From NCBI GenBank assembly GCA_017504435.1, contig JAFVRD010000029.1, forward strand, positions 1-54,115: a stretch of 54,115 nucleotides of DNA. Reading direction: 5' to 3'. The DNA is from Lentisphaeria bacterium (GTDB taxonomy: Bacteria > Verrucomicrobiota > Lentisphaeria > Victivallales > Victivallaceae). This document shows positions 1-54,115 of the stretch, piece after piece. Position numbers and translations under genes: made by a program. Positions within the stretch are counted from its first letter, which is position 1, and every line of letters begins with the position of its first letter. The notes under the pieces are model-generated. The model was not told where the DNA came from, ran no database searches, and was given only the letters and a program-made list of their open reading frames with translations.

Positions 1-186
1 ATTACTGATATTTTTACTATCAGTTTTGATATAAAAACATCAGTAAGTCAGTTTAATGGATGTGTTCATAAGCGACAATCTGTTATCGAGTATTGTCAGC
101 AAAACAAAGAAAAAATAGATTCTATCTTGTTGGAACTCAGTCAACAATTGCGTATTGTTATGTCAGGAAGAATAACAGAGAAATAA
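1..186 (+). CDS. C-terminal end of an unknown protein (partial)
   Basis: Frame 1 is open from the first base of the window to a TAA at 184-186, giving the last 61 residues of a protein whose start lies outside the window. The visible part is polar, with a helical, Lys/Gln-rich end (around residues 30-50). I recognise no domain. It is AT-rich like the next four genes and unlike the rest of the window. That makes it likely part of the same accessory block. No good terminator follows directly, but a palindrome lies about 100 bases downstream at 287-314. Confidence 0.5.
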   Translation: MTDIFTISFDIKTSVSQFNGCVHKRQSVIEYCQQNKEKIDSILLELSQQLRIVMSGRITEK

Positions 187-581
187 CGCAAATAGCGATT
201 TGCTTTGTAAAATGCCATTCATTTATAATCAGTTTGATTACTATTAACGTTGTTATCTAACTAATTTTCGAAATATTATGCAATAACTCAAAATCGTAAT
301 ATTACGTTTTTGAGTGTTACAGAAGGTGTCGTATCTTCCAGAAAATTCAGATTGGCAAATTTTGGCAAATAAGTCGGCTGATTTTAGCATAAAGTATAGG
401 CTTTGGAGGACAAGCCGCGAGTAAGGATGGTGTAACTTTTATACTGCGCTTCGCTTAAACGGCGGCAAGTCGCCTTGTATTTTCTTTTTACAATGCTATA
501 TTAACTCCACAAAAGAGATCATCTTATGGTTGCGTATGATGCAATATCAGATTTATTTTAACATGCAAGGGAATGCTATTT
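187..581. other. AT-rich intergenic region with a palindrome
   Basis: No convincing gene is seen here. The region contains a 28-base near-perfect palindrome (287-314) and a short GC-rich patch around 410-480 with GGCGGC/GTCGCC symmetry. That patch resembles in style the GC-rich patch at 30150-30260. A usable ribosome-binding site, AAGGGA at 567-572, precedes the lipoprotein gene. Confidence 0.5.
287..314. repeat. Near-perfect palindrome
   Basis: The left arm CTCAAAATCGTAAT and right arm ATTACGTTTTTGAG are reverse complements except for one position, with no spacer. It could be a weak bidirectional terminator for the partial gene upstream, a binding site, or a remnant of a mobile-element end. 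The sequence alone does not decide between these. Confidence 0.45.
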
Positions 582-1202
582 ATGCGTTATAGAGTTGTCT
601 ATTTGTTTGCAGCATTAGTTTTATTAACAGGATGCGAGTATGTTTCGTATAAAGTATTTATTCGTTTGGGAGGGAATGAATATATTACAAGAGATTCTTT
701 TAAATCCACATCAAAAAGTGAGTTCTGGTTAAAACGAGCATGGGAAAACTTCCCTTATATTGAAGAAAAGCGTCCCGATACTCAATTTGCTATATATAAT
801 ACTAATAATGCTTTGAAAGAAGCTTGGATTAATGACAGCAAAAATTGGAGAATATATTGGACATGGGCTATGCTTTGGAAGATACAGGGGGTCTGGTATT
901 CGCGTAATATCAATGATAAAATTTCTTCCTTTGAAATGTCTGAAAAATTTTTTAAAAAAGCAAGTGCATTAAGTCCTAAGCGGGATCTCATATACTTGTT
1001 GGATTTTTTTGATTTATGCAATGAACTGGGATTTGCTTACATCAAAGGCGGTTATGTCGATAAGGGAAATAAACTCTTGCAAACAACCCATCAAAATCTT
1101 CTGGATTTATTACAGAATGAGAATTTAAATAAAAGAATACAAGTTTTATTGGAACGCAATGCTTTTTATCGTGGAGTTAAATGCGAGGTTCAAAAACAGT
1201 AG
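582..1202 (+). CDS. Small predicted lipoprotein, function unknown
   Basis: The 206-residue product starts with MRYRVV, a hydrophobic stretch and the lipobox LLTGC around residue 18, so it is probably exported, acylated and membrane-anchored. The start at 582 is preferred over an in-frame ATG at 573 because AAGGGA at 567-572 is correctly spaced for 582 and would touch 573. The mature part is rich in aromatic residues and looks helical. The stretch from about residue 125 (KFFKKASALSP, then YIKGGYVDKGNKLL) resembles one or two degenerate TPR-like helical hairpins, but this is weak. It lies in the AT-rich left block upstream of an RHS remnant. An accessory or immunity-type role is possible but not shown. 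Confidence 0.65.
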   Translation: MRYRVVYLFAALVLLTGCEYVSYKVFIRLGGNEYITRDSFKSTSKSEFWLKRAWENFPYIEEKRPDTQFAIYNTNNALKEAWINDSKNWRIYWTWAMLWKIQGVWYSRNINDKISSFEMSEKFFKKASALSPKRDLIYLLDFFDLCNELGFAYIKGGYVDKGNKLLQTTHQNLLDLLQNENLNKRIQVLLERNAFYRGVKCEVQKQ

Positions 1203-1215
1203 ATATATAATGTAG

Positions 1216-1326
1216 TGGAGAAAAAGCGTTCAACGTTTATTTGCAACAAATGAAACATTAACTCACAACGATAAGAATATAGTTCCTCCAAAATCAATGG
1301 AATATTTGTTTCAATTAGGATATTAA
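1216..1326 (+). pseudogene. Open stretch without a start; possible gene remnant
   Basis: Between the lipoprotein gene and the next gene, a frame is open for 36 codons after a TAG (1213-1215) and ends at TAA 1324-1326. It has no usable start codon upstream. The translation is protein-like (a WRKSVQRLF beginning and a MEYLFQLGY end). It may be the tail of a gene whose 5' part was lost by deletion. It could also be chance in AT-rich DNA. Confidence 0.2.
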
Positions 1327-1351
1327 TCTCCGTTGAAGTAAGGTGAACAAT

Positions 1352-1930
1352 ATGCATCATATTGCTAAAAAACTAAACAAATTACAAGCTTTTTGCTTTT
1401 GCTTGTGCTTTATAATTGTTGTTCTGAGTGCAAAATTCTGTTTGTCATTATACCTTTATAACTTAGACAATGAGAAACGCGAAGAATCCATCGTTAATAT
1501 CTGTAATTTTAGGGATAAAATCAAGATGTATCTAGCGGCTCATGATCGACAATATCCTGATGAAAAAGGGGTCAAAGGATTGTGTCAATTAGATATTGTC
1601 AAGCTATCTGATTTTGCTGCAAAAAATGATAGAAATGTTACCATAGACTATGACATAATGATGGAAAGTAATACATCTTATGCTTATGTTGCATCCGGGA
1701 TATCTGAAAAAAATCTTACGTTCTCCATACCTGTCCTTTTTGAAAAACCATGGAATCGAGAAAACATTTTGATTCTCTTCAGTGATGGAGCAATAAAAAA
1801 AATTAATGCCTGGAACTTAAAAAGTTGTCATCAGGTTATTCAATATCTTCAACATTCATCAATCCCACAAGGATATCCATGGGAAATTTTATATATGAAT
1901 GCTTTGTATATTGATAAACGGCACGAGTAA
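1352..1930 (+). CDS. Membrane-anchored pseudopilin-like (DUF1559-type) protein, divergent
   Basis: The 192-residue product has a short basic N-terminus, a hydrophobic segment at about residues 10-35, and an extracytoplasmic domain. AAGGTG at 1339-1344 fits the ATG at 1352 (7-base spacing) better than the in-frame GTG at 1343. Two features recall the large prepilin-like families of Lentisphaerota/Planctomycetes: an early LAAHDRQYPDEKG-type segment (compare YAADHDGKYP), and a late PVLFEKPWNRENILILFSDG segment (compare the usual EKPGNH...VNVLFADGHV). The canonical FTLIELLVVIAII prepilin leader is absent, so it is at best a divergent or decayed member. Its job is unknown. Confidence 0.55.
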   Translation: MHHIAKKLNKLQAFCFCLCFIIVVLSAKFCLSLYLYNLDNEKREESIVNICNFRDKIKMYLAAHDRQYPDEKGVKGLCQLDIVKLSDFAAKNDRNVTIDYDIMMESNTSYAYVASGISEKNLTFSIPVLFEKPWNRENILILFSDGAIKKINAWNLKSCHQVIQYLQHSSIPQGYPWEILYMNALYIDKRHE

Positions 1931-1975
1931 GAAAAAATTTAAAAGCACTATAATACATAGCTTTGAAGTGATTTT

Positions 1976-2437
1976 ATGACAATAAAAGATTTTATGAGGA
2001 CACTTTCTTGGGCTATAGAGAAAAAGGAATTAAATTGCAGTCTCTTTGCCAACAGGATTGTTCATAACGGTGGGGTTGATATGGAGTCTGTTTCTCCTAA
2101 TATGATATTAGATTTATTTGAAGAAAAATACCCCAAATGTAAGGATGATTTACTTTGGTCTTTTTCTGAAACAATCAATATGTATGAATATTCCACATCG
2201 GGAGATGATTTATGTTGTGGCATTTTTTCATTGATTGTGTTATGTAAACTTTGTTCTCAAGATAAAGATGAATATTATGCTCATTTTGATAAAATGATTA
2301 GAATGTTTTATTTTTTTTATTCCCAAATTGATACATCTTTGGCTGTTGTTTTGTTCAATCTTTGTTTTTCAAAACAGCCACAATTCCCTGAAATTCTTAA
2401 CATTGATTATTGGGTTCAAAAGAATAAGCAGACTTGA
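1976..2437 (+). CDS. Hypothetical cytosolic protein beside an RHS remnant
   Basis: The 153-residue product has no signal peptide or clear membrane helix. It is rich in Phe, Tyr, Cys and acidic residues and looks largely helical. I do not recognise a family. It ends three bases before, and in the same frame as, the RHS-derived fragment that follows, so only the TGA at 2435-2437 separates the two frames. Small acidic orphan proteins next to RHS ends are often immunity proteins for RHS toxin tips. That is the most attractive guess, but nothing in the sequence proves it. The ATG at 1976 has no strong Shine-Dalgarno. Confidence 0.5.
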   Translation: MTIKDFMRTLSWAIEKKELNCSLFANRIVHNGGVDMESVSPNMILDLFEEKYPKCKDDLLWSFSETINMYEYSTSGDDLCCGIFSLIVLCKLCSQDKDEYYAHFDKMIRMFYFFYSQIDTSLAVVLFNLCFSKQPQFPEILNIDYWVQKNKQT

Positions 2438-2440
2438 CAC

Positions 2441-2839
2441 ATGACATATGGTAATATCATCGCTTACAAAAACAGCAATGGAAATACCGTCGCGGCTTAT
2501 TCATATGATCCATTCGGAAATGTAATCTCCCATATCGGAATGGATTTTACTTACAAATTCTCCACCAAACCGCAGGATGATCTCTCCGGTATGTACTATT
2601 ATGGATACAGGTTCTATCAGCCAACTTGGGTTATTCCTGCTGATGATCATTTGGTAAGCGGTGTTCATGCTATCTTAAATTATTCCAATGGGAAAGTCAT
2701 TATAAGAAATAACAACAGTAAAAATGGAACTTTTTATCAGAGTAAAAAAATAGTAGAAAAAGTTGTTTCTCCTGGAGATGAATATTTGATTGGCAACTGT
2801 GTATTAAAGATTAACATACAAATGCATACTTTGGCCTAG
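2441..2839 (+). pseudogene. RHS core fragment joined to a partial FHA domain
   Basis: The 132-codon frame begins inside an RHS core. Residues about 1-62 read NGNTVAAYSYDPFGNV and DDLSGMYYYGYRFYQPT, the usual end of the RHS beta-cage. It stops just before the GRWINRDP-type motif that normally follows. It then runs directly into WVIPADDHLVSGVHA...NNNSKNGTF...GDEYLIGN, which matches an FHA phosphothreonine-binding domain lacking its first strands (the IGR motif). The junction lies at the PT/W boundary. The 5' side of the RHS gene is missing: the frame upstream is a different gene ending in TGA. I read this as a recombination scar between two genes. An expressed chimera starting at ATG 2441 is less likely. 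Confidence 0.65.
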
Positions 2840-2981
2840 CGTAATTCAGCCCAATTCACCTCATTTTAAGTGTGATAGATGATCAGGAACCGGGGGAAGC
2901 GTAACGTCTCATCCGGTATTATTACCGAATCACCAGGAAAATTATCACAAAATCCGGGATCCGGCATAATAATCACTGTAA

Positions 2982-3019
2982 ATAAAAACACCCCTGCATC
3001 GGTTTGAATGCAGAGGTGT
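2982..3019 (-). terminator. Intrinsic terminator after fabG
   Basis: Read on the minus strand, a 12-base stem (arms at 3019-3008 and 2999-2988, one mismatch) is followed by TTTTTATTT. It sits about 20 bases beyond the fabG stop and probably ends the fabG-trmL-methyltransferase transcript. Confidence 0.8.
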
Positions 3020-3041
3020 CAGAATCGCGGATCACAGTGAA

Positions 3042-3788
3042 TTACATCAGCATGCCGCCGTCAACGTTGATGACCTGACCGGTCACATAATCTGAATCCG
3101 GAGAGCAGAGGAAGTACACCACATTTGCAACATCTTCGGGTTTTCCACCGCGTTTGGCAGGAATGATGGTCATGAACGCATCTCTTGCTGCCTGCGGCAG
3201 TTGGGCAGTCATATCGGTTTCGATATAACCGGGCGCGACCGCATTGACCTGGATATTGCGGGCACCGAATTCTTTGGCAGTGGTTTTAGCCAGAGCGATG
3301 ACACCGGCTTTGCTGGCGGAGTAGTTTGCCTGACCGACATTACCCATGCGACCGACCACAGAAGCAATATTGACGATCTTTCCGGCGCGCTGTTTCATCA
3401 TCGGACGGACGACCGCTTTGGTGAAATTGAAAGTACCTTTGAGGTTGACCGCAATGACTGCATCCCACTGATCTTCAGTCATTTTGAGCATCAGGGTGTC
3501 TTTGGTGATACCGGCATTGTTGACCAGAATGTCAACTTTACCGAAGTCATTGAGCACCGCATTGACGGTGGCTTCGGCATCTTCGACTTTTGCCACGTTT
3601 GCGGCATAGGCACGGGCTTCAAAGCCGGCGGCGTTGAATTCATCCGCAGTCTGCTGTGCAGTTTCCAACAGAATATCCACGATCGCGAGTTTTGCACCTT
3701 CAGCAGCGAGGCGGGTACAAATGGCTTTCCCGATACCGCGGGCTCCGCCGGTGACAATGGCGACTTTTCCTTCAAGTTTTTTACACAT
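3042..3788 (-). CDS. fabG: 3-oxoacyl-[ACP] reductase FabG
   Basis: This short-chain dehydrogenase performs the NADPH-dependent reduction of 3-oxoacyl-ACP in type II fatty acid synthesis. The 248 residues fit the family. The cofactor loop TGGARGIG is at 13-20, NNAG at 90-93, the active-site Asn at 115, Ser143, and the YSASK motif with Tyr156 and Lys160. The end (VTGQVINVDGG) is typical of FabG. AAGGAG lies 11 bases before the ATG. It is the last gene of a minus-strand group with trmL and an RsmB-like methyltransferase. No other fab gene is adjacent, although accD is elsewhere in the window. Confidence 0.96.
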   Translation of the reverse strand: MCKKLEGKVAIVTGGARGIGKAICTRLAAEGAKLAIVDILLETAQQTADEFNAAGFEARAYAANVAKVEDAEATVNAVLNDFGKVDILVNNAGITKDTLMLKMTEDQWDAVIAVNLKGTFNFTKAVVRPMMKQRAGKIVNIASVVGRMGNVGQANYSASKAGVIALAKTTAKEFGARNIQVNAVAPGYIETDMTAQLPQAARDAFMTIIPAKRGGKPEDVANVVYFLCSPDSDYVTGQVINVDGGMLM

Positions 3789-3857
3789 AACTTATCAAAC
3801 TCCTTTATTGTTGACGAAATTACCTGATCTTTAATATAATCTGTTGTTACGGATTTT

Positions 3858-4328
3858 TCAAATTCCCAGCTCATTCCGGTTTTGCCGCAATGCTTCGTAG
3901 AGAACGATACTGACCGCATTGGCGAGGTTGAGACTGCGGCTGAATTCTCCCGGCATGGGTATCAACAGCATTTTATCCTGATATTTTTCATAGAAACTTG
4001 CCGGCAATCCTGCAGATTCCCTGCCGAAAACAAGATAATCCCCCGGTTGAAATTCGGTGTCGAAATAAGATTTTTCACCGTGAGTGGAGATGAAAAACAT
4101 TCTTTGAGGCTGTTCCTGTTCCAGAAAACTCTGCCAATTTTGGTAACGTGATGGTGCAAGATGCTGCCAGTAATCCAGTCCGGCGCGTTTCAGATATTTG
4201 TCTTCCAGAGAAAATCCCAGCGGCTCGATCAGATGAAGTTTGCTGCCGGTTGAGACCGCCAAACGCCCGATCGTACCGGTATTTTGCGGTATTTCCGGTT
4301 CAAAAAGCACAATGTTGAACGGTTGCAT
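3858..4328 (-). CDS. trmL: tRNA (cytidine/uridine-34-2'-O)-methyltransferase TrmL
   Basis: This SPOUT-class methyltransferase modifies the wobble ribose of certain leucine tRNAs. The 156-residue length is normal for TrmL. Visible family motifs are the N-terminal LFEPEIPQNTGTIGR, the central FGRESAGLP and the C-terminal knot segment IPMPGEFSRSLNLANAVSI. The start at 4328 (MQPFNIV) is chosen because it has AAAGGTGA upstream and begins at the family's usual N-terminus. A longer frame to 4376 would overlap the preceding methyltransferase gene. It lies five bases after that gene, so the two are probably cotranscribed. Confidence 0.93.
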   Translation of the reverse strand: MQPFNIVLFEPEIPQNTGTIGRLAVSTGSKLHLIEPLGFSLEDKYLKRAGLDYWQHLAPSRYQNWQSFLEQEQPQRMFFISTHGEKSYFDTEFQPGDYLVFGRESAGLPASFYEKYQDKMLLIPMPGEFSRSLNLANAVSIVLYEALRQNRNELGI

Positions 4329-4333
4329 TTTAA

Positions 4334-5671
4334 TTATTTCACCTTTCTCATCCGGGCAATAAACAGGGCATCGCAATTTCCGTCAACACTGTCTATCCGC
4401 ACCATGCCGGGGACAATATTTCCGGTCAAAGGATGTGGGAACGGATCAAGTTTGTATTCATCATGGGTATCCAGAAATCGGCGGACAACGGCTGAGTTTT
4501 CCGCATCAAAGAGCGAACATGTCGCATAGACCAGTACCCCGTTTTCCCGCAGCGCGTCTGCATAATTACCGAGAATTTGTTCTTGAGTGGCTGATAATTC
4601 GTCTATATCGGTCGGTTTAAGTTTCCATTGTGCGCCCGGATTGCGCCGCCAGACTCCGGAACAGCTGCACGGAGCATCGACCAGAACACCGTCAAATAAA
4701 TGGCGTCCTTTCCAGACCCCGCCGTTATGGGCGCGGGTCTGGATATTCGGAAATCCGGCACGGCGGGCACGGCGGCGGAGGTCTTCCAGTTTAGCTTCGC
4801 GGATATCCCCTGCCACCACGCATCCTTTACGGTTCATCAGCTGGGCAAGGTGCAACGATTTGCCGCCGGCTCCGGCACAGGGATCGAGCCATCTTTCGCC
4901 GGGTTTCGGTGCAGCGACAATGCTGACACACTGACTGGCAAGGTCCTGGATCTCGAATTTTCCGCTGCGGTAGGTTTCCAATGAAAACAAATTCACTTTG
5001 GTACGTACAGCAAAAGCATCTTTCAAGATCTGATGCGGTTCTACAGACGCTCCGGAAACGGTCAATTCTGTTAATACGGCATCGCGGTCTGCGGATTGCA
5101 TCCTTATCCACATGGGCGGCCGCACAGTGAGTAAATTCATGAATTTTTCTTTATCGAGATTCTCCGGCAGTTTATCTGCTGCCCATTGCGGCAGCAGATC
5201 CCGGTCGGCAAGTCTCAATTCGCTGCAGCCAAAGTAATCCGCCATCTGATTGGCGCGGGCGGTGGGATTGTTCAATGCCCGGGGCAGGGTATTCATCCGG
5301 TAAAGTCCGGCAAGCGCGGCGGCACTGGAAGTGTCATCGTTGATGAATGCTCCGGCGCAGAGCAATGCAGTCAGTTCCGCTTCAGTCAGCCGGATGGAAC
5401 CGGTTTCGATCTCTTCTCTGCGGGTGTCCGGCAGATAACGGCGCAGGAATCCCCAGAATCTGAGCATTGCATAAACCGTTTCAGATATAAATGCCCGGTC
5501 GCGGGAACCGCACCGGTGGTTTTGCCGGAAAAATCCGGCAAGCACCCGGTCAGCAGGCATTTGACGCGAAAATCCGGCAGAAAGTACCTTGCGGGCCGCA
5601 TCATTGAGCATGCGGCTCTGGGCTCGGAATTTCTCCGGAGACAACGGTTGATATGTGTTTTTTTCTTTCAT
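4334..5671 (-). CDS. RsmB/NOP-type rRNA (cytosine-C5)-methyltransferase
   Basis: The 445-residue protein is probably a 16S rRNA m5C methyltransferase of the RsmB family. The N-terminal ~150 residues form a NusB-like helical region (a GSRDRAFISETVYAMLR-type segment). The C-terminal half is a Rossmann methyltransferase with SAM motif LDPCAGAGGKS, motif IV DAPCSCSGVWRRNP and the YATCSLF motif carrying the second catalytic Cys. The ATG at 5671 (MKEKNT) is preferred over a TTG at 5692. It is the first gene of the minus-strand group that continues with trmL and fabG. RsmB proper usually methylates C967, but the exact target cannot be read from sequence. Confidence 0.88.
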   Translation of the reverse strand: MKEKNTYQPLSPEKFRAQSRMLNDAARKVLSAGFSRQMPADRVLAGFFRQNHRCGSRDRAFISETVYAMLRFWGFLRRYLPDTRREEIETGSIRLTEAELTALLCAGAFINDDTSSAAALAGLYRMNTLPRALNNPTARANQMADYFGCSELRLADRDLLPQWAADKLPENLDKEKFMNLLTVRPPMWIRMQSADRDAVLTELTVSGASVEPHQILKDAFAVRTKVNLFSLETYRSGKFEIQDLASQCVSIVAAPKPGERWLDPCAGAGGKSLHLAQLMNRKGCVVAGDIREAKLEDLRRRARRAGFPNIQTRAHNGGVWKGRHLFDGVLVDAPCSCSGVWRRNPGAQWKLKPTDIDELSATQEQILGNYADALRENGVLVYATCSLFDAENSAVVRRFLDTHDEYKLDPFPHPLTGNIVPGMVRIDSVDGNCDALFIARMRKVK

Positions 5672-5738
5672 AATAATATAATATATCCCCAAAATATCAT
5701 TTTTTCACGGTGTTTTCCGGATTTTTTCATAAATTTAC

Positions 5739-5766
5739 TTGCCGGATTAAAATATTGTGTTATATT
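5739..5766 (+). promoter_or_regulatory. Candidate promoter of the first long symporter gene
   Basis: TTGCCG (5739-5744) and TATATT (5761-5766) are separated by 16 bases and lie about 85 bases before the ATG. The same TATATT -10 hexamer recurs at several other gene starts in this window. Confidence 0.5.
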
Positions 5767-5849
5767 CAGTCGTTAACAGTGCAAACGGGGAATTTTTTTA
5801 TCAAAATCACATATAAACACTAACTAAAAAGAAAGGAACACAGAAAATT

Positions 5850-7964
5850 ATGTGGGATCTTGTCGGAGCTGCCATGCGCAGCATCAATCATGAGGGTATG
5901 CAGACACTGGACTGGGTGATCGTCATCGGGATGATCGTATTTCTCATCAGTGTGCTGCTGTATTGCAACCGTTACATGCGTAATGCTGCGGACTTTCTTG
6001 CTGCCAGCCGTTGTGCCGGACGATATGTGCTGAGTATCTCAGAAGGTGTGGCCGGATTTGCGGTGGTTAGTTCAGTGGCGACGTTTGAGTTGTTTTACCA
6101 GGCCGGTTTTGCTTCCCAGTGGTGGAGCATGCTCTCCAGCCCGGTCAATTTGATTCTTTCATTGTTTGCGTGGGTGACTTACCGTTTGCGTGAAACCCGC
6201 TGTTTGACGCTGGCTCAGTTTTATGAGGTTCGTTACAGCCGCAAATTCCGTATCGGAGCCGGTATTTTGACCTGGATATCCGGAGTGGTTAATTACGGTA
6301 TTTTTCCGGCGGTTTCAGTGCGTTTTTTCATGTTCTTCTGCCGTTTCCCGCAGCATTTTGATTTTCTGGGTATCTCTTGGAACACTTATGGTGTGCTGCT
6401 GTTTGTTGCTATCGGCCTGGGGGTATTTTTTGCCACTTGCGGCGGTCAGATCGCCATTATGGTAACTGACTTTATTCAGGGAATTTTATGCAACGTGGCG
6501 TTTGTTGTCTTTATTTTCTTCATTTTCAAGCTCGGTGAATGGGACGTTTCCGGCGGTTATGTTTCATGGAAACAGGTCACAGAAGCTATTTGTATGGAAC
6601 CGGGCATGTCTCAGATCAACCCGTTTGACAGCAACCGGATCGGTGATTTCAATATCTGGTATTTTGTGATCGGTATTCTGGCATCTTTCTACGCCCGCGG
6701 TGCATGGCAGGGCAGTTCCGGTTATGCGGCTGCTGCGAAAAATCCGCATGAACGCAGAATGGCCGGTATTCTCGGAACCTGGCGCGGAATGGCGCAGGGA
6801 TTGATGATCATGCTTTTCCCGCTGGCGGTCATCGTGATCATGAAACACGTCGATTTTGTCCCGCTGAAAGAAGCGATCGAAGCAACGCTCAATAACTCCG
6901 GCGTGAGTGCCCAGTTGAAAGAGCAGGGGCTGGTCACCACGGCTTTGTCACTGATCATGCCTTCCGGTCTGCTGGGATTGTTTGTGGCGGTCATGTTTGC
7001 GGCGATGTTGTCCACCGATGATACTTATATGCACAGCTGGGGCAGTATTTTCATTCAGGACGTGATCATGCCTTTCCGCAAAAAACCGTTTACTCCGCAG
7101 CAGCACATTTGGATGTTGCGTTTCTCCATCATCTTTGTTGGTGTATTTGCATGGTTTTTCAGCTTTTACTTCCCGATGACGGAATATGTTTACATGTTCT
7201 TTGCCATCACCGGTGCCATCGTCAGCGGTGCGGGTGCGGCAATCATCGGTGGACTTTACTGGAAGCGCGGCGGTACGATTGCGGCATGGGTCAGTTATGC
7301 TATCGGAGCATTTCTGGCGGTCAGTGGTATCGTGCTGCAGCAGGTTTGGTATTTGGGCAAAGGCCGCGGTCTGGCTTACTGGCTGGCTGAACACACCGAC
7401 TGGCAGTGGGTCGATGCCAATATCGCCAAAGAGGTGGTCAAGTTTCCGGTCAACGGTCAGTGGATCAATTTCATCTGTATCGTAGCGTGCGTTGTTCTTT
7501 ACATCACGATTTCTCTTGTTGAACACTATGTATTTGGCAAACCGGACTTCAATCTGGATAAAATGCTGCATCGCGGCGAATATGATACCGCCAATGAACA
7601 TATCGAAAAGAGCGAAAAAGTCAGTTGGTTTGCCAAAATGTTCGGTGTTACCAAAGAGTTTACTCTGGGTGATAAACTTATTTATCTGGCGACAATTCTG
7701 TGGACATTCATGTGGTTTGTATTCTTTATCGTATTCACGATTTGGGAGTTTGCTTTCCACGGTGTTTCCAACGAATGGTGGCTGAAGTTGTGGCACTTCA
7801 AAGTTTATCTGACTCTGGTTCTCGGTATCGGCTGTACGTTGTGGTTCCTTATCGGCGGAATCGTGGACGTGGTCGGATTGTTCAAAGCACTGGCGAATTC
7901 GGAACGCAATGACTCCGATGACGGATCAGTGATTGACGGCGCAGTCGCCGGAGAGAAAAAATAA
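5850..7964 (+). CDS. Sodium:solute symporter family protein, long form (copy 1)
   Basis: The 704-residue integral membrane protein belongs to the SSF superfamily of sodium-coupled importers of sugars and other small solutes. It has about thirteen or more hydrophobic segments. The first helix is around residues 20-42 and is followed by the SSF-like RNAADFLAASR segment. Other SSF features are TRCLTLAQFYEVRYSRKFR and the MFAAMLSTDDTYMHSWGS region (usual SSF: AAxMSTxDs). Two extra C-terminal helices flank a cytosolic loop near residues 565-600. It is much longer than typical ~500-residue SSF proteins. A close paralogue follows at 8078. Substrate is unknown. AAAGGA precedes the start, and a strong terminator separates it from the second copy. 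Confidence 0.9.
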   Translation: MWDLVGAAMRSINHEGMQTLDWVIVIGMIVFLISVLLYCNRYMRNAADFLAASRCAGRYVLSISEGVAGFAVVSSVATFELFYQAGFASQWWSMLSSPVNLILSLFAWVTYRLRETRCLTLAQFYEVRYSRKFRIGAGILTWISGVVNYGIFPAVSVRFFMFFCRFPQHFDFLGISWNTYGVLLFVAIGLGVFFATCGGQIAIMVTDFIQGILCNVAFVVFIFFIFKLGEWDVSGGYVSWKQVTEAICMEPGMSQINPFDSNRIGDFNIWYFVIGILASFYARGAWQGSSGYAAAAKNPHERRMAGILGTWRGMAQGLMIMLFPLAVIVIMKHVDFVPLKEAIEATLNNSGVSAQLKEQGLVTTALSLIMPSGLLGLFVAVMFAAMLSTDDTYMHSWGSIFIQDVIMPFRKKPFTPQQHIWMLRFSIIFVGVFAWFFSFYFPMTEYVYMFFAITGAIVSGAGAAIIGGLYWKRGGTIAAWVSYAIGAFLAVSGIVLQQVWYLGKGRGLAYWLAEHTDWQWVDANIAKEVVKFPVNGQWINFICIVACVVLYITISLVEHYVFGKPDFNLDKMLHRGEYDTANEHIEKSEKVSWFAKMFGVTKEFTLGDKLIYLATILWTFMWFVFFIVFTIWEFAFHGVSNEWWLKLWHFKVYLTLVLGIGCTLWFLIGGIVDVVGLFKALANSERNDSDDGSVIDGAVAGEKK

Positions 7965-7978
7965 TATCATTGTTTAAT

Positions 7979-8016
7979 TTGGAAGCGGCAGATATGTTTG
8001 CCGCTTCCAATATGTT
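7979..8016 (+). terminator. Intrinsic terminator between the two symporters
   Basis: A perfect 12-base stem (7979-7990 with 7999-8010), an 8-base loop and a downstream TATGTTTTTATT stretch. It suggests the two paralogues are separate transcripts, or that read-through is partial. Confidence 0.8.
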
Positions 8017-8077
8017 TTTATTAGATTTGTAAATTCATCCCGGTATATTGTAAAAAACAGAAAGGAGAGTCAATGTC

Positions 8078-10234
8078 ATGATGGATTTATTATGCAGTAC
8101 TGTGCGTAAAGTTGAGATCAACACCGCCGGTATGCAGACACTCGATTGGGCGATCGTCATCGGGATGATCGTGTTTCTTATTGGGGTTTTGCTTTATTGC
8201 AATCGTTACATGCGTAACGTGGCAGACTTTCTTGCCGCCAGCCGTTGTGCCGGACGGTATGTGTTGAGTATTTCATCCGGGGTGGCAGGTTTTGCCGTTA
8301 TCAACTCGGTCGCCGGATTTGAAATGTTCTATAAAGCGGGATTTGCCTCCCAGTGGTGGGGCATGCTCTCCAGTCCGGTAAGTTTGATCCTGGCATTGGT
8401 CGCATGGGTCAGTTACCGTTTCCGGGAAACCAGATGTTTTACGCTGGCGCAATTTTATGAAGTGCGTTACAGCCGCAAATTCCGGATGGGAGCGGGGATT
8501 CTGACTTGGATCTCCGGGGTGGTGAATTACGGTATTTTTCCGGCGGTTTCGGTACGCTTTTTCATGTTTTTCTGCCGTTTTCCGGAGTATTTTGATTTTC
8601 TGGGGATATCTTGGAATACCTACGGCGTGCTGTTGTTCATTGCTATCGGTCTGGGGGTGTTTTTTGCCATCTGCGGTGGTCAGATCGCCATTATGGTGAG
8701 CGACTTCATTCAGGGGATATTTTGCAATATTGCGTTTGTGGTTTTTATTTTCTTTATTTTCAAACTGGGGGATTGGGACGTTTCCGGCGGTTACATTTCA
8801 TGGCAGCAGGTCACTGAAGCTATCAGTATGGAGCCGGGAGCATCCCAGATCAATCCGTTTGATACGAATAAAATCAAAGACTTTGACATTTACTATTACA
8901 TCCTCGGCATTATTTTTGCGATTTACGGACGTGGCTCCTGGCAGGGGGGCATGGGCTACGGCGCCGCTGCGAAAAGCCCGCATGAAAGCAGAATGGCCGG
9001 TATTCTCGGCACCTGGCGCGGTATGGCACAGGGCTTGATGCTGTTGCTTTTCCCGCTGGCAGTTATTGTAATCATGCATCACAATGATTTCCTGCCGGTA
9101 AAAGAAGCGATCGAAGCCACTCTCAATAATACCGGTGTGAGTGCCCAGTTGAAAGAGCAGGGACTGGTTACCACGGCGTTGTCTCTGATCATGCCTTCCG
9201 GTTTGCTGGGATTATTTGTTGCGGTCATGTTCGCGGCAATGTTGTCCACGGATGATACTTATATGCACAGCTGGGGCAGTATTTTCATTCAGGATGTGCT
9301 CATGCCTTTCCGCAAAAAACCGCTTACTCCCAAACAGCACATCTGGCTGTTGCGTTCTTCGGTTATTTTTGTCGGTGTGTTTGCATGGTTTTTCAGTTTC
9401 TTTTTCCGTCAGACGGAATATGTTTACATGTTCTTTGCGGTGACCGGAGCTATCGTCAGCGGTGCCGGTGCGGCACTTATCGGCGGTCTTTACTGGAAAC
9501 GCGGCGGTACGATTGCAGCATGGGTTACTTATATTGTCAGTGCAGTATTGGCGATTGCCGGTATTGTGCTGCAGCAGGTGTGGGATTACGGCGATGGTAC
9601 CGGTCTGGTGTACTGGCTGGCTGAACACACCAACTGGCAGTGGGTGCAGAATAACATTGCCAATGCAACATCTGCGATCAGCGGTGTCAACGCGATGGTG
9701 AAATTCCCGATCAACGGTCAGTGGATCCACTTTATCTGTGTGGCGGCAAGCGTTATCCTCTATGTGGTGATTTCGCTGATCGAACATTATGTATTCGGCA
9801 AACCTGATTTCAATCTGGAAAAAATGTTGCATCGCGGCAAATACGATACTGCCAATGAACACGTTGAGCAGAGCAGTGAAGTCGGCTGGCTGGCTCGCAG
9901 ACTCGGCATCACCAAAGAGTTTACTCTGGGTGACAAGATCATTTATGGTGCGACGATCCTGTGGACGCTGTTCTGGTTCCTGGTTTTTATCGTGTTTACG
10001 ATTTGGCAATTCGCATTCAATGGTGTTCCCAATGAATGGTGGCTGAGATTGTGGCACTTTAAGATCTATCTGACTTTGATACTCGGTGTCGGTTGCACGA
10101 TCTGGTTCCTTATCGGTGGAATCATCGACGTGGTCGGATTATTCAAAGCACTGGCGAATTCCATTCAGAATGATGCTGATGACGGTTCAGTTGTTGACGG
10201 CGGCAACGCCGGAGAGAGTGCATCTGCTGAATAA
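8078..10234 (+). CDS. Sodium:solute symporter family protein, long form (copy 2)
   Basis: The 718-residue SSF protein is a close paralogue of the gene at 5850. Long blocks match almost exactly by eye, for example the AQFYEVRYSRKFR, MFAAMLSTDDTYMHSWGS and FNLxKMLHRGxYDTANEH segments and the C-terminal VVGLFKALANS. Differences cluster in the first 15 residues, around residues 285-300 and in a ~10-residue insertion near residue 530. Start choice is unclear between ATG 8078 and ATG 8081. The best-spaced ATG after AAAGGAG (8061-8067) is 8073, which opens only AUG-UCA-UGA and overlaps the real start. Function is probably uptake of a related or identical solute. The substrate is unknown. Confidence 0.9.
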   Translation: MMDLLCSTVRKVEINTAGMQTLDWAIVIGMIVFLIGVLLYCNRYMRNVADFLAASRCAGRYVLSISSGVAGFAVINSVAGFEMFYKAGFASQWWGMLSSPVSLILALVAWVSYRFRETRCFTLAQFYEVRYSRKFRMGAGILTWISGVVNYGIFPAVSVRFFMFFCRFPEYFDFLGISWNTYGVLLFIAIGLGVFFAICGGQIAIMVSDFIQGIFCNIAFVVFIFFIFKLGDWDVSGGYISWQQVTEAISMEPGASQINPFDTNKIKDFDIYYYILGIIFAIYGRGSWQGGMGYGAAAKSPHESRMAGILGTWRGMAQGLMLLLFPLAVIVIMHHNDFLPVKEAIEATLNNTGVSAQLKEQGLVTTALSLIMPSGLLGLFVAVMFAAMLSTDDTYMHSWGSIFIQDVLMPFRKKPLTPKQHIWLLRSSVIFVGVFAWFFSFFFRQTEYVYMFFAVTGAIVSGAGAALIGGLYWKRGGTIAAWVTYIVSAVLAIAGIVLQQVWDYGDGTGLVYWLAEHTNWQWVQNNIANATSAISGVNAMVKFPINGQWIHFICVAASVILYVVISLIEHYVFGKPDFNLEKMLHRGKYDTANEHVEQSSEVGWLARRLGITKEFTLGDKIIYGATILWTLFWFLVFIVFTIWQFAFNGVPNEWWLRLWHFKIYLTLILGVGCTIWFLIGGIIDVVGLFKALANSIQNDADDGSVVDGGNAGESASAE

Positions 10235-10250
10235 TCACAGATAATACGCT

Positions 10251-10278
10251 GCGGCGGGATTTTCCCGCCGCTTTTTTT
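10251..10278 (+). terminator. Intrinsic terminator after the second symporter
   Basis: A 9-base GC-rich perfect stem (10251-10259 with 10263-10271), a TTT loop and seven T residues. It is a textbook intrinsic terminator 16 bases after the stop codon. Confidence 0.92.
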
Positions 10279-10350
10279 ATGGAGGGGTATTGATTTAACG
10301 GTGTGATTGTGATATCTTATATAAAACGACTGGGAGGTCATGACGGTATT

Positions 10351-11874
10351 ATGTTGAAAAAAGGATTTGATGCAGATAAATATCTTGCGGAACAATCTGA
10401 GGCGATTTTAGAGCGCGCAGAGAAGTTCGGGGACAAGTTGTATCTGGAATTCGGTGGGAAACTGATCTGTGACTTTCATGCGGCGCGGGTGTTGCCGGGA
10501 TTTGATCCTGATGCCAAAATAAAATTGCTTCAGCGGCTGAAAGACAAGGTCGATATCGTGATCTGTATTTATGCCGGAGCGATTGAAGAGAAAAAGATCC
10601 GGGCGGATTTCGGACTTTCCTACGATGTCGATACTATGCGTACGATCGATGACTTGCGGGATTGGGGGCTGGATGTAAAGGCGGTGGTAGTGACCCGTTA
10701 CCGGGAGCAGCCTGCGGTCAAAAGTTTTATGAAACGTCTTTCCCGCCGCGGGATAAAGGTTTATACTCACCGTCCGATCGCCGGATATCCGGCAGATATA
10801 AAAGCCGTGGTCAGCGAGGAAGGTTTCGGAGCCAATGATTATATTGAAACCGACCGTCCGATCGTAGTGGTTACCGGTCCGGGACCGAATTCCGGCAAGA
10901 TGGGTACGTGTCTGTCCCAGGTTTATCATGACTTCAAACGCGGAATAAAAGCCGGTTATGCGAAGTTTGAAACATTCCCGGTGTGGAATCTGCCGTTGAA
11001 TCACCCGGTCAATGTGGCGTATGAAGCTGCGACTGCGGATTTGGGTGATGTCAATATGGTCGATCCGTTTCATCTGGAAGCCCGTGGCGAAACGGTGGTC
11101 AATTACAACCGCGATGTGGAAATTTTTCCGGTAGTGCGTCAGATTTGCGCTCAAATCATGGAACCGGAACAACTTTATATATCTCCGACCGATATGGGGG
11201 TGAACCGGATCGGTTTTGCCATTACCAATGACCGGGCAGTGCGGGCGGCGGCATGTCAGGAGTTGATCCGGCGTTATTTCCGGGCGATGCGTGATTATGC
11301 CGAAGGTGAAGTGGATTCATGTGTGCCGGAGCGTATTAAAGCATTGATGGCGGCGCAGAACTTGAGTGAAACCGACCGCAAAGTGGTGATCCCCGCCCGC
11401 AATGCTGCAACAGCGGCGGCAAAACGTCCGGACAAATACGGACATGACGGTGTTTTCTGCGGTGCGGCATTGGAACTGCATGACGGAACGATCATTACCG
11501 GTAAAAATTCACCGCTGCTTCATGCCGCATCCTGTTGTATAATCAACGCGATAAAGCATTTGGCTGGACTTCCGGAAGATTTGCATTTGCTTTCCCGGCA
11601 GGTGATCGAGTCCGTCGGCAAGCTGAAGCAGGAGGTTTTCGCTGAAAAGCAGATATCTCTGGCGTTGGGAGAGGTTTTGACGGCATTGAGTGTCAGCACT
11701 CCCTCCAATCCGGCGGCGGCACTGGCATTGGCGCAGTTGGAAAAACTTCATGGCTGCGAAATGCATATCAGTCATATTCCTCCCAGCGGGGATGAGACCG
11801 GATTGCGGAAACTTGGGATCAATCTGACCAGTGAACCGGTATTTACCAGCCGGAATCTTTTTATGGAACAGTAA
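10351..11874 (+). CDS. DUF1846 family protein
   Basis: The 507-residue soluble protein matches the DUF1846 family in length and pattern. It begins MLKKGFDADKYLAEQSEAI and has LYLEFGGKL (~35), the VVTGPGPNSGKMGTCLSQ nucleotide-binding-like loop (~175) and TDMGVNRIGF. Members occur in Firmicutes and other anaerobes. Structures exist, but the physiological role is not established as far as I know. The ATG at 10351 is used rather than an in-frame GTG at 10303; GGGAGGT lies about 12 bases upstream. It is followed by argC after 27 bases on the same strand, which may be one operon but says little about function. Confidence 0.87.
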   Translation: MLKKGFDADKYLAEQSEAILERAEKFGDKLYLEFGGKLICDFHAARVLPGFDPDAKIKLLQRLKDKVDIVICIYAGAIEEKKIRADFGLSYDVDTMRTIDDLRDWGLDVKAVVVTRYREQPAVKSFMKRLSRRGIKVYTHRPIAGYPADIKAVVSEEGFGANDYIETDRPIVVVTGPGPNSGKMGTCLSQVYHDFKRGIKAGYAKFETFPVWNLPLNHPVNVAYEAATADLGDVNMVDPFHLEARGETVVNYNRDVEIFPVVRQICAQIMEPEQLYISPTDMGVNRIGFAITNDRAVRAAACQELIRRYFRAMRDYAEGEVDSCVPERIKALMAAQNLSETDRKVVIPARNAATAAAKRPDKYGHDGVFCGAALELHDGTIITGKNSPLLHAASCCIINAIKHLAGLPEDLHLLSRQVIESVGKLKQEVFAEKQISLALGEVLTALSVSTPSNPAAALALAQLEKLHGCEMHISHIPPSGDETGLRKLGINLTSEPVFTSRNLFMEQ

Positions 11875-11901
11875 AAATTTTGGAATATTTGAGGAGTAGT
11901 T

Positions 11902-12930
11902 ATGAGTAAAATCAAAGTTGCTGTATTTGGAGCATCCGGTTATGCAGGAGAGGAGTTGCTCCGTCTGCTGCTGCGTCATGGACAAGCTGAGATCGCGGCG
12001 ATCACTTCCCGCAAGAACGCCGGAGAACCGGTGTCCACGGTGTTTCCCCGTTTTACCGGTTTGCCGTTGAGTTTTGTCGCACCTGATGAAGCGATGAAAA
12101 AATGTGATTTTGATGCGGCGATTCTGGCATTGCCGCACGGTCTGGCGACGGAATTTGCTATTCCGCTGCTGGAAAAGGGCGTAAAAGTATTTGATATTTC
12201 AGCAGATTTCCGGCTGAAAAGTACCGCTAAATATAAAGAGTATTACAAAGCCGACCATCCGGCTCCGGAATTGCTGAAAAAAGCTGTATACGGTCAGCCG
12301 GAACTGTACCGGGAAGCATTGCGCAGTGCGGATCTGGTGGCATGTGCAGGTTGTTATCCGACCAGCAGCATTCTGCCGACCGTACCGTTGCTCCGTGATA
12401 AGATCGTTTCACCGGAAGGTATCGTTGTTGCCAGTTGTTCCGGTTGTACCGGGGCAGGACGGAAAGTAGATCTGCCCTATATTTTCCCGGAATGCAATGA
12501 GAGTATCAAGGCTTATGCACCGGTAGGTCACCGGCATTTACCGGAAATCGAACAGGAAATGGCATTCGGAGCCGGGGTGCCGGAGGTCAGGATCAACTTT
12601 ATTCCGCATCTTGCTCCGATGAACCGTGGTATCAACTCCACTATCCTGATGAATGCCATGCCCGGCTGTACACTGGAAAAAGTCGGCGAATCTCTGGAAA
12701 AAGCTTATGGCAATGAGCAATTTGTCCGGGTGCTGCCTGCCAAACGCTGTGCAGATACCAAATATGTATTCATGACCAATTGCTGTGAGATCGGTTATTT
12801 CTTTGATGAGCACACCAACAAGGTCATTGTCACCAGTTGTATTGACAATTTGACCAAAGGAGCCGCCGGTCAGGCTATTCAGTGTATGAATATCCGTTTT
12901 GGAATTGATGAAGCAACCGGATTGCTCTGA
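11902..12930 (+). CDS. argC: N-acetyl-gamma-glutamyl-phosphate reductase
   Basis: ArgC catalyses the third step of arginine synthesis, the NADPH-dependent reduction of N-acetylglutamyl phosphate to the semialdehyde. The 342 residues are typical. The dinucleotide loop GASGYAGEELL begins at residue 10, the catalytic Cys151 is in ACAGCYPTS, and the histidine motif VGHRHLPEIEQE is at 208-219. The start has GAGGAG followed by TAGTT and ATG. This initiation region is complementary to the loop of the small RNA proposed at 13457 (see findings). Other arg genes are not nearby. Its stop overlaps the next gene by one base. Confidence 0.96.
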   Translation: MSKIKVAVFGASGYAGEELLRLLLRHGQAEIAAITSRKNAGEPVSTVFPRFTGLPLSFVAPDEAMKKCDFDAAILALPHGLATEFAIPLLEKGVKVFDISADFRLKSTAKYKEYYKADHPAPELLKKAVYGQPELYREALRSADLVACAGCYPTSSILPTVPLLRDKIVSPEGIVVASCSGCTGAGRKVDLPYIFPECNESIKAYAPVGHRHLPEIEQEMAFGAGVPEVRINFIPHLAPMNRGINSTILMNAMPGCTLEKVGESLEKAYGNEQFVRVLPAKRCADTKYVFMTNCCEIGYFFDEHTNKVIVTSCIDNLTKGAAGQAIQCMNIRFGIDEATGLL

Positions 12931-13343
12931 TGATAAAATATTGCTTATTGACAGAATTTCCCGGGAATACGCTTGAGCGTATTGCCGGGTTTTATATTTC
13001 GGCAGGATGGATATCTGCAGGGGATGATATTTCGTTTCTGCTTCCGGCACTGCAGGGATCATTCCGGGTGGCTGGTGCCTTTAAGGACGGGCAGATAATT
13101 GGAATTGCCCGGGTATTGTCCGACGGTTGCTCCGATGCGTATATTCAAGATGTTGCAGTTGCTCCTGAATACAGGGGGCAGGGGATCGGTTCGGGATTGA
13201 TTTCCACGTTGACAGATGAATTGCACCGCTGTAAAATAGATTGGATCGCGTTGGTGGGAGAGCCGGGAACGGAGGGATTTTACCGGAAACTACATTGGCG
13301 TGAACAGCCGGGGTATGTGTTGTGGAAATCTCCGGAAGAATAA
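12930..13343 (+). CDS. GNAT family N-acetyltransferase
   Basis: The 137-residue protein carries the acetyl-CoA-binding motif A of GNAT enzymes: VAVAPEYRGQGIGSGLIS at about residues 73-90, followed by a YRKLHW-type C-terminal strand. It starts inside the argC stop (TGATG), so it is translationally coupled. Given the coupling, an N-acetylglutamate synthase role in arginine synthesis is tempting. However, the sequence resembles generic small GNATs, and the substrate is not determined. Confidence 0.82.
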   Translation: MIKYCLLTEFPGNTLERIAGFYISAGWISAGDDISFLLPALQGSFRVAGAFKDGQIIGIARVLSDGCSDAYIQDVAVAPEYRGQGIGSGLISTLTDELHRCKIDWIALVGEPGTEGFYRKLHWREQPGYVLWKSPEE

Positions 13344-13404
13344 AAAGACTCTGTGCCGAACAAACAGGGATAAAATATCAGCTGATGATTAGATCACCGC
13401 TAAT

Positions 13405-13434
13405 AAAAAACGGATGATAATTTGCAATCATCCG
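13405..13434 (-). terminator. Minus-strand intrinsic terminator
   Basis: Read on the minus strand, CGGATGAT, an 8-base loop and ATCATCCG are followed by six T residues. No minus-strand gene is otherwise known for kilobases. The only transcript it could end is the small minus-strand unit at 13444-13567. There is no T run in the plus direction. Confidence 0.8.
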
Positions 13435-13450
13435 AAATATGTATTATAGT
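13422..13450 (+). promoter_or_regulatory. Candidate promoter of the plus-strand small RNA
   Basis: TTGCAA (13422-13427) and TATAGT (13445-13450) with 17-base spacing place the start at about 13456-13458. That is exactly the first base of the 13-bp closing stem of the proposed RNA. Confidence 0.6.
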
Positions 13451-13509
13451 ATTATGTGTTCAAAATCGGGGAACGCGGAACGCTTTGTACGCAAAATTCT
13501 CCTCTTCAT
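13444..13509 (-). CDS. Candidate 21-codon small ORF, antisense to the small RNA
   Basis: An ATG at 13509 (minus) is preceded by GAGGAG with a 5-base TAATT spacer, an ideal initiation site. It opens 21 codons ending in TAA at 13446-13444. The peptide is strongly basic at its start (MKRRILRTKR) and not clearly hydrophobic. A TATAAT hexamer lies upstream on the minus strand (13567-13562), although its -35 is weak, and an intrinsic terminator follows at 13434-13405. The whole frame lies within the region covered by the plus-strand RNA. Either a real small gene paired with its antisense RNA, or the mirror of an RNA loop that mimics the complement of a ribosome-binding site. Confidence 0.4.
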   Translation of the reverse strand: MKRRILRTKRSAFPDFEHIIL

Positions 13510-13555
13510 AATTACTCCTCAGGGTGTGAGGCGTACCCGGTTTTGAACTTTTTTG
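13457..13555 (+). ncRNA. Candidate structured small RNA with anti-Shine-Dalgarno loop
   Basis: A good promoter (TTGCAA-17-TATAGT) is followed by a segment whose ends form a 13-bp stem: 13458-13470 pairs with 13536-13548 with one G-U. The 3' arm is immediately followed by six T residues, as in an intrinsic terminator. Inside are a tandem GGAACGC repeat, a small hairpin (13517-13521 with 13527-13531) and two CUCCUC motifs. The stretch 13504-13522 is the exact complement of a GAGGAG-TAATT-ATG-AAG initiation region. It matches no RNA family I know. It could be a trans- or cis-acting regulatory RNA, or a leader/attenuator for the esterase gene that starts 34 bases later. Confidence 0.6.
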
Positions 13556-13588
13556 TGTCAGATTATAAAACGGACCTAAGGAGGACGT

Positions 13589-14950
13589 ATGAAAAAAAGC
13601 AAAATTTTATGGGCATTGCTATTTGGATGTGTTCTTTCTGTATTTGGCGGAGAATATTCATGGCAGCTCAATACCGGAAAAAAATCGGTTTTCAAATGCA
13701 ATGAAACGATCACATTTACCGGACAATTGTTAAAAAACGGCAAACCTGCGGTCGGCACCGTTGTGCAATTTGTGATCAAGGGCGATAATAAAATCTCCAA
13801 AAGAGGCAAGTTCACAGTTTCCGATACTCCGTGGAGTTATGATATCTCACTGGATTTTCCCGGCTGGGTGTATGTTAATTTGTATGCATTGGATGCCAAA
13901 GGCAAACGGATGCAGAGCAAAATCAAATACCGCGGAAACATGATCAGCAAGAATGTAACAGCTGGAGTCGGGGCATTGGTAGAACCGGAAAAACTGCAGC
14001 CGCCCCGTAAAGAACCGGCTGATTTTGATGCATTTTGGCAGAGCGTGAAAAAAGATCTGGCATCTGTCCCGCTTAAAGAATTGGAAAAAGTACCGGTGCC
14101 GCCGCTTGATAAGAATGCCAAAGTGAAAGTCTATGACATCAAAGTTGCCTGTGCCGGCGGTATGCCTGTTTCCGGGTATCTGGCGATGCCGGATAACGCC
14201 GGAGCTAAAAGTTGTCCGGCGATAGTAACATTTCACGGTTCCGGAGTCAAATCTGCCACACAGCAGCTGAATTATGCCCGCCGGGGCATGATCGCATTGG
14301 ATATTAATGCACACGGTATTGTCAATGGCAAAGGCAAAGAGTTTTATCTTGATTTGCGTAAGAACCGTTATTTTGTTGCTCAGGACAGCAAATCCCGGGC
14401 GCATTATGCTCATTGGGATCGCCGCGACCGGGAAAAATATTATTTCCGGGGCATGTATATGCGGGTGATGCGGGCATTAGAATATGTAAAAAGTCTGCCT
14501 GAATGGGATGGTAAAAATCTGATTGTTTCCGGAACAAGCCAAGGCGGCGCACAGGTGATCGCAGCATGTGCGTTGGATGGTGATGTGTCATTGGCACAAG
14601 CTGGAGTGCCGGCGATGTGCGACCACTCCGGTGTGCTTGCGGCAATTCCCCGTTCCAGCGGCTGGCCGGCATTGTATAAACGAAGTTCAAAAGGTCAGCC
14701 CGATGCTCCAGCGGTTGCAGAATGTGCATCTTACTATGACGGGTGTTATTTTGCCAGCCGGATCAAATGTCCGATCTATATTTCCACCGGATTGCTGGAT
14801 ACGACCTGTCCGCCGACAAGTGTGTTTGCGGCTTATAACTGTATTCCGGCGGGAACCGTCAAAAATATGACGATCGTACCGGACAAAGGTCATAGCGGTG
14901 TTTCAGACAAAGCATTCCGCAAAGCGTTGGATTTGATCATCAGGAAATAA
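13589..14950 (+). CDS. Secreted acetyl-xylan-esterase / cephalosporin-C-deacetylase family hydrolase
   Basis: The 453-residue protein has a Sec signal peptide (KKSKILWALLFGCVLSVFGG), so it acts outside the cytoplasm. An Ig-like beta domain (about 22-125) precedes an AXE1-type alpha/beta hydrolase. The nucleophile elbow is SGTSQGGAQ (~312-320), the acid is in GLLDTTCPP and the histidine in DKGHSG near the end. These enzymes remove acetyl groups from xylan and other carbohydrates. AAGGAGG lies 7 bases before the ATG. The small RNA and its T6 run just upstream could attenuate it. It fits the polysaccharide-degrading character of the GH106-like gene and symporters. Confidence 0.88.
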   Translation: MKKSKILWALLFGCVLSVFGGEYSWQLNTGKKSVFKCNETITFTGQLLKNGKPAVGTVVQFVIKGDNKISKRGKFTVSDTPWSYDISLDFPGWVYVNLYALDAKGKRMQSKIKYRGNMISKNVTAGVGALVEPEKLQPPRKEPADFDAFWQSVKKDLASVPLKELEKVPVPPLDKNAKVKVYDIKVACAGGMPVSGYLAMPDNAGAKSCPAIVTFHGSGVKSATQQLNYARRGMIALDINAHGIVNGKGKEFYLDLRKNRYFVAQDSKSRAHYAHWDRRDREKYYFRGMYMRVMRALEYVKSLPEWDGKNLIVSGTSQGGAQVIAACALDGDVSLAQAGVPAMCDHSGVLAAIPRSSGWPALYKRSSKGQPDAPAVAECASYYDGCYFASRIKCPIYISTGLLDTTCPPTSVFAAYNCIPAGTVKNMTIVPDKGHSGVSDKAFRKALDLIIRK

Positions 14951-14959
14951 ATCGGTAAT

Positions 14960-15955
14960 ATGATGGAAACAGATAAAACACTGGTCTTGATCGATGCATA
15001 CAGTCAGATATTCCGGGCATTTTACGCGATCCGGTCATTGACCAATGCCAAAGGAGAACCGGTCAATGCAGCATTTGTTTTTACCAAGCTGCTGTTGAAA
15101 CTGGAGCAATTGTATCCGTCATCAGCCGGAGCGATGTTGTTTGACTGCGGTAAAGTTGCATTCCGGACGGAAATATTGCCGGAATACAAAGCAAACCGTC
15201 CGCCGATGCCGGATGATTTGAAACGGCAGATGCCGCTTATCAAACATATTGCAGATGCATTCGGCTGGCAGTTGTTTCAGCATGAAAATTGGGAGGCAGA
15301 TGATCTTATCGGCGGATTTGCCGGTAAATACACCTCTTATCAGGTTCAAATAGTCAGCTCAGATAAAGATCTTTCTCAATTGGTAGATGACCGGGTCGTG
15401 ATGCTGGTACCCTCCGCATCCGGATTTGAAAAGCGCGGCAAAGCTGAAGTCACCGCAAAATTCGGAGTCGCACCGGAATTGATCGTGGATTATCTGGCAT
15501 TGCTCGGTGATGCCTCGGACAATATTCCCGGAGTGCCGGGAATCGGGCCGAAAAGTGCGGTTGAGCTGCTCAATACTTTCGGCGCTGCCGCAAATTGGCT
15601 CAACACACCGGAAAAGCTGGCTGACAGCAAATACAGTAAGAAGTTGTTTGCCCATTTGGATAAACTTGCCAAAAACCGTGAACTGATCCGTTTGAAAACT
15701 GTTTTGCCGCCGGATTTTGATCTTCCTGAACCTCCGGAGAGAAGAACTCCCGATTGGCAGGAGATCGGTCGGATTTGCCGGGAAAATCAATTTAAAAGCA
15801 TTCTCAAAGATTTACCGGAAAAAGAAGTCGTTCCGGCAGTTGATGTTTCTGATGAAGATGATTTGTTCGCTTTTGCAGCAGTACAGAAATGTGCAAAAAT
15901 GGAAAAAGGGTCTCCAGAAGCCAACGATGATGTCCGGCAGTTGGAACTTTTTTAA
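14960..15955 (+). CDS. Stand-alone 5'-3' exonuclease (FEN/Pol I N-domain family)
   Basis: The 331-residue protein corresponds to the N-terminal 5' nuclease domain of DNA polymerase I, without proofreading or polymerase domains. Seen are LVLIDAYSQIFRAFYAIR at the start, the arch segment FRTEILPEYKANRPPMP, the metal-binding EADDLI region, SSDKDLSQLV, and the helix-three-turn-helix LLGDASDNIPGVPGIGPKSA (~179-198). The last ~60 residues are an acidic, non-conserved tail. It would process flaps or RNA primers. It begins nine bases after the esterase stop, with an ATG-ATG start and only a weak ribosome-binding site. Confidence 0.88.
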   Translation: MMETDKTLVLIDAYSQIFRAFYAIRSLTNAKGEPVNAAFVFTKLLLKLEQLYPSSAGAMLFDCGKVAFRTEILPEYKANRPPMPDDLKRQMPLIKHIADAFGWQLFQHENWEADDLIGGFAGKYTSYQVQIVSSDKDLSQLVDDRVVMLVPSASGFEKRGKAEVTAKFGVAPELIVDYLALLGDASDNIPGVPGIGPKSAVELLNTFGAAANWLNTPEKLADSKYSKKLFAHLDKLAKNRELIRLKTVLPPDFDLPEPPERRTPDWQEIGRICRENQFKSILKDLPEKEVVPAVDVSDEDDLFAFAAVQKCAKMEKGSPEANDDVRQLELF

Positions 15956-15966
15956 CGGCACAAAGA

Positions 15967-15995
15967 TTGAAAAAATATTATAACAGTGCTATATT
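15967..15995 (+). promoter_or_regulatory. Promoter of the aminotransferase gene
   Basis: TTGAAA (15967-15972) and TATATT (15990-15995) with exact 17-base spacing, about 60 bases before the ATG at 16055. It is the clearest sigma70-type promoter in the window. Confidence 0.7.
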
Positions 15996-16054
15996 ATAAG
16001 CTGTTTTTGTGTGTTTGAAAAAATGCTGATGATTCAGCCGGGAGAAAATAAAAT

Positions 16055-17329
16055 ATGGAAAAAAGTGTGGTCAACTGGTCTGAAAAAGAACTTTCGGATT
16101 TGAAAAAAATTCTGGAGTCAGAATATTCTGAATTTGCCGGACGCAATTTGGCGTTGAATATGGCGCGCGGAAAACCCGGCAGCGGTTTGCTGGATCATAA
16201 TAATCCGGTGCTTGAAACGTTGAGCGTTACCAGTGCCGCAGATGGGACAGATGCCCGTAATTACGGAATTCTGGAAGGTTTGCCGGAAATGCGGCAGTTT
16301 TTTGGCGAAGTCCTTGATCTTGATCCGGAACGGATCATTGTCGGTGGAAATTCCAGTTTGACTTTGATGTATGATTCGATTGCCCGGCTGATGCTTTTTG
16401 GCAGCTGCGGATATCCGGCATGGAGCCGGGTGGAAAAACGCAAGTTCCTTTGTCCCAGTCCCGGTTATGACCGCCATTTCGCTATTACCCAGGAGTTCGG
16501 TTTTGAAATGATCACAGTGCCGATGACCGCAACCGGGCCGGATATGGATGTTGTGGAATCGCTGGTTGCCGGTGATGAAACGATCAAAGGCATTTGGTGT
16601 GTGCCGCTGTACAGCAATCCGCAGGGAATTTGTTACAGCGATGAAACTGTCAGCCGTTTGGGCAAAATGAAAACCGCTGCACCTGATTTCAAAATTTTCT
16701 GGGATAATGCCTATGGAGTGCATCACCTCTATGGTGAGACCAAACTGGCAGATATTTTTGCTGCCTGTGAAGCAGGAGGTAATCCTGATCGGGCATATTA
16801 TTTCTTCTCGACCAGCAAAATCACTTTCCCGGGAGCCGGCGTGGCGATGATGGCGTGTTCCTTTGAAGAACGTAAGGAGATCCTTAAACGGATCGGTATT
16901 CAGACTATCGGCAGTGATAAGCTCAATCAATTGCGGACATTGCGAACTTTGAAAGATGCTCCGACTTTGAAAAAACACATGGCGGAATTGGCAGATATTC
17001 TCCGTCCGAAATTTGATATTGTGCTGAAAACGCTGGATGAAGAACTCAAAGATGGTGGTTTTGCGGTATGGAATTCTCCCAAAGGCGGGTATTTTGTTTC
17101 ATTGGATACTTTGCCAGGTTGTGCGAAAGCAGCTTTGGAACTTGCCAAAAAAGCCGGTGTCACCATGACCGGTGCCGGGGCAACATTCCCGTACAAAAAA
17201 GATCCTCAGGACAGCAATATCCGGATTGCGCCGACTTATCCGTCCGATGATGAATTGCGTACTGCGATGAAATTGTTTTGCGTGTGCGTAAAACTTGCAA
17301 CGGTGCGTAAATTGTGCGGAGAGTTTTGA
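16055..17329 (+). CDS. Aspartate aminotransferase, class Ic (PLP-dependent)
   Basis: The 424-residue fold type I aminotransferase belongs to the alanine/aspartate family often mis-annotated as a MocR-type regulator. Family marks are NMARGKPG near residue 36, YGILEGLPEMR, GGNSSLTLMYD, CPSPGYDRHF, WDNAYGVHHL and the PLP lysine K255 in FSTSKITFPGAG. It has no DNA-binding domain. The likely reaction is transamination between aspartate and 2-oxoglutarate in amino-acid metabolism. It has its own promoter and GGGAGA upstream, and an isochorismatase-fold gene follows 27 bases later. Confidence 0.9.
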   Translation: MEKSVVNWSEKELSDLKKILESEYSEFAGRNLALNMARGKPGSGLLDHNNPVLETLSVTSAADGTDARNYGILEGLPEMRQFFGEVLDLDPERIIVGGNSSLTLMYDSIARLMLFGSCGYPAWSRVEKRKFLCPSPGYDRHFAITQEFGFEMITVPMTATGPDMDVVESLVAGDETIKGIWCVPLYSNPQGICYSDETVSRLGKMKTAAPDFKIFWDNAYGVHHLYGETKLADIFAACEAGGNPDRAYYFFSTSKITFPGAGVAMMACSFEERKEILKRIGIQTIGSDKLNQLRTLRTLKDAPTLKKHMAELADILRPKFDIVLKTLDEELKDGGFAVWNSPKGGYFVSLDTLPGCAKAALELAKKAGVTMTGAGATFPYKKDPQDSNIRIAPTYPSDDELRTAMKLFCVCVKLATVRKLCGEF

Positions 17330-17356
17330 TAAAAACAAACATGGAGTATTTTTATT

Positions 17357-17905
17357 ATGGAAATCCCCACTGTTGAAAATTCCTTGCTGGTTGTTGTTGA
17401 TTTGCAGCAAAAATTGATGCCGGTGATGAGTGATTCTGAATTGGTAACTGCCCGGGCGGCTTTGATGGTACGGGCGGCAGCGGAATTGGAATTGGATATT
17501 TTGGTGACCGAACAGTATCCCAAGGGATTAGGCAGTACAGTTCCGGAAATAGCGACCTGGCTGCCGGACAGTGCCAATGTTTGTGAAAAAACTGCGTTTT
17601 CCGTATTCAAATCTCCGGAATTCATGACCGAATTATCCTCCCGTAAACGGCAAACACTGATTTTTGTCGGTGTGGAGATGAATGTATGTCTGCTTCAAAG
17701 CGTGTTGGATGCCAGAAATGCCGGATACGAGGTGATTGTTGTTGCCGATGCCGTTGGCAGTCGCAAAAACAGTGAAAAAGAATGGGCGTTGGAAACGGCA
17801 CGTCGTTCAGGAGCTTATGTTTTAGGCAGTGAAGCGGTACTTTTTATGTTGTTGCGTGATGCCAAACATCCGCATTTTAAGGCTGTTTCTGCGCTTATTA
17901 AATAA
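17357..17905 (+). CDS. Isochorismatase-family hydrolase (YcaC-like)
   Basis: The 182-residue cysteine hydrolase has the family triad: Asp15 in VVVDLQQKLM, Lys78 in CEKTAFSVF and Cys111 in GVEMNVCLLQS. Short proteins of this kind resemble YcaC and nicotinamidase relatives whose substrates are mostly undefined. It lies between the aminotransferase and accD on the same strand and may share their transcript. The location does not indicate its substrate. Confidence 0.88.
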   Translation: MEIPTVENSLLVVVDLQQKLMPVMSDSELVTARAALMVRAAAELELDILVTEQYPKGLGSTVPEIATWLPDSANVCEKTAFSVFKSPEFMTELSSRKRQTLIFVGVEMNVCLLQSVLDARNAGYEVIVVADAVGSRKNSEKEWALETARRSGAYVLGSEAVLFMLLRDAKHPHFKAVSALIK

Positions 17906-17920
17906 TTTTCAGGTGTAAAT

Positions 17921-18775
17921 ATGGCTATTTTCAGCAGCGGTAAATATACGACATTGGGTTCCGGAGTCAAACGGAAAATGATTATTCCGGATGGGTCTTG
18001 GGTAAAGTGCAAACGTTGCGGTCAGACATTGTATACAGAACGTTTACAGGATAATCTGCAGGTTTGCTGGTGTTGCAATTATCACATGCCGATGGATGTA
18101 AAAGCCCGGATAATTTCATTGACCGATGAAGGCAGTTTTCGGGAAGAGGATGCAGAATTGCGTTCAGTAGACCGTCTGAATTTTTTTGATTCCAAAAGTT
18201 ATGTTTTAAGAATTGAGGAAAATCAGAAAAAGTCCGGTATGCCTGAAGCAGTTTGCTGTGGTCATGCAACGTTGAATTCGATCCCGTTTTCTTTGGGAGT
18301 TATGAATTTCAATTTTATGGGAGCTTCCATGGGATCTGTTGTCGGAGAGCGGATTACCCGGATGATCGAACGTGCTACTGAAAAAGAGCAGTCGGTGGTG
18401 TTGGTCACTGCTTCCGGCGGGGCCCGTATGCAGGAAGGTATTCTCAGTTTGATGCAGATGGCAAAAACCAGTGGTGCATTGGCGCGTCACCGGGAAAAAC
18501 GGTTGGGATATATTGTGATCATTACCAATCCCACTTATGGTGGTGTGTCGGCAAGTTTTGCGACACTGGGAGATGTGATTCTGTCTGAACCCGGAGCGAT
18601 GGTAGGTTTTGCCGGCCCCCGGGTGGTGCAGGAGACAACCAAGGCGGTTTTGCCGGAAGGATTCCAGACTGCAGAGTTTCTTTTGGCGCACGGATTGATA
18701 GATAGGGTCGTTGAACGTAAAAATTTACGAAAAGAATTGGTATTTTTACTTGACATTTTCAAGAAAAAGATGTAA
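17921..18775 (+). CDS. accD: Acetyl-CoA carboxylase carboxyltransferase subunit beta
   Basis: AccD forms the carboxyltransferase with AccA and transfers the carboxyl group from biotin carboxyl carrier protein to acetyl-CoA, producing malonyl-CoA. The 284 residues start with a C4 zinc finger (Cys30, Cys33, Cys49, Cys52). The crotonase-fold core includes FNFMGASMGSVVGERITR, TASGGARMQEG and PTYGGVSASFATLGD. CAGGTG precedes the ATG. The end of the gene carries the likely promoter for the SRP RNA. accA is not in the window. Confidence 0.96.
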   Translation: MAIFSSGKYTTLGSGVKRKMIIPDGSWVKCKRCGQTLYTERLQDNLQVCWCCNYHMPMDVKARIISLTDEGSFREEDAELRSVDRLNFFDSKSYVLRIEENQKKSGMPEAVCCGHATLNSIPFSLGVMNFNFMGASMGSVVGERITRMIERATEKEQSVVLVTASGGARMQEGILSLMQMAKTSGALARHREKRLGYIVIITNPTYGGVSASFATLGDVILSEPGAMVGFAGPRVVQETTKAVLPEGFQTAEFLLAHGLIDRVVERKNLRKELVFLLDIFKKKM

Positions 18776-18778
18776 GTT
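18750..18778 (+). promoter_or_regulatory. Candidate promoter of the SRP RNA gene, inside the accD 3' end
   Basis: TTGACA (18750-18755) and TAAGTT (18773-18778) with 17-base spacing place a start at about 18785, the first base of the SRP RNA closing stem. The -35 hexamer is perfect and the -10 is weak. Confidence 0.5.
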
Positions 18779-18784
18779 AAGTAT

Positions 18785-18900
18785 CGCTGTGAAACGGACC
18801 CTGTGTGTTGTCTGAAACGCCAACCGGGTCAGGTGGGGAACCAAGCAGCCCTACGCGATTTCCGACAGGCCACAGGTAATCTGTTTCACGGCATTTTTTT
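18785..18900 (+). ncRNA. ffs: Signal recognition particle RNA, small bacterial type, with terminator
   Basis: The conserved SRP domain IV is present: GGTCAGG (18827-18833), GGAA, AAGCAGCC (ending 18850). This is the Ffh-binding hairpin. The ends pair: GCTGTGAAAC (18787-18796) with GTTTCACGGC (18883-18892), followed by nine T residues that give a natural terminator. Length (~105 nt) fits 4.5S-type RNA without an Alu domain. It works with Ffh and FtsY to target membrane proteins. It lies between accD and rph. Confidence 0.93.
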
Positions 18901-18924
18901 TTAACCTTGAATCAGGTATCCTCC

Positions 18925-19650
18925 ATGAGTGTTTCGAGAATAGACGGCCGAGCCTGCGATCAGTTGCGCAATATCACCATCAATATGGATTATCTTTCCC
19001 ATCCGCTGGCATCATTACTGATTTGCTGCGGAGGGACAAAAGTTTTAACGGCAGCTTCATTTGATGAGAAAGTTCCGCAGTGGATGAAAAATCAAAAAGT
19101 TCCCGGAGGCTGGGTGACTTGTGAATATGGAATGCTTCCGGCTGCGACCGGAGAACGGTGTAAACGCGAAGCTGCATCCGGCAAACAAGGCGGCAGAACT
19201 GTAGAAATCCAGCGTCTTATCGGCAGATCTTTGCGTATGGCTGTTGATTTGGAGAAGCTCGGAGAATGTACTGTTTATCTGGATTGTGATGTTATTGATG
19301 CTGACGGCGGTACCCGGTGTGCCAGTATTACCGGAGCCTCACTGGCTTTGGCAGCGGCATGTAAACGCAGATATTCGGCAGCAGAAAATCCATTTAAGGA
19401 GTTGGTTGCTGCGGTCAGTGTCGGTATTATTGATGGAGTGCCGATGTTGGATTTGTGTTATGATGAAGATCACCGTGCTGAAGTTGATATGAATATCGTG
19501 ATGACTGAATCCGGAAATCTGGTCGAAGTGCAGGGAACTGCAGAAGGTGCGCCGTTTTCCCGGGCGCGGCTCAACGAATTGATCGATCTGGCAGAAATCG
19601 GGTTGAAACAGATTTTTGCAAAACAGCGTGAAATATTGGAGATAATTTGA
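18925..19650 (+). CDS. rph: Ribonuclease PH
   Basis: This phosphorolytic 3'-5' exoribonuclease trims tRNA 3' ends. The 241 residues show the family start (RIDGRACDQLRNITI), the phosphate-site segment CEYGMLPAATGERCKRE...GGRTVEIQRLIGRSLR and VYLDCDVIDADGGTRCASITGA. The ATG at 18925 (MSVSRIDGRA) has CAGGT at good spacing. An in-frame TTG at 18907 is less likely because it sits at the SRP RNA terminator. The stop overlaps the dnaX start (TTGATG). The direct neighbourhood of an RNA gene and an RNA-trimming enzyme is suggestive but unproven. Confidence 0.95.
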   Translation: MSVSRIDGRACDQLRNITINMDYLSHPLASLLICCGGTKVLTAASFDEKVPQWMKNQKVPGGWVTCEYGMLPAATGERCKREAASGKQGGRTVEIQRLIGRSLRMAVDLEKLGECTVYLDCDVIDADGGTRCASITGASLALAAACKRRYSAAENPFKELVAAVSVGIIDGVPMLDLCYDEDHRAEVDMNIVMTESGNLVEVQGTAEGAPFSRARLNELIDLAEIGLKQIFAKQREILEII

Positions 19651-21407
19651 TGGGCGAATATCAGGTCATAGCGCGTAAATGGCGGCCGCAGATGTTTGGT
19701 GATGTGGTTGGTCAGGAGCACGTAGTCAGAACCCTGAAAAATGCCATCCGCAGCGGCAGGATCGCTCACGCATATTTGTTTGTCGGTCCGCGCGGAATCG
19801 GAAAAACCACCTTGGCGCGTATTTTTGCCAAGGCGCTGAATTGTGAGAATCCCCGGGATGGAGAACCGTGTTGCGAATGTCCCAGCTGCCGGGAGATTGC
19901 TGCTGAGCGGAGTTTGGATGTGATGGAGGTCGATGCTGCCAGCCGCAATAGCAGTGCTGATATGCGGGATTTAGCTGACAGTACATTGACCCGTCCGGTC
20001 AGTGGCAAATACAAAATATATATCATTGACGAAGTTCACATGCTCAGTAAACAGGCATGGAATGTTTTGCTTAAAACTGTTGAAGAGCCTCCTGCCCATG
20101 TGAAATTTATTTTTGCGACGACTGAGGTCCATCAGGTTTTACCAACGATTATTTCCCGTTGTCAGCGTTTCGATTTGTTGCCGATCCCGACCCGGCAGAT
20201 CACCGAGCGTTTGCAGTTGATCGCAGAAAGTGAAAATGTGGCTATCAATCCGGATGCAGTTGCGGCGATAGCCCGTGCTGCTGATGGCGGTATGCGTGAT
20301 GCGCAATCATTATTGGATCAGATGATTGCATTTTTTGCTTCCGGAGATGGTTCCCGGATCACGGAGGATCAGGTCTTGTCTTTATTCGGTCTGACCGACC
20401 GGGAGGAATTGCATGCAATTATTACCGCGATGCTGCAGAATCAGCCCGGGGAGGTTGTCTGCCGGATCAGTAAACTGGCCAATAAAGGTAAAAATCTGGA
20501 AACGCTGTTTGATGATTTACTGGGCGCATTGCGGGCAATCCAGATGTGTTCAATTATGACAAATCCGGCAGATATTCTTGATGAGTCTGCGGAAAATATT
20601 AATCGGTTCCGGCAAATGGCAGCTGCTGTGCCGCAAGATACTGTGCAAATTATGCTCGAAACCGTTTCTCCGGTCGGCAGGATTCTGCATGATGCTTTGA
20701 ATAAGCAGATTTTTCTTGAAACTGTGCTGCTCAAAGCTATGCGGGAAGCGCATGCTGTACGCATAGGAGATATCCTTGCCCGGCTTAATCAGTTGCGCAG
20801 TGCCGGAGAGTTGCAGTTTCTTGATAAATTACCGGTCGTGGAGAAAAAGAGTGCTGTAATTCCTGTTGCTGCTCCCATTGTTCCGGCAGTGTCCGACCCG
20901 ATTGAATCTGTACCTGCTCCGGCAGTGTCAGCTCCGGAACCAATTGAATCAGCAGTCGCTCCGGCAGTGTCCGACCCGATTGAATCTGTACCTGCTCCGG
21001 CAGTGTCCGAACCGGTTGAATCTGTACCTGCTCCGGCAGTGTCAGCTCCGGAACCAATTGAATCAGCACTCGTTCCGGCAGAGTCGATTTCTGAACCCGC
21101 AGAACCGGTCGGAAGTGTGCCGGAAACAGTTGTTACGGAATCATTGTCAAATGCAGTTGTCAGTGATGAAGAAACGGAAATTTTTGATGCAGATGAGAAT
21201 CTTGCCGGACTTCCGGTATCTTCTGATATTCCCGGTATATCTGAGATGGCGAAAAAGCAATCCAAAGATGATTTTTCACCGCAAAAAAATCAGCGCAGCA
21301 TTGCCAATGATGATCCGCAGGCATTGACTGCGATCATAGCTCAGAATTCCACTGTCCGGGAAGTGGTGGATCTTTTTTCCGGCAGTGTCATCGACATCCA
21401 CGAATAA
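19650..21407 (+). CDS. dnaX: DNA polymerase III subunit gamma/tau
   Basis: This is the clamp-loader ATPase of the replisome. It has the AAA+ module with Walker A GPRGIGKTT (46-54), zinc-binding Cys65/74/77/80, Walker B IYIIDEVHM and sensor SRC (IISRCQRF). A domain III region runs to about residue 390. Then comes a Pro/Ala/Ser/Glu linker made of near-identical repeats (about 408-478), and a short conserved tail (PQALTAIIAQNSTVREVVDLF). The start overlaps the rph stop by one base, so the two are coupled. At 585 residues it is complete. I saw no convincing frameshift signal for a gamma form. Confidence 0.95.
   Translation: MGEYQVIARKWRPQMFGDVVGQEHVVRTLKNAIRSGRIAHAYLFVGPRGIGKTTLARIFAKALNCENPRDGEPCCECPSCREIAAERSLDVMEVDAASRNSSADMRDLADSTLTRPVSGKYKIYIIDEVHMLSKQAWNVLLKTVEEPPAHVKFIFATTEVHQVLPTIISRCQRFDLLPIPTRQITERLQLIAESENVAINPDAVAAIARAADGGMRDAQSLLDQMIAFFASGDGSRITEDQVLSLFGLTDREELHAIITAMLQNQPGEVVCRISKLANKGKNLETLFDDLLGALRAIQMCSIMTNPADILDESAENINRFRQMAAAVPQDTVQIMLETVSPVGRILHDALNKQIFLETVLLKAMREAHAVRIGDILARLNQLRSAGELQFLDKLPVVEKKSAVIPVAAPIVPAVSDPIESVPAPAVSAPEPIESAVAPAVSDPIESVPAPAVSEPVESVPAPAVSAPEPIESALVPAESISEPAEPVGSVPETVVTESLSNAVVSDEETEIFDADENLAGLPVSSDIPGISEMAKKQSKDDFSPQKNQRSIANDDPQALTAIIAQNSTVREVVDLFSGSVIDIHE
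20882..21081 (+). repeat. In-frame tandem repeats in the dnaX linker
   Basis: About five copies of a ~36-bp unit (core CCGGCAGTGTC...GAATC) lie in tandem. They encode alternating APAVSDPIESVP and APAVSAPEPIESA blocks. Two ~75-bp stretches are almost identical, pointing to recent slippage or unequal recombination. The reverse frames are also open across the repeat, which explains long antisense ORFs there. Confidence 0.85.
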
Positions 21408-21415
21408 GCAGATAT

Positions 21416-21889
21416 TTATTCATCTGTCCGGTGCAATGTCAGATCAAGGACTTTGAATACAATATCAGGAGAGAATCCTCTGGCAGTCAAAAAACGGAAC
21501 AGTTTTTCCCGCTTTTTCCGGCAATCGTTTTCATTTTTCAACAACCGGAGTTTGGTTTCTGCGGCACGTTGAGCTGCCAATAATTCCTCCTCCGGTTTTT
21601 CAGCGAGCATTTCCGAAACAGTTTCCATATCCAATCCGCGTTTGGCGAGTTTGAATTTTATCTGTCTGGAACCTAAATTACGTTGTGTCCGGAGATAATT
21701 CACACAATCTCCGGTGAGCAGATCATCATCCAGATAGTGCCGTTTCCGGCACTCATCAATGGCAGCATCAGCTTCGCAATCAGAATATCCTGCGCGGCGC
21801 AGCTTGGCAAGCAGTTCCAATTCGCTTAAAGGACGTGCTGCCAAATAACGCATCGCTTTTTCCAGTGCAGGCAGAGGAGCGGCAGGCAT
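21416..21889 (-). CDS. recX: RecX family regulatory protein
   Basis: The 157-residue helical-repeat protein has the RecX pattern: AMRYLAARPLSELELLAKLRRAGY, AIDECRKRHYLDDDLLTGDCVNYL and LGSRQIKFKLAKRGL. It ends with a third repeat (RFLTARGFSPDIVFKVL). RecX binds RecA filaments and inhibits or modulates recombination. recA is not in the window. It lies five bases after apgM on the same strand and converges with dnaX, with only eight bases between the stop codons. Confidence 0.9.
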   Translation of the reverse strand: MPAAPLPALEKAMRYLAARPLSELELLAKLRRAGYSDCEADAAIDECRKRHYLDDDLLTGDCVNYLRTQRNLGSRQIKFKLAKRGLDMETVSEMLAEKPEEELLAAQRAAETKLRLLKNENDCRKKREKLFRFLTARGFSPDIVFKVLDLTLHRTDE

Positions 21890-21894
21890 AAACG

Positions 21895-23112
21895 TTACAG
21901 CTCCAGCAGTGTGCGGACAAGTTCTTCTTTTTGCAGCAATCCCAACGCTCCGGTGGGGGCTTGAGATTCACTGAATTTGGTCACCTTATCCGGGGAGAAA
22001 TTTTTTCCGCAAATCGCCAATGGAACCGGATCAGTGGTATGTTTACGCAACTTGATTGGTACAGGATGATCCGGCAGGACAGCAAAATTGCAATTTTTTC
22101 CAGCCATCGCTTTCATTATCGGAGCAACGATATTGGCGTCAAACGCCTCGATTGCCTGCAATTTCAACTTCAAATCGCCGAGATGTGAACATTCATCAAT
22201 TGCTTCCACATGAACATAAACCAGATCGTATTTTTCTATAGCATCCAATGCTGCGGCAACTTTACCGCTGTAATTGGTGTCCAGAAATCCGGTTGCACCG
22301 GGGACTTCAATGACCTCCATCCCTGAACATTTACCCAGACCTTTGATAACATCCACTGCGCTGATGACTGCACCGGAGCGTCCGGCATAACGTTCAGAAA
22401 ACATTTGCATGGCGGGACGGTATCCGGGACTCCACGGCCAAATCCAGTTTGCCGGTGATTCTTTCGTCGCATTCAGCGGGTGTGCTGCCAGAAATTTGGC
22501 AGTTTTAGCAGACAGTTCTTCCAGAAATTTCACCGTATACGCCGCTTCCGGAGAATCATCAAGCGGTTTCAATTTTAATTCAGCCACTGGAATATCCTGT
22601 GATGAGTCCGGTTTCTGATAATCAATCTGATCGGAAAATTGTTTGCCGTGAAGAACCAGTAAATTCCGGTAACTTACGCCATGATGAAATGTTACTTCCG
22701 GAGAATCAAATTCTTCTTTCAAAGCTGCCATCAGAATTGCCGAATCCGCATCAGAAAGATGTCCTGCGGAATAGTCACGCAACACATTATCAGATGAAAC
22801 ATAAACCAGATTGCAACGCCATGCCACATCATCGGGAGCCAGTTGAATGTTCTGACTGGCTGCTTCGATCGGACCGCGCCCCGGATAGTTCAATTCCGGT
22901 TGAAATCCCAGTACCGACATATTGGCAACATCGGAACTGGTCGGCAATCCCGGCGGGAGAGTACGGAATGTACCATTCACGCCTTGAGCTGCAATAGAAT
23001 CCATCGCCGGAGTGTGTGCGTACTCCAGCGGGGTAAGTCCGTTTAATTCCGGCAGCGGTTCATCTGCCATGCCGTCCGGGAGGAAAATAATTGCTTTCTG
23101 ATAGTTTTTCAT
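21895..23112 (-). CDS. apgM: 2,3-bisphosphoglycerate-independent phosphoglycerate mutase, archaeal-type (ApgM)
   Basis: The 405-residue enzyme of the alkaline-phosphatase superfamily interconverts 3- and 2-phosphoglycerate in glycolysis. It starts with the metal-binding IIFLPDGMADEPLPELNG. The nucleophile region is LPTSSDVANMSVLGF (~57-71). Later metal-binding segments include VYVHVEAIDECSHLG and FAVLPDHPVPIKLRKHTTDPVP. The length fits the archaeal-type (apgM) family rather than the ~510-residue GpmI. The gene is tightly packed with the DUF167 gene upstream and recX downstream. Confidence 0.93.
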   Translation of the reverse strand: MKNYQKAIIFLPDGMADEPLPELNGLTPLEYAHTPAMDSIAAQGVNGTFRTLPPGLPTSSDVANMSVLGFQPELNYPGRGPIEAASQNIQLAPDDVAWRCNLVYVSSDNVLRDYSAGHLSDADSAILMAALKEEFDSPEVTFHHGVSYRNLLVLHGKQFSDQIDYQKPDSSQDIPVAELKLKPLDDSPEAAYTVKFLEELSAKTAKFLAAHPLNATKESPANWIWPWSPGYRPAMQMFSERYAGRSGAVISAVDVIKGLGKCSGMEVIEVPGATGFLDTNYSGKVAAALDAIEKYDLVYVHVEAIDECSHLGDLKLKLQAIEAFDANIVAPIMKAMAGKNCNFAVLPDHPVPIKLRKHTTDPVPLAICGKNFSPDKVTKFSESQAPTGALGLLQKEELVRTLLEL

Positions 23113-23115
23113 TTT

Positions 23116-23418
23116 TCATATATCCAGTAATTTGGTTATTTCATCGGCAGATCTGCCTTCGATCCGGATAACTTTATCCCGGCTGCATTCTCCGCTTTTT
23201 AAGGAGAGCGCAGTTTTGGGAAGCGTAAGTTTACCGGCAAGAAATTTCAATAAAGCCGCATTCGCTTTGCCGTCAACCGGCGGAGCCTGCAAATCCAGTT
23301 TCAAAGCATCTCCGAATGTTCCATTGACCGCACTGCGTTTTGCTCCGGGGTGGACTCTGAGTTTAAGCAGTACCGCTCCGGATGCTTCAATGCGCAGGAA
23401 ATCAGGCATTTGCATCAT
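23116..23418 (-). CDS. DUF167 (YggU) family protein
   Basis: The 100-residue protein matches the small YggU/DUF167 family: LKLRVHPGAKRSAVNG near the start, then KLDLQAPPVDGKANAALLKFLA and SGECSRDKVIRIEG. The function is unknown. Its 5' end overlaps the last 17 bases of ftsH, suggesting translational coupling, and the next gene apgM begins three bases after its stop. ATG 23418 is used; an ATG at 23409 is an alternative. Confidence 0.9.
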   Translation of the reverse strand: MMQMPDFLRIEASGAVLLKLRVHPGAKRSAVNGTFGDALKLDLQAPPVDGKANAALLKFLAGKLTLPKTALSLKSGECSRDKVIRIEGRSADEITKLLDI

Positions 23419-25438
23419 CTTGAGTGCCGATTTTCAATTCAATATCAGCAGTTGGATTATCAACATTGGCAATCTGTACTGCATCATTGGTTGGAGTTTC
23501 AGAGTTGCATTCCGGTTCCGGAGAAGACGGAGGCGGGGTCATACCAAGCAGCTCTTTGACTTCTGCGACAGAAAGCGTTTCTTTTTCCAACAATGCTTCA
23601 GCGAGTTTTTCCAATTGATCCTTATGAGTCGTCAGGCAGGTTTTTGCTTCTTCATAAGCAGCATCAATAAGCGCACGCACCTCAAGGTCGATCTCTCTGG
23701 CGGTTTCATTGGACATGCTTTCCGGCGGAGGTCCATCAATGCGCATGTGGAGATGATTGGTGTAATCACCTAGTTTGACCGGACCGAGTTTGGTCATGCC
23801 GAATATGCAGACCATTCTTCTGGCAATACCGGTAAGCTGTTGGATATCGGCAACCGCCCCGGTGGTTATGTCGCCAAAAATAATCTCTTCCGCAGCTCTG
23901 CCGCCGAGCGACATCGCCATGGTAGCCTGCAATTCCAATTTGCTCTTGGTGTAAGTATCTTCTTCCGGCATCAGGAACGTTGCACCGAGCGATTGTCCAC
24001 GCGGAATGATCGTGACTTTGTGTACCGGTGTGCAGTATTCATTGTGCAGCGCGATCAAAGTATGTCCGGCTTCGTGGTATGCTGTAAGCCTGCGCTCCCG
24101 GTCACTCATCCGGCGGCTGCGTCTTTCCGCACCGTAGCTGACTTTATCTCTGGCATCTTCCAATTCGGTTTGAGAGATCTCTTCTTTGTTTCTGCGGGCG
24201 GCGAGCAATGCCGCTTCATTGCAGAGGTTGGCAAGTTCCGCTCCGCTGAATCCTGGAGTTGTTTTGGCAATGACGTCCAAATCGACATTGGCATCGACCT
24301 TGATTTTTTTGACATGGACATCCAGGATTTGCCGTCTGCCGCGGATATCCGGCAGATCCATGACCACCTGACGGTCAAAGCGGCCGGGGCGGAGCAATGC
24401 CGGATCCAACACATCCGGACGGTTGGTAGCCGCCAGAACGATTACTCCATTGCGGCTCTCCAGACCATCCATCTCCACCAGCATGGCATTCAACGTTTGT
24501 TCACGCTCGTCGTGTCCGCCACCCCATCCGGAGAAACGGGATCTGCCGACTGCATCGATTTCATCAATAAAAATCAAACAGGGCATATTTTTACGGGCTT
24601 GATCGAACATGTCGCGTACCCGGCTGGCACCGACACCGACAAACATTTCCACAAAATCAGATCCGCTGATTGAAAAAAACGGAACTCCGGCTTCACAGGC
24701 AACTGCTTTGGCCATTAATGTTTTACCGGTACCGGGATCTCCTACAAGCAGACACCCTTTGGGAATTTTGCCTCCCAACAGCTGGAAACGCAACGGATCT
24801 TTGAGAAATTCCACAATTTCTCCGATCTCCTCTTTGGCTTCATCTGCACCGGCGACATCGCTGAAGTGAACATTGAGTTCGTCGGGGGGAATCATCCGGG
24901 CTTTGCTTTTGCCGAATTCCATTGCTCCGCCACCGTTCATTTTCATCTGCCGCATGGAGACAAAATAGATGATGCCGATGATCAACAAAACCGGCAGAAT
25001 GCTGGCAAAAAAGAAGTTCCAAAAGCCGGAGTTGTCATTTTCAACGGTCAGAGATGCTCCGGAATTACGCATAAGCGTGTCCAGCTCATCAGACATGACG
25101 ATCCGGGTGGAATAGTTTATATGGGCAGATGATTTATCATTGCCGGTTTTGGCAGATGTTTTCATTTCACCTTCGATTTGAAATACATCGTTACTGTCCT
25201 GAAGCAGTTTCATCGTCAGGATCGTTTTGTCCCGGAGTTTTGATTCAAACGCACTCTGGGTCAGCACTTCCGGTTGATCGGATGATCTGAACATCAGCAT
25301 CACGCCGAGCAGGATCATTATTATCAGCCACACGATCCCGGCTTTTGAACTCCGGGGCGGCATTTTCCTGGCGGTATTTTTCACCGGTTCATTTTTTTTA
25401 CCGGTTCCCTTGGGTGATTTTTTTTCGGATTCGCTCAT
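23402..25438 (-). CDS. ftsH: ATP-dependent zinc metalloprotease FtsH
   Basis: This membrane-bound AAA+ protease degrades misassembled membrane proteins and regulators. The 678 residues have a basic N-terminal tail, TM1 (~34-50), a periplasmic domain and TM2 (~140-160). Then follow Walker A GDPGTGKT (233-240), Walker [11 protein letters not shown] (287-296), the second region of homology ending RPGRFDRQ, and the zinc site HEAGH at 455-459. The start at 25438 (MSESEKK) has GAGG six bases upstream. The frame extends to 25465 without a ribosome-binding site. It heads a minus-strand group with DUF167, apgM and recX. Confidence 0.96.
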
Positions 25439-25450
25439 TATAGCCTCTGT

Positions 25451-25486
25451 AAAAATATGCGGCACCGTGATTTTTTACGGTACCGC
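25451..25486 (-). terminator. Intrinsic terminator between the FHA gene and ftsH
   Basis: On the minus strand, a 10-base stem (25486-25477 with 25468-25459, one G-U pair) encloses an 8-base loop and is followed by ATATTTTTA. It should end the FHA gene transcript. Because it is only ~13 bases before the ftsH start, it could also act as an attenuator. Confidence 0.7.
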
Positions 25487-25510
25487 AATTGCAAATTCAA
25501 AAAACTGACT

Positions 25511-26029
25511 TCAATTGAAAAGTACCTTGACTGCGAGAGCCAGCACTCCGACTCCCAGCAATGCTGCAATCGCAATGACCGCAATACTGACGACGGTATT
25601 TTTCTTTTTTTCGGTTTCCGCCATCGGGTTGAAATTACTCAATGTCTGGGTAGTTGCTGTATTCAATTCTGTATTGCCCAGATCAATGGTGTGGGTGAAT
25701 TGACTGCTGCTGCTGCGATTGTCTCCGCTGTCAAACAGAACTTCAACGTTACCGAATGTGATCAGATCAGAGTCGCAAAGCAGACGTTCTGTCACCGGTT
25801 CATTGTTTACTCTGGTACCATTAGTGCTGTCATTGTCTCTGAGGATATAGCAAATTTCACCGTCCTGATCAGTACGGATGATATCTGCATGATGTCCGGA
25901 CACACTGCCGTCGACCAGACGGATATCGGCAGTTTCACGTCTGCCGATGCTCATCGTTTCACGATCAATCTCAAAACTCTGTCCGCGGAGTTTTTCATAG
26001 AGAACCGTTAATTTCGGATTTTTAGCCAT
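25511..26029 (-). CDS. FHA-domain protein with C-terminal membrane anchor
   Basis: The 172-residue protein has a complete N-terminal FHA domain: SIGRRETADIRL (GR at 29-30), VSGHHA (Ser44, His47), and DNDSTNGTRVNN (Asn70-Gly71). These are the phosphothreonine-binding positions. After a Ser/Thr/Asn-rich linker comes a single C-terminal transmembrane helix (~147-169). It is therefore a tail-anchored reader of Thr phosphorylation on the cytosolic side. The Ser/Thr kinase at 46088 is a possible partner, though not adjacent. It is a single-gene unit with its own terminator. Confidence 0.87.
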   Translation of the reverse strand: MAKNPKLTVLYEKLRGQSFEIDRETMSIGRRETADIRLVDGSVSGHHADIIRTDQDGEICYILRDNDSTNGTRVNNEPVTERLLCDSDLITFGNVEVLFDSGDNRSSSSQFTHTIDLGNTELNTATTQTLSNFNPMAETEKKKNTVVSIAVIAIAALLGVGVLALAVKVLFN

Positions 26030-26269
26030 AATTTTACACCGGAGGTTGTTCCCGCAAACGGGAGTTTTTTATAATGTATTATACATAGGGGCAATATAAC
26101 ACCGGAATCAGATAATTGCAATCCCTGAAAGAGATTTTTTATTCAAAATATTCGTTGTTGTTTCACAAAAAACAGTAAAATCCTGTTTGGACAGTTGAAA
26201 AAATATGTTTCAGATACTATTTTAAGCCCTGTGATTAAGAATGATATTAAAAAATTGAGGAGAATACAG

Positions 26270-27709
26270 ATGTCGTGTGCCGAAAAAAAACTCAAAGTAA
26301 AGCCGTTTGTTGCGGAACATACCTCCGTTCCGGTATCGGTGATTTTATGTTTGAGTGGTGTCGGCAGCAATGCCGAGGTGCTTTTGAAGCGGGGCGCGGC
26401 GGGAAACGCCGGATTCAAAATCGCAGTATTGTTTACCGATCAGCCCGAAAAAAGTTCCGCATTCAAGCTGGGAGAACGTTTCAACGTGCCGGTCGAGGCG
26501 TTGGATATAGATAAATTTTACGCTGAACACGGGGAAACAGATGCCAAACTTTCTTCTCCGCGCAGATTTGAATTGCGGGAATTGTGGAGTCAGAAAGTCT
26601 GGGAGCTTTTGCAGCCTTATCAGGCATCATTTGCCGTTTTTGCCGGTTTTGTGCCGCTTAATTCCCTGCCGGATAAGCTGCCGTGTTTGAATGTTCATCC
26701 CGGAGATCTTACCGTGGCAAATCCGGACGGTTCACGCCGGTATGCCGGATTACATATAAAACCGGTGGAAACAGCTATTCTTGACGGCAACAGTTCCCTG
26801 CGCAGCAGTGTGATAATGGTTCAATCTCCCGGTGCGGACGGCAAATTTGAGATCGACGGCGGAGAAATTCTGGGGATATCTGCTCCGGTTCCGGTGGAGT
26901 TGATGGGGGCAGGTATTGAAGATTTGCGCTCAGAGTTCTCAGCCCGTACCAAACCTCCGTATCAGGATCGGTTGCGTGAGATCGCCCGGAAAAATGTTGA
27001 AAATTTGAAAATTCACGGCGATCATGTCGTGCTGCCGCTGGTTACTGAAGCTTTTGCCAGGGGCAGATTGGGAAACGATGAGAAGGGGAATTTGTGCTTC
27101 AAAACTGAAAAATCCGGCTGGGTTCCGGCACGGACAGTTGAATTCAATGCTGATGGCAGTGAAAAAGTAATAAGAAAGGCAAAGTTAAGAAACAACTTTA
27201 TTGTCCGAACTTTCAAATATCTGTATCTGCGGATGGTACGGGGTTCCGGTTCTCCTGAATATATTGCCCGCGGTTGGGCTTTGGGAATGTTTGTCGGTTG
27301 CGTGGTTCCGGTTTTCTGTCAGCTGATCGTGGCAATACCGCTTTCATTTCCGTTACGCGGCTCAAAAATAGGAGCGGCATTGGGAACTTTTATCACTACA
27401 CCGCCGACCGCAATATTTATTTATCCGGTCTTGATTTGGGTCGGCAACAAAGTCATCGGAGGCAATTTATCTGCAGATGCGGCATCCGGGCTGCTGAAAG
27501 TGTTTACGGATGATACACTTTCTTTCTGGGCTAAATGGAATGCGTTCCTTGATATGGGCGGTGAATTGCTCGGAGCATTTTTTGCCGGGGGATTGTTGTG
27601 GGCGGCAATAATGACTCCTCTGACTTATTTCGGAGTGAAATATCTGGTTATCCGTTACCGCAAAATTCGCGAAAAAATCCGGCTTGCCCGGGAAGGAAAA
27701 CTTATATGA
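26270..27709 (+). CDS. Formyltransferase-like domain fused to a DUF2062 membrane domain
   Basis: The 479-residue protein joins two families. Residues ~20-250 resemble the PurN/formyltransferase fold: VILCLSGVGSNAEVLL at the start, LNVHPGDLT (141-147) in place of the NIHPSLLP signature, and FEIDGGEI (193-200) matching the catalytic-Asp loop. So Asn, His and Asp of the catalytic set appear kept. Residues ~330-479 form a DUF2062 module with membrane helices (GSPEYIARGWALGMFVG...PPTAIFIYPVLI). The ATG at 26270 has GAGGAG at ideal spacing; an upstream in-frame start lacks this. The stop overlaps dprA (ATGA). Substrate and role are unknown. Confidence 0.75.
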   Translation: MSCAEKKLKVKPFVAEHTSVPVSVILCLSGVGSNAEVLLKRGAAGNAGFKIAVLFTDQPEKSSAFKLGERFNVPVEALDIDKFYAEHGETDAKLSSPRRFELRELWSQKVWELLQPYQASFAVFAGFVPLNSLPDKLPCLNVHPGDLTVANPDGSRRYAGLHIKPVETAILDGNSSLRSSVIMVQSPGADGKFEIDGGEILGISAPVPVELMGAGIEDLRSEFSARTKPPYQDRLREIARKNVENLKIHGDHVVLPLVTEAFARGRLGNDEKGNLCFKTEKSGWVPARTVEFNADGSEKVIRKAKLRNNFIVRTFKYLYLRMVRGSGSPEYIARGWALGMFVGCVVPVFCQLIVAIPLSFPLRGSKIGAALGTFITTPPTAIFIYPVLIWVGNKVIGGNLSADAASGLLKVFTDDTLSFWAKWNAFLDMGGELLGAFFAGGLLWAAIMTPLTYFGVKYLVIRYRKIREKIRLAREGKLI

Positions 27710-28857
27710 ATGACCGCGAAGCCTGTATCGCAGTAAATATGATTTCCGGTCTCGGCTATGTCAAATATATGGCATTGCGGGAAAGATTTTCCACGGCGGA
27801 TGAATTGCGGGCAGCATCCCGGTCTGAACTTATGGAAGTCGAAGGCGTCGGCAAAACTCTTGCTGAACGGATCGTGAATTTTGACTGGGATGCTGAATTG
27901 ACCCGGGAATTGGCGATAGCAGAACGTGGCGGTGTTCAGATTTTGACAATCGCTGACGAAAATTATCCGGCTGCGTTGCGGGAGCTTTATGATCCTCCGC
28001 TGGTATTGTATATCCGTGGACGTCTGCCGGAAAATCCGGAACGTACGGTGGCGATCGTCGGCAGTCGCCGGATCAGCGCATACGGCGAAACGATGAGTGA
28101 GATCATCAGTGAAGAAGCTGTGCAGTGCGGTTTTACCATTATTTCCGGATTGGCAAACGGCGTGGACACCATTGCTCACCGGACGGCGGTAAAAATGGCA
28201 GGCAGGACGATCGGAGTTCTCGGTGGCGGTTTGATGCATTTTCATCCCAAAGATAACTTGTCCCTGGCGCGGGAGATGGTTCGCGGCGGCGGTGCGGTTA
28301 TCAGTGAATTTCCATTGGATTTTCCGGTTTCACGGATTAATTTTCCCCGGCGCAACCGGATCGTGGCAGCATTGGCGAGGGCAACATTGGTGATTGAAGC
28401 CGGCGTGGACAGCGGAGCGTTGATAACCGCCCGTTTAGCTGCCGATTTGGGCAGGGATGTGTTCGCACTGCCCGGCAGGGTGGATAATCCGCAGGCACTC
28501 GGATGCCATAAACTCATTAAAGACGGAGCATATTTAATGGAAAGCTTCGATGATGTAATGGTCGCGATGAATATGGCATTGAGTGGACATCATACTCCGG
28601 TCGTTCAAGGCGGTGACGCCACCGAAGGGCTTGATAATGATTGTTTGAAAATCTACCATTTGCTTGAAAATGGCGACGCCGATCTGGAAGATATCCACAT
28701 GGCACTCGGTATGGATGTCGGCATGATTCTGGCAGCTTTGATGAAAATGGAACTGCGAATGCTTGTCGAACGTGATGCCCGTCAGTATTACCATCTGCTC
28801 AGTAAACGTACCGGATTGAGTACGGACGCTGTTTCCGGCGATGATGATCTGCTTTGA
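27706..28857 (+). CDS. dprA: DNA-processing protein DprA
   Basis: DprA binds single-stranded DNA and loads RecA during natural transformation. The 383 residues include an N-terminal helix-hairpin-helix-like region (MEVEGVGKTLAERI), then the Rossmann-like core: VAIVGSRRISAYG, IISGLANGVDTIAHRTA, GVLGGGL..HP, ISEFPLDFPV, FPRRNRIVAALARATLVIEAGVDSGALITA and FALPGRVDNPQALG. A C-terminal winged-helix region follows. The start at 27706 overlaps the preceding stop (ATGA). A complete gene suggests uptake or recombination capacity. No com genes are nearby. Confidence 0.95.
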   Translation: MNDREACIAVNMISGLGYVKYMALRERFSTADELRAASRSELMEVEGVGKTLAERIVNFDWDAELTRELAIAERGGVQILTIADENYPAALRELYDPPLVLYIRGRLPENPERTVAIVGSRRISAYGETMSEIISEEAVQCGFTIISGLANGVDTIAHRTAVKMAGRTIGVLGGGLMHFHPKDNLSLAREMVRGGGAVISEFPLDFPVSRINFPRRNRIVAALARATLVIEAGVDSGALITARLAADLGRDVFALPGRVDNPQALGCHKLIKDGAYLMESFDDVMVAMNMALSGHHTPVVQGGDATEGLDNDCLKIYHLLENGDADLEDIHMALGMDVGMILAALMKMELRMLVERDARQYYHLLSKRTGLSTDAVSGDDDLL

Positions 28858-28861
28858 ATTA

Positions 28862-29959
28862 TCAACGTAGTTTCAGTGTGGCAAGAGCCATCAGGGCAAA
28901 AATTCCGGAAAGTATCCAGAAACGCACCACGATTTGAGTTTCGGTCCAGCCTTTTCGTTCAAAGTGGTGATGGATCGGAGAGCAGAGGAAAATTCTTTTA
29001 CCGGTAAGTTTGAATGATGCCACCTGCATCATGACCGATACGATCTCCATTACAAACACGCCTCCGATCAGAGCCAGCAGCAGCTCCTGACGGGTCAGTA
29101 CTGCAAGCATACCGACCGCACCTCCCAATGCAAGACTGCCGGTATCTCCCATGAACATCGCTGCCGGATGACAGTTGTGCCAGAGAAATCCGATGCATGC
29201 TCCGCCCAGAGCGGCGGCAAACACCACTGCTTCTTCAATACCGTTGATATATGGTAAATTGAGGTAAGTCGCAAAAATTTTGTGTCCCATCAAGTAAGCT
29301 AATACAGCGTATGCAAGTGTGCAGAAAATGGTGCATCCGGTAGCAAGTCCGTCTTTGCCGTCGGTCAGGTTGACCGCATTTGCAGAACCGACAATGATTA
29401 TCGCCACTGAAAATACCGGGATCCACCATGCTCCGATAAAAAATGGGGATTTGAAAAATGGGATGTAGAATCCGCGCATCAATTCGTGTGTGGCAGGAAC
29501 CTTCCAGAACGTATAAAATACCGCAGATGCAATGATAAAAAGTCCCAACAGTTTAAGTTTACCCGGCAAGCCGTCCCGTCTCTGGCAGAAAACTTTAAGA
29601 TAATCATCCAGAAAACCGATAAAAGCGAAACCGGCAGTTCCTCCGATCAGCACCCAGATGATCCAGTTATTCAACCGTCCCCAAAGCAGTGAAGCAAGCA
29701 AAACTGCTCCGATCAGCAAAATACCTCCCATGCAGGGTGTGCTGTTTTTTCTTTTGTCAAGCAATTCATCCGGGATCAGACCATCATATCTGGCTGCGGC
29801 GCGGATGTTAAAATTACGGAGCATTCCGGCAAAAGCAGCTCCGAAACATACTACGATCAGAAAAGCGGTACCGGCGGCGCATCCGGCTCTGAATGTAACA
29901 TAGTCAAATAAACGCAGCGGTCCGAAAAATTCACTGTAAGATGAAAGAAAATTGAACAT
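28862..29959 (-). CDS. mraY: Phospho-N-acetylmuramoyl-pentapeptide-transferase
   Basis: MraY makes lipid I from UDP-MurNAc-pentapeptide and undecaprenyl phosphate in peptidoglycan synthesis. The 365-residue polytopic protein has the family motifs TPCMGGILL, FIGFLDDYLKVF (catalytic Asp pair), NAVNLTDGKDGLATG, FMGDTGSLALGG and the HHHFERKGW loop near the end. GAGGG precedes the ATG. It is not beside the usual mur/fts genes: dprA converges on it downstream and a long non-genic region lies upstream. Confidence 0.96.
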   Translation of the reverse strand: MFNFLSSYSEFFGPLRLFDYVTFRAGCAAGTAFLIVVCFGAAFAGMLRNFNIRAAARYDGLIPDELLDKRKNSTPCMGGILLIGAVLLASLLWGRLNNWIIWVLIGGTAGFAFIGFLDDYLKVFCQRRDGLPGKLKLLGLFIIASAVFYTFWKVPATHELMRGFYIPFFKSPFFIGAWWIPVFSVAIIIVGSANAVNLTDGKDGLATGCTIFCTLAYAVLAYLMGHKIFATYLNLPYINGIEEAVVFAAALGGACIGFLWHNCHPAAMFMGDTGSLALGGAVGMLAVLTRQELLLALIGGVFVMEIVSVMMQVASFKLTGKRIFLCSPIHHHFERKGWTETQIVVRFWILSGIFALMALATLKLR

Positions 29960-30412
29960 TTATACCCTCGTGATATTATTGATTTCAGTCATGCGTCTAT
30001 TATATTGCCGTCCGAGATGAAATGCAAGCTGTAAAAATTTTTTTTAAGGTTTTTTTACGCAAAAAAGGCGGGAGTACATATTTTTGTTATAAAAAAATAA
30101 GCTCTGTACTAAAAGTGTACTGATAAAAAGATAAAATACGCCACCTGGGGCTGCCCGGACGCGGTCCATCCGGCTCCGCCAAGGCTGCGCCGGGACAACT
30201 TTTTATTTGTCCGCGATGACGGCGGGTCGCCGCTAAAGCGGCGAAAGCAGTCATGTCAGTGAAATCCGGCACCTCCAGCCGGAAACGAAGTCACACAATT
30301 ATTTGCGTAACAGATTGACGTTTAAGACAGTATCATGCCGCCGCAGAAAAATCAGTCTGTGTTTAGTACACAGTCAAAAGAAATAAAATTAAGTGTAAAT
30401 TTATGTTTTTAT
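29960..30412. other. Non-genic region with a GC-rich structured patch
   Basis: There is no convincing gene. The first ~170 bases are AT-rich with homopolymer runs. Bases 30140-30290 form a GC-rich island with several short inverted repeats (for example GTCGCCGCTAAAGCGGCG near 30226-30243, and CCGGCACCTCCAGCCGG near 30267-30283). A small palindrome CTGTGT-TTAGT-ACACAG is at 30357-30373. A 61-codon minus frame over the island looks like a by-product of its composition. The island may be a dispersed intergenic repeat. It differs sharply from its AT-rich flanks. Confidence 0.5.
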
Positions 30413-30440
30413 TTGAAATTAAATGCAAACGTGATATATT
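30413..30440 (+). promoter_or_regulatory. Candidate promoter of the leader unit upstream of the GH106-like gene
   Basis: TTGAAA (30413-30418) and TATATT (30435-30440), 16-base spacing, predict a transcript starting near 30447. The hexamers match those at 15967-15995. Confidence 0.55.
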
Positions 30441-30483
30441 ATACCTCGGAGTAAAAATTACTTTAGCGTACTGAGGAGTAATT

Positions 30484-30600
30484 GTGAAGCCCGTCCGCCG
30501 GAAAAGAGGAGTTCCGGCGGACGGGCGGCGGGGAATTTTATGCCATTTTTCAATCCTGTTGTTTGTAATTTTTTTTCTGAGGCGGTATATTAACCGCTGA
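30484..30600 (+). CDS. Candidate 38-residue basic membrane peptide or structured leader
   Basis: GAGGAG (30473-30478), spacer TAATT and a GTG at 30484 form a good initiation site opening 38 codons to TGA 30598-30600. The peptide would have a very basic N-terminal half (KPVRRKRGV..GRRG) and a hydrophobic C-terminal segment (HFSILLFVIFFLRRYINR), the layout of small membrane-acting peptides. Just after the start lies a 12-bp perfect hairpin (arms ~30489-30500 and 30513-30524) whose loop carries a second GAGGAG. AATTACT (30456-30462) can pair with AGTAATT (30477-30483) and mask the ribosome-binding site. It could be a regulated small gene or only a structured leader RNA. Confidence 0.35.
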   Translation: MKPVRRKRGVPADGRRGILCHFSILLFVIFFLRRYINR

Positions 30601-30623
30601 TGGTGTATTCAAATATAATACAC
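30582..30623 (+). promoter_or_regulatory. Promoter with overlapping palindromes before the GH106-like gene
   Basis: TTAACC (30591-30596) and TATAAT (30614-30619) with 17-base spacing form a promoter about 60 bases before the ATG. The -35 lies in the palindrome GCGGT-ATATTA-ACCGC (30582-30597). The -10 lies in GTGTATT-CAAATAT-AATACAC (30603-30623). Such symmetry over both elements suggests repressor operators. No regulator gene is adjacent. Confidence 0.5.
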
Positions 30624-30680
30624 TAAATAAAAATCGGGATAATAATAATTTGCAAACCCAATGATTTTTTGAGGGAACTT

Positions 30681-33600
30681 ATGAACAACGAAGTGCAATT
30701 CCGTGAATTCGGTCCTGTTCCGTGGTGGGCATGGTCGGGAAAAATGGACAAAACCGAAATGCTCCGGCAAATGGAAGTATTCCGCAGCCGCGGCATTGAT
30801 GAGTTCTTTATATATGCTGTCTGGGGGTTGGAGTATCCGCGTTTTCTTGAAGATTCCTGGTTTGAATATGTCCATTGGACAGTTCAGGAAGCCAAAAAAA
30901 TGAATATGAAAGTATGGATCTATGATGACCTCAACTGGCCCAGCGGTGCCGCTGCCGGATTCATGCTCAAGGATCATCCTGAATACCGTTCCCGTTCCAT
31001 CCAGTGCCGTAAAATGGATACTCCTGCCGGAGATTATTTTTTCTATCATGACGGTTGTGAGCCATTGGCGGTATTTGTGCGTAAAGTCGGTGACAAAGGT
31101 GCGTACCAACGCATTGAATTGACTGACAATGTCTGGAAAAATGAGTTGGGATATGATGTGGAATTGCTTTATTTTGATATCCGCTTTTACAACTATCCGC
31201 TGATCACCGCCAGTACCACCATCAATACTTGGAATCAACGTGGCTACTGCGATCTGCTCAATGCCGATGCCGTGAAAAGCTGGATGGGGTACATCCATGA
31301 AAAATACTACGAACTGCTGAAAGATGAGTGCGGCAAGACTTTGAAGGGATTTTTCTTTGATGAGCCGTTTCTGATGCATTATCATTATGTTCCGGACAGC
31401 CAGTATTTGCCGTGGACAGAGGGATTTTTTGAGGCTTTTTCCGAACGTTACGGCTACGATATGGTCGAACATCTGCCGGAATTGATGTACGAAATGGATA
31501 ATGCCGAACAGGTGCGGTGTGATTACTGGAATCTTATCACTGAATTTGCCACCAACGGACTTTCCAAAACGCTTTCGGATTGGTGCGCGGAAAGAAATTT
31601 GTTATCCACCGGGCACTGTGTCGGTGAGGAAATCACCAATCAGCGGTTCCGGCTGCTTTTTAACGGTGATATTCACAAACTGCTCAAATATCAGCAGATA
31701 CCCGGTATGGATATGCTCAGCACCAATACGCCGTGGGAACTGGACCGTACTGCCCACTGGTACGGTAAAGCACCCGGCACGGAACGGGTTTTCATTCTGA
31801 CCGCCAAACAGGCATGTTCCACTGCGAGGTATGCCAATGCTCCCCGGATGATGGCAGAGGCAATGGGCGTTTGCACTCCGGATATTACGCTTGCTGATGA
31901 AAAACGTATTTATGACTGGCTCTCCGGAACGGGAGTAAGTTTGTTCAATGAAAACTGTTTCAGTTATACTTCTGCCGGATTCCGTATCATGTCTCCCGGC
32001 AATAAAATGGCAGCTCAGCCATGGATGAAGCATTACCACTACTTCTCGGATTATATCCGTTTCATGTCCCGATTTGCTGCCTCGGCACCGCTGGCGGCAG
32101 AGGTGACGGTGCTTATCCCGGAAGAGACCATCCGTTCCGGTACGCCGGCATCATTTACCGCAGAGATCCAGCCGGAGTGTATCGTAAAAGAACCGATGCT
32201 GGCGACTATTGATACGCTGACCCGCAGCCATATTGAGTTTGAAATGATGTTTGAGGATATCCTCTGTGAATCGGTCATTGCTGATGGCAAAATAACTTAC
32301 GGAGATGCGGCATTCAAGGTGCTGGTCATCCCGCAGGGAACTATTCTGCAGCCGGAATTGACCGAAAGAATCACGGCATTTGTCCAATGCGGTGGTACGG
32401 TGATCGCGGTTGGAGCAAGGACCCGTTCTCATGCCGGAGGAAAACTGTCCGCAGCTGAAGCTGCGGTGTTTGCATCGATACCGTGTATTGCTCCGGAAAA
32501 TGTGACAAAAGAACTGCCGGAATTGATCGCGCAGAAAATTCGGCTGCCGTACAAACTTACCGGAGAAAATACCGGTGATATTTTTGCGGCGTTGCGCGGA
32601 AACAGGCTGGAACTTTCCAATCAAGGCAAACTGCCGGTTACTTTTACGGTGGAAAGCTCTCTGCCCCGTCCGGTTTCTGTCATGCTGCCTGCTGCTGAAA
32701 AAGCGTATGCCGTCGATGATTTGCAATTCACTCTGGAACGCGGCGCATCCATTATGCTCACATTCGGCGATCAGGGCGAATGTGGAATGCCGGCGGAATT
32801 GCGTCCGTTGAATGCAAAAGATGTCATTGATATTGACGGGCCGTGGGATTATCAGCTTACTGGCGGTAACTCTGCCCGTCCCAAAGTTGAACTCGGACTT
32901 GCCCCCGGTGAAGCGGAGAAAAATGATGTGAATGCCGTCAAATGCTGGATACCGGTCAGCCGGGATGGCAGACACGGGTTGGGATTTGCCCCGGAAGAGT
33001 CCGCATATTACTGGCTGCGCGGCGAATTTATAGCGGAATACATCCCGGATGATCTGGGCATGGTGCTGGATGATGATGGAGTGGAAGTTTTCCGGATCAA
33101 CGGTCAGCAGGTCGATGAATACACTCGTTTCACCCTTTGGGATTGGAGCAACCGCCGTTATGATATTGCCAAACTGGTCAAGCCCGGAGTGAACAGATTT
33201 GAAATACGGGTCAAGACAGCTTACTGGTCATCTCCTGCCTGTGCCGCATGTCTCGGTGATGCGATTTGTCCGCTGGCTTTGCATGGAACTTTTGCAACTG
33301 AAATTTCCGGTAAAGAGACCAGGCTGGTCAAACTTCCGGAAAAATTGCAGACCGGGGATGTGAAACGGCAGGGATTCACCCACTATACCGGTTCGTTTGT
33401 CTACCGCACCACGTTTACAGCCCCGGCAAGCGGTGATGTGCGTATTCATCTGCCGGAATTCTCTGCCGGTTCTGCGGAAGTGCGGCTCAATGGAAAAACT
33501 CTCGGTGTAAAACTGTGGAAACCTTACGTTTTTGATACCGTCGGCGCATTGCAGGAGGGTGAAAACGTTTTGGAAGTGGAATTGACCGGACGCATGGGCG

Positions 33601-33686
33601 GGTTGATTTCACGCTCTTACGGCAATCTCCGGATACCGTATTCTCCGTTGGGGCTGTTGGGAAGAATCCGGCTGCTCTGCGATTGA
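30681..33686 (+). CDS. GH106-like (alpha-L-rhamnosidase-like) glycoside hydrolase
   Basis: The 1001-residue protein has the architecture of large GH106-related enzymes. A TIM-barrel-like N-terminal half shows PVPWWAWSGKMDKTEMLRQM near residue 13, MKVWIYDDLNWPSG (76-89) and GFFFDEPF (223-230, candidate acid Glu228). A middle beta domain follows, then C-terminal galactose-binding-like domains (DIDGPWDYQLTGG; GSAEVRLNGKTLGVKLWKPY). GAGGGA lies five bases before the ATG at 30681. There is no signal peptide, so it probably acts on oligosaccharides imported into the cytosol. Exact substrate is unknown; rhamnose-containing glycans are the family precedent. Confidence 0.72.
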   Translation: MNNEVQFREFGPVPWWAWSGKMDKTEMLRQMEVFRSRGIDEFFIYAVWGLEYPRFLEDSWFEYVHWTVQEAKKMNMKVWIYDDLNWPSGAAAGFMLKDHPEYRSRSIQCRKMDTPAGDYFFYHDGCEPLAVFVRKVGDKGAYQRIELTDNVWKNELGYDVELLYFDIRFYNYPLITASTTINTWNQRGYCDLLNADAVKSWMGYIHEKYYELLKDECGKTLKGFFFDEPFLMHYHYVPDSQYLPWTEGFFEAFSERYGYDMVEHLPELMYEMDNAEQVRCDYWNLITEFATNGLSKTLSDWCAERNLLSTGHCVGEEITNQRFRLLFNGDIHKLLKYQQIPGMDMLSTNTPWELDRTAHWYGKAPGTERVFILTAKQACSTARYANAPRMMAEAMGVCTPDITLADEKRIYDWLSGTGVSLFNENCFSYTSAGFRIMSPGNKMAAQPWMKHYHYFSDYIRFMSRFAASAPLAAEVTVLIPEETIRSGTPASFTAEIQPECIVKEPMLATIDTLTRSHIEFEMMFEDILCESVIADGKITYGDAAFKVLVIPQGTILQPELTERITAFVQCGGTVIAVGARTRSHAGGKLSAAEAAVFASIPCIAPENVTKELPELIAQKIRLPYKLTGENTGDIFAALRGNRLELSNQGKLPVTFTVESSLPRPVSVMLPAAEKAYAVDDLQFTLERGASIMLTFGDQGECGMPAELRPLNAKDVIDIDGPWDYQLTGGNSARPKVELGLAPGEAEKNDVNAVKCWIPVSRDGRHGLGFAPEESAYYWLRGEFIAEYIPDDLGMVLDDDGVEVFRINGQQVDEYTRFTLWDWSNRRYDIAKLVKPGVNRFEIRVKTAYWSSPACAACLGDAICPLALHGTFATEISGKETRLVKLPEKLQTGDVKRQGFTHYTGSFVYRTTFTAPASGDVRIHLPEFSAGSAEVRLNGKTLGVKLWKPYVFDTVGALQEGENVLEVELTGRMGGLISRSYGNLRIPYSPLGLLGRIRLLCD

Positions 33687-33700
33687 CAACTTGAAAAATA

Positions 33701-33753
33701 AAAAAAATCTGTTGCGAACCTGAAGTCTTCTTCTGTTTGCAACAGATTTTTTT
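33701..33753. terminator. Bidirectional intrinsic terminator
   Basis: A long stem (33701-33715 with 33739-33753: A7-TCTGTTGC and GCAACAGA-T7) lies between two convergent genes. It has a T run in either direction. It serves the GH106-like gene on the plus strand and the lipoprotein gene on the minus strand. Confidence 0.88.
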
Positions 33754-33767
33754 GTCAATGGGAGAAA

Positions 33768-34478
33768 TTATTTTTTAACTTTATTTCCGGAGAGACATTT
33801 CGTGGTCATCGCTTCCACTATCGCTTCGCGGTTCTGTTCGCGTTTCTGCAATTCTTTTTCCATTTTGAGCAAACGCGCCCGGTTGGTATCCAAATCCCGG
33901 CGGCTGTTCTGCAGACGCTGGTCAAAATCACGTTGGAGTTTCTGTTTTAATTCAGCTTTTATACTCGCTTTTTCACTATCGCTCTTTGCATTTTGATATT
34001 TGATCACAAGCTTATCCAGCTCTTGGCGGCGCGCTTGTTCCTGTATGTAGAGAGCTTCGACTTTTTCCTGCATGATCTTCCGGAATTCTTCCGGATTCTG
34101 CCGCTGTATTTTTAACAATGCCTGCTGTTCTTTTTGATCAAGCCGCGAAAAAGCACGCCACAGACCGGCACCATTCCGGAATTTTTCCGGAGGACGGTTG
34201 CGCCGGGGCGGTACGGATTTCTGCAGAACTGTTTTTTCCGGTTTGATAGGAGCCGGCTGGATTTTCTGAACAGTTTTAGGAAGCGGTGCAGGTTGTACTG
34301 GAGGAGTTTTCGGTACCGGTGCAGGCAATGTTGCGGCAGGAACGGGAGTTTTTTTGATGTTTTTTTCAACCGGAGAATCAGCAGGTTTCTCCGATTGAGT
34401 ATTGCTTTCATTCTGCCCGCAAACACACCCTGCTAAAAGCAGGCATATTGAAAACATCAATGTATTAAAACATTTCAT
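33768..34478 (-). CDS. Proline-rich, coiled-coil lipoprotein of the sigma-factor operon
   Basis: The 236-residue protein has a lipoprotein signal (lipobox LLAGC, Cys18). It continues with a Pro/Lys-rich linker (~40-95) and a long charged helical region (~105-225) with heptad-like Lys/Glu/Leu/Arg spacing, interpretable as a coiled coil. It resembles in layout the periplasmic sensor proteins encoded with ECF sigma factors, but no domain is certain. It is the third gene after the sigma factor and the small membrane protein, 18 bases downstream. It probably takes part in envelope sensing or is a target of the sigma factor. Confidence 0.65.
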   Translation of the reverse strand: MKCFNTLMFSICLLLAGCVCGQNESNTQSEKPADSPVEKNIKKTPVPAATLPAPVPKTPPVQPAPLPKTVQKIQPAPIKPEKTVLQKSVPPRRNRPPEKFRNGAGLWRAFSRLDQKEQQALLKIQRQNPEEFRKIMQEKVEALYIQEQARRQELDKLVIKYQNAKSDSEKASIKAELKQKLQRDFDQRLQNSRRDLDTNRARLLKMEKELQKREQNREAIVEAMTTKCLSGNKVKK

Positions 34479-34496
34479 TATGACATCTCTTTATTT

Positions 34497-34844
34497 TTAC
34501 ATAAACAACACATCTTCCGGCAAATCAACTTCTGCAAGCGCAAGCGATGTATTGTAGTTACTTTGTTCAAGTGATGTCATGTCTGCCAACGCCAGCATGT
34601 CCGCACCCTGACTGATGCTTTTAGTGGTGTTTGGTGTTTTTGAGGGCATATTCGTCCAGAATGAGACTCCGGCAACCGCAATTACTGCCGCTGCCGCCGC
34701 TGACGGAATATAAATACGCAGCTGCCGGCGGCGGGCGCGGAATCTTTTGGCTCGCAATGCTGCGACCGCCAGAATCCTCTGATCCAGCGCAGAAGATATT
34801 TCCAAATTTTCATTTGGAGCAAAGAGACGCAAGAACTTTTTCAC
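34497..34844 (-). CDS. Small single-pass membrane protein, probable anti-sigma partner
   Basis: The 115-residue protein has a basic cytosolic N-terminal part (~1-45, rich in Arg), one transmembrane helix (~47-65, YIPSAAAAAVIAVAGVSFW) and a short extracytoplasmic tail. It starts with GTG overlapping the TGA of the sigma factor gene (GTGA), with AGGAGG upstream. This tight coupling plus topology is the usual arrangement of a membrane-bound anti-sigma factor. A recognisable zinc-binding anti-sigma motif (HxxxCxxC) is absent, so the assignment rests on context. Confidence 0.6.
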   Translation of the reverse strand: MKKFLRLFAPNENLEISSALDQRILAVAALRAKRFRARRRQLRIYIPSAAAAAVIAVAGVSFWTNMPSKTPNTTKSISQGADMLALADMTSLEQSNYNTSLALAEVDLPEDVLFM

Positions 34845-35473
34845 TTCAATAATCCTCCTGTATCAATCTCTGTCAAAAAAAGTCTCAATTTTTTCAGAGC
34901 ATATCTCATTCTGCTTAAAACAGTTCCCAGAGAACACTCTTGAATATCCGCAATTTCCCTGAATGAGAGTTCCTGTTCCTCTCTCAGCAGAAAAACCTCT
35001 TTTTGTTCCGGACTCAATGTTTCCAATGCCCGGTTTATCATCACTCTTATATCCCGGTTGCCGACATCCTTTTCCGGAGAAAATTCCGTAACAGCCTCAT
35101 CCTGCACGTTTTCCGCATCCTTATCAGCCAGCAGCGCCGGTTTGTTTTTCCGCAAACGGTCAATAAAAATATTTCTCGCTATCCGGAACAGCCATGCACT
35201 GAATTTGCCGTCATCACGGTATTTGGAGGCTTTTTCGATTACCCGCAGCCATGTCTCCTCAAACACTTCATCGACTTCATGAGGATTGTTGATCCCCATG
35301 TTGTTCAGGTAGCTGAACAGCAAATTCCGATACCGGTAATACAACAGTTCAAAAGACTTTTCATCACCATTGCAAAACGCTTTGAGCAATTCCGCATCTC
35401 CGGGTAAATTATCCCCGGCAGCATCTGTTCGCGTTTCCGCAGCAGTGTTAAATTTTTTCTTTCTTTCAAACAT
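34841..35473 (-). CDS. RNA polymerase sigma factor, ECF type
   Basis: The 210-residue sigma70-family protein has region 2 (~30-105: ELLYYRYRNLLFSYL, DEVFEETWLRVIEKASKYRDDGKFSAWLFRIARNIFIDRLR) and region 4 (~150-200: LSPEQKEVFLLREEQELSFREIADIQECSLGTVLSRMRYALKKLR). Regions 1 and 3 are missing, as in ECF sigma factors. The first gene of a three-gene operon with a membrane protein and a lipoprotein, suggesting control by an envelope signal. No strong Shine-Dalgarno is seen before the ATG at 35473. Autoregulation is likely by analogy only. Confidence 0.92.
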   Translation of the reverse strand: MFERKKKFNTAAETRTDAAGDNLPGDAELLKAFCNGDEKSFELLYYRYRNLLFSYLNNMGINNPHEVDEVFEETWLRVIEKASKYRDDGKFSAWLFRIARNIFIDRLRKNKPALLADKDAENVQDEAVTEFSPEKDVGNRDIRVMINRALETLSPEQKEVFLLREEQELSFREIADIQECSLGTVLSRMRYALKKLRLFLTEIDTGGLLK

Positions 35474-35499
35474 ATAACGGCAAAGGTGTTGATTTTATT

Positions 35500-35892
35500 T
35501 TAGCAAATTTCAAAATTTTTTTTAATGACCGAATTCAGGTATTCCCAAAATATCAAATCGTTTTTCAGCAATCCTTCCGGTGGTTCCGGCGTGATTTGCC
35601 GCCAGCAAAAAGATTGATTTTCCAGCGGATGTGGTTCACTGTTGTTTTTTATTTTGCAGTTGATGAAATTCAACGTCAATTCCGGTCGCTTCAAAACATA
35701 CCATATCTCCCCGGGAATGATCTCCAGTGCCAGTTCTTCGCGCAATTCTCTGATCGCAGCCTGCGCCACGGTTTCCCCCGGTTCCAGTTTGCCGCCGGGA
35801 AATTCCCATCCGGCAGGCGGTTTATCAACCGGACGGGATGCCAGTAAAACTTTATCCCCGGCAATGATTACAGCCGCTGCCACATGAATCAT
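35500..35892 (-). CDS. NUDIX hydrolase (MutT-like)
   Basis: The 130-residue protein carries a complete NUDIX box, GKLEPGETVAQAAIRELREELAL, starting near residue 36. It also has the GWEFPGG approach typical of MutT 8-oxo-dGTP diphosphatases, which clean the nucleotide pool. The ATG at 35892 overlaps the stop of the upstream protease gene by one base and is preferred over the GTG at 35898. It is the last gene in the proB-miaB-rhomboid-queA-M50 series. The sigma factor gene begins 26 bases after it. Confidence 0.9.
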   Translation of the reverse strand: MIHVAAAVIIAGDKVLLASRPVDKPPAGWEFPGGKLEPGETVAQAAIRELREELALEIIPGEIWYVLKRPELTLNFINCKIKNNSEPHPLENQSFCWRQITPEPPEGLLKNDLIFWEYLNSVIKKNFEIC

Positions 35893-36506
35893 CAGCACAA
35901 CTCCAGTAAAAAATATGCCAAAAAAGTGATGAGCGCATCTGCCGCAGTTTGGATGTAATTGATCCCGAAAAACAAGATCACGACCATGATAAAAAATATT
36001 CCGTTTACCAATTCAGATGAAACCTGCGGTTTCCGGAACTCCGTCAAAACATTCCAGCCGTCAAAACCCGGCACTGGAAAGAGATTGATCACGAACAGCA
36101 CCAGATTGATTGACGCTCCGAAAAAAAGGATTCCCTGAGCAAATTCTTCATTCGAAGCGATTTTGCACACCAGCACCAGCAAAACAAGAAAAATTGCTGA
36201 AAGTATCAAATTGGCGGCAACACCGGCAAAATCTACTGCCAGACGGGCTTTGCGGGAACGTAAATTGGCACGATTGACCGGCACTTGCCCCCAGGCGATA
36301 CCGATAAGGCAGAAAGTTATAAGAGACCATAACCCCATTTGCTTAAATGGATTCAAGGTCAGATGTCCATGGTCTGCCGCTGTCGGATCACCGTTTTTAA
36401 GCGCGATGTATGCATGCATGAATTCGTGCACACACACTGACAGTACCACGATCAGTAATATTGCGGAAAAAGTTCTCGGGTCTTGAAACAGCAGTTTGAT
36501 AAACAA
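35892..36506 (-). CDS. Site-2 protease family (M50) membrane metalloprotease
   Basis: The 204-residue polytopic protein has the zinc motif HEFMH (His27, Glu28, His31) in its first membrane helix. A FPVPGFDGW segment replaces the usual NPxxxxDG third-ligand motif (Asp in FDG). It belongs to the short rseP-unlike branch without PDZ domain. Such proteases cut membrane proteins within the bilayer. A role in processing the anti-sigma-like protein encoded ~1 kb downstream is possible but only inferred. GAAGGAG precedes the ATG, inside the gap after queA. Confidence 0.87.
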   Translation of the reverse strand: MFIKLLFQDPRTFSAILLIVVLSVCVHEFMHAYIALKNGDPTAADHGHLTLNPFKQMGLWSLITFCLIGIAWGQVPVNRANLRSRKARLAVDFAGVAANLILSAIFLVLLVLVCKIASNEEFAQGILFFGASINLVLFVINLFPVPGFDGWNVLTEFRKPQVSSELVNGIFFIMVVILFFGINYIQTAADALITFLAYFLLELC

Positions 36507-36522
36507 TTTTCAGCTCCTTCGG

Positions 36523-37587
36523 TTACTTCAAAAGCATGCAATCGCCGTAACTGTAGAAACGGAAACCGGATGCTTTGGCTTTTTCATATGCCGCCAGAAC
36601 CTTTTCCCGGTCGGCAAAACAGCTTACCAGCATCAGCAGAGTGCTGCATGGCAGGTGAAAATTGGTCAGCAGCATATCTTCGCCTTTAGGTTTGCGGGGC
36701 GGATACAGAAAAATATTGGTACGTCCGCGCTGCGGTATCAGAATACCGTTTTCATCACAGCAGCTTTCCAAAACTCTGACCGAGGTAGTACCGATGGCAA
36801 GAATTTTTTTTCCGTTCCGCCGGGCATTATTTGCCAAATCGGCAGTCTCTTGAGGCAATTCAAAATCTTCATAATGCATCTGATGCGTCTCTGCGAACTC
36901 ACTGCTGACCGGTTTGAATGTTCCGGCTCCAACGTGCAGTGTCAATTCACAGACTCCGACTCCTTTTGCCCGGGCTGCCGCCAGTATTTCCGGCGTAAAA
37001 TGCAACCCGGCGGTCGGTGCAGCAACTGCTCCGGGGATGGAGGCGTATACTGTCTGGTAACGGTCGGCATCTTCCGGTTCATCTTCACGGCGCAAATACG
37101 GGGGCAGCGGGATGTGACCGTAACGCTCCTCAAGCAAGGTGGTATCGGAGGTGGAAAAACGGATTTTGAATGTATCATCAGCATTACGTTCAACAACCGT
37201 GAATTTGTCTCCCCAGCCATTGATTTTGTTGTCCGATGTGAGCAAAACTGCTTCTACGCCGGATTTTGCCCGCTTACCGGGTTTTAGCATTACATTCCAT
37301 ACTGCCGGATCACCTTCGGCAGGTTCAAGCAGCAGCAATTCAAATTTTGCACCATCTTCCCTGCCGTCTTTTTTGGCGAACATTCTGCCGCGCAAAACTT
37401 TGGTATTGTTGCAGATAAGCACATCCCCGGGGGCAAGGTAATCCAATATATCTTTGAAAGGATGTATTTCCGCTTCCCCGGTAATGCGGTCAACGACCAT
37501 CATTTTGGAGCCGTCCCGTTTTTCCGCCGGATAGCGGGCGATCAATTCATCGGGGAGGATATAATCAAAAAGTTTTGTTTCCAGCAT
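36523..37587 (-). CDS. queA: S-adenosylmethionine:tRNA ribosyltransferase-isomerase
   Basis: QueA transfers the ribosyl moiety of SAM to preQ1 in tRNA, making epoxyqueuosine. The 354 residues are standard. Motifs include FDYILPDELIARYPAEKRDGSKMM at the start, CNNTKVLRGRMFA, YGHIPLPPYLRREDE, YQTVYA.IPGAVAAPTAGLHFT and LTLHVGAGTFKPV. The end (TNFHLPCSTLLMLVSCF...RFYSYGDCMLL) is typical. It starts nine bases after the rhomboid gene on the minus strand. Clustering with miaB gives two tRNA-modification genes in one operon. Confidence 0.96.
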   Translation of the reverse strand: MLETKLFDYILPDELIARYPAEKRDGSKMMVVDRITGEAEIHPFKDILDYLAPGDVLICNNTKVLRGRMFAKKDGREDGAKFELLLLEPAEGDPAVWNVMLKPGKRAKSGVEAVLLTSDNKINGWGDKFTVVERNADDTFKIRFSTSDTTLLEERYGHIPLPPYLRREDEPEDADRYQTVYASIPGAVAAPTAGLHFTPEILAAARAKGVGVCELTLHVGAGTFKPVSSEFAETHQMHYEDFELPQETADLANNARRNGKKILAIGTTSVRVLESCCDENGILIPQRGRTNIFLYPPRKPKGEDMLLTNFHLPCSTLLMLVSCFADREKVLAAYEKAKASGFRFYSYGDCMLLK

Positions 37588-37596
37588 AATGAATCA

Positions 37597-38430
37597 TTAT
37601 TCCTCTCCGCGCATTTGTTTACGCGCTTTACGGAGTCTTTCCAATTCATAAGGTGAAAGACTGTTGATCCCGGATGTGGAAAGTTTGTCCAGTAATGCAT
37701 CCAGCTCCTTTTGAGTGACTCGACCGCTATTATTTCCGCTGCTGCTGCCGGATGCAGACGGCGGCGGCGGGAACGAAATTTTTTTGTAACTGAACAATTT
37801 TTGCAACGGATCCCACGGCAAACGATTACCGAAAAGTATCCGCATAAAAACATAACCTGCCAGAAAACCTCCCAGATGAGCAAGATGTGCAACTGTTCCA
37901 CCGGGGGTAAACACAAAAAACAGCAGATCCAATACGGTGTAACATATTACCAGTGTAGTCGTTTTTAAAGGGTTGAACGGCATGAATATCATGGTGAAAC
38001 GGCGGTTTGGTTCCAAAGTCGCCGCGGCGGCCATGACTGCACAAACTGCACCGGATGCTCCAACTAAAGACGCTTGAGTGTGAGTTATTTCCGCAAATGC
38101 CCAGAAGAGCAAATTGCCAGTTATTACCCCGGTAAGGTACAAGGCAGTGAATTTTTTTCCGCTTATGTGCGGAGTGACCAGAGTGCCGAATAAATACAAT
38201 CCCCACATATTGAAAAAGATATGTCCAAATCCGTGATGCAGGAATCCTGCAGTGACAAGTTGAAACAGCGTGATGAGATGAAATCCGTTACCGGTCTGCA
38301 GTGCCAAATCCGGATTACGCATGAAGATAAATGCCATCACATTTATTGCAATTATTGCTATCAATGCACTTTTGCCATTTCCCGGTTCCCGGTTGGCAGA
38401 ACGCATATAATCGCGGTCATATATTCCCAT
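37597..38430 (-). CDS. Rhomboid family intramembrane serine protease
   Basis: The 277-residue protein has six or so membrane helices, HHGFGHIFFN (His/Asn, ~65-74), the nucleophile in GASGAV (Ser126) and the catalytic His185 in AHLAHLGGFLAG. The C-terminal ~65 residues are cytosolic: a Ser/Gly/Pro linker then ELDALLDKLSTSGINSLSPYELERLRKAR, a tail seen in many rhomboids of Bacteroidetes and PVC bacteria. It cuts membrane proteins within the bilayer; substrates are unknown. Two intramembrane proteases (this and M50) lie in the same operon. Confidence 0.93.
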   Translation of the reverse strand: MGIYDRDYMRSANREPGNGKSALIAIIAINVMAFIFMRNPDLALQTGNGFHLITLFQLVTAGFLHHGFGHIFFNMWGLYLFGTLVTPHISGKKFTALYLTGVITGNLLFWAFAEITHTQASLVGASGAVCAVMAAAATLEPNRRFTMIFMPFNPLKTTTLVICYTVLDLLFFVFTPGGTVAHLAHLGGFLAGYVFMRILFGNRLPWDPLQKLFSYKKISFPPPPSASGSSSGNNSGRVTQKELDALLDKLSTSGINSLSPYELERLRKARKQMRGEE

Positions 38431-38442
38431 TGTAAAAAATCC

Positions 38443-39768
38443 TTAAATCAATTCACCGAAAAGTGAAACACTTCCGGCACGGGTTACTTTAACTTTCCGG
38501 ATATCACCGGGTTTTACCGTGGTATCCGGTTCAAAATGAACAACAAAATTGGTTCCGGTGCGACCTGTCCAGCGGGCACTGTTCCGGGCGCTGACACCTT
38601 CGCAGAGGATCTCCTGTTCTGAACCGACCAATCCGGCAATGCGTTTGCCGATGCGACGCTCCAGATCATCCAGCAGAATATTGTTGCGGCGCAGTTTTTC
38701 CTCCTCAGACACGGTATTGGCCAGTAATGCGGATTTAGCTCCCGGGCGGGGTGAATATTTGAAAATGAAAGCCTGTTCGAAACCGACCTCTTCCATCAAT
38801 TCTCTGGTCAGCAGGAAATCACTTTCCTCTTCGCCGGGAAATCCGACAATGACATCTGTGGAAAAAGTCAGATCCGGAATCGCTTCACGCAACTGAGCAA
38901 CTTTTTCCCGGTAACTGTCTGCAGTATATTGGCGGTTCATCGCTTTGAGAATGCGGTCTGAACCTGACTGCAATGGCAAATGGATATTGTGACAGACTTT
39001 GCTGCATTTTGCCAATGCCGCGATCAGGCGGTCATTGAAATAACTTACATAAGGTGAGGTATAACGGATCCTTTCCAGTCCCGGCAGTTCGTTGAGAGCT
39101 TCCAACAGTTCTGCAAAAGGAGAATAGCCGGAAGCAGGAGGCCGAATGTCTCCGTTAAGTCCGTATGCCGCTACATTCTGCCCCAACAGTAAAAGTTCTT
39201 TTACTCCGGAATCCACCAGCATTTTTGCCTCATCCATGATCGAATCCAGAGACCGGGACATCTCTCTGCCGCGCACATACGGGACAATACAATAACTGCA
39301 GAAGCGGTTGCAGCCTCTGGTGATGGCGATTTGAGCCGACCAGGAATTGCTGCCGTGCGCTCCGAGCATGTCAATTTCCTCCGGAGCTTCAATCGTATTG
39401 GAAAAACGTTTTCTTTCTGCGGCGATTTTTTCCACGGCATCCACCGCCTGATGTATCTGACCGGTTCCGAGGACAAAATCCAGATGCGGCAGCTCTGCCA
39501 GCAGTTGTTCTCCCAGCCGCTGAGCCATGCATCCCATGACTCCGATGATCAGCTCCGGACGGCGCAGTTTGAGTTTTTTCATGTAGCCGATTTTGCCTTT
39601 GGCTTTGCGTTCGGCTGCATCACGGACACTGCAGGTGTTGAACAGCAGTACATCAGCTGAATTTTCATTATCGGTCAGGGTATGACCGGAGGCCGTAAAC
39701 AATGCGCCCACAGCTTCCGAGTCGCGTTCATTCATCTGACAACCGTAAGTTTTGATGTATATTTTCAT
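38443..39768 (-). CDS. miaB: tRNA-2-methylthio-N6-dimethylallyladenosine synthase
   Basis: This radical-SAM methylthiotransferase adds a methylthio group to i6A37 in tRNA. The 441 residues begin with the UPF0004 domain (IKTYGCQMNERDSE, NTCSVRDAAERKAKG, GCMAQRLG, three Cys for the auxiliary cluster). The radical SAM site is CNRFCSYCIVPYVRGREMSR, and a C-terminal TRAM domain follows. The gene overlaps proB by four bases (ATGA) and is followed by the rhomboid gene after 12 bases. Confidence 0.96.
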   Translation of the reverse strand: MKIYIKTYGCQMNERDSEAVGALFTASGHTLTDNENSADVLLFNTCSVRDAAERKAKGKIGYMKKLKLRRPELIIGVMGCMAQRLGEQLLAELPHLDFVLGTGQIHQAVDAVEKIAAERKRFSNTIEAPEEIDMLGAHGSNSWSAQIAITRGCNRFCSYCIVPYVRGREMSRSLDSIMDEAKMLVDSGVKELLLLGQNVAAYGLNGDIRPPASGYSPFAELLEALNELPGLERIRYTSPYVSYFNDRLIAALAKCSKVCHNIHLPLQSGSDRILKAMNRQYTADSYREKVAQLREAIPDLTFSTDVIVGFPGEEESDFLLTRELMEEVGFEQAFIFKYSPRPGAKSALLANTVSEEEKLRRNNILLDDLERRIGKRIAGLVGSEQEILCEGVSARNSARWTGRTGTNFVVHFEPDTTVKPGDIRKVKVTRAGSVSLFGELI

Positions 39769-40889
39769 GATTCCAACATTACCAGATTATCGCGGTGTAC
39801 CGCTTCGGTTTCCACATTGCGTCCTAAAATTTCTGCGATTTCATCCGAATGTTTCCGGCATATTGACAGCAGTTGAATCGCATCAAAGTTGACCAACCCC
39901 CTGGCAATCGGGACATTGCCGGTAGTGACAATTTCCACAGTATCGCTGCGGCGAAAATTTCCGGCTACTGAAATTACCCCGGATGGCAACAGGCTTTTGC
40001 CTTTGGTCAGAGCCTGTACTGCTCCGTCATCGACGGTGAGAGTGCCGGATACTTTGCTGAAAAATCCGACCCAGCGTTTTTTTCCGGAAACCCGGTGGAT
40101 CCGCGGCAGGAACAATGTTCCGGTATCTTCGGATGCCATGATCAATTCCATGATATTATCTTTTCTGCCGTCAGCGATCCAGAGATATGCTCCTGCTGCA
40201 GTTGCCAACTCCGCGGCGCGTAATTTGGATGCCATCCCGCCGATCGAGAAATTACTGTCATCGGTTCCGCCGGCAAGACTTCTGAGTTTATCATTCAGCT
40301 TGGTAACGACAGGAATGCGTTCACCGAGTGTTCCGTCCGGATTGCGGTCAAGCAATCCATCCACAGTGGTCAGAAGAATGGTCAGATCAGCACCGGTAAC
40401 ACTGGTAAGCATCCCGGCAAGGGTATCGTTGTCTCCGAATTTCAGCTCATCGACAGAAACGGAGTCGTTTTCATTGGCAATGGGCAGAATATTCTTTTCC
40501 CAGAGGGCGTTGATGCAATTCATCACATTCAGGTAACGGCTGCGGCTGCGCAGATCAGCTGCCGTCAGCAGCAATTGAGCTACCTGAAATCCATGTTTGG
40601 CGGCTTCTTCTGCATAAATAGACATCAGCCGGGTTTGTCCCAGAGCTGCAAGAGCCTGTTTTTTTGCCAATTCTGCCGGACGCCGTGTAACTCCGGCAAG
40701 TTCCATTCCCATGCCTACTGCTCCGGAAGAGACCAGCAATACTTTGTGACCGTTTTGCCGGAGTTTGGCAATTCCGGCAACCAGTTTGGCGATAGATTTT
40801 CTGTCAATAAGCAATCTGGTACCGGCTTTAACGATTATTTGTTTTGCCGCATTGACAGCCTGGCGGCGTAATTCGGTGTTTTCTGACAT
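39765..40889 (-). CDS. proB: Glutamate 5-kinase
   Basis: ProB phosphorylates glutamate in the first step of proline synthesis. The 374 residues contain an amino-acid-kinase domain (VLLVSSGAVGMGMELAG, NENDSVSVDELKFGDNDTLAGMLT, GGTDDSNFSIGGMASKLRAAELATAAGA) and a C-terminal PUA domain (~280-360). The nucleotide segment reads VKAGTRLL where VKVGSSLL is common, a small deviation. proA is not next to it. It is the first gene of a six-gene minus-strand series. Confidence 0.95.
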   Translation of the reverse strand: MSENTELRRQAVNAAKQIIVKAGTRLLIDRKSIAKLVAGIAKLRQNGHKVLLVSSGAVGMGMELAGVTRRPAELAKKQALAALGQTRLMSIYAEEAAKHGFQVAQLLLTAADLRSRSRYLNVMNCINALWEKNILPIANENDSVSVDELKFGDNDTLAGMLTSVTGADLTILLTTVDGLLDRNPDGTLGERIPVVTKLNDKLRSLAGGTDDSNFSIGGMASKLRAAELATAAGAYLWIADGRKDNIMELIMASEDTGTLFLPRIHRVSGKKRWVGFFSKVSGTLTVDDGAVQALTKGKSLLPSGVISVAGNFRRSDTVEIVTTGNVPIARGLVNFDAIQLLSICRKHSDEIAEILGRNVETEAVHRDNLVMLES

Positions 40890-41015
40890 TTTTTTATTTT
40901 TCAGTTGTTTTTCTTAACATGAGACTATATTTCATCTGTATAATATATAGCCTGAAGTGGAGTTTTTTCAATCTGATGCAGGAGAAATGATAAAAAAAAT
41001 GCGTTTTTTTTTACA

Positions 41016-41044
41016 ACTCTATTTGAAAAATAAAAAAATGTCAA
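41016..41044 (-). promoter_or_regulatory. Candidate promoter of the proB operon
   Basis: On the minus strand, TTGACA (41044-41039) and TAGAGT (41021-41016) are 17 bases apart. This gives a leader of roughly 120 bases before proB. A TATAAT at 41069-41074 on the plus strand is the likely -10 of the divergent gene at 41096. Confidence 0.5.
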
Positions 41045-41095
41045 TATAGTACCTTTTTGATAACTCGTTATAATCAATAGCAAAAGGAATGTATT

Positions 41096-41461
41096 ATGGC
41101 TACTGTTTGTCCCTATTGCAACATGGAAGTGCGTGAGAGCGCGATTGAAGCTGAAGACGGTTGTTGTCCGGAATGTGGTGCTCAAATCACTGCAGCAAGT
41201 TCTTTTCTGGATGATCCGGACGCAGATTTTTTCGACTACGATGAAACCGATGATGTGTTCAGTGATCTTGATGATGAGGATGATGACGGCAACGACTTCT
41301 CCCGCCGGGATCTTGACGATGATGACATTTTCGGTGATGATGATCTGGACGGAGAATTTGATGACGATCTGGATGGAGAATTTGACGACAATGACCTGTT
41401 CGATGATGATGATTCATTTGACATGGAATTCGAAGAAGACGATGATGAGGAAGATGAATGA
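41096..41461 (+). CDS. Zinc-ribbon protein with extremely acidic tail
   Basis: The 121-residue protein begins with a CPYCNMEV...CCPECGAQI zinc ribbon (four Cys in two CxxC pairs, residues ~5-28). After residue 38 the sequence is mostly Asp and Glu with scattered Phe/Leu, including near repeats of DDLDGEFDD. The tail should be disordered and strongly negative. No function is known to me; binding to basic proteins, RNA polymerase or metal are options. It has AAAGGA, a TATAAT and a strong terminator, so it is a single-gene, probably well-expressed unit. Confidence 0.75.
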   Translation: MATVCPYCNMEVRESAIEAEDGCCPECGAQITAASSFLDDPDADFFDYDETDDVFSDLDDEDDDGNDFSRRDLDDDDIFGDDDLDGEFDDDLDGEFDDNDLFDDDDSFDMEFEEDDDEEDE

Positions 41462-41488
41462 TCATCTTTTTCCAAACAGGATTAATAT

Positions 41489-41522
41489 ACCTCCCGGGAT
41501 GCGAATTTCCGGGAGGTTTTTT
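41489..41522 (+). terminator. Intrinsic terminator after the acidic protein gene
   Basis: A perfect 9-bp stem (41489-41497 with 41509-41517), an 11-base loop and a run of six T residues. Confidence 0.9.
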
Positions 41523-42009
41523 ATGACGGCGGGTTGAGTTTATGCAAATCGGCAGAGATACGCATTTTCTGGATGTACTGCCACAAATGCGGATCCCGGT
41601 GAAGTTTTTTCAGCAGTGCCGTTGGAGATACACCGCATTTTTCCGCAGTCAGGCGGGGATCGCATTTTGAATCTGCGAATACATCCAGCAATTGGGCTGC
41701 GAAGAGAGGATAGCGGGGGGAATTCAATGAACACTCCATTGTTTCCGGCGGAACTGCCGGGGATATCCTGCATAAAAAAGCGATTTCCATACGCAGTTTT
41801 TGCAGGGCATTTTCCCGGTTGCGTATTTGACTGCATTCGGTACAATCCTGTGCCGATAAATTGAGTTCCGGCAATTCGATTTGAACTGCACTGGAGGTTT
41901 TGTTTCTTTTCTGTCCTCCCGGACCGGTTCCTTTGGTAAAAGATATTTTACAATATCTCAGAAGTTCCTGATCTCCGGAGGATAATAAAATATTCCGTGC
42001 AGGCAGCAT
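41521..42009 (-). CDS. Release-factor-like protein with GGQ domain
   Basis: The protein carries the RF-1 catalytic signature GTGPGGQKRNKTSSAVQIELP, the peptidyl-tRNA hydrolysis motif. It lacks the codon-recognition domain of RF1/RF2. After the GGQ domain (~100 residues) comes a helical C-terminal part (LTAEKCGVSPTALLKKLHRDPHLWQYIQKMR) rather than the basic tail of ArfB. Members in Verrucomicrobia and Planctomycetes look alike. It may rescue stalled ribosomes. The start is uncertain: 42009 (MLPARN) is the most conserved-looking; 42024 and 42051 are in-frame alternatives. Confidence 0.78.
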   Translation of the reverse strand: MLPARNILLSSGDQELLRYCKISFTKGTGPGGQKRNKTSSAVQIELPELNLSAQDCTECSQIRNRENALQKLRMEIAFLCRISPAVPPETMECSLNSPRYPLFAAQLLDVFADSKCDPRLTAEKCGVSPTALLKKLHRDPHLWQYIQKMRISADLHKLNPPS

Positions 42010-42098
42010 TTTATTTTTTTCCATATAACTTGTATTTTCCGGTTTTTGCAAATATATTATTCTTTAAATGTTTTTTCAAGCCGTTCGGGGATAGAAAA

Positions 42099-42743
42099 AT
42101 GAAAATATCTGTAAAACATCTGAGAGTATTCTCAATGCTGCTGTTGATTATGATCTCGCTGCTGTGTGTGGTGGTGATGTGGCGTGCATTTGAAGTTCCG
42201 GAAGACCGGTGGCAGGTGAAGTCAGAGACGGCAATGGTTCCGGAACAGAAAACGGCTACACCTTTGCAAATACAATTGCTGCCTTGGCGCAGTTACTTTG
42301 TTGTAGATAAGAATCGTCCTGTCCGGGGCGTAGCCATGGGGTATTTTTTACAGCAGAATGATATTCAAGGGGTCAGTATGGCATTGATGCATGCCAGCAA
42401 TGATCGTAAAAGTGGCGTGAGTTTATCTCTGGTGGAACTGTCCGGTACATCAAGCGGGCTGGCAATGTATCTTGCCGGAGGCCCGGTCAAAAATAACGGG
42501 TTGACTGTCGGACTTTGGAACATGGCAGAATGCAACAATGGTGTACAGTTGGGATTGCTCAACCAAATTCAGGAAAATATTATTGCCGATTACAGTATGA
42601 AAGCGGAAAAACCCCGGGATGGCTTCGGTGTGCAGGCCGGGGTGGTGAATTATTCAGAAGGCAGAGGGGTGCAATTCGGGTTGTGGAATACCAATCCAAA
42701 TGGATGGGTGAAGCATTTCCCGCTGATAAACATCTGTCTTTAA
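42099..42743 (+). CDS. LA_2272-type surface repeat protein, single-pass membrane
   Basis: The 214-residue protein has an N-terminal membrane helix or uncleaved signal (~10-30, VFSMLLLIMISLLCVVVMWRAF). The C-terminal part has repeated short beta units of the form GVxxGLxN: GVSMALMHASN, GLTVGLWNMAE, GVQLGLLNQIQ, GFGVQAGVVNYSE, GVQFGLWNTN. This matches the LA_2272 surface-repeat family first noted in Leptospira. The ATG at 42099 is chosen because the longer frame begins within the divergent release-factor-like gene. Function is unknown. Confidence 0.7.
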   Translation: MKISVKHLRVFSMLLLIMISLLCVVVMWRAFEVPEDRWQVKSETAMVPEQKTATPLQIQLLPWRSYFVVDKNRPVRGVAMGYFLQQNDIQGVSMALMHASNDRKSGVSLSLVELSGTSSGLAMYLAGGPVKNNGLTVGLWNMAECNNGVQLGLLNQIQENIIADYSMKAEKPRDGFGVQAGVVNYSEGRGVQFGLWNTNPNGWVKHFPLINICL

Positions 42744-42929
42744 TCATAAAAAAATAGATTGTTTGTGGCAAAAAAAGCATTTTTTTCAAAAAAAAAAGTC
42801 ATTTATTGACTGTTGGAAGTTGCAATTCTGTTTGGGTGGACTATATTTTACAACGTCTTTTTTCGGGGATGAGCACCGGGAGGAGTTTCCGGGCTGTGAA
42901 AATTAGCATTTACGAAAGGTTAAAGAACA

Positions 42930-44486
42930 ATGGGCGTCTGCCTCGCTGCTGCCGGAAACTTTGATTTGAGTGCCGGTATGATGAGAATGTTGTTGATCGG
43001 CATCGTGATCTATATGATCGTTATGTTGTTGATCGGATGGTTTTCCAGCCGCAAGGTTAATGAAATGAGCGACTTTTTAGTCGCGGGAAGGCGATTGCCG
43101 CTGTGGATGGCGACAGCTACTTTGCTGGCGACCTGGTTTGGAGCCGGTTCCAGTATGGGAGTGTCGGCAACGGTGTATGCTGACGGTATCGGCGGTGTAC
43201 TTGCCGATCCGTTCGGGGCTGCCCTCAGTTTGATTTTTGCCGGTGTGTTCATTGTGGGCATGCTCCGCAAAAAAGGATGCATGACGGTCACAGATATAAT
43301 TGAACGCCGTTATGGTAAAGGTGCCGGAATATATGCGTCATTATGGATGGTTCCGGTTTATGTCGGCTGGCTGGGAGCTCAGCTGCTGGGGTTGGGAACG
43401 ATTCTCAATCTCTTGACCGGTATCTCTGTTCAGACCGGAACGCTTATCGGTGCGGCAGTGGTATTGCTTTACACATGTGCCGGAGGTATGTGGGCGGTTA
43501 CACTTACAGATGTGGTTCAAGTTGGTATCATGATCGTCGGGTTGATCGTTTTGCTGCCCGGTACGATCGAGCTTGCCGGCGGCAGTCAGGCCGTTCTGCA
43601 GAGTCTGCGTCCGGAAGATACTCTGTTGCCGGTCGGTGCGGGTAATTTCAACGATTACGTATATTACATCGGCAGCTGGATCGTGATGGGACTGGGCTGT
43701 ATGGTCGGACAGGATCTTGTTCAGCGCTCTTTGTCAAGCAAAAATGCCAATGTTGCGGTTGCCAGCAGTGTTATTTCCGGGTTTGTCTATGTGATAATCG
43801 GTTTTATTCCGGTTTCGATTGGTATTGCCGCCCGGATATTGCTGCCAAAGTATGGCATTACCGAGGATGTCATGGGCGGTGATTTGGAAAATCAGGTGCT
43901 GCCGCGCATTGCCATGCTGGTTTTGGGAAATTCTTATCCGCTGCTGCTGACGATCTTTATTGCGGCATTGACTGCGGCGATCATGAGTTCAGCTGACAGT
44001 TCACTGCTTGCCGGAGCATCTTTGCTGTGCAACAATGTGATTGCTCCGATGTTCCCGAAATTGCGTGCCAATGCGTTGCTTATCGGCACACGCGTCACGA
44101 CTGTGCTGCTGACACTGGTGGCATTGGTGCTGGCGATTTGGGTAAAAAGTATTTACAGTTTGATGATCAACAGCTGGATCTCACAGTTGGTGATCGTATT
44201 TATTCCGGTAGTGGCGGCACTGTATGTTCCCAAAGCCGGACGGAACACCGCCTGGGCGACCATGATTGTGGGAACCGTGATTTGGCTGGGGTATACATTC
44301 ATAGCCAGTTGCGGTACCGGTTTGCCGTTGACTGAATTGCTCAGTTGTGATGATTTTGACCGGGCAATAACCTGCGGGGCAGTTTATGGCTTCATCTCGG
44401 CACTGCTGACATTCGTCTGTTGTTATATCGGCGAAAGGATCGCCGGGGAAGATGATAAAACTGCATCCGGGGAAGCGGACGCGTGA
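42930..44486 (+). CDS. Sodium:solute symporter family protein (standard length)
   Basis: The 518-residue SSF transporter has about thirteen membrane helices. Typical features are SSRKVNEMSDFLVAGRRLPLWMATATLLATWFGAGS near the start, GGMWAVTLTDVVQVGIM in the middle and ALTAAIMSSADSSLLAGASLLCNN (the sodium-site helix; usual AAxMSTxDS). Unlike the two ~700-residue symporters at 5850 and 8078, it has no C-terminal extension. The substrate is unknown. AAAGGTTAAAG lies before the ATG, and a TTGCAA/TATATT promoter-like pair (16-base spacing) lies ~80 bases upstream. The end overlaps the next gene (GTGA). Confidence 0.92.
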   Translation: MGVCLAAAGNFDLSAGMMRMLLIGIVIYMIVMLLIGWFSSRKVNEMSDFLVAGRRLPLWMATATLLATWFGAGSSMGVSATVYADGIGGVLADPFGAALSLIFAGVFIVGMLRKKGCMTVTDIIERRYGKGAGIYASLWMVPVYVGWLGAQLLGLGTILNLLTGISVQTGTLIGAAVVLLYTCAGGMWAVTLTDVVQVGIMIVGLIVLLPGTIELAGGSQAVLQSLRPEDTLLPVGAGNFNDYVYYIGSWIVMGLGCMVGQDLVQRSLSSKNANVAVASSVISGFVYVIIGFIPVSIGIAARILLPKYGITEDVMGGDLENQVLPRIAMLVLGNSYPLLLTIFIAALTAAIMSSADSSLLAGASLLCNNVIAPMFPKLRANALLIGTRVTTVLLTLVALVLAIWVKSIYSLMINSWISQLVIVFIPVVAALYVPKAGRNTAWATMIVGTVIWLGYTFIASCGTGLPLTELLSCDDFDRAITCGAVYGFISALLTFVCCYIGERIAGEDDKTASGEADA

Positions 44487-45076
44487 AAAAGATTGTGCTG
44501 TCAGAAACCGGCGTGGAAACGTCGGTTTCTGTTTTGTATGATGCTTTGCAAAAGCCGGGAGCCGTGATTTTGGTACCTACAGAAACGGTATATGGTCTTG
44601 TCGCCAGAGCCGGTGATGAGGTTGCTTACCGGCGGATATATGCTCTCAAGCAGCGTCCTTTTGAAAAACGTTTGGGATGGTTTATCGGCGATTGGCGCAA
44701 GTTGTCTGGATTCGGAGTCGATATGTCCGGATTGCCGGAGCGTTTGGCAGAACAATTTTTCCCGGGAGCATTGACTATCATAGCTCCCCGTTATGATGGA
44801 GGTACTCAGGGTATCCGGGTCCCGGATCATCCTTTATTGAAGTCACTGTTGGATAAAATTGGCGAACCGCTGATCCAAACCAGTGCCAATGCCTCCGGAC
44901 AGCGTGATCCATTGTCCTGCATCGAAGCAGTTTCCCAGCTGTCGGGGGAGGTGGATTGTGCGGTCGACGGTGGAGTATTACCGGCAGATGCCTGCGGTTC
45001 TACAGTGGTGGATGCCTGTGGTACGGTGTTGAAAATTCTGCGTCAGGGGGCGGTTGATTTGCATAACTGGCGTTGA
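44483..45076 (+). CDS. Sua5/YciO/YrdC family protein (probable threonylcarbamoyl-AMP synthase)
   Basis: The 197-residue protein has the family entry motif VILVPTETVYGLVARAG (~29-45), the KQRPFEKRLG nucleotide/phosphate segment, FPGALTII and IQTSANASGQRDP. The family supplies L-threonylcarbamoyl-AMP for t6A37 formation in tRNA. It starts with GTG inside the symporter stop. The canonical KxR..SxxN set is slightly changed (KRPFEKRLG in place of KxRPxxKPL), so a YciO-like relative cannot be excluded. Confidence 0.85.
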   Translation: MKKIVLSETGVETSVSVLYDALQKPGAVILVPTETVYGLVARAGDEVAYRRIYALKQRPFEKRLGWFIGDWRKLSGFGVDMSGLPERLAEQFFPGALTIIAPRYDGGTQGIRVPDHPLLKSLLDKIGEPLIQTSANASGQRDPLSCIEAVSQLSGEVDCAVDGGVLPADACGSTVVDACGTVLKILRQGAVDLHNWR

Positions 45077-45130
45077 GGTGGTATATTATTGCCGTAATGT
45101 TGAGCGTTAAATATCAGGGAGTAGTGAATT

Positions 45131-46072
45131 TTGAAAAAATTACTGTTGACATGGTTGTTGTCTGCGGCATTTATTCTTTTTGCGGCAGAGCCTGTTCGCG
45201 AAATGAATTCAATATTGGCATCGGTGAATGGTGATGCCGTTACTCTCATGGACGTATTGCCGCTTACAATGGCAAAGGAGTTTCAAATCAGCGCAGTTTA
45301 TTCAGGAGAATTATTGAACCGGGAAATTCAGCAACTGCGCAAAAAAGCTGTAGATCGGCTGATCGATCATCGTTTGCTTCAGTTGGAATATCTCAAACAG
45401 AGTATTCGTATATCCAACCAGGATATCGAGCGTGAACTTGACCGGATTTCTGAATTAATGGGATGCCGTTCCAGGGAAGAGTGGATAGGAAAACTCCGTA
45501 AGGAAGGTACGACTTTGGAGCAAATGCGTCAGGATGTGGAAAAAAATATGATGGCACAGCTGATGATGCAGCGCAGGATCGTTATCAATGGTGAACCGAC
45601 TCCGCTAGAGTTGTATGATTATTTCAAAAGTCACGAAAAAGAGTATGCCACATCCGAAAAGGTCGGGTTGTCCATGCTGAAAATAGGTTTAAATCATCCG
45701 GATATTCAGAAGACAGTTCAGGCTGTCTCTGCAAAATTGAATTTGCCGGATGCTGATTTTACGGCATTGGTACGGGAGTATTCTCCAGAATTCGGGAATG
45801 GTGATCTCGGAGAAATTGATCGCAGTTTGCTCCGGCCTGAGTTTGCGACGGCGTTGAAAGATATTTCGGTTGGAAAAATCATCGGTCCATTGAATATTGA
45901 TGATGGTATGGTATGGTTGAAAGTTAATTCTCATCGCAATGCTGTAGCTGCCAATTTCGGAGCCGTTGAGCAGCGTATTCGTGAAGATATGCAAAAAAAG
46001 CGGCGGGAAGAGGTTTTGAACGGATATTTCCAAAAATTACGTTCACAGGCTGTAATTGAGTATTATTTTTGA
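45131..46072 (+). CDS. SurA-like periplasmic chaperone / parvulin-type prolyl isomerase
   Basis: The 313-residue protein has a signal peptide (KKLLLTWLLSAAFILFAAE). It then has a SurA N-like domain (ILASVNGDAVTLMDV...IQQLRKKAVDRLIDHRLLQLEYLKQSIRISNQDIERELD) and a parvulin-like rotamase region (~175-270: FTALVREYSPEFGNGDLGEIDRSLL, VGKIIGPLNIDDGMVWLKV). It likely escorts outer-membrane proteins through the periplasm. The start is a TTG at 45131 with GGGAG nine bases upstream; no in-frame ATG or GTG fits the signal peptide. It is followed by the kinase gene. Confidence 0.87.
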   Translation: MKKLLLTWLLSAAFILFAAEPVREMNSILASVNGDAVTLMDVLPLTMAKEFQISAVYSGELLNREIQQLRKKAVDRLIDHRLLQLEYLKQSIRISNQDIERELDRISELMGCRSREEWIGKLRKEGTTLEQMRQDVEKNMMAQLMMQRRIVINGEPTPLELYDYFKSHEKEYATSEKVGLSMLKIGLNHPDIQKTVQAVSAKLNLPDADFTALVREYSPEFGNGDLGEIDRSLLRPEFATALKDISVGKIIGPLNIDDGMVWLKVNSHRNAVAANFGAVEQRIREDMQKKRREEVLNGYFQKLRSQAVIEYYF

Positions 46073-46087
46073 TGGAAGTTTGTGAAA

Positions 46088-48286
46088 ATGAAGCTGTTTT
46101 GCAAAGAGTGCGAAAAAATTTTTTCCGCTGATAAAAGTGACAATGATGAAATAAAGTGTCCTTTGTGCGGTGTAGCTCAGGCATATCCGGACGTTTTTCC
46201 CGGAGTCGGTTGTGTTATCGGGGATTTTTTGATTGAAAAATCCCTGAGTAAAGGTGGCATGGGAGAGGTTTTTATAGCCCGGCAGGTCTCATTGGATCGT
46301 CCGGTCGCATTGAAAATACTGCAACAGGAATATACCAAAGACCGGGAATACATTGACGGTCTGTTCCGGGAAGCAAGAGCAGCTGCCAAAATCAATCATC
46401 CCAATATTGTGCAGGCCTATGCCGTTGGAGAAGATGAAGGCGTTTTTTATTTTGCCATGGAACTTGTCCGTGGTGATACCATGAAAGCGGTTTTGAAGCG
46501 GGAAGGGATCCTTGATTTCAAGAAAGCAGCCAAAGTTATTTGTGATATTGCCAAAGCTCTTGATGTTGCCTGGAAAGAACAAAAACTGGTACATCAGGAT
46601 ATAAAACCTGATAATATTATGTTTGACAACAGCAGCGGTTTGGCCAAGCTTGCAGATCTGGGGCTGGCAAAGACCGGCAATACTGAATCATTTGATGATG
46701 ATGATTCCGATGAAGTATTCGGAACCCCTCAGTATATCAGTCCGGAGCAGTTGACCGGAGTTCCTACCGATGTCCGCAGTGATATATACAGTTTGGGGGC
46801 AACATTTTTTCAGTTTGTTACAGGGCGTTTTCCTTATGTGGCAGCTACGTCGGAAGAGTTGGCACACATGCATAATGCCGGAAATTTGGAACCTCCGCAA
46901 AAGGTCAACCCCAAAGTTCCTGATGAATTGAACCGGATCATATTGAAAATGATGGCGCGGAATATTGCAGACCGCTATCAGACTCCGGCTCCGTTGATTG
47001 CAGATATTGAGGCATATTTGCGAACTGCTGAAACGGTTGTTCCTGCTCAAAAAGAGAATTCAGGAAACCAGCGGAAATCTTTGAAAATTTCGCTTCCCGC
47101 TGTCAAGAAAACGGTGCAGAAGTCAGTTCCCCCGGTGGAATCTGCGGTAAATGATGAACCGGAAAACAGTACCGGTGAATCTGAAAAGCTGAAATTGAAA
47201 ATATCTCCCAAAGTTGCAATCGTGCTTGTGATTGCAGTGGTATTGCTGATCGTTGCCGGTGGAGCGGTTTTTGTTCAGCAAAAATATTTTCCCGGAGCAA
47301 TGTCGGGATTATTCAGCAGCATATCGAATTGGTTTTCAGAAAAAGCAGAGTCTGATGCCGATGATAAAACATCTCAAAGTGTCAGTGAAGAAAAAACTGA
47401 GTCTCCCGCAAAAAGAGTTGATATTCAGGAAAAAGTTTTGCCGCGTCAGGAGTACAAAAAAGCTGTTGAGCAGGCGATGTCCGGATCTTTCAGCCAGATA
47501 GATTCGCTGTGGCATTATTTGAGTGAACCGAAAAATACGGCGGAACTTGAATTGTTCAATACCTTCGTTGAGCAATTCGCCAGATCGGATGAATCTCAAC
47601 GGGTGAGTCAGTCCCGCGCTGGACTGCGGGAGGTTTTTCAGCGCAATCGGGATCGGAATATTCGAGCTCAGAATGCAGCCAGACGAGAAGCTGAACGGCT
47701 GCGCCGGGAAGAGGAATTGCAGCGTCAGGAAAGTGAACGCATCCGCCGGGAAGAAGAACGCCGCCGCGAACGTGAAAAGGCAAATCAGAAGCGGGAGCTG
47801 TTCGCTCACATGAACAAATGTCTGTTGGCGTTTAGCAAAGCCGCATCAGGTGAGGGGCAGAAAGAATTTGATGATGCAGTCGAACAGGCAAAGTTCTTTT
47901 TGGATGGTATTTATAATCCGTTGCCGGAGGCAAAAGTTTTGGCTGAATTGCTGACGAGCCTGCCCGGCAAAAAAAGTGAATTGCAAAAGGTATTCAAACA
48001 GTTCCGGTCAATATCAGAAAAGAGCAATATCAGTTTTTCAATGGATCGGGAACGTTTCCGGATTGCCGGCATCCGTCCAGGAGAGTTGACTTGCATAAAC
48101 CGGGCGGGCGATATTATTGTGATGGATATATTTTCAAAATCTAATAAATCCAGATTTTTCAATACATTGAGAAATCGTATGGATATTGATGATGTTGAAA
48201 TTTTCTACTATCTTTTCAACAACCGGATCCCGCCGCAATCTGCAGCGACAAAATCATTTTGGGGCAGATGTCTGCTGCTGAAGTGA
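46088..48286 (+). CDS. Transmembrane Ser/Thr protein kinase with N-terminal zinc ribbon
   Basis: The 732-residue protein opens with a C4 zinc ribbon (CKEC...CPLC, residues 5-27). A Hanks-type kinase domain (~45-310) follows: glycine loop SLSKGGMGEVF, VALKIL lysine 76, HQDIKPDN (169-176) as the catalytic loop, DLG (190-192) and GTPQYISPEQ. One membrane helix is near 375-400. The extracytoplasmic part has a long Arg/Glu-rich coiled-coil stretch (~530-575). HQD in place of HRD marks a non-RD-type kinase that still keeps Asp171 and Asp190. The ATG at 46088 fits TGGAAG better than the GTG at 46082. The FHA protein at 25511 may read its targets. Confidence 0.9.
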   Translation: MKLFCKECEKIFSADKSDNDEIKCPLCGVAQAYPDVFPGVGCVIGDFLIEKSLSKGGMGEVFIARQVSLDRPVALKILQQEYTKDREYIDGLFREARAAAKINHPNIVQAYAVGEDEGVFYFAMELVRGDTMKAVLKREGILDFKKAAKVICDIAKALDVAWKEQKLVHQDIKPDNIMFDNSSGLAKLADLGLAKTGNTESFDDDDSDEVFGTPQYISPEQLTGVPTDVRSDIYSLGATFFQFVTGRFPYVAATSEELAHMHNAGNLEPPQKVNPKVPDELNRIILKMMARNIADRYQTPAPLIADIEAYLRTAETVVPAQKENSGNQRKSLKISLPAVKKTVQKSVPPVESAVNDEPENSTGESEKLKLKISPKVAIVLVIAVVLLIVAGGAVFVQQKYFPGAMSGLFSSISNWFSEKAESDADDKTSQSVSEEKTESPAKRVDIQEKVLPRQEYKKAVEQAMSGSFSQIDSLWHYLSEPKNTAELELFNTFVEQFARSDESQRVSQSRAGLREVFQRNRDRNIRAQNAARREAERLRREEELQRQESERIRREEERRREREKANQKRELFAHMNKCLLAFSKAASGEGQKEFDDAVEQAKFFLDGIYNPLPEAKVLAELLTSLPGKKSELQKVFKQFRSISEKSNISFSMDRERFRIAGIRPGELTCINRAGDIIVMDIFSKSNKSRFFNTLRNRMDIDDVEIFYYLFNNRIPPQSAATKSFWGRCLLLK

Positions 48287-48300
48287 TGCAGGAAAAATGA

Positions 48301-48347
48301 GGCTGTTGCCAAAACCTTGAAAAAAGGTAAGCAACAGCCTTGTTTTA
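48301..48347. terminator. Terminator between the kinase and thioredoxin genes
   Basis: GGCTGTTGC (48301-48309) pairs with GCAACAGCC (48331-48339), with a further inner ACCTT/AAGGT stem. TTGTTTT follows on the plus side and TCATTTTT on the minus side. It serves two convergent genes. Confidence 0.82.
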
Positions 48348-48362
48348 TTACTAGTGATTAGT

Positions 48363-48680
48363 TCAGATACCGAGTTTTGTTTCCAATTCTGCTTTGGTCA
48401 TATAACCGACAAAGCGTTTTTCCAATTTCCCGTTGCGGTAAAAGAACATTGCCGGGATCGAGTCGACACCGAGTGAAACTGCCAGCTGAACATTGGCAGG
48501 ATCATCAACATCGATTTTTGCCACGATCAAATCATCATGATCTTTGGCAAGGGCATCCAATTCCGGAGCCAGGTTTTTGCATGGGCCGCACCAAGTTGCC
48601 CAAAAATCAATCAATACCGCTTTATCACTTTGAGAGGTGAGCTTTTTGAATGCCTCATGATTGATGTGCAGAACGTCCAT
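48363..48680 (-). CDS. trxA: Thioredoxin
   Basis: The 105-residue protein is a standard thioredoxin: ATWCGPCKNLAPEL with the redox pair Cys31/Cys34, and the cis-Pro loop VDSIPAMFFYRNGK. It reduces protein disulfides in the cytosol. It follows two bases after a gene for a short ferredoxin-thioredoxin-reductase-like protein, pointing to ferredoxin- rather than NADPH-driven reduction. AAGGAG at the end of the upstream gene is its ribosome-binding site. Confidence 0.96.
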   Translation of the reverse strand: MDVLHINHEAFKKLTSQSDKAVLIDFWATWCGPCKNLAPELDALAKDHDDLIVAKIDVDDPANVQLAVSLGVDSIPAMFFYRNGKLEKRFVGYMTKAELETKLGI

Positions 48681-48682
48681 GA

Positions 48683-48892
48683 TTATTTCTCCTTGTAATA
48701 AAGTTTGCAGTGGCAGAATCCTGAAAAATCCGGATCCGCAAGCTGAGCGCGGAATTCGGCACAGATACAGATATTTTCCGGAGTGCGTTGAATACGGCAG
48801 GGGCAGTATCCGCCGTTATTTGCCATGATCTCACGCAGTTTCTTTACATAATCTGCATTGTCTGACAGCCTGACATTAGGGGGCAGGTTCAT
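48683..48892 (-). CDS. Short ferredoxin-thioredoxin reductase catalytic-chain-like protein
   Basis: The 69-residue protein has three CxC motifs: CPC (30-32), CIC (42-44) and CHC (60-62). It ends GFCHCKLYYK as in the catalytic beta chain of ferredoxin-thioredoxin reductase. All six cysteines needed for the [4Fe-4S] cluster and redox-active disulfide are present. Their spacing (9 and 15 residues) differs from the plant-type enzyme (16 and 8). It lies directly upstream of trxA, its expected partner. No variable (alpha) chain is nearby. It would couple ferredoxin to thioredoxin reduction in an anaerobe. Confidence 0.83.
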   Translation of the reverse strand: MNLPPNVRLSDNADYVKKLREIMANNGGYCPCRIQRTPENICICAEFRAQLADPDFSGFCHCKLYYKEK

Positions 48893-48965
48893 GATTTTTT
48901 CTCCTTATAATTATATTTTCATCGTAATATAGTACCGGAACGGTATTTTTTCAAGGGCGGCAGAC

Positions 48966-48993
48966 TTGACATAATAATACAAAATATTATATT
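48966..48993 (+). promoter_or_regulatory. Promoter of the flavoprotein gene
   Basis: A perfect TTGACA (48966-48971) and TATATT (48988-48993) with 16-base spacing, ~35 bases before the ATG at 49027. CAGGAG provides the ribosome-binding site. Confidence 0.65.
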
Positions 48994-49026
48994 ATCAGTA
49001 TAAATTCATAAACAGGAGATGATCTT

Positions 49027-49644
49027 ATGAAAGTATTGCTGGTAAATGGCAGTCCGCACCAATATGGATGTGTTTTTACATCATTGTCTGAAATTGCAGA
49101 AACTTTGCAGCAAGAAGGTGTCCACAGTGAAATTTTTTGGATCGGTTCACAGGCAATTCAGGGTTGTACGGCATGCTTTCAATGCCGTTCCGGACATGAT
49201 GGATGTGTGTTTCAGGATAAATTATATGTTGATTTCAGGAATAAGATGCGGGAGTCTGATGCGGTCATTATCGGGGCACCGGTTTATTATGCCGGTATTC
49301 CGGGCAGTTTGTGTGCATTACTTGACCGGATGTTTTTTTCTGCGGCGGATCTGTTCCGTTATAAACCTGCTGCAGGAATCGTCAATTGCCGCAGGGGAGG
49401 GGCAAGTGCCGCTTTTGACCGATTGAATAAATATTTTACAATATTGCAGATGCCGGTTGTGTCAAGTCAATATTGGAATTCCACTCATGGCATGACCCCG
49501 GAAGAACTCAAACAGGATGCCGAAGGGCTGCAGACCATGCGGACACTGGCGCGCAATATGGCATATATGTTGAAAACAATGATATCAGCGGATGTGCCGT
49601 TCCCGGAAAAGGAAGAATTGCAAAGTACAAATTTTATCCGGTAA
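49027..49644 (+). CDS. Flavodoxin-fold NAD(P)H-dependent FMN reductase family protein
   Basis: The 205-residue protein begins MKVLLVNGSPHQYGCVFTSL, the FMN phosphate loop of the FMN_red/iron-sulfur-flavoprotein group. A second conserved segment is ADAVIIGAPVYYAGIPGSLCALLDRMF-like (~82-105). CTACFQCRSGHDGC (~47-60) supplies four Cys, close to the pattern of iron-sulfur flavoproteins, so a cluster is possible. It probably reduces quinones or small acceptors. It is a single-gene unit with its own promoter. Confidence 0.85.
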   Translation: MKVLLVNGSPHQYGCVFTSLSEIAETLQQEGVHSEIFWIGSQAIQGCTACFQCRSGHDGCVFQDKLYVDFRNKMRESDAVIIGAPVYYAGIPGSLCALLDRMFFSAADLFRYKPAAGIVNCRRGGASAAFDRLNKYFTILQMPVVSSQYWNSTHGMTPEELKQDAEGLQTMRTLARNMAYMLKTMISADVPFPEKEELQSTNFIR

Positions 49645-49646
49645 TA

Positions 49647-50435
49647 TTATTTCCGTAGCTTGTATTGATCGACTTCATTCAGGAAAGTCTGCAATTCAGC
49701 GAATAATTTTTCATCAAGATTGGCAAACAGATCGTTGTGACCGGAAGCATTTATCCGGTGAAATTTATTGATTGGAGCTGCCGCATATTTATGGATCTTG
49801 TACCCGTTGCGAAATGGCACTATCCAGTCATTATCTCCATGAAAAATCATCAGCGGAGGCGAGTTTTTGCTTAATCTTCCGGCGTTTGGGAAACGGTCAA
49901 ACGGTAATGAAAATGGTAAAATCACCTGTATGGCAGAGGCGAAAGGGGCTGCCAGGATCAAGGCTTTGACCGGATATTTTGATGCCAGATAACTGCTGGG
50001 ACCGCTGCCTACTGAAAATCCCATTACAACGATTTTTTCAGGAGATATTTGCATTGTTCCGGTCAAATAACTGTAAGCTGATTCAATATCGCTGTACGCT
50101 TGTAATTCACCTGCTTTTCCGGTGGAACCGCCATACCCGGCATAATCATAAGCCATTACGCTGTAACCCCGCTGATTGAATTTTTCCAGAAACAGGCGGA
50201 TCTTTGCCAGATATTCGCCATTGCCGTGACTGTATAAAATGACCTCTTTATCCGGATTTCCGCGGAGGAACAGGGCATCCAGTTCGGCATGTTGTGATTT
50301 CAGCACCATATTTCCTGTCTGCCGGCCGGTGTGCGGAGACGGGAAGAGTATTTTTTCCATAAAAACATATCCATAAACAGCTGCCAATATCAATAATATG
50401 ATAAAAATCAGTGCGGCAATACAAACGTATTTCAT
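49647..50435 (-). CDS. Membrane-anchored alpha/beta hydrolase
   Basis: The 262-residue protein has an N-terminal membrane helix (~3-26) and an alpha/beta hydrolase domain. It shows ILYSHGNGEYLAK (oxyanion HG), YDYAGYGGSTG, the nucleophile elbow MGFSVGSGPS (Ser ~140), HGDNDWIVP (acid) and NASGHND (His ~240). It resembles the BEM46/YfhR-like serine hydrolases of unknown substrate. It lies 15 bases after a Cys-cluster gene on the minus strand and converges with the flavoprotein gene, two bases apart. Confidence 0.87.
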   Translation of the reverse strand: MKYVCIAALIFIILLILAAVYGYVFMEKILFPSPHTGRQTGNMVLKSQHAELDALFLRGNPDKEVILYSHGNGEYLAKIRLFLEKFNQRGYSVMAYDYAGYGGSTGKAGELQAYSDIESAYSYLTGTMQISPEKIVVMGFSVGSGPSSYLASKYPVKALILAAPFASAIQVILPFSLPFDRFPNAGRLSKNSPPLMIFHGDNDWIVPFRNGYKIHKYAAAPINKFHRINASGHNDLFANLDEKLFAELQTFLNEVDQYKLRK

Positions 50436-50450
50436 AGCATATTCCCTGAG

Positions 50451-50723
50451 TTATTGTTTTTGAGGCGTTGTCTGTTGTTCCAGGTTTTCAAGAAAAGCCA
50501 TTGCATCGCTCCGGCATGATCCGCACATTTCCGCTGATGGCTGCAAAGAGGCACAGACTGCGGGACGATCCGGAGAATGGAATATTCGGCAACGGAAATC
50601 TTTATCTAAATGTATACACGGTTCTCCGGCCGGTTTTCCGTTGGGCATTCCTGGAATGGGCGAGCTGATGGACGGGGCTGTACAGCAGGCACCGCATCCG
50701 GGGCGGCAAACAAGTTTTTTCAT
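50451..50723 (-). CDS. YkgJ-family cysteine-cluster protein
   Basis: The 90-residue protein has the cysteine pattern of the YkgJ/UPF0153 zinc- or iron-chelating family: CRPGCGACC at residues 6-14, [32 protein letters not shown]. The metal and function are not established. It forms a two-gene unit with the alpha/beta hydrolase. Confidence 0.85.
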
Positions 50724-50954
50724 ATGATATTCCTGATTTTATTTGCTGCTCATAATATACTTTCGCAATACGGCCGATACAAGAGATGTAAATTGAAAAA
50801 AAAGGAGAATGTGCTGCCGCAGGCAGTATCTTGTTCCATGCTGTGACGGAAAGGAAATGATATTACAGGAAATGGCGTATCGCCGGGATGCGGTATTGTA
50901 TTTTTTATTCTTTATGCTACATTATACAAAATTGTTAAAGACAGGGGAAAAGTT

Positions 50955-51872
50955 ATGAAAAAAGTTTGGGGTTCTGCGGCAATGATAATTGCTACGATCC
51001 TTTGGGGGATGGCATTTTCTGCACAGAGTCGCGGAATGGATTATATTGATCCGCTTTTATTTACTTCGTTGCGTTCTTTATCTGGTGTTGCGGCGTTGAT
51101 AATCGTTATCATGGTTTTGGATTTATTCCGTTACCGGCGCTTGAGTGTATGGGGTGATGCCGGAACACGGGATGAAAAAAAGGAGCTGCTCCGGGGCGGC
51201 TGGTGGTGTGGAATCGTTCTGGCAATAGCAAGCAGTGCTCAACAATATGGTTTGAAATTTGAATTGTCGGCGGGAAAAACCGGATTTCTTACGGCATTAT
51301 ATATCGTGATTGTTCCGGTACTGGGAATTTTTTTCAGAAGAAAGACGCCATTGCTGTTGTGGAGTGCCGTCGCGGTTGGAATTGCCGGTGCGTATATTCT
51401 GTGCGGCGGAGTCGATAATATCGGCAAAGGAGAGTGGTGTGTGATTCTGTGTGCGGTGATATATTCAATACATATTCTGGTAATTGATCACTATGTTGCC
51501 AACTGTGATTGTGTGCGGCTGTCATGTCTGCAATTTATCATTGCCTCGCTTGTTACCGGATTTACTTCTCTGGCGATTGGAGAGTCGTGGCAGAGTGATT
51601 CAATAATGGCATCATTACCGATGTGGGTGTATTGCGGAGTCGGCTCCAGTGCGGTCGCTTTTACGCTGCAAATGGTTTCGCAGAAATATCTGCATCCGGT
51701 GACGGCAACACTGTTGATGAGTCTGGAGTCGGTTTTTGCAGTATTGGGCGGATGGTTGTTCCTCAATGAGAAACTGGCTCGGCATGAGCAGGTTGGGTGT
51801 ATTGTAATTTTTATTGCGGTGATTTTGGCTCAACTTCCGGTTCAAAAAAAAGGAAATGGTAAACATGAATAA
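50955..51872 (+). CDS. DMT-family (EamA) transporter, first of a pair
   Basis: The 305-residue membrane protein has ten predicted helices in two EamA repeats. It starts KKVWGSAAMIIATILWGMAFSAQSRG and has PLLFTSLRSLSGVAALIIV, AGKTGFLTALYIVIVPVLG and the second repeat's HPVTATLLMSLESVFAVLGGWLFLNEKL. Such proteins export or exchange amino acids, nucleotides or other metabolites. The substrate is unknown. AGGGGAAAAG lies before the ATG. The 3' end overlaps a second EamA gene by eight bases. Confidence 0.9.
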   Translation: MKKVWGSAAMIIATILWGMAFSAQSRGMDYIDPLLFTSLRSLSGVAALIIVIMVLDLFRYRRLSVWGDAGTRDEKKELLRGGWWCGIVLAIASSAQQYGLKFELSAGKTGFLTALYIVIVPVLGIFFRRKTPLLLWSAVAVGIAGAYILCGGVDNIGKGEWCVILCAVIYSIHILVIDHYVANCDCVRLSCLQFIIASLVTGFTSLAIGESWQSDSIMASLPMWVYCGVGSSAVAFTLQMVSQKYLHPVTATLLMSLESVFAVLGGWLFLNEKLARHEQVGCIVIFIAVILAQLPVQKKGNGKHE

Positions 51873-52749
51873 TATCAGTACCAGGAAAACAGGAATTTTG
51901 CTGGTTTTGACCGCAGGATGCAGTTGGGGGGTAATGGGGATTTTTGTCCGTCAATTAGTGAAGGCAGGTTTGACTCCGGTGGATATAGCGGCACTGCGTG
52001 CGGTCGGGACACTGCTGGTGTTGGGGACATCGCTGGCATTGGCTGACCGGGAGGCATTTAAGGTCAGGTTCCGGGATCTCTGGTGCATGGCGGGATGCGG
52101 AATATTAAGTATTATATGTTTTAATATCTGTTATTTTTCAGCGATACGCTACACGACAGTAAATATTGCCGTTGTACTGCTTTACACTTCTCCGGCGTTT
52201 GTCATGCTTATGGCAGCAGTTTGCTTCAAAGAAAAATTGACATTTCGCAAAATTGCGGTTTTGTTGATGGTGATGCTGGGGTGTGTGCTGGTAAGCGGAG
52301 TTTTTTCAAACGGGGGTAGTTTGTCGCCCAAGGTGTTGTTTTTTGGGATAGGGTCGGGTTTTTGTTATGCTCTTTACACTATATTCGGGCGCTATGCTCA
52401 AAACAAGGGCTACAAAGGTGCGGCGATCACGTTATGGACTTTCATTTTTGCCGGAGGTGCCGGATTTTTTATATTGGATTGGCACAAGATATGGCAGATC
52501 GCGGGTTCTGGCGGTTGGCAATTCTGGATACTGCTTACCGGATTGGTTTTAGTTGTAACCGTGTTGCCATATTGTACTTACACTGCCGGTCTGAAAAGAC
52601 TTACTCCGTCTACATCAGCAATTGTCGCAACTGTAGAACCTCTGGTAGGGACACTGACCGGGATTCTGTGCTTTCATGAACCTTTGACATTAAGTGCTGT
52701 ATCAGGTATGATATTGATAATCGGAGCAGTACTGTTTTGCCGGGAATGA
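51865..52749 (+). CDS. DMT-family (EamA) transporter, second of a pair
   Basis: The 294-residue protein also has ten helices: GILLVLTAGCSWGVMGIFVRQLVKAGLTPVDIAALRAVGT, YTTVNIAVVLLYTSPAFVMLMAAVCFKEKL and SAIVATVEPLVGTLTGILCFHEPLT. The ATG at 51865 is preferred to 51856 because AAGGA at ~51850-51854 is too close to the latter. It overlaps the first EamA gene. The two differ clearly in sequence, so they may act as a heteromeric pair or handle different solutes. Confidence 0.9.
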   Translation: MNNISTRKTGILLVLTAGCSWGVMGIFVRQLVKAGLTPVDIAALRAVGTLLVLGTSLALADREAFKVRFRDLWCMAGCGILSIICFNICYFSAIRYTTVNIAVVLLYTSPAFVMLMAAVCFKEKLTFRKIAVLLMVMLGCVLVSGVFSNGGSLSPKVLFFGIGSGFCYALYTIFGRYAQNKGYKGAAITLWTFIFAGGAGFFILDWHKIWQIAGSGGWQFWILLTGLVLVVTVLPYCTYTAGLKRLTPSTSAIVATVEPLVGTLTGILCFHEPLTLSAVSGMILIIGAVLFCRE

Positions 52750-52784
52750 TATATCGGAAAGCCGTCTTTTTTTGATTTTAAACG

Positions 52785-52819
52785 CTCTGTTTCAGAAAAC
52801 TCTTTCCATTGGAACAGAG
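52785..52819. terminator. Possible terminator between convergent genes
   Basis: CTCTGTT (52785-52791) pairs with AACAGAG (52813-52819) around a 21-base loop. T-rich sequence is poor on both sides. This is a weak candidate for ending the EamA transcript or the surface-protein transcript. Confidence 0.3.
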
Positions 52820-52839
52820 TATTGTTTAAAAATGATTTA

Positions 52840-54115
52840 TTACGCCAGCATTCCGCTGTTTTTATCCTCAAAGATCTTTGCACTGGCGGCAGAATCGAAA
52901 GCATTGAGCGAAATAAGTTCGGCATATTCTTCTGAAGAATCCTTGCCGAATTTGAGCGTGACTTCGGCAACACCGCTGACCGTAACGGAGTTTGCTCCAT
53001 CGGTGTAAGTCAATGTTGCTTCATCCCAACTGCCGCTGTCGCCGGCGAACCACAAAGTTACTGAGCCGTTGTCAAGCTGTTCAACAGTGTCAATGCCCCA
53101 ATTTTCGCCGAAAGCGAAAATGTCATTGCCGCCGCCGCCGTGCATAGAGTCATTACCGCTGCCACCGGCAATTACATCATTATTTGTTCCGCCGACCAAG
53201 CGGTCATCCCCGGCATCGCCGAATAAATTGTTCAGACAGTTATTTGCCCAGACAGTATCATTTCCAAGACCGCCATAAATCCAAGTCACGTCTCCAGTAT
53301 AATCTAAATTATGACTGGTCATATCAATGATATCATTTCCCGCACCGGCACGGATCTCATCAATCAATTTCAAGCGTGCCTGATCTCCCAACTCGGTGTA
53401 AACATCATCGAGGAACAAAGCATCACCATTGGCATCATCGGTCAGCACCAATATGTTTGCATCACTACCGGCAAAGACATCGGTGATCCGGTTTTTGCCG
53501 AATAATTCAACTTCTTCGCCGGTGCTGTTGTCGCCCTGATGTTGGGCAAAATAGCCTTTGCCCCAAATTTCTTTGCCGGTGGCAAAGAACAAATCCAAAT
53601 TACCGTCAGCATTGGAAATCAACTGCTGCGGCTCAAGGCGTGTTTGAGCCGTGACAGTATTCCCTTCGGCAAACACTCCATTAACTGCTTTGACGCGCCA
53701 TTGGTATGTACCGGAAGGCAACGCAAAAGAATCCACTGCGTTGGTACAAGCTTCAAGTGTAATAACATTGGCGAAATTATCAATAGAGTATTCCACAATG
53801 TAACCTTCAACACCGGGAATAGCATCCCAGCTCAAACCACTGCTGTCACCTCGTAAATTCCTAATTGCCTCCGGAGTGATTTCAAAAGTTTGAATTGCAG
53901 ACCATACGGAAATATTTTCTGCTTTGTCCACAGTTTTAACTTGATAATAATAAGTTCCCACTGCAAGATTTTTTACTTCAAATTCGCTGGCTGTAATAAA
54001 TTCACCATCGCCGGACAATGTTTCAGACATACCGTACCGGACATAATATCCTTTGACGCCGGCAATACCGGTATCAGACGCATCTGACCAATCAAGAGTG
54101 GCGTTGTATCCGGAA
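52840..54115 (-). CDS. C-terminal part of a large FN3 / RTX-repeat surface protein (partial)
   Basis: The minus frame is open from the window's right edge to a stop at 52840, giving at least 424 residues; the start is outside. An internal ATG at 54030 is not the start, because the codons before it continue a fibronectin-type fold (LDWSDASDTGIAGVKGYYVRYG). Two FN3-like domains come first (GTYYYQVKTVDKAENISVWS; LPSGTYQWRVKAVNG). Then there are hemolysin-type calcium-binding nonapeptides (AGAGNDIID, GGLGNDTVW, GDAGDDRLVGG, GGSGNDSMHGGGGNDIF). A short C-terminal beta region follows. It is probably a secreted or surface protein, perhaps a type I secretion substrate. Confidence 0.85.
   Translation of the reverse strand, partial: SGYNATLDWSDASDTGIAGVKGYYVRYGMSETLSGDGEFITASEFEVKNLAVGTYYYQVKTVDKAENISVWSAIQTFEITPEAIRNLRGDSSGLSWDAIPGVEGYIVEYSIDNFANVITLEACTNAVDSFALPSGTYQWRVKAVNGVFAEGNTVTAQTRLEPQQLISNADGNLDLFFATGKEIWGKGYFAQHQGDNSTGEEVELFGKNRITDVFAGSDANILVLTDDANGDALFLDDVYTELGDQARLKLIDEIRAGAGNDIIDMTSHNLDYTGDVTWIYGGLGNDTVWANNCLNNLFGDAGDDRLVGGTNNDVIAGGSGNDSMHGGGGNDIFAFGENWGIDTVEQLDNGSVTLWFAGDSGSWDEATLTYTDGANSVTVSGVAEVTLKFGKDSSEEYAELISLNAFDSAASAKIFEDKNSGMLA

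Follow-up and report, generated by a model that had tools for sequence, protein, structure and literature searches.

The intergenic segment studied here, which lies in a 54,115-nt stretch of Lentisphaeria DNA (the window), raises the question of whether it holds two overlapping small genes on opposite strands, as the original prediction proposed. The RNA on the plus strand, here called RNA A, is real and the peptide gene on the minus strand is not. The plus-strand elements named in the original prediction (TTGCAA-17-TATAGT, a 13-bp stem and a T6 run) are all present and are backed by the fold and by 51 homologues. They are located as follows.

13422-13450, plus strand: promoter of RNA A, sigma70-type, TTGCAA (13422-13427), 17 nt, TATAGT (13445-13450); from scan and homologues
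13453-13555, plus strand: RNA A, a hairpin sRNA of about 100 nt with the U-tract of its terminator; from covariance model, fold and covariation, exact ends predicted
13458-13470, plus strand: 5' arm of the 13-bp basal stem; from fold and covariation
13536-13548, plus strand: 3' arm of the 13-bp basal stem, then T6 (intrinsic terminator); from fold, covariation and U-tails of homologues

Folding of RNA A as a single sequence gave -34.0 kcal/mol, compared with -22.6 ± 3.3 kcal/mol for shuffled sequences (z = -3.4). By themselves, promoter matches (7 vs. 3.8 expected) and terminator matches (2 vs. 1.9 expected) are within chance, and the promoter and terminator of RNA A are judged to be above chance because they are conserved in homologues, not from scan counts. 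Just upstream of RNA A, 45 of 51 homologues have a -10 box with at least 5 of 6 matching positions and 33 of 51 have a -35 box with at least 4 of 6; a U-rich tail follows the RNA in 49 of 51. An 8-bp dyad at window positions 13411-13434, which is not conserved, carries the -35 box of RNA A inside its loop and is a possible operator.

A DNA search revealed the RNA A locus in 19 of 60 genomes, and a covariance model (R1) built from the sequences of these 19 genomes matched RNA A in the window with 79.5 bits (E = 1.9e-15). With this model RNA A was detected in 51 of 149 relatives, mostly as a single copy per genome; all of them belong to one family, the Victivallaceae, and include Victivallis vadensis, and among 198 genomes of the class no match was obtained outside that family. 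Among 84,980 species genomes, the exact 24-nt loop sequence TTCTCCTCTTCAYAATTACTCCTC occurs in 33 contigs, every one of them from Lentisphaerota; Victivallis vadensis DSM 14823, a gut bacterium available in culture, is one of the carriers, and a search of viral contigs gave no match. One contig (L097, G071:C17) contains two similar copies of RNA A at 196-289 and 5760-5853, 5.5 kb apart, and both lack 4 nt of the loop spacer.

Compensatory stem changes in relatives, which had been suggested as a check on the RNA, are abundant, and all 22 stem pairs in the alignment of 51 sequences show changes on both sides. Standard pairs fill 85.6% of the cells of the stem. Shuffles reach 62.6%, and sliding the partner yields no more than 45%. 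The alignment behind these figures is fitted to the model, which favours them; individual folds give the same hairpin. The basal helix contains 39 G.U cells compared with 12 A.C cells, and since G.U exceeds A.C it is the plus strand that forms the structured, functional RNA. When RNA A was compared with Rfam 15, including the anti-Shine-Dalgarno (anti-SD) sRNA families contained there, no family reached its gathering score and only chance-level matches (E up to 5) were obtained, so that the original expectation of a structured RNA without a matching family was borne out. RNA A is a small RNA that had not been described before and that is conserved within one family of gut bacteria. The sole match to Rfam at gathering score in the window is a bacterial small SRP RNA (RF00169) at 18792-18889 on the plus strand.

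Whereas the stem of RNA A varies freely in sequence among the 51 homologues, its apical loop is near-constant and has the following parts.

13488-13520, plus strand: apical loop of about 33 nt, nearly invariant and unpaired in the predicted fold; from folds and alignment
13499-13504, plus strand: first anti-SD motif, CUCCUC, near-invariant in 51 homologues
13515-13520, plus strand: second anti-SD motif, CUCCUC, near-invariant in 51 homologues
13504-13520, plus strand: 17-nt stretch complementary to a second RNA (RNA B, below), covering SD, spacer, start codon and second codon; best trans hybrid in the window

The anti-SD motifs of the loop read UUCUCCUCUUCAUAAUUACUCCUC, and the spacer between the two CUCCUC motifs varies more than the motifs themselves. 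The complement of the loop is GAGGAG-UAAUU-AUG-AAG-AGGAG, that is, a Shine-Dalgarno sequence and a start codon. Except in the most divergent copy (L104), the triplet that faces the start codon reads CAU, CAC or CAA, complementary to AUG, GUG or UUG; copy L084, which was missed by the triplet pattern, retains CAU. In G071 and G017, SD and start are only 1-2 nt apart. Because complements of valid start codons are kept while spacing and frame vary, the loop appears to be selected for pairing with translation starts and not for an open reading frame. Properties by which an anti-SD sRNA is recognised were found in RNA A: two conserved CUCCUC motifs in a loop predicted to be single-stranded and, as far as sequence can tell, a free-standing unit with its own promoter and Rho-independent terminator.

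On the minus strand, the signals of the predicted peptide gene are literally present, with a TATAAT (13567-13562), GAGGAG-TAATT-ATG, a 21-codon open reading frame and the following stem.

13405-13434, minus strand: terminator-like 8-bp stem with T6; present here, not conserved, serving no gene

As a conserved gene they did not hold up. No -35 box passing the scan accompanies the TATAAT, the T-tailed stem is absent in the relatives inspected, and no conserved promoter or terminator was found on this strand. Codon conservation, which was to support the peptide, failed likewise: the frame ranges from 1 to 55 codons across homologues, with frameshifting indels right after MKRR, it is reduced to 'M*' in one genome, and the basic peptide is without constraint beyond the complement of the loop. 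For these reasons the minus-strand peptide gene was rejected. The GAGGAG...ATG block is the complement, or 'shadow', of the conserved RNA A loop, and it is because of this complementarity that a gene seems to be present.

When this genome was searched for the complement of the loop, one near-perfect site besides RNA A was returned, at 30473-30489 and 17 kb away; it belongs to RNA B.

30413-30525, plus strand: RNA B element, predicted RNA about 30441-30525 and downstream; from sequence
30413-30440, plus strand: putative promoter of RNA B, TTGAAA (30413-30418), 16 nt, TATATT (30435-30440); similar TTGANN/TATANT boxes in several relatives
30473-30489, plus strand: pairing segment GAGGAGUAAUUGUGAAG, 17 nt that complement the RNA A loop, one pair being G.U; from complement search and hybrid
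30490-30525, plus strand: GC-rich hairpin with loop AAGAGGAG; the hairpin is kept despite sequence change among members

In the 54-kb window no other trans hybrid of the RNA A loop is as strong as that with RNA B, at -35.6 kcal/mol. The runner-up reaches -28.7 kcal/mol, and the loop paired with the 28 gene starts in the window gave a mean of -12.7 ± 4.0 kcal/mol; these energies cover the window, and the rest of the genome was covered by pattern search. The RNA B hairpin has a 14-bp stem, and its loop AAGAGGAG could contact the first CUCCUC of RNA A. The original prediction of a sense/antisense layout stood insofar as the sRNA faces a complementary RNA with an SD and a start, but this partner is encoded 17 kb away and not on the opposite strand.

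Exact 17-nt partners are present in six genomes of the genus (G000, G001 with two, G015, G019, G025 and G033), and in every case a GC hairpin directly follows the pairing segment. A reading tolerant of mismatches and a model of segment plus hairpin add RNA B in G032, G010, G020, G012, G028 and probably G008, and RNA B-like elements occur in other genera of Victivallaceae (G064, G096 and, more loosely, G089). RNA B is thereby found in about a dozen of 34 genomes of the genus and in a few Victivallis, and many genomes with RNA A have no detectable RNA B. Complementarity between the two RNAs extends over 17-20 nt in several genomes. Matched changes amount to two, one in G015 (CAC in RNA A, GUG in RNA B) and one in G010 (AAUAACUCCUC in RNA A, GAGGAGUUAU in RNA B), and mismatches between the two RNAs occur in G012, G020, G028 and G010. 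Double changes affect 10 of 10 pairs of the RNA B hairpin, a supportive but not independent figure, as members were picked for having the hairpin and their loops were shortened manually.

The peptides that would be read from the RNA B start codon are unrelated or truncated among its members, and on these grounds a hydrophobic toxin in its 38-codon frame (ending CHFSILLFVIFFLRRYINR) was rejected. Extended complementarity to the seed and, in several members, promoter-like boxes of its own give RNA B, as far as sequence can tell, the properties of a sponge. RNA B is the best candidate partner of RNA A in this genome and probably a sponge. Many RNA B hairpin loops (the region set L032, L044, L119, L121, L144 and L139) carry a C-run, UCCCC or longer, and others carry (G)UCAAGC, which suggests sub-types with a loop function of their own. 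Contig L105 (G001:C2) contains two copies of RNA B, 6.5 kb apart, which share a block of about 250 bp with 94% identity and differ in their hairpins; the common block stops soon after the pairing segment, as if promoter and segment had been duplicated and the hairpin replaced.

An mRNA target of RNA A common to the whole genus was not found, and the two genes tested both fail. In the relatives checked, the start region of argC, the second-best hybrid site in the window, is unlike the complement of the loop. The other gene, which is anti-sigma-like and follows an ECF sigma gene, shows 17-18 nt of complementarity to the RNA A loop in G014, G013 and G011 and has a similar start in G024, sharing an extra nucleotide found in the RNA A loop of that clade; most of the genus has an unrelated sequence around the start of this gene, which makes it a clade-specific target at best. 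The window itself carries, at 34497-35473 on the minus strand, an ECF sigma gene present in one copy and, after it, the gene of a short membrane protein resembling its anti-sigma factor.

From these data we consider it fairly probable that RNA A is a trans-acting sRNA which blocks translation starts, with RNA B as its target or, more likely, as its decoy (sponge). Transcribed from its own promoter, RNA A would form a long hairpin that holds open a single loop antisense to a translation initiation region, in which two CUCCUC anti-SD motifs flank the complement of a start codon (CAU, CAC or CAA). We infer that this loop would pair with RNAs showing GAGGAG-N5-(A/G/U)UG and that pairing would cover SD and start codon, so that ribosome binding would be blocked or RNA decay triggered. 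RNA B, a mimic of SD and start beside a GC hairpin, would soak up RNA A as a decoy, a role made probable by the lack of conservation in the peptide it encodes.

Silencing by covering SD and start is proposed by analogy with AbcR1/AbcR2 and NfeR1 of alpha-rhizobia, trans-acting sRNAs with more than one anti-SD motif per RNA, which are exposed (aSD1, CUCCUCCC, in a hairpin loop) and block ribosome binding (PMC8844928). RNA A resembles them in its short, exposed anti-SD motifs, more than one per RNA, but it belongs to another phylum and has another architecture, with both motifs and the start-codon complement within the single loop of a long terminator hairpin. The decoy role of RNA B is proposed by analogy with RosA and CrfA. 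In Bacillus subtilis, the C-rich pairing regions of RoxS and FsrA are faced by the complementary, G-rich, stand-alone sponge RosA (PMC8216469). RNA B likewise is a stand-alone complementary RNA opposite an sRNA; unlike RosA it mimics a whole SD/start-codon region and has a GC hairpin. The likeness is one of layout, with no kinship in sequence expected, and the sponge role is putative. In Caulobacter, the sRNAs SisA-D are countered by the dedicated sponge CrfA, which masks their mRNA-pairing site (PMC12559287), as RNA B putatively does for RNA A; those RNAs were recovered on Hfq, whereas no Hfq could be identified in the genome studied here.

Only tentatively do we go further and envisage a two-RNA system dedicated to the Victivallaceae, in which a generic anti-start sRNA would silence many starts and would be titrated by co-evolving RNA B mimics of start sites, without Hfq. 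In the literature searched no regulatory sRNA of Lentisphaerota is described, the structured-RNA motif Acido-Lenti-1 being the only entry (PMC2864571), and RNA A and RNA B offer a specific circuit of regulation, open to experiment, in a phylum about whose RNA biology hardly anything has been described.

Another explanation starts from the neighbourhood of RNA A, where one gene recurs.

14960-15955, plus strand: stand-alone 5'-3' exonuclease gene (exo, PF02739/PF01367), downstream of RNA A

RNA A would then act chiefly in cis, as a leader or attenuator of exo, the terminator hairpin governing read-through. It lies on the same strand and just upstream of exo in 40 of 51 homologues, and the gap, often 14-30 nt, leaves no space for a second promoter. 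However, at least five homologues, from several genera, have a convergent gene after RNA A, so that these copies have nothing to control in cis, and an esterase gene separates RNA A from exo in G000 and G033; RNA A is not always upstream of and co-directional with exo, as a cis leader would be, and its sequence conservation sits in the loop and not in the terminator stem. The copies facing convergent genes show that RNA A does not need exo; because of them a pure leader function was demoted, and we find it rather unlikely. Where the gap is 14-30 nt, RNA A likely has a role in exo expression, and exo may depend on read-through of the RNA A terminator.

Alternatively, the loop might be a binding site for a protein, for example a pyrimidine-binding protein, which RNA A would sequester or by which it would be stabilised, and the match to RNA B would be due to chance or descent. 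The loop is indeed conserved far beyond the need of a seed with many targets, and the search for a conserved mRNA target came back empty. Complementarity of 17-20 nt to RNA B in several genomes, the two matched changes and the valid start codons that loop variants still complement make this explanation distinctly unlikely. A reversal of roles, with RNA B as regulator and RNA A as its sponge, or mutual antagonism of the two without mRNA targets, would fit the C-runs (UCCCCC) often presented by RNA B hairpin loops, which could touch SD sequences; RNA A is much more widespread and conserved than RNA B, and we hold such a reversal to be very unlikely.

In type I toxin-antitoxin loci such as ibs/sib, a small hydrophobic peptide gene and an antisense RNA form a sense/antisense pair. 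The locus of RNA A has this layout at first sight, with SD, spacer, start codon, open reading frame and T-tailed stem on the minus strand and a start position that nearly every homologue keeps as ATG, GTG or TTG. A toxin of 21 residues with RNA A as its antisense RNA is nevertheless hardly credible and largely refuted, as no conserved, hydrophobic peptide lies opposite the RNA, the frame and the SD spacing are unstable, and the partner is encoded in trans. The locus instead represents a clear case in which the conserved loop of an sRNA casts a false small gene on the opposite strand.
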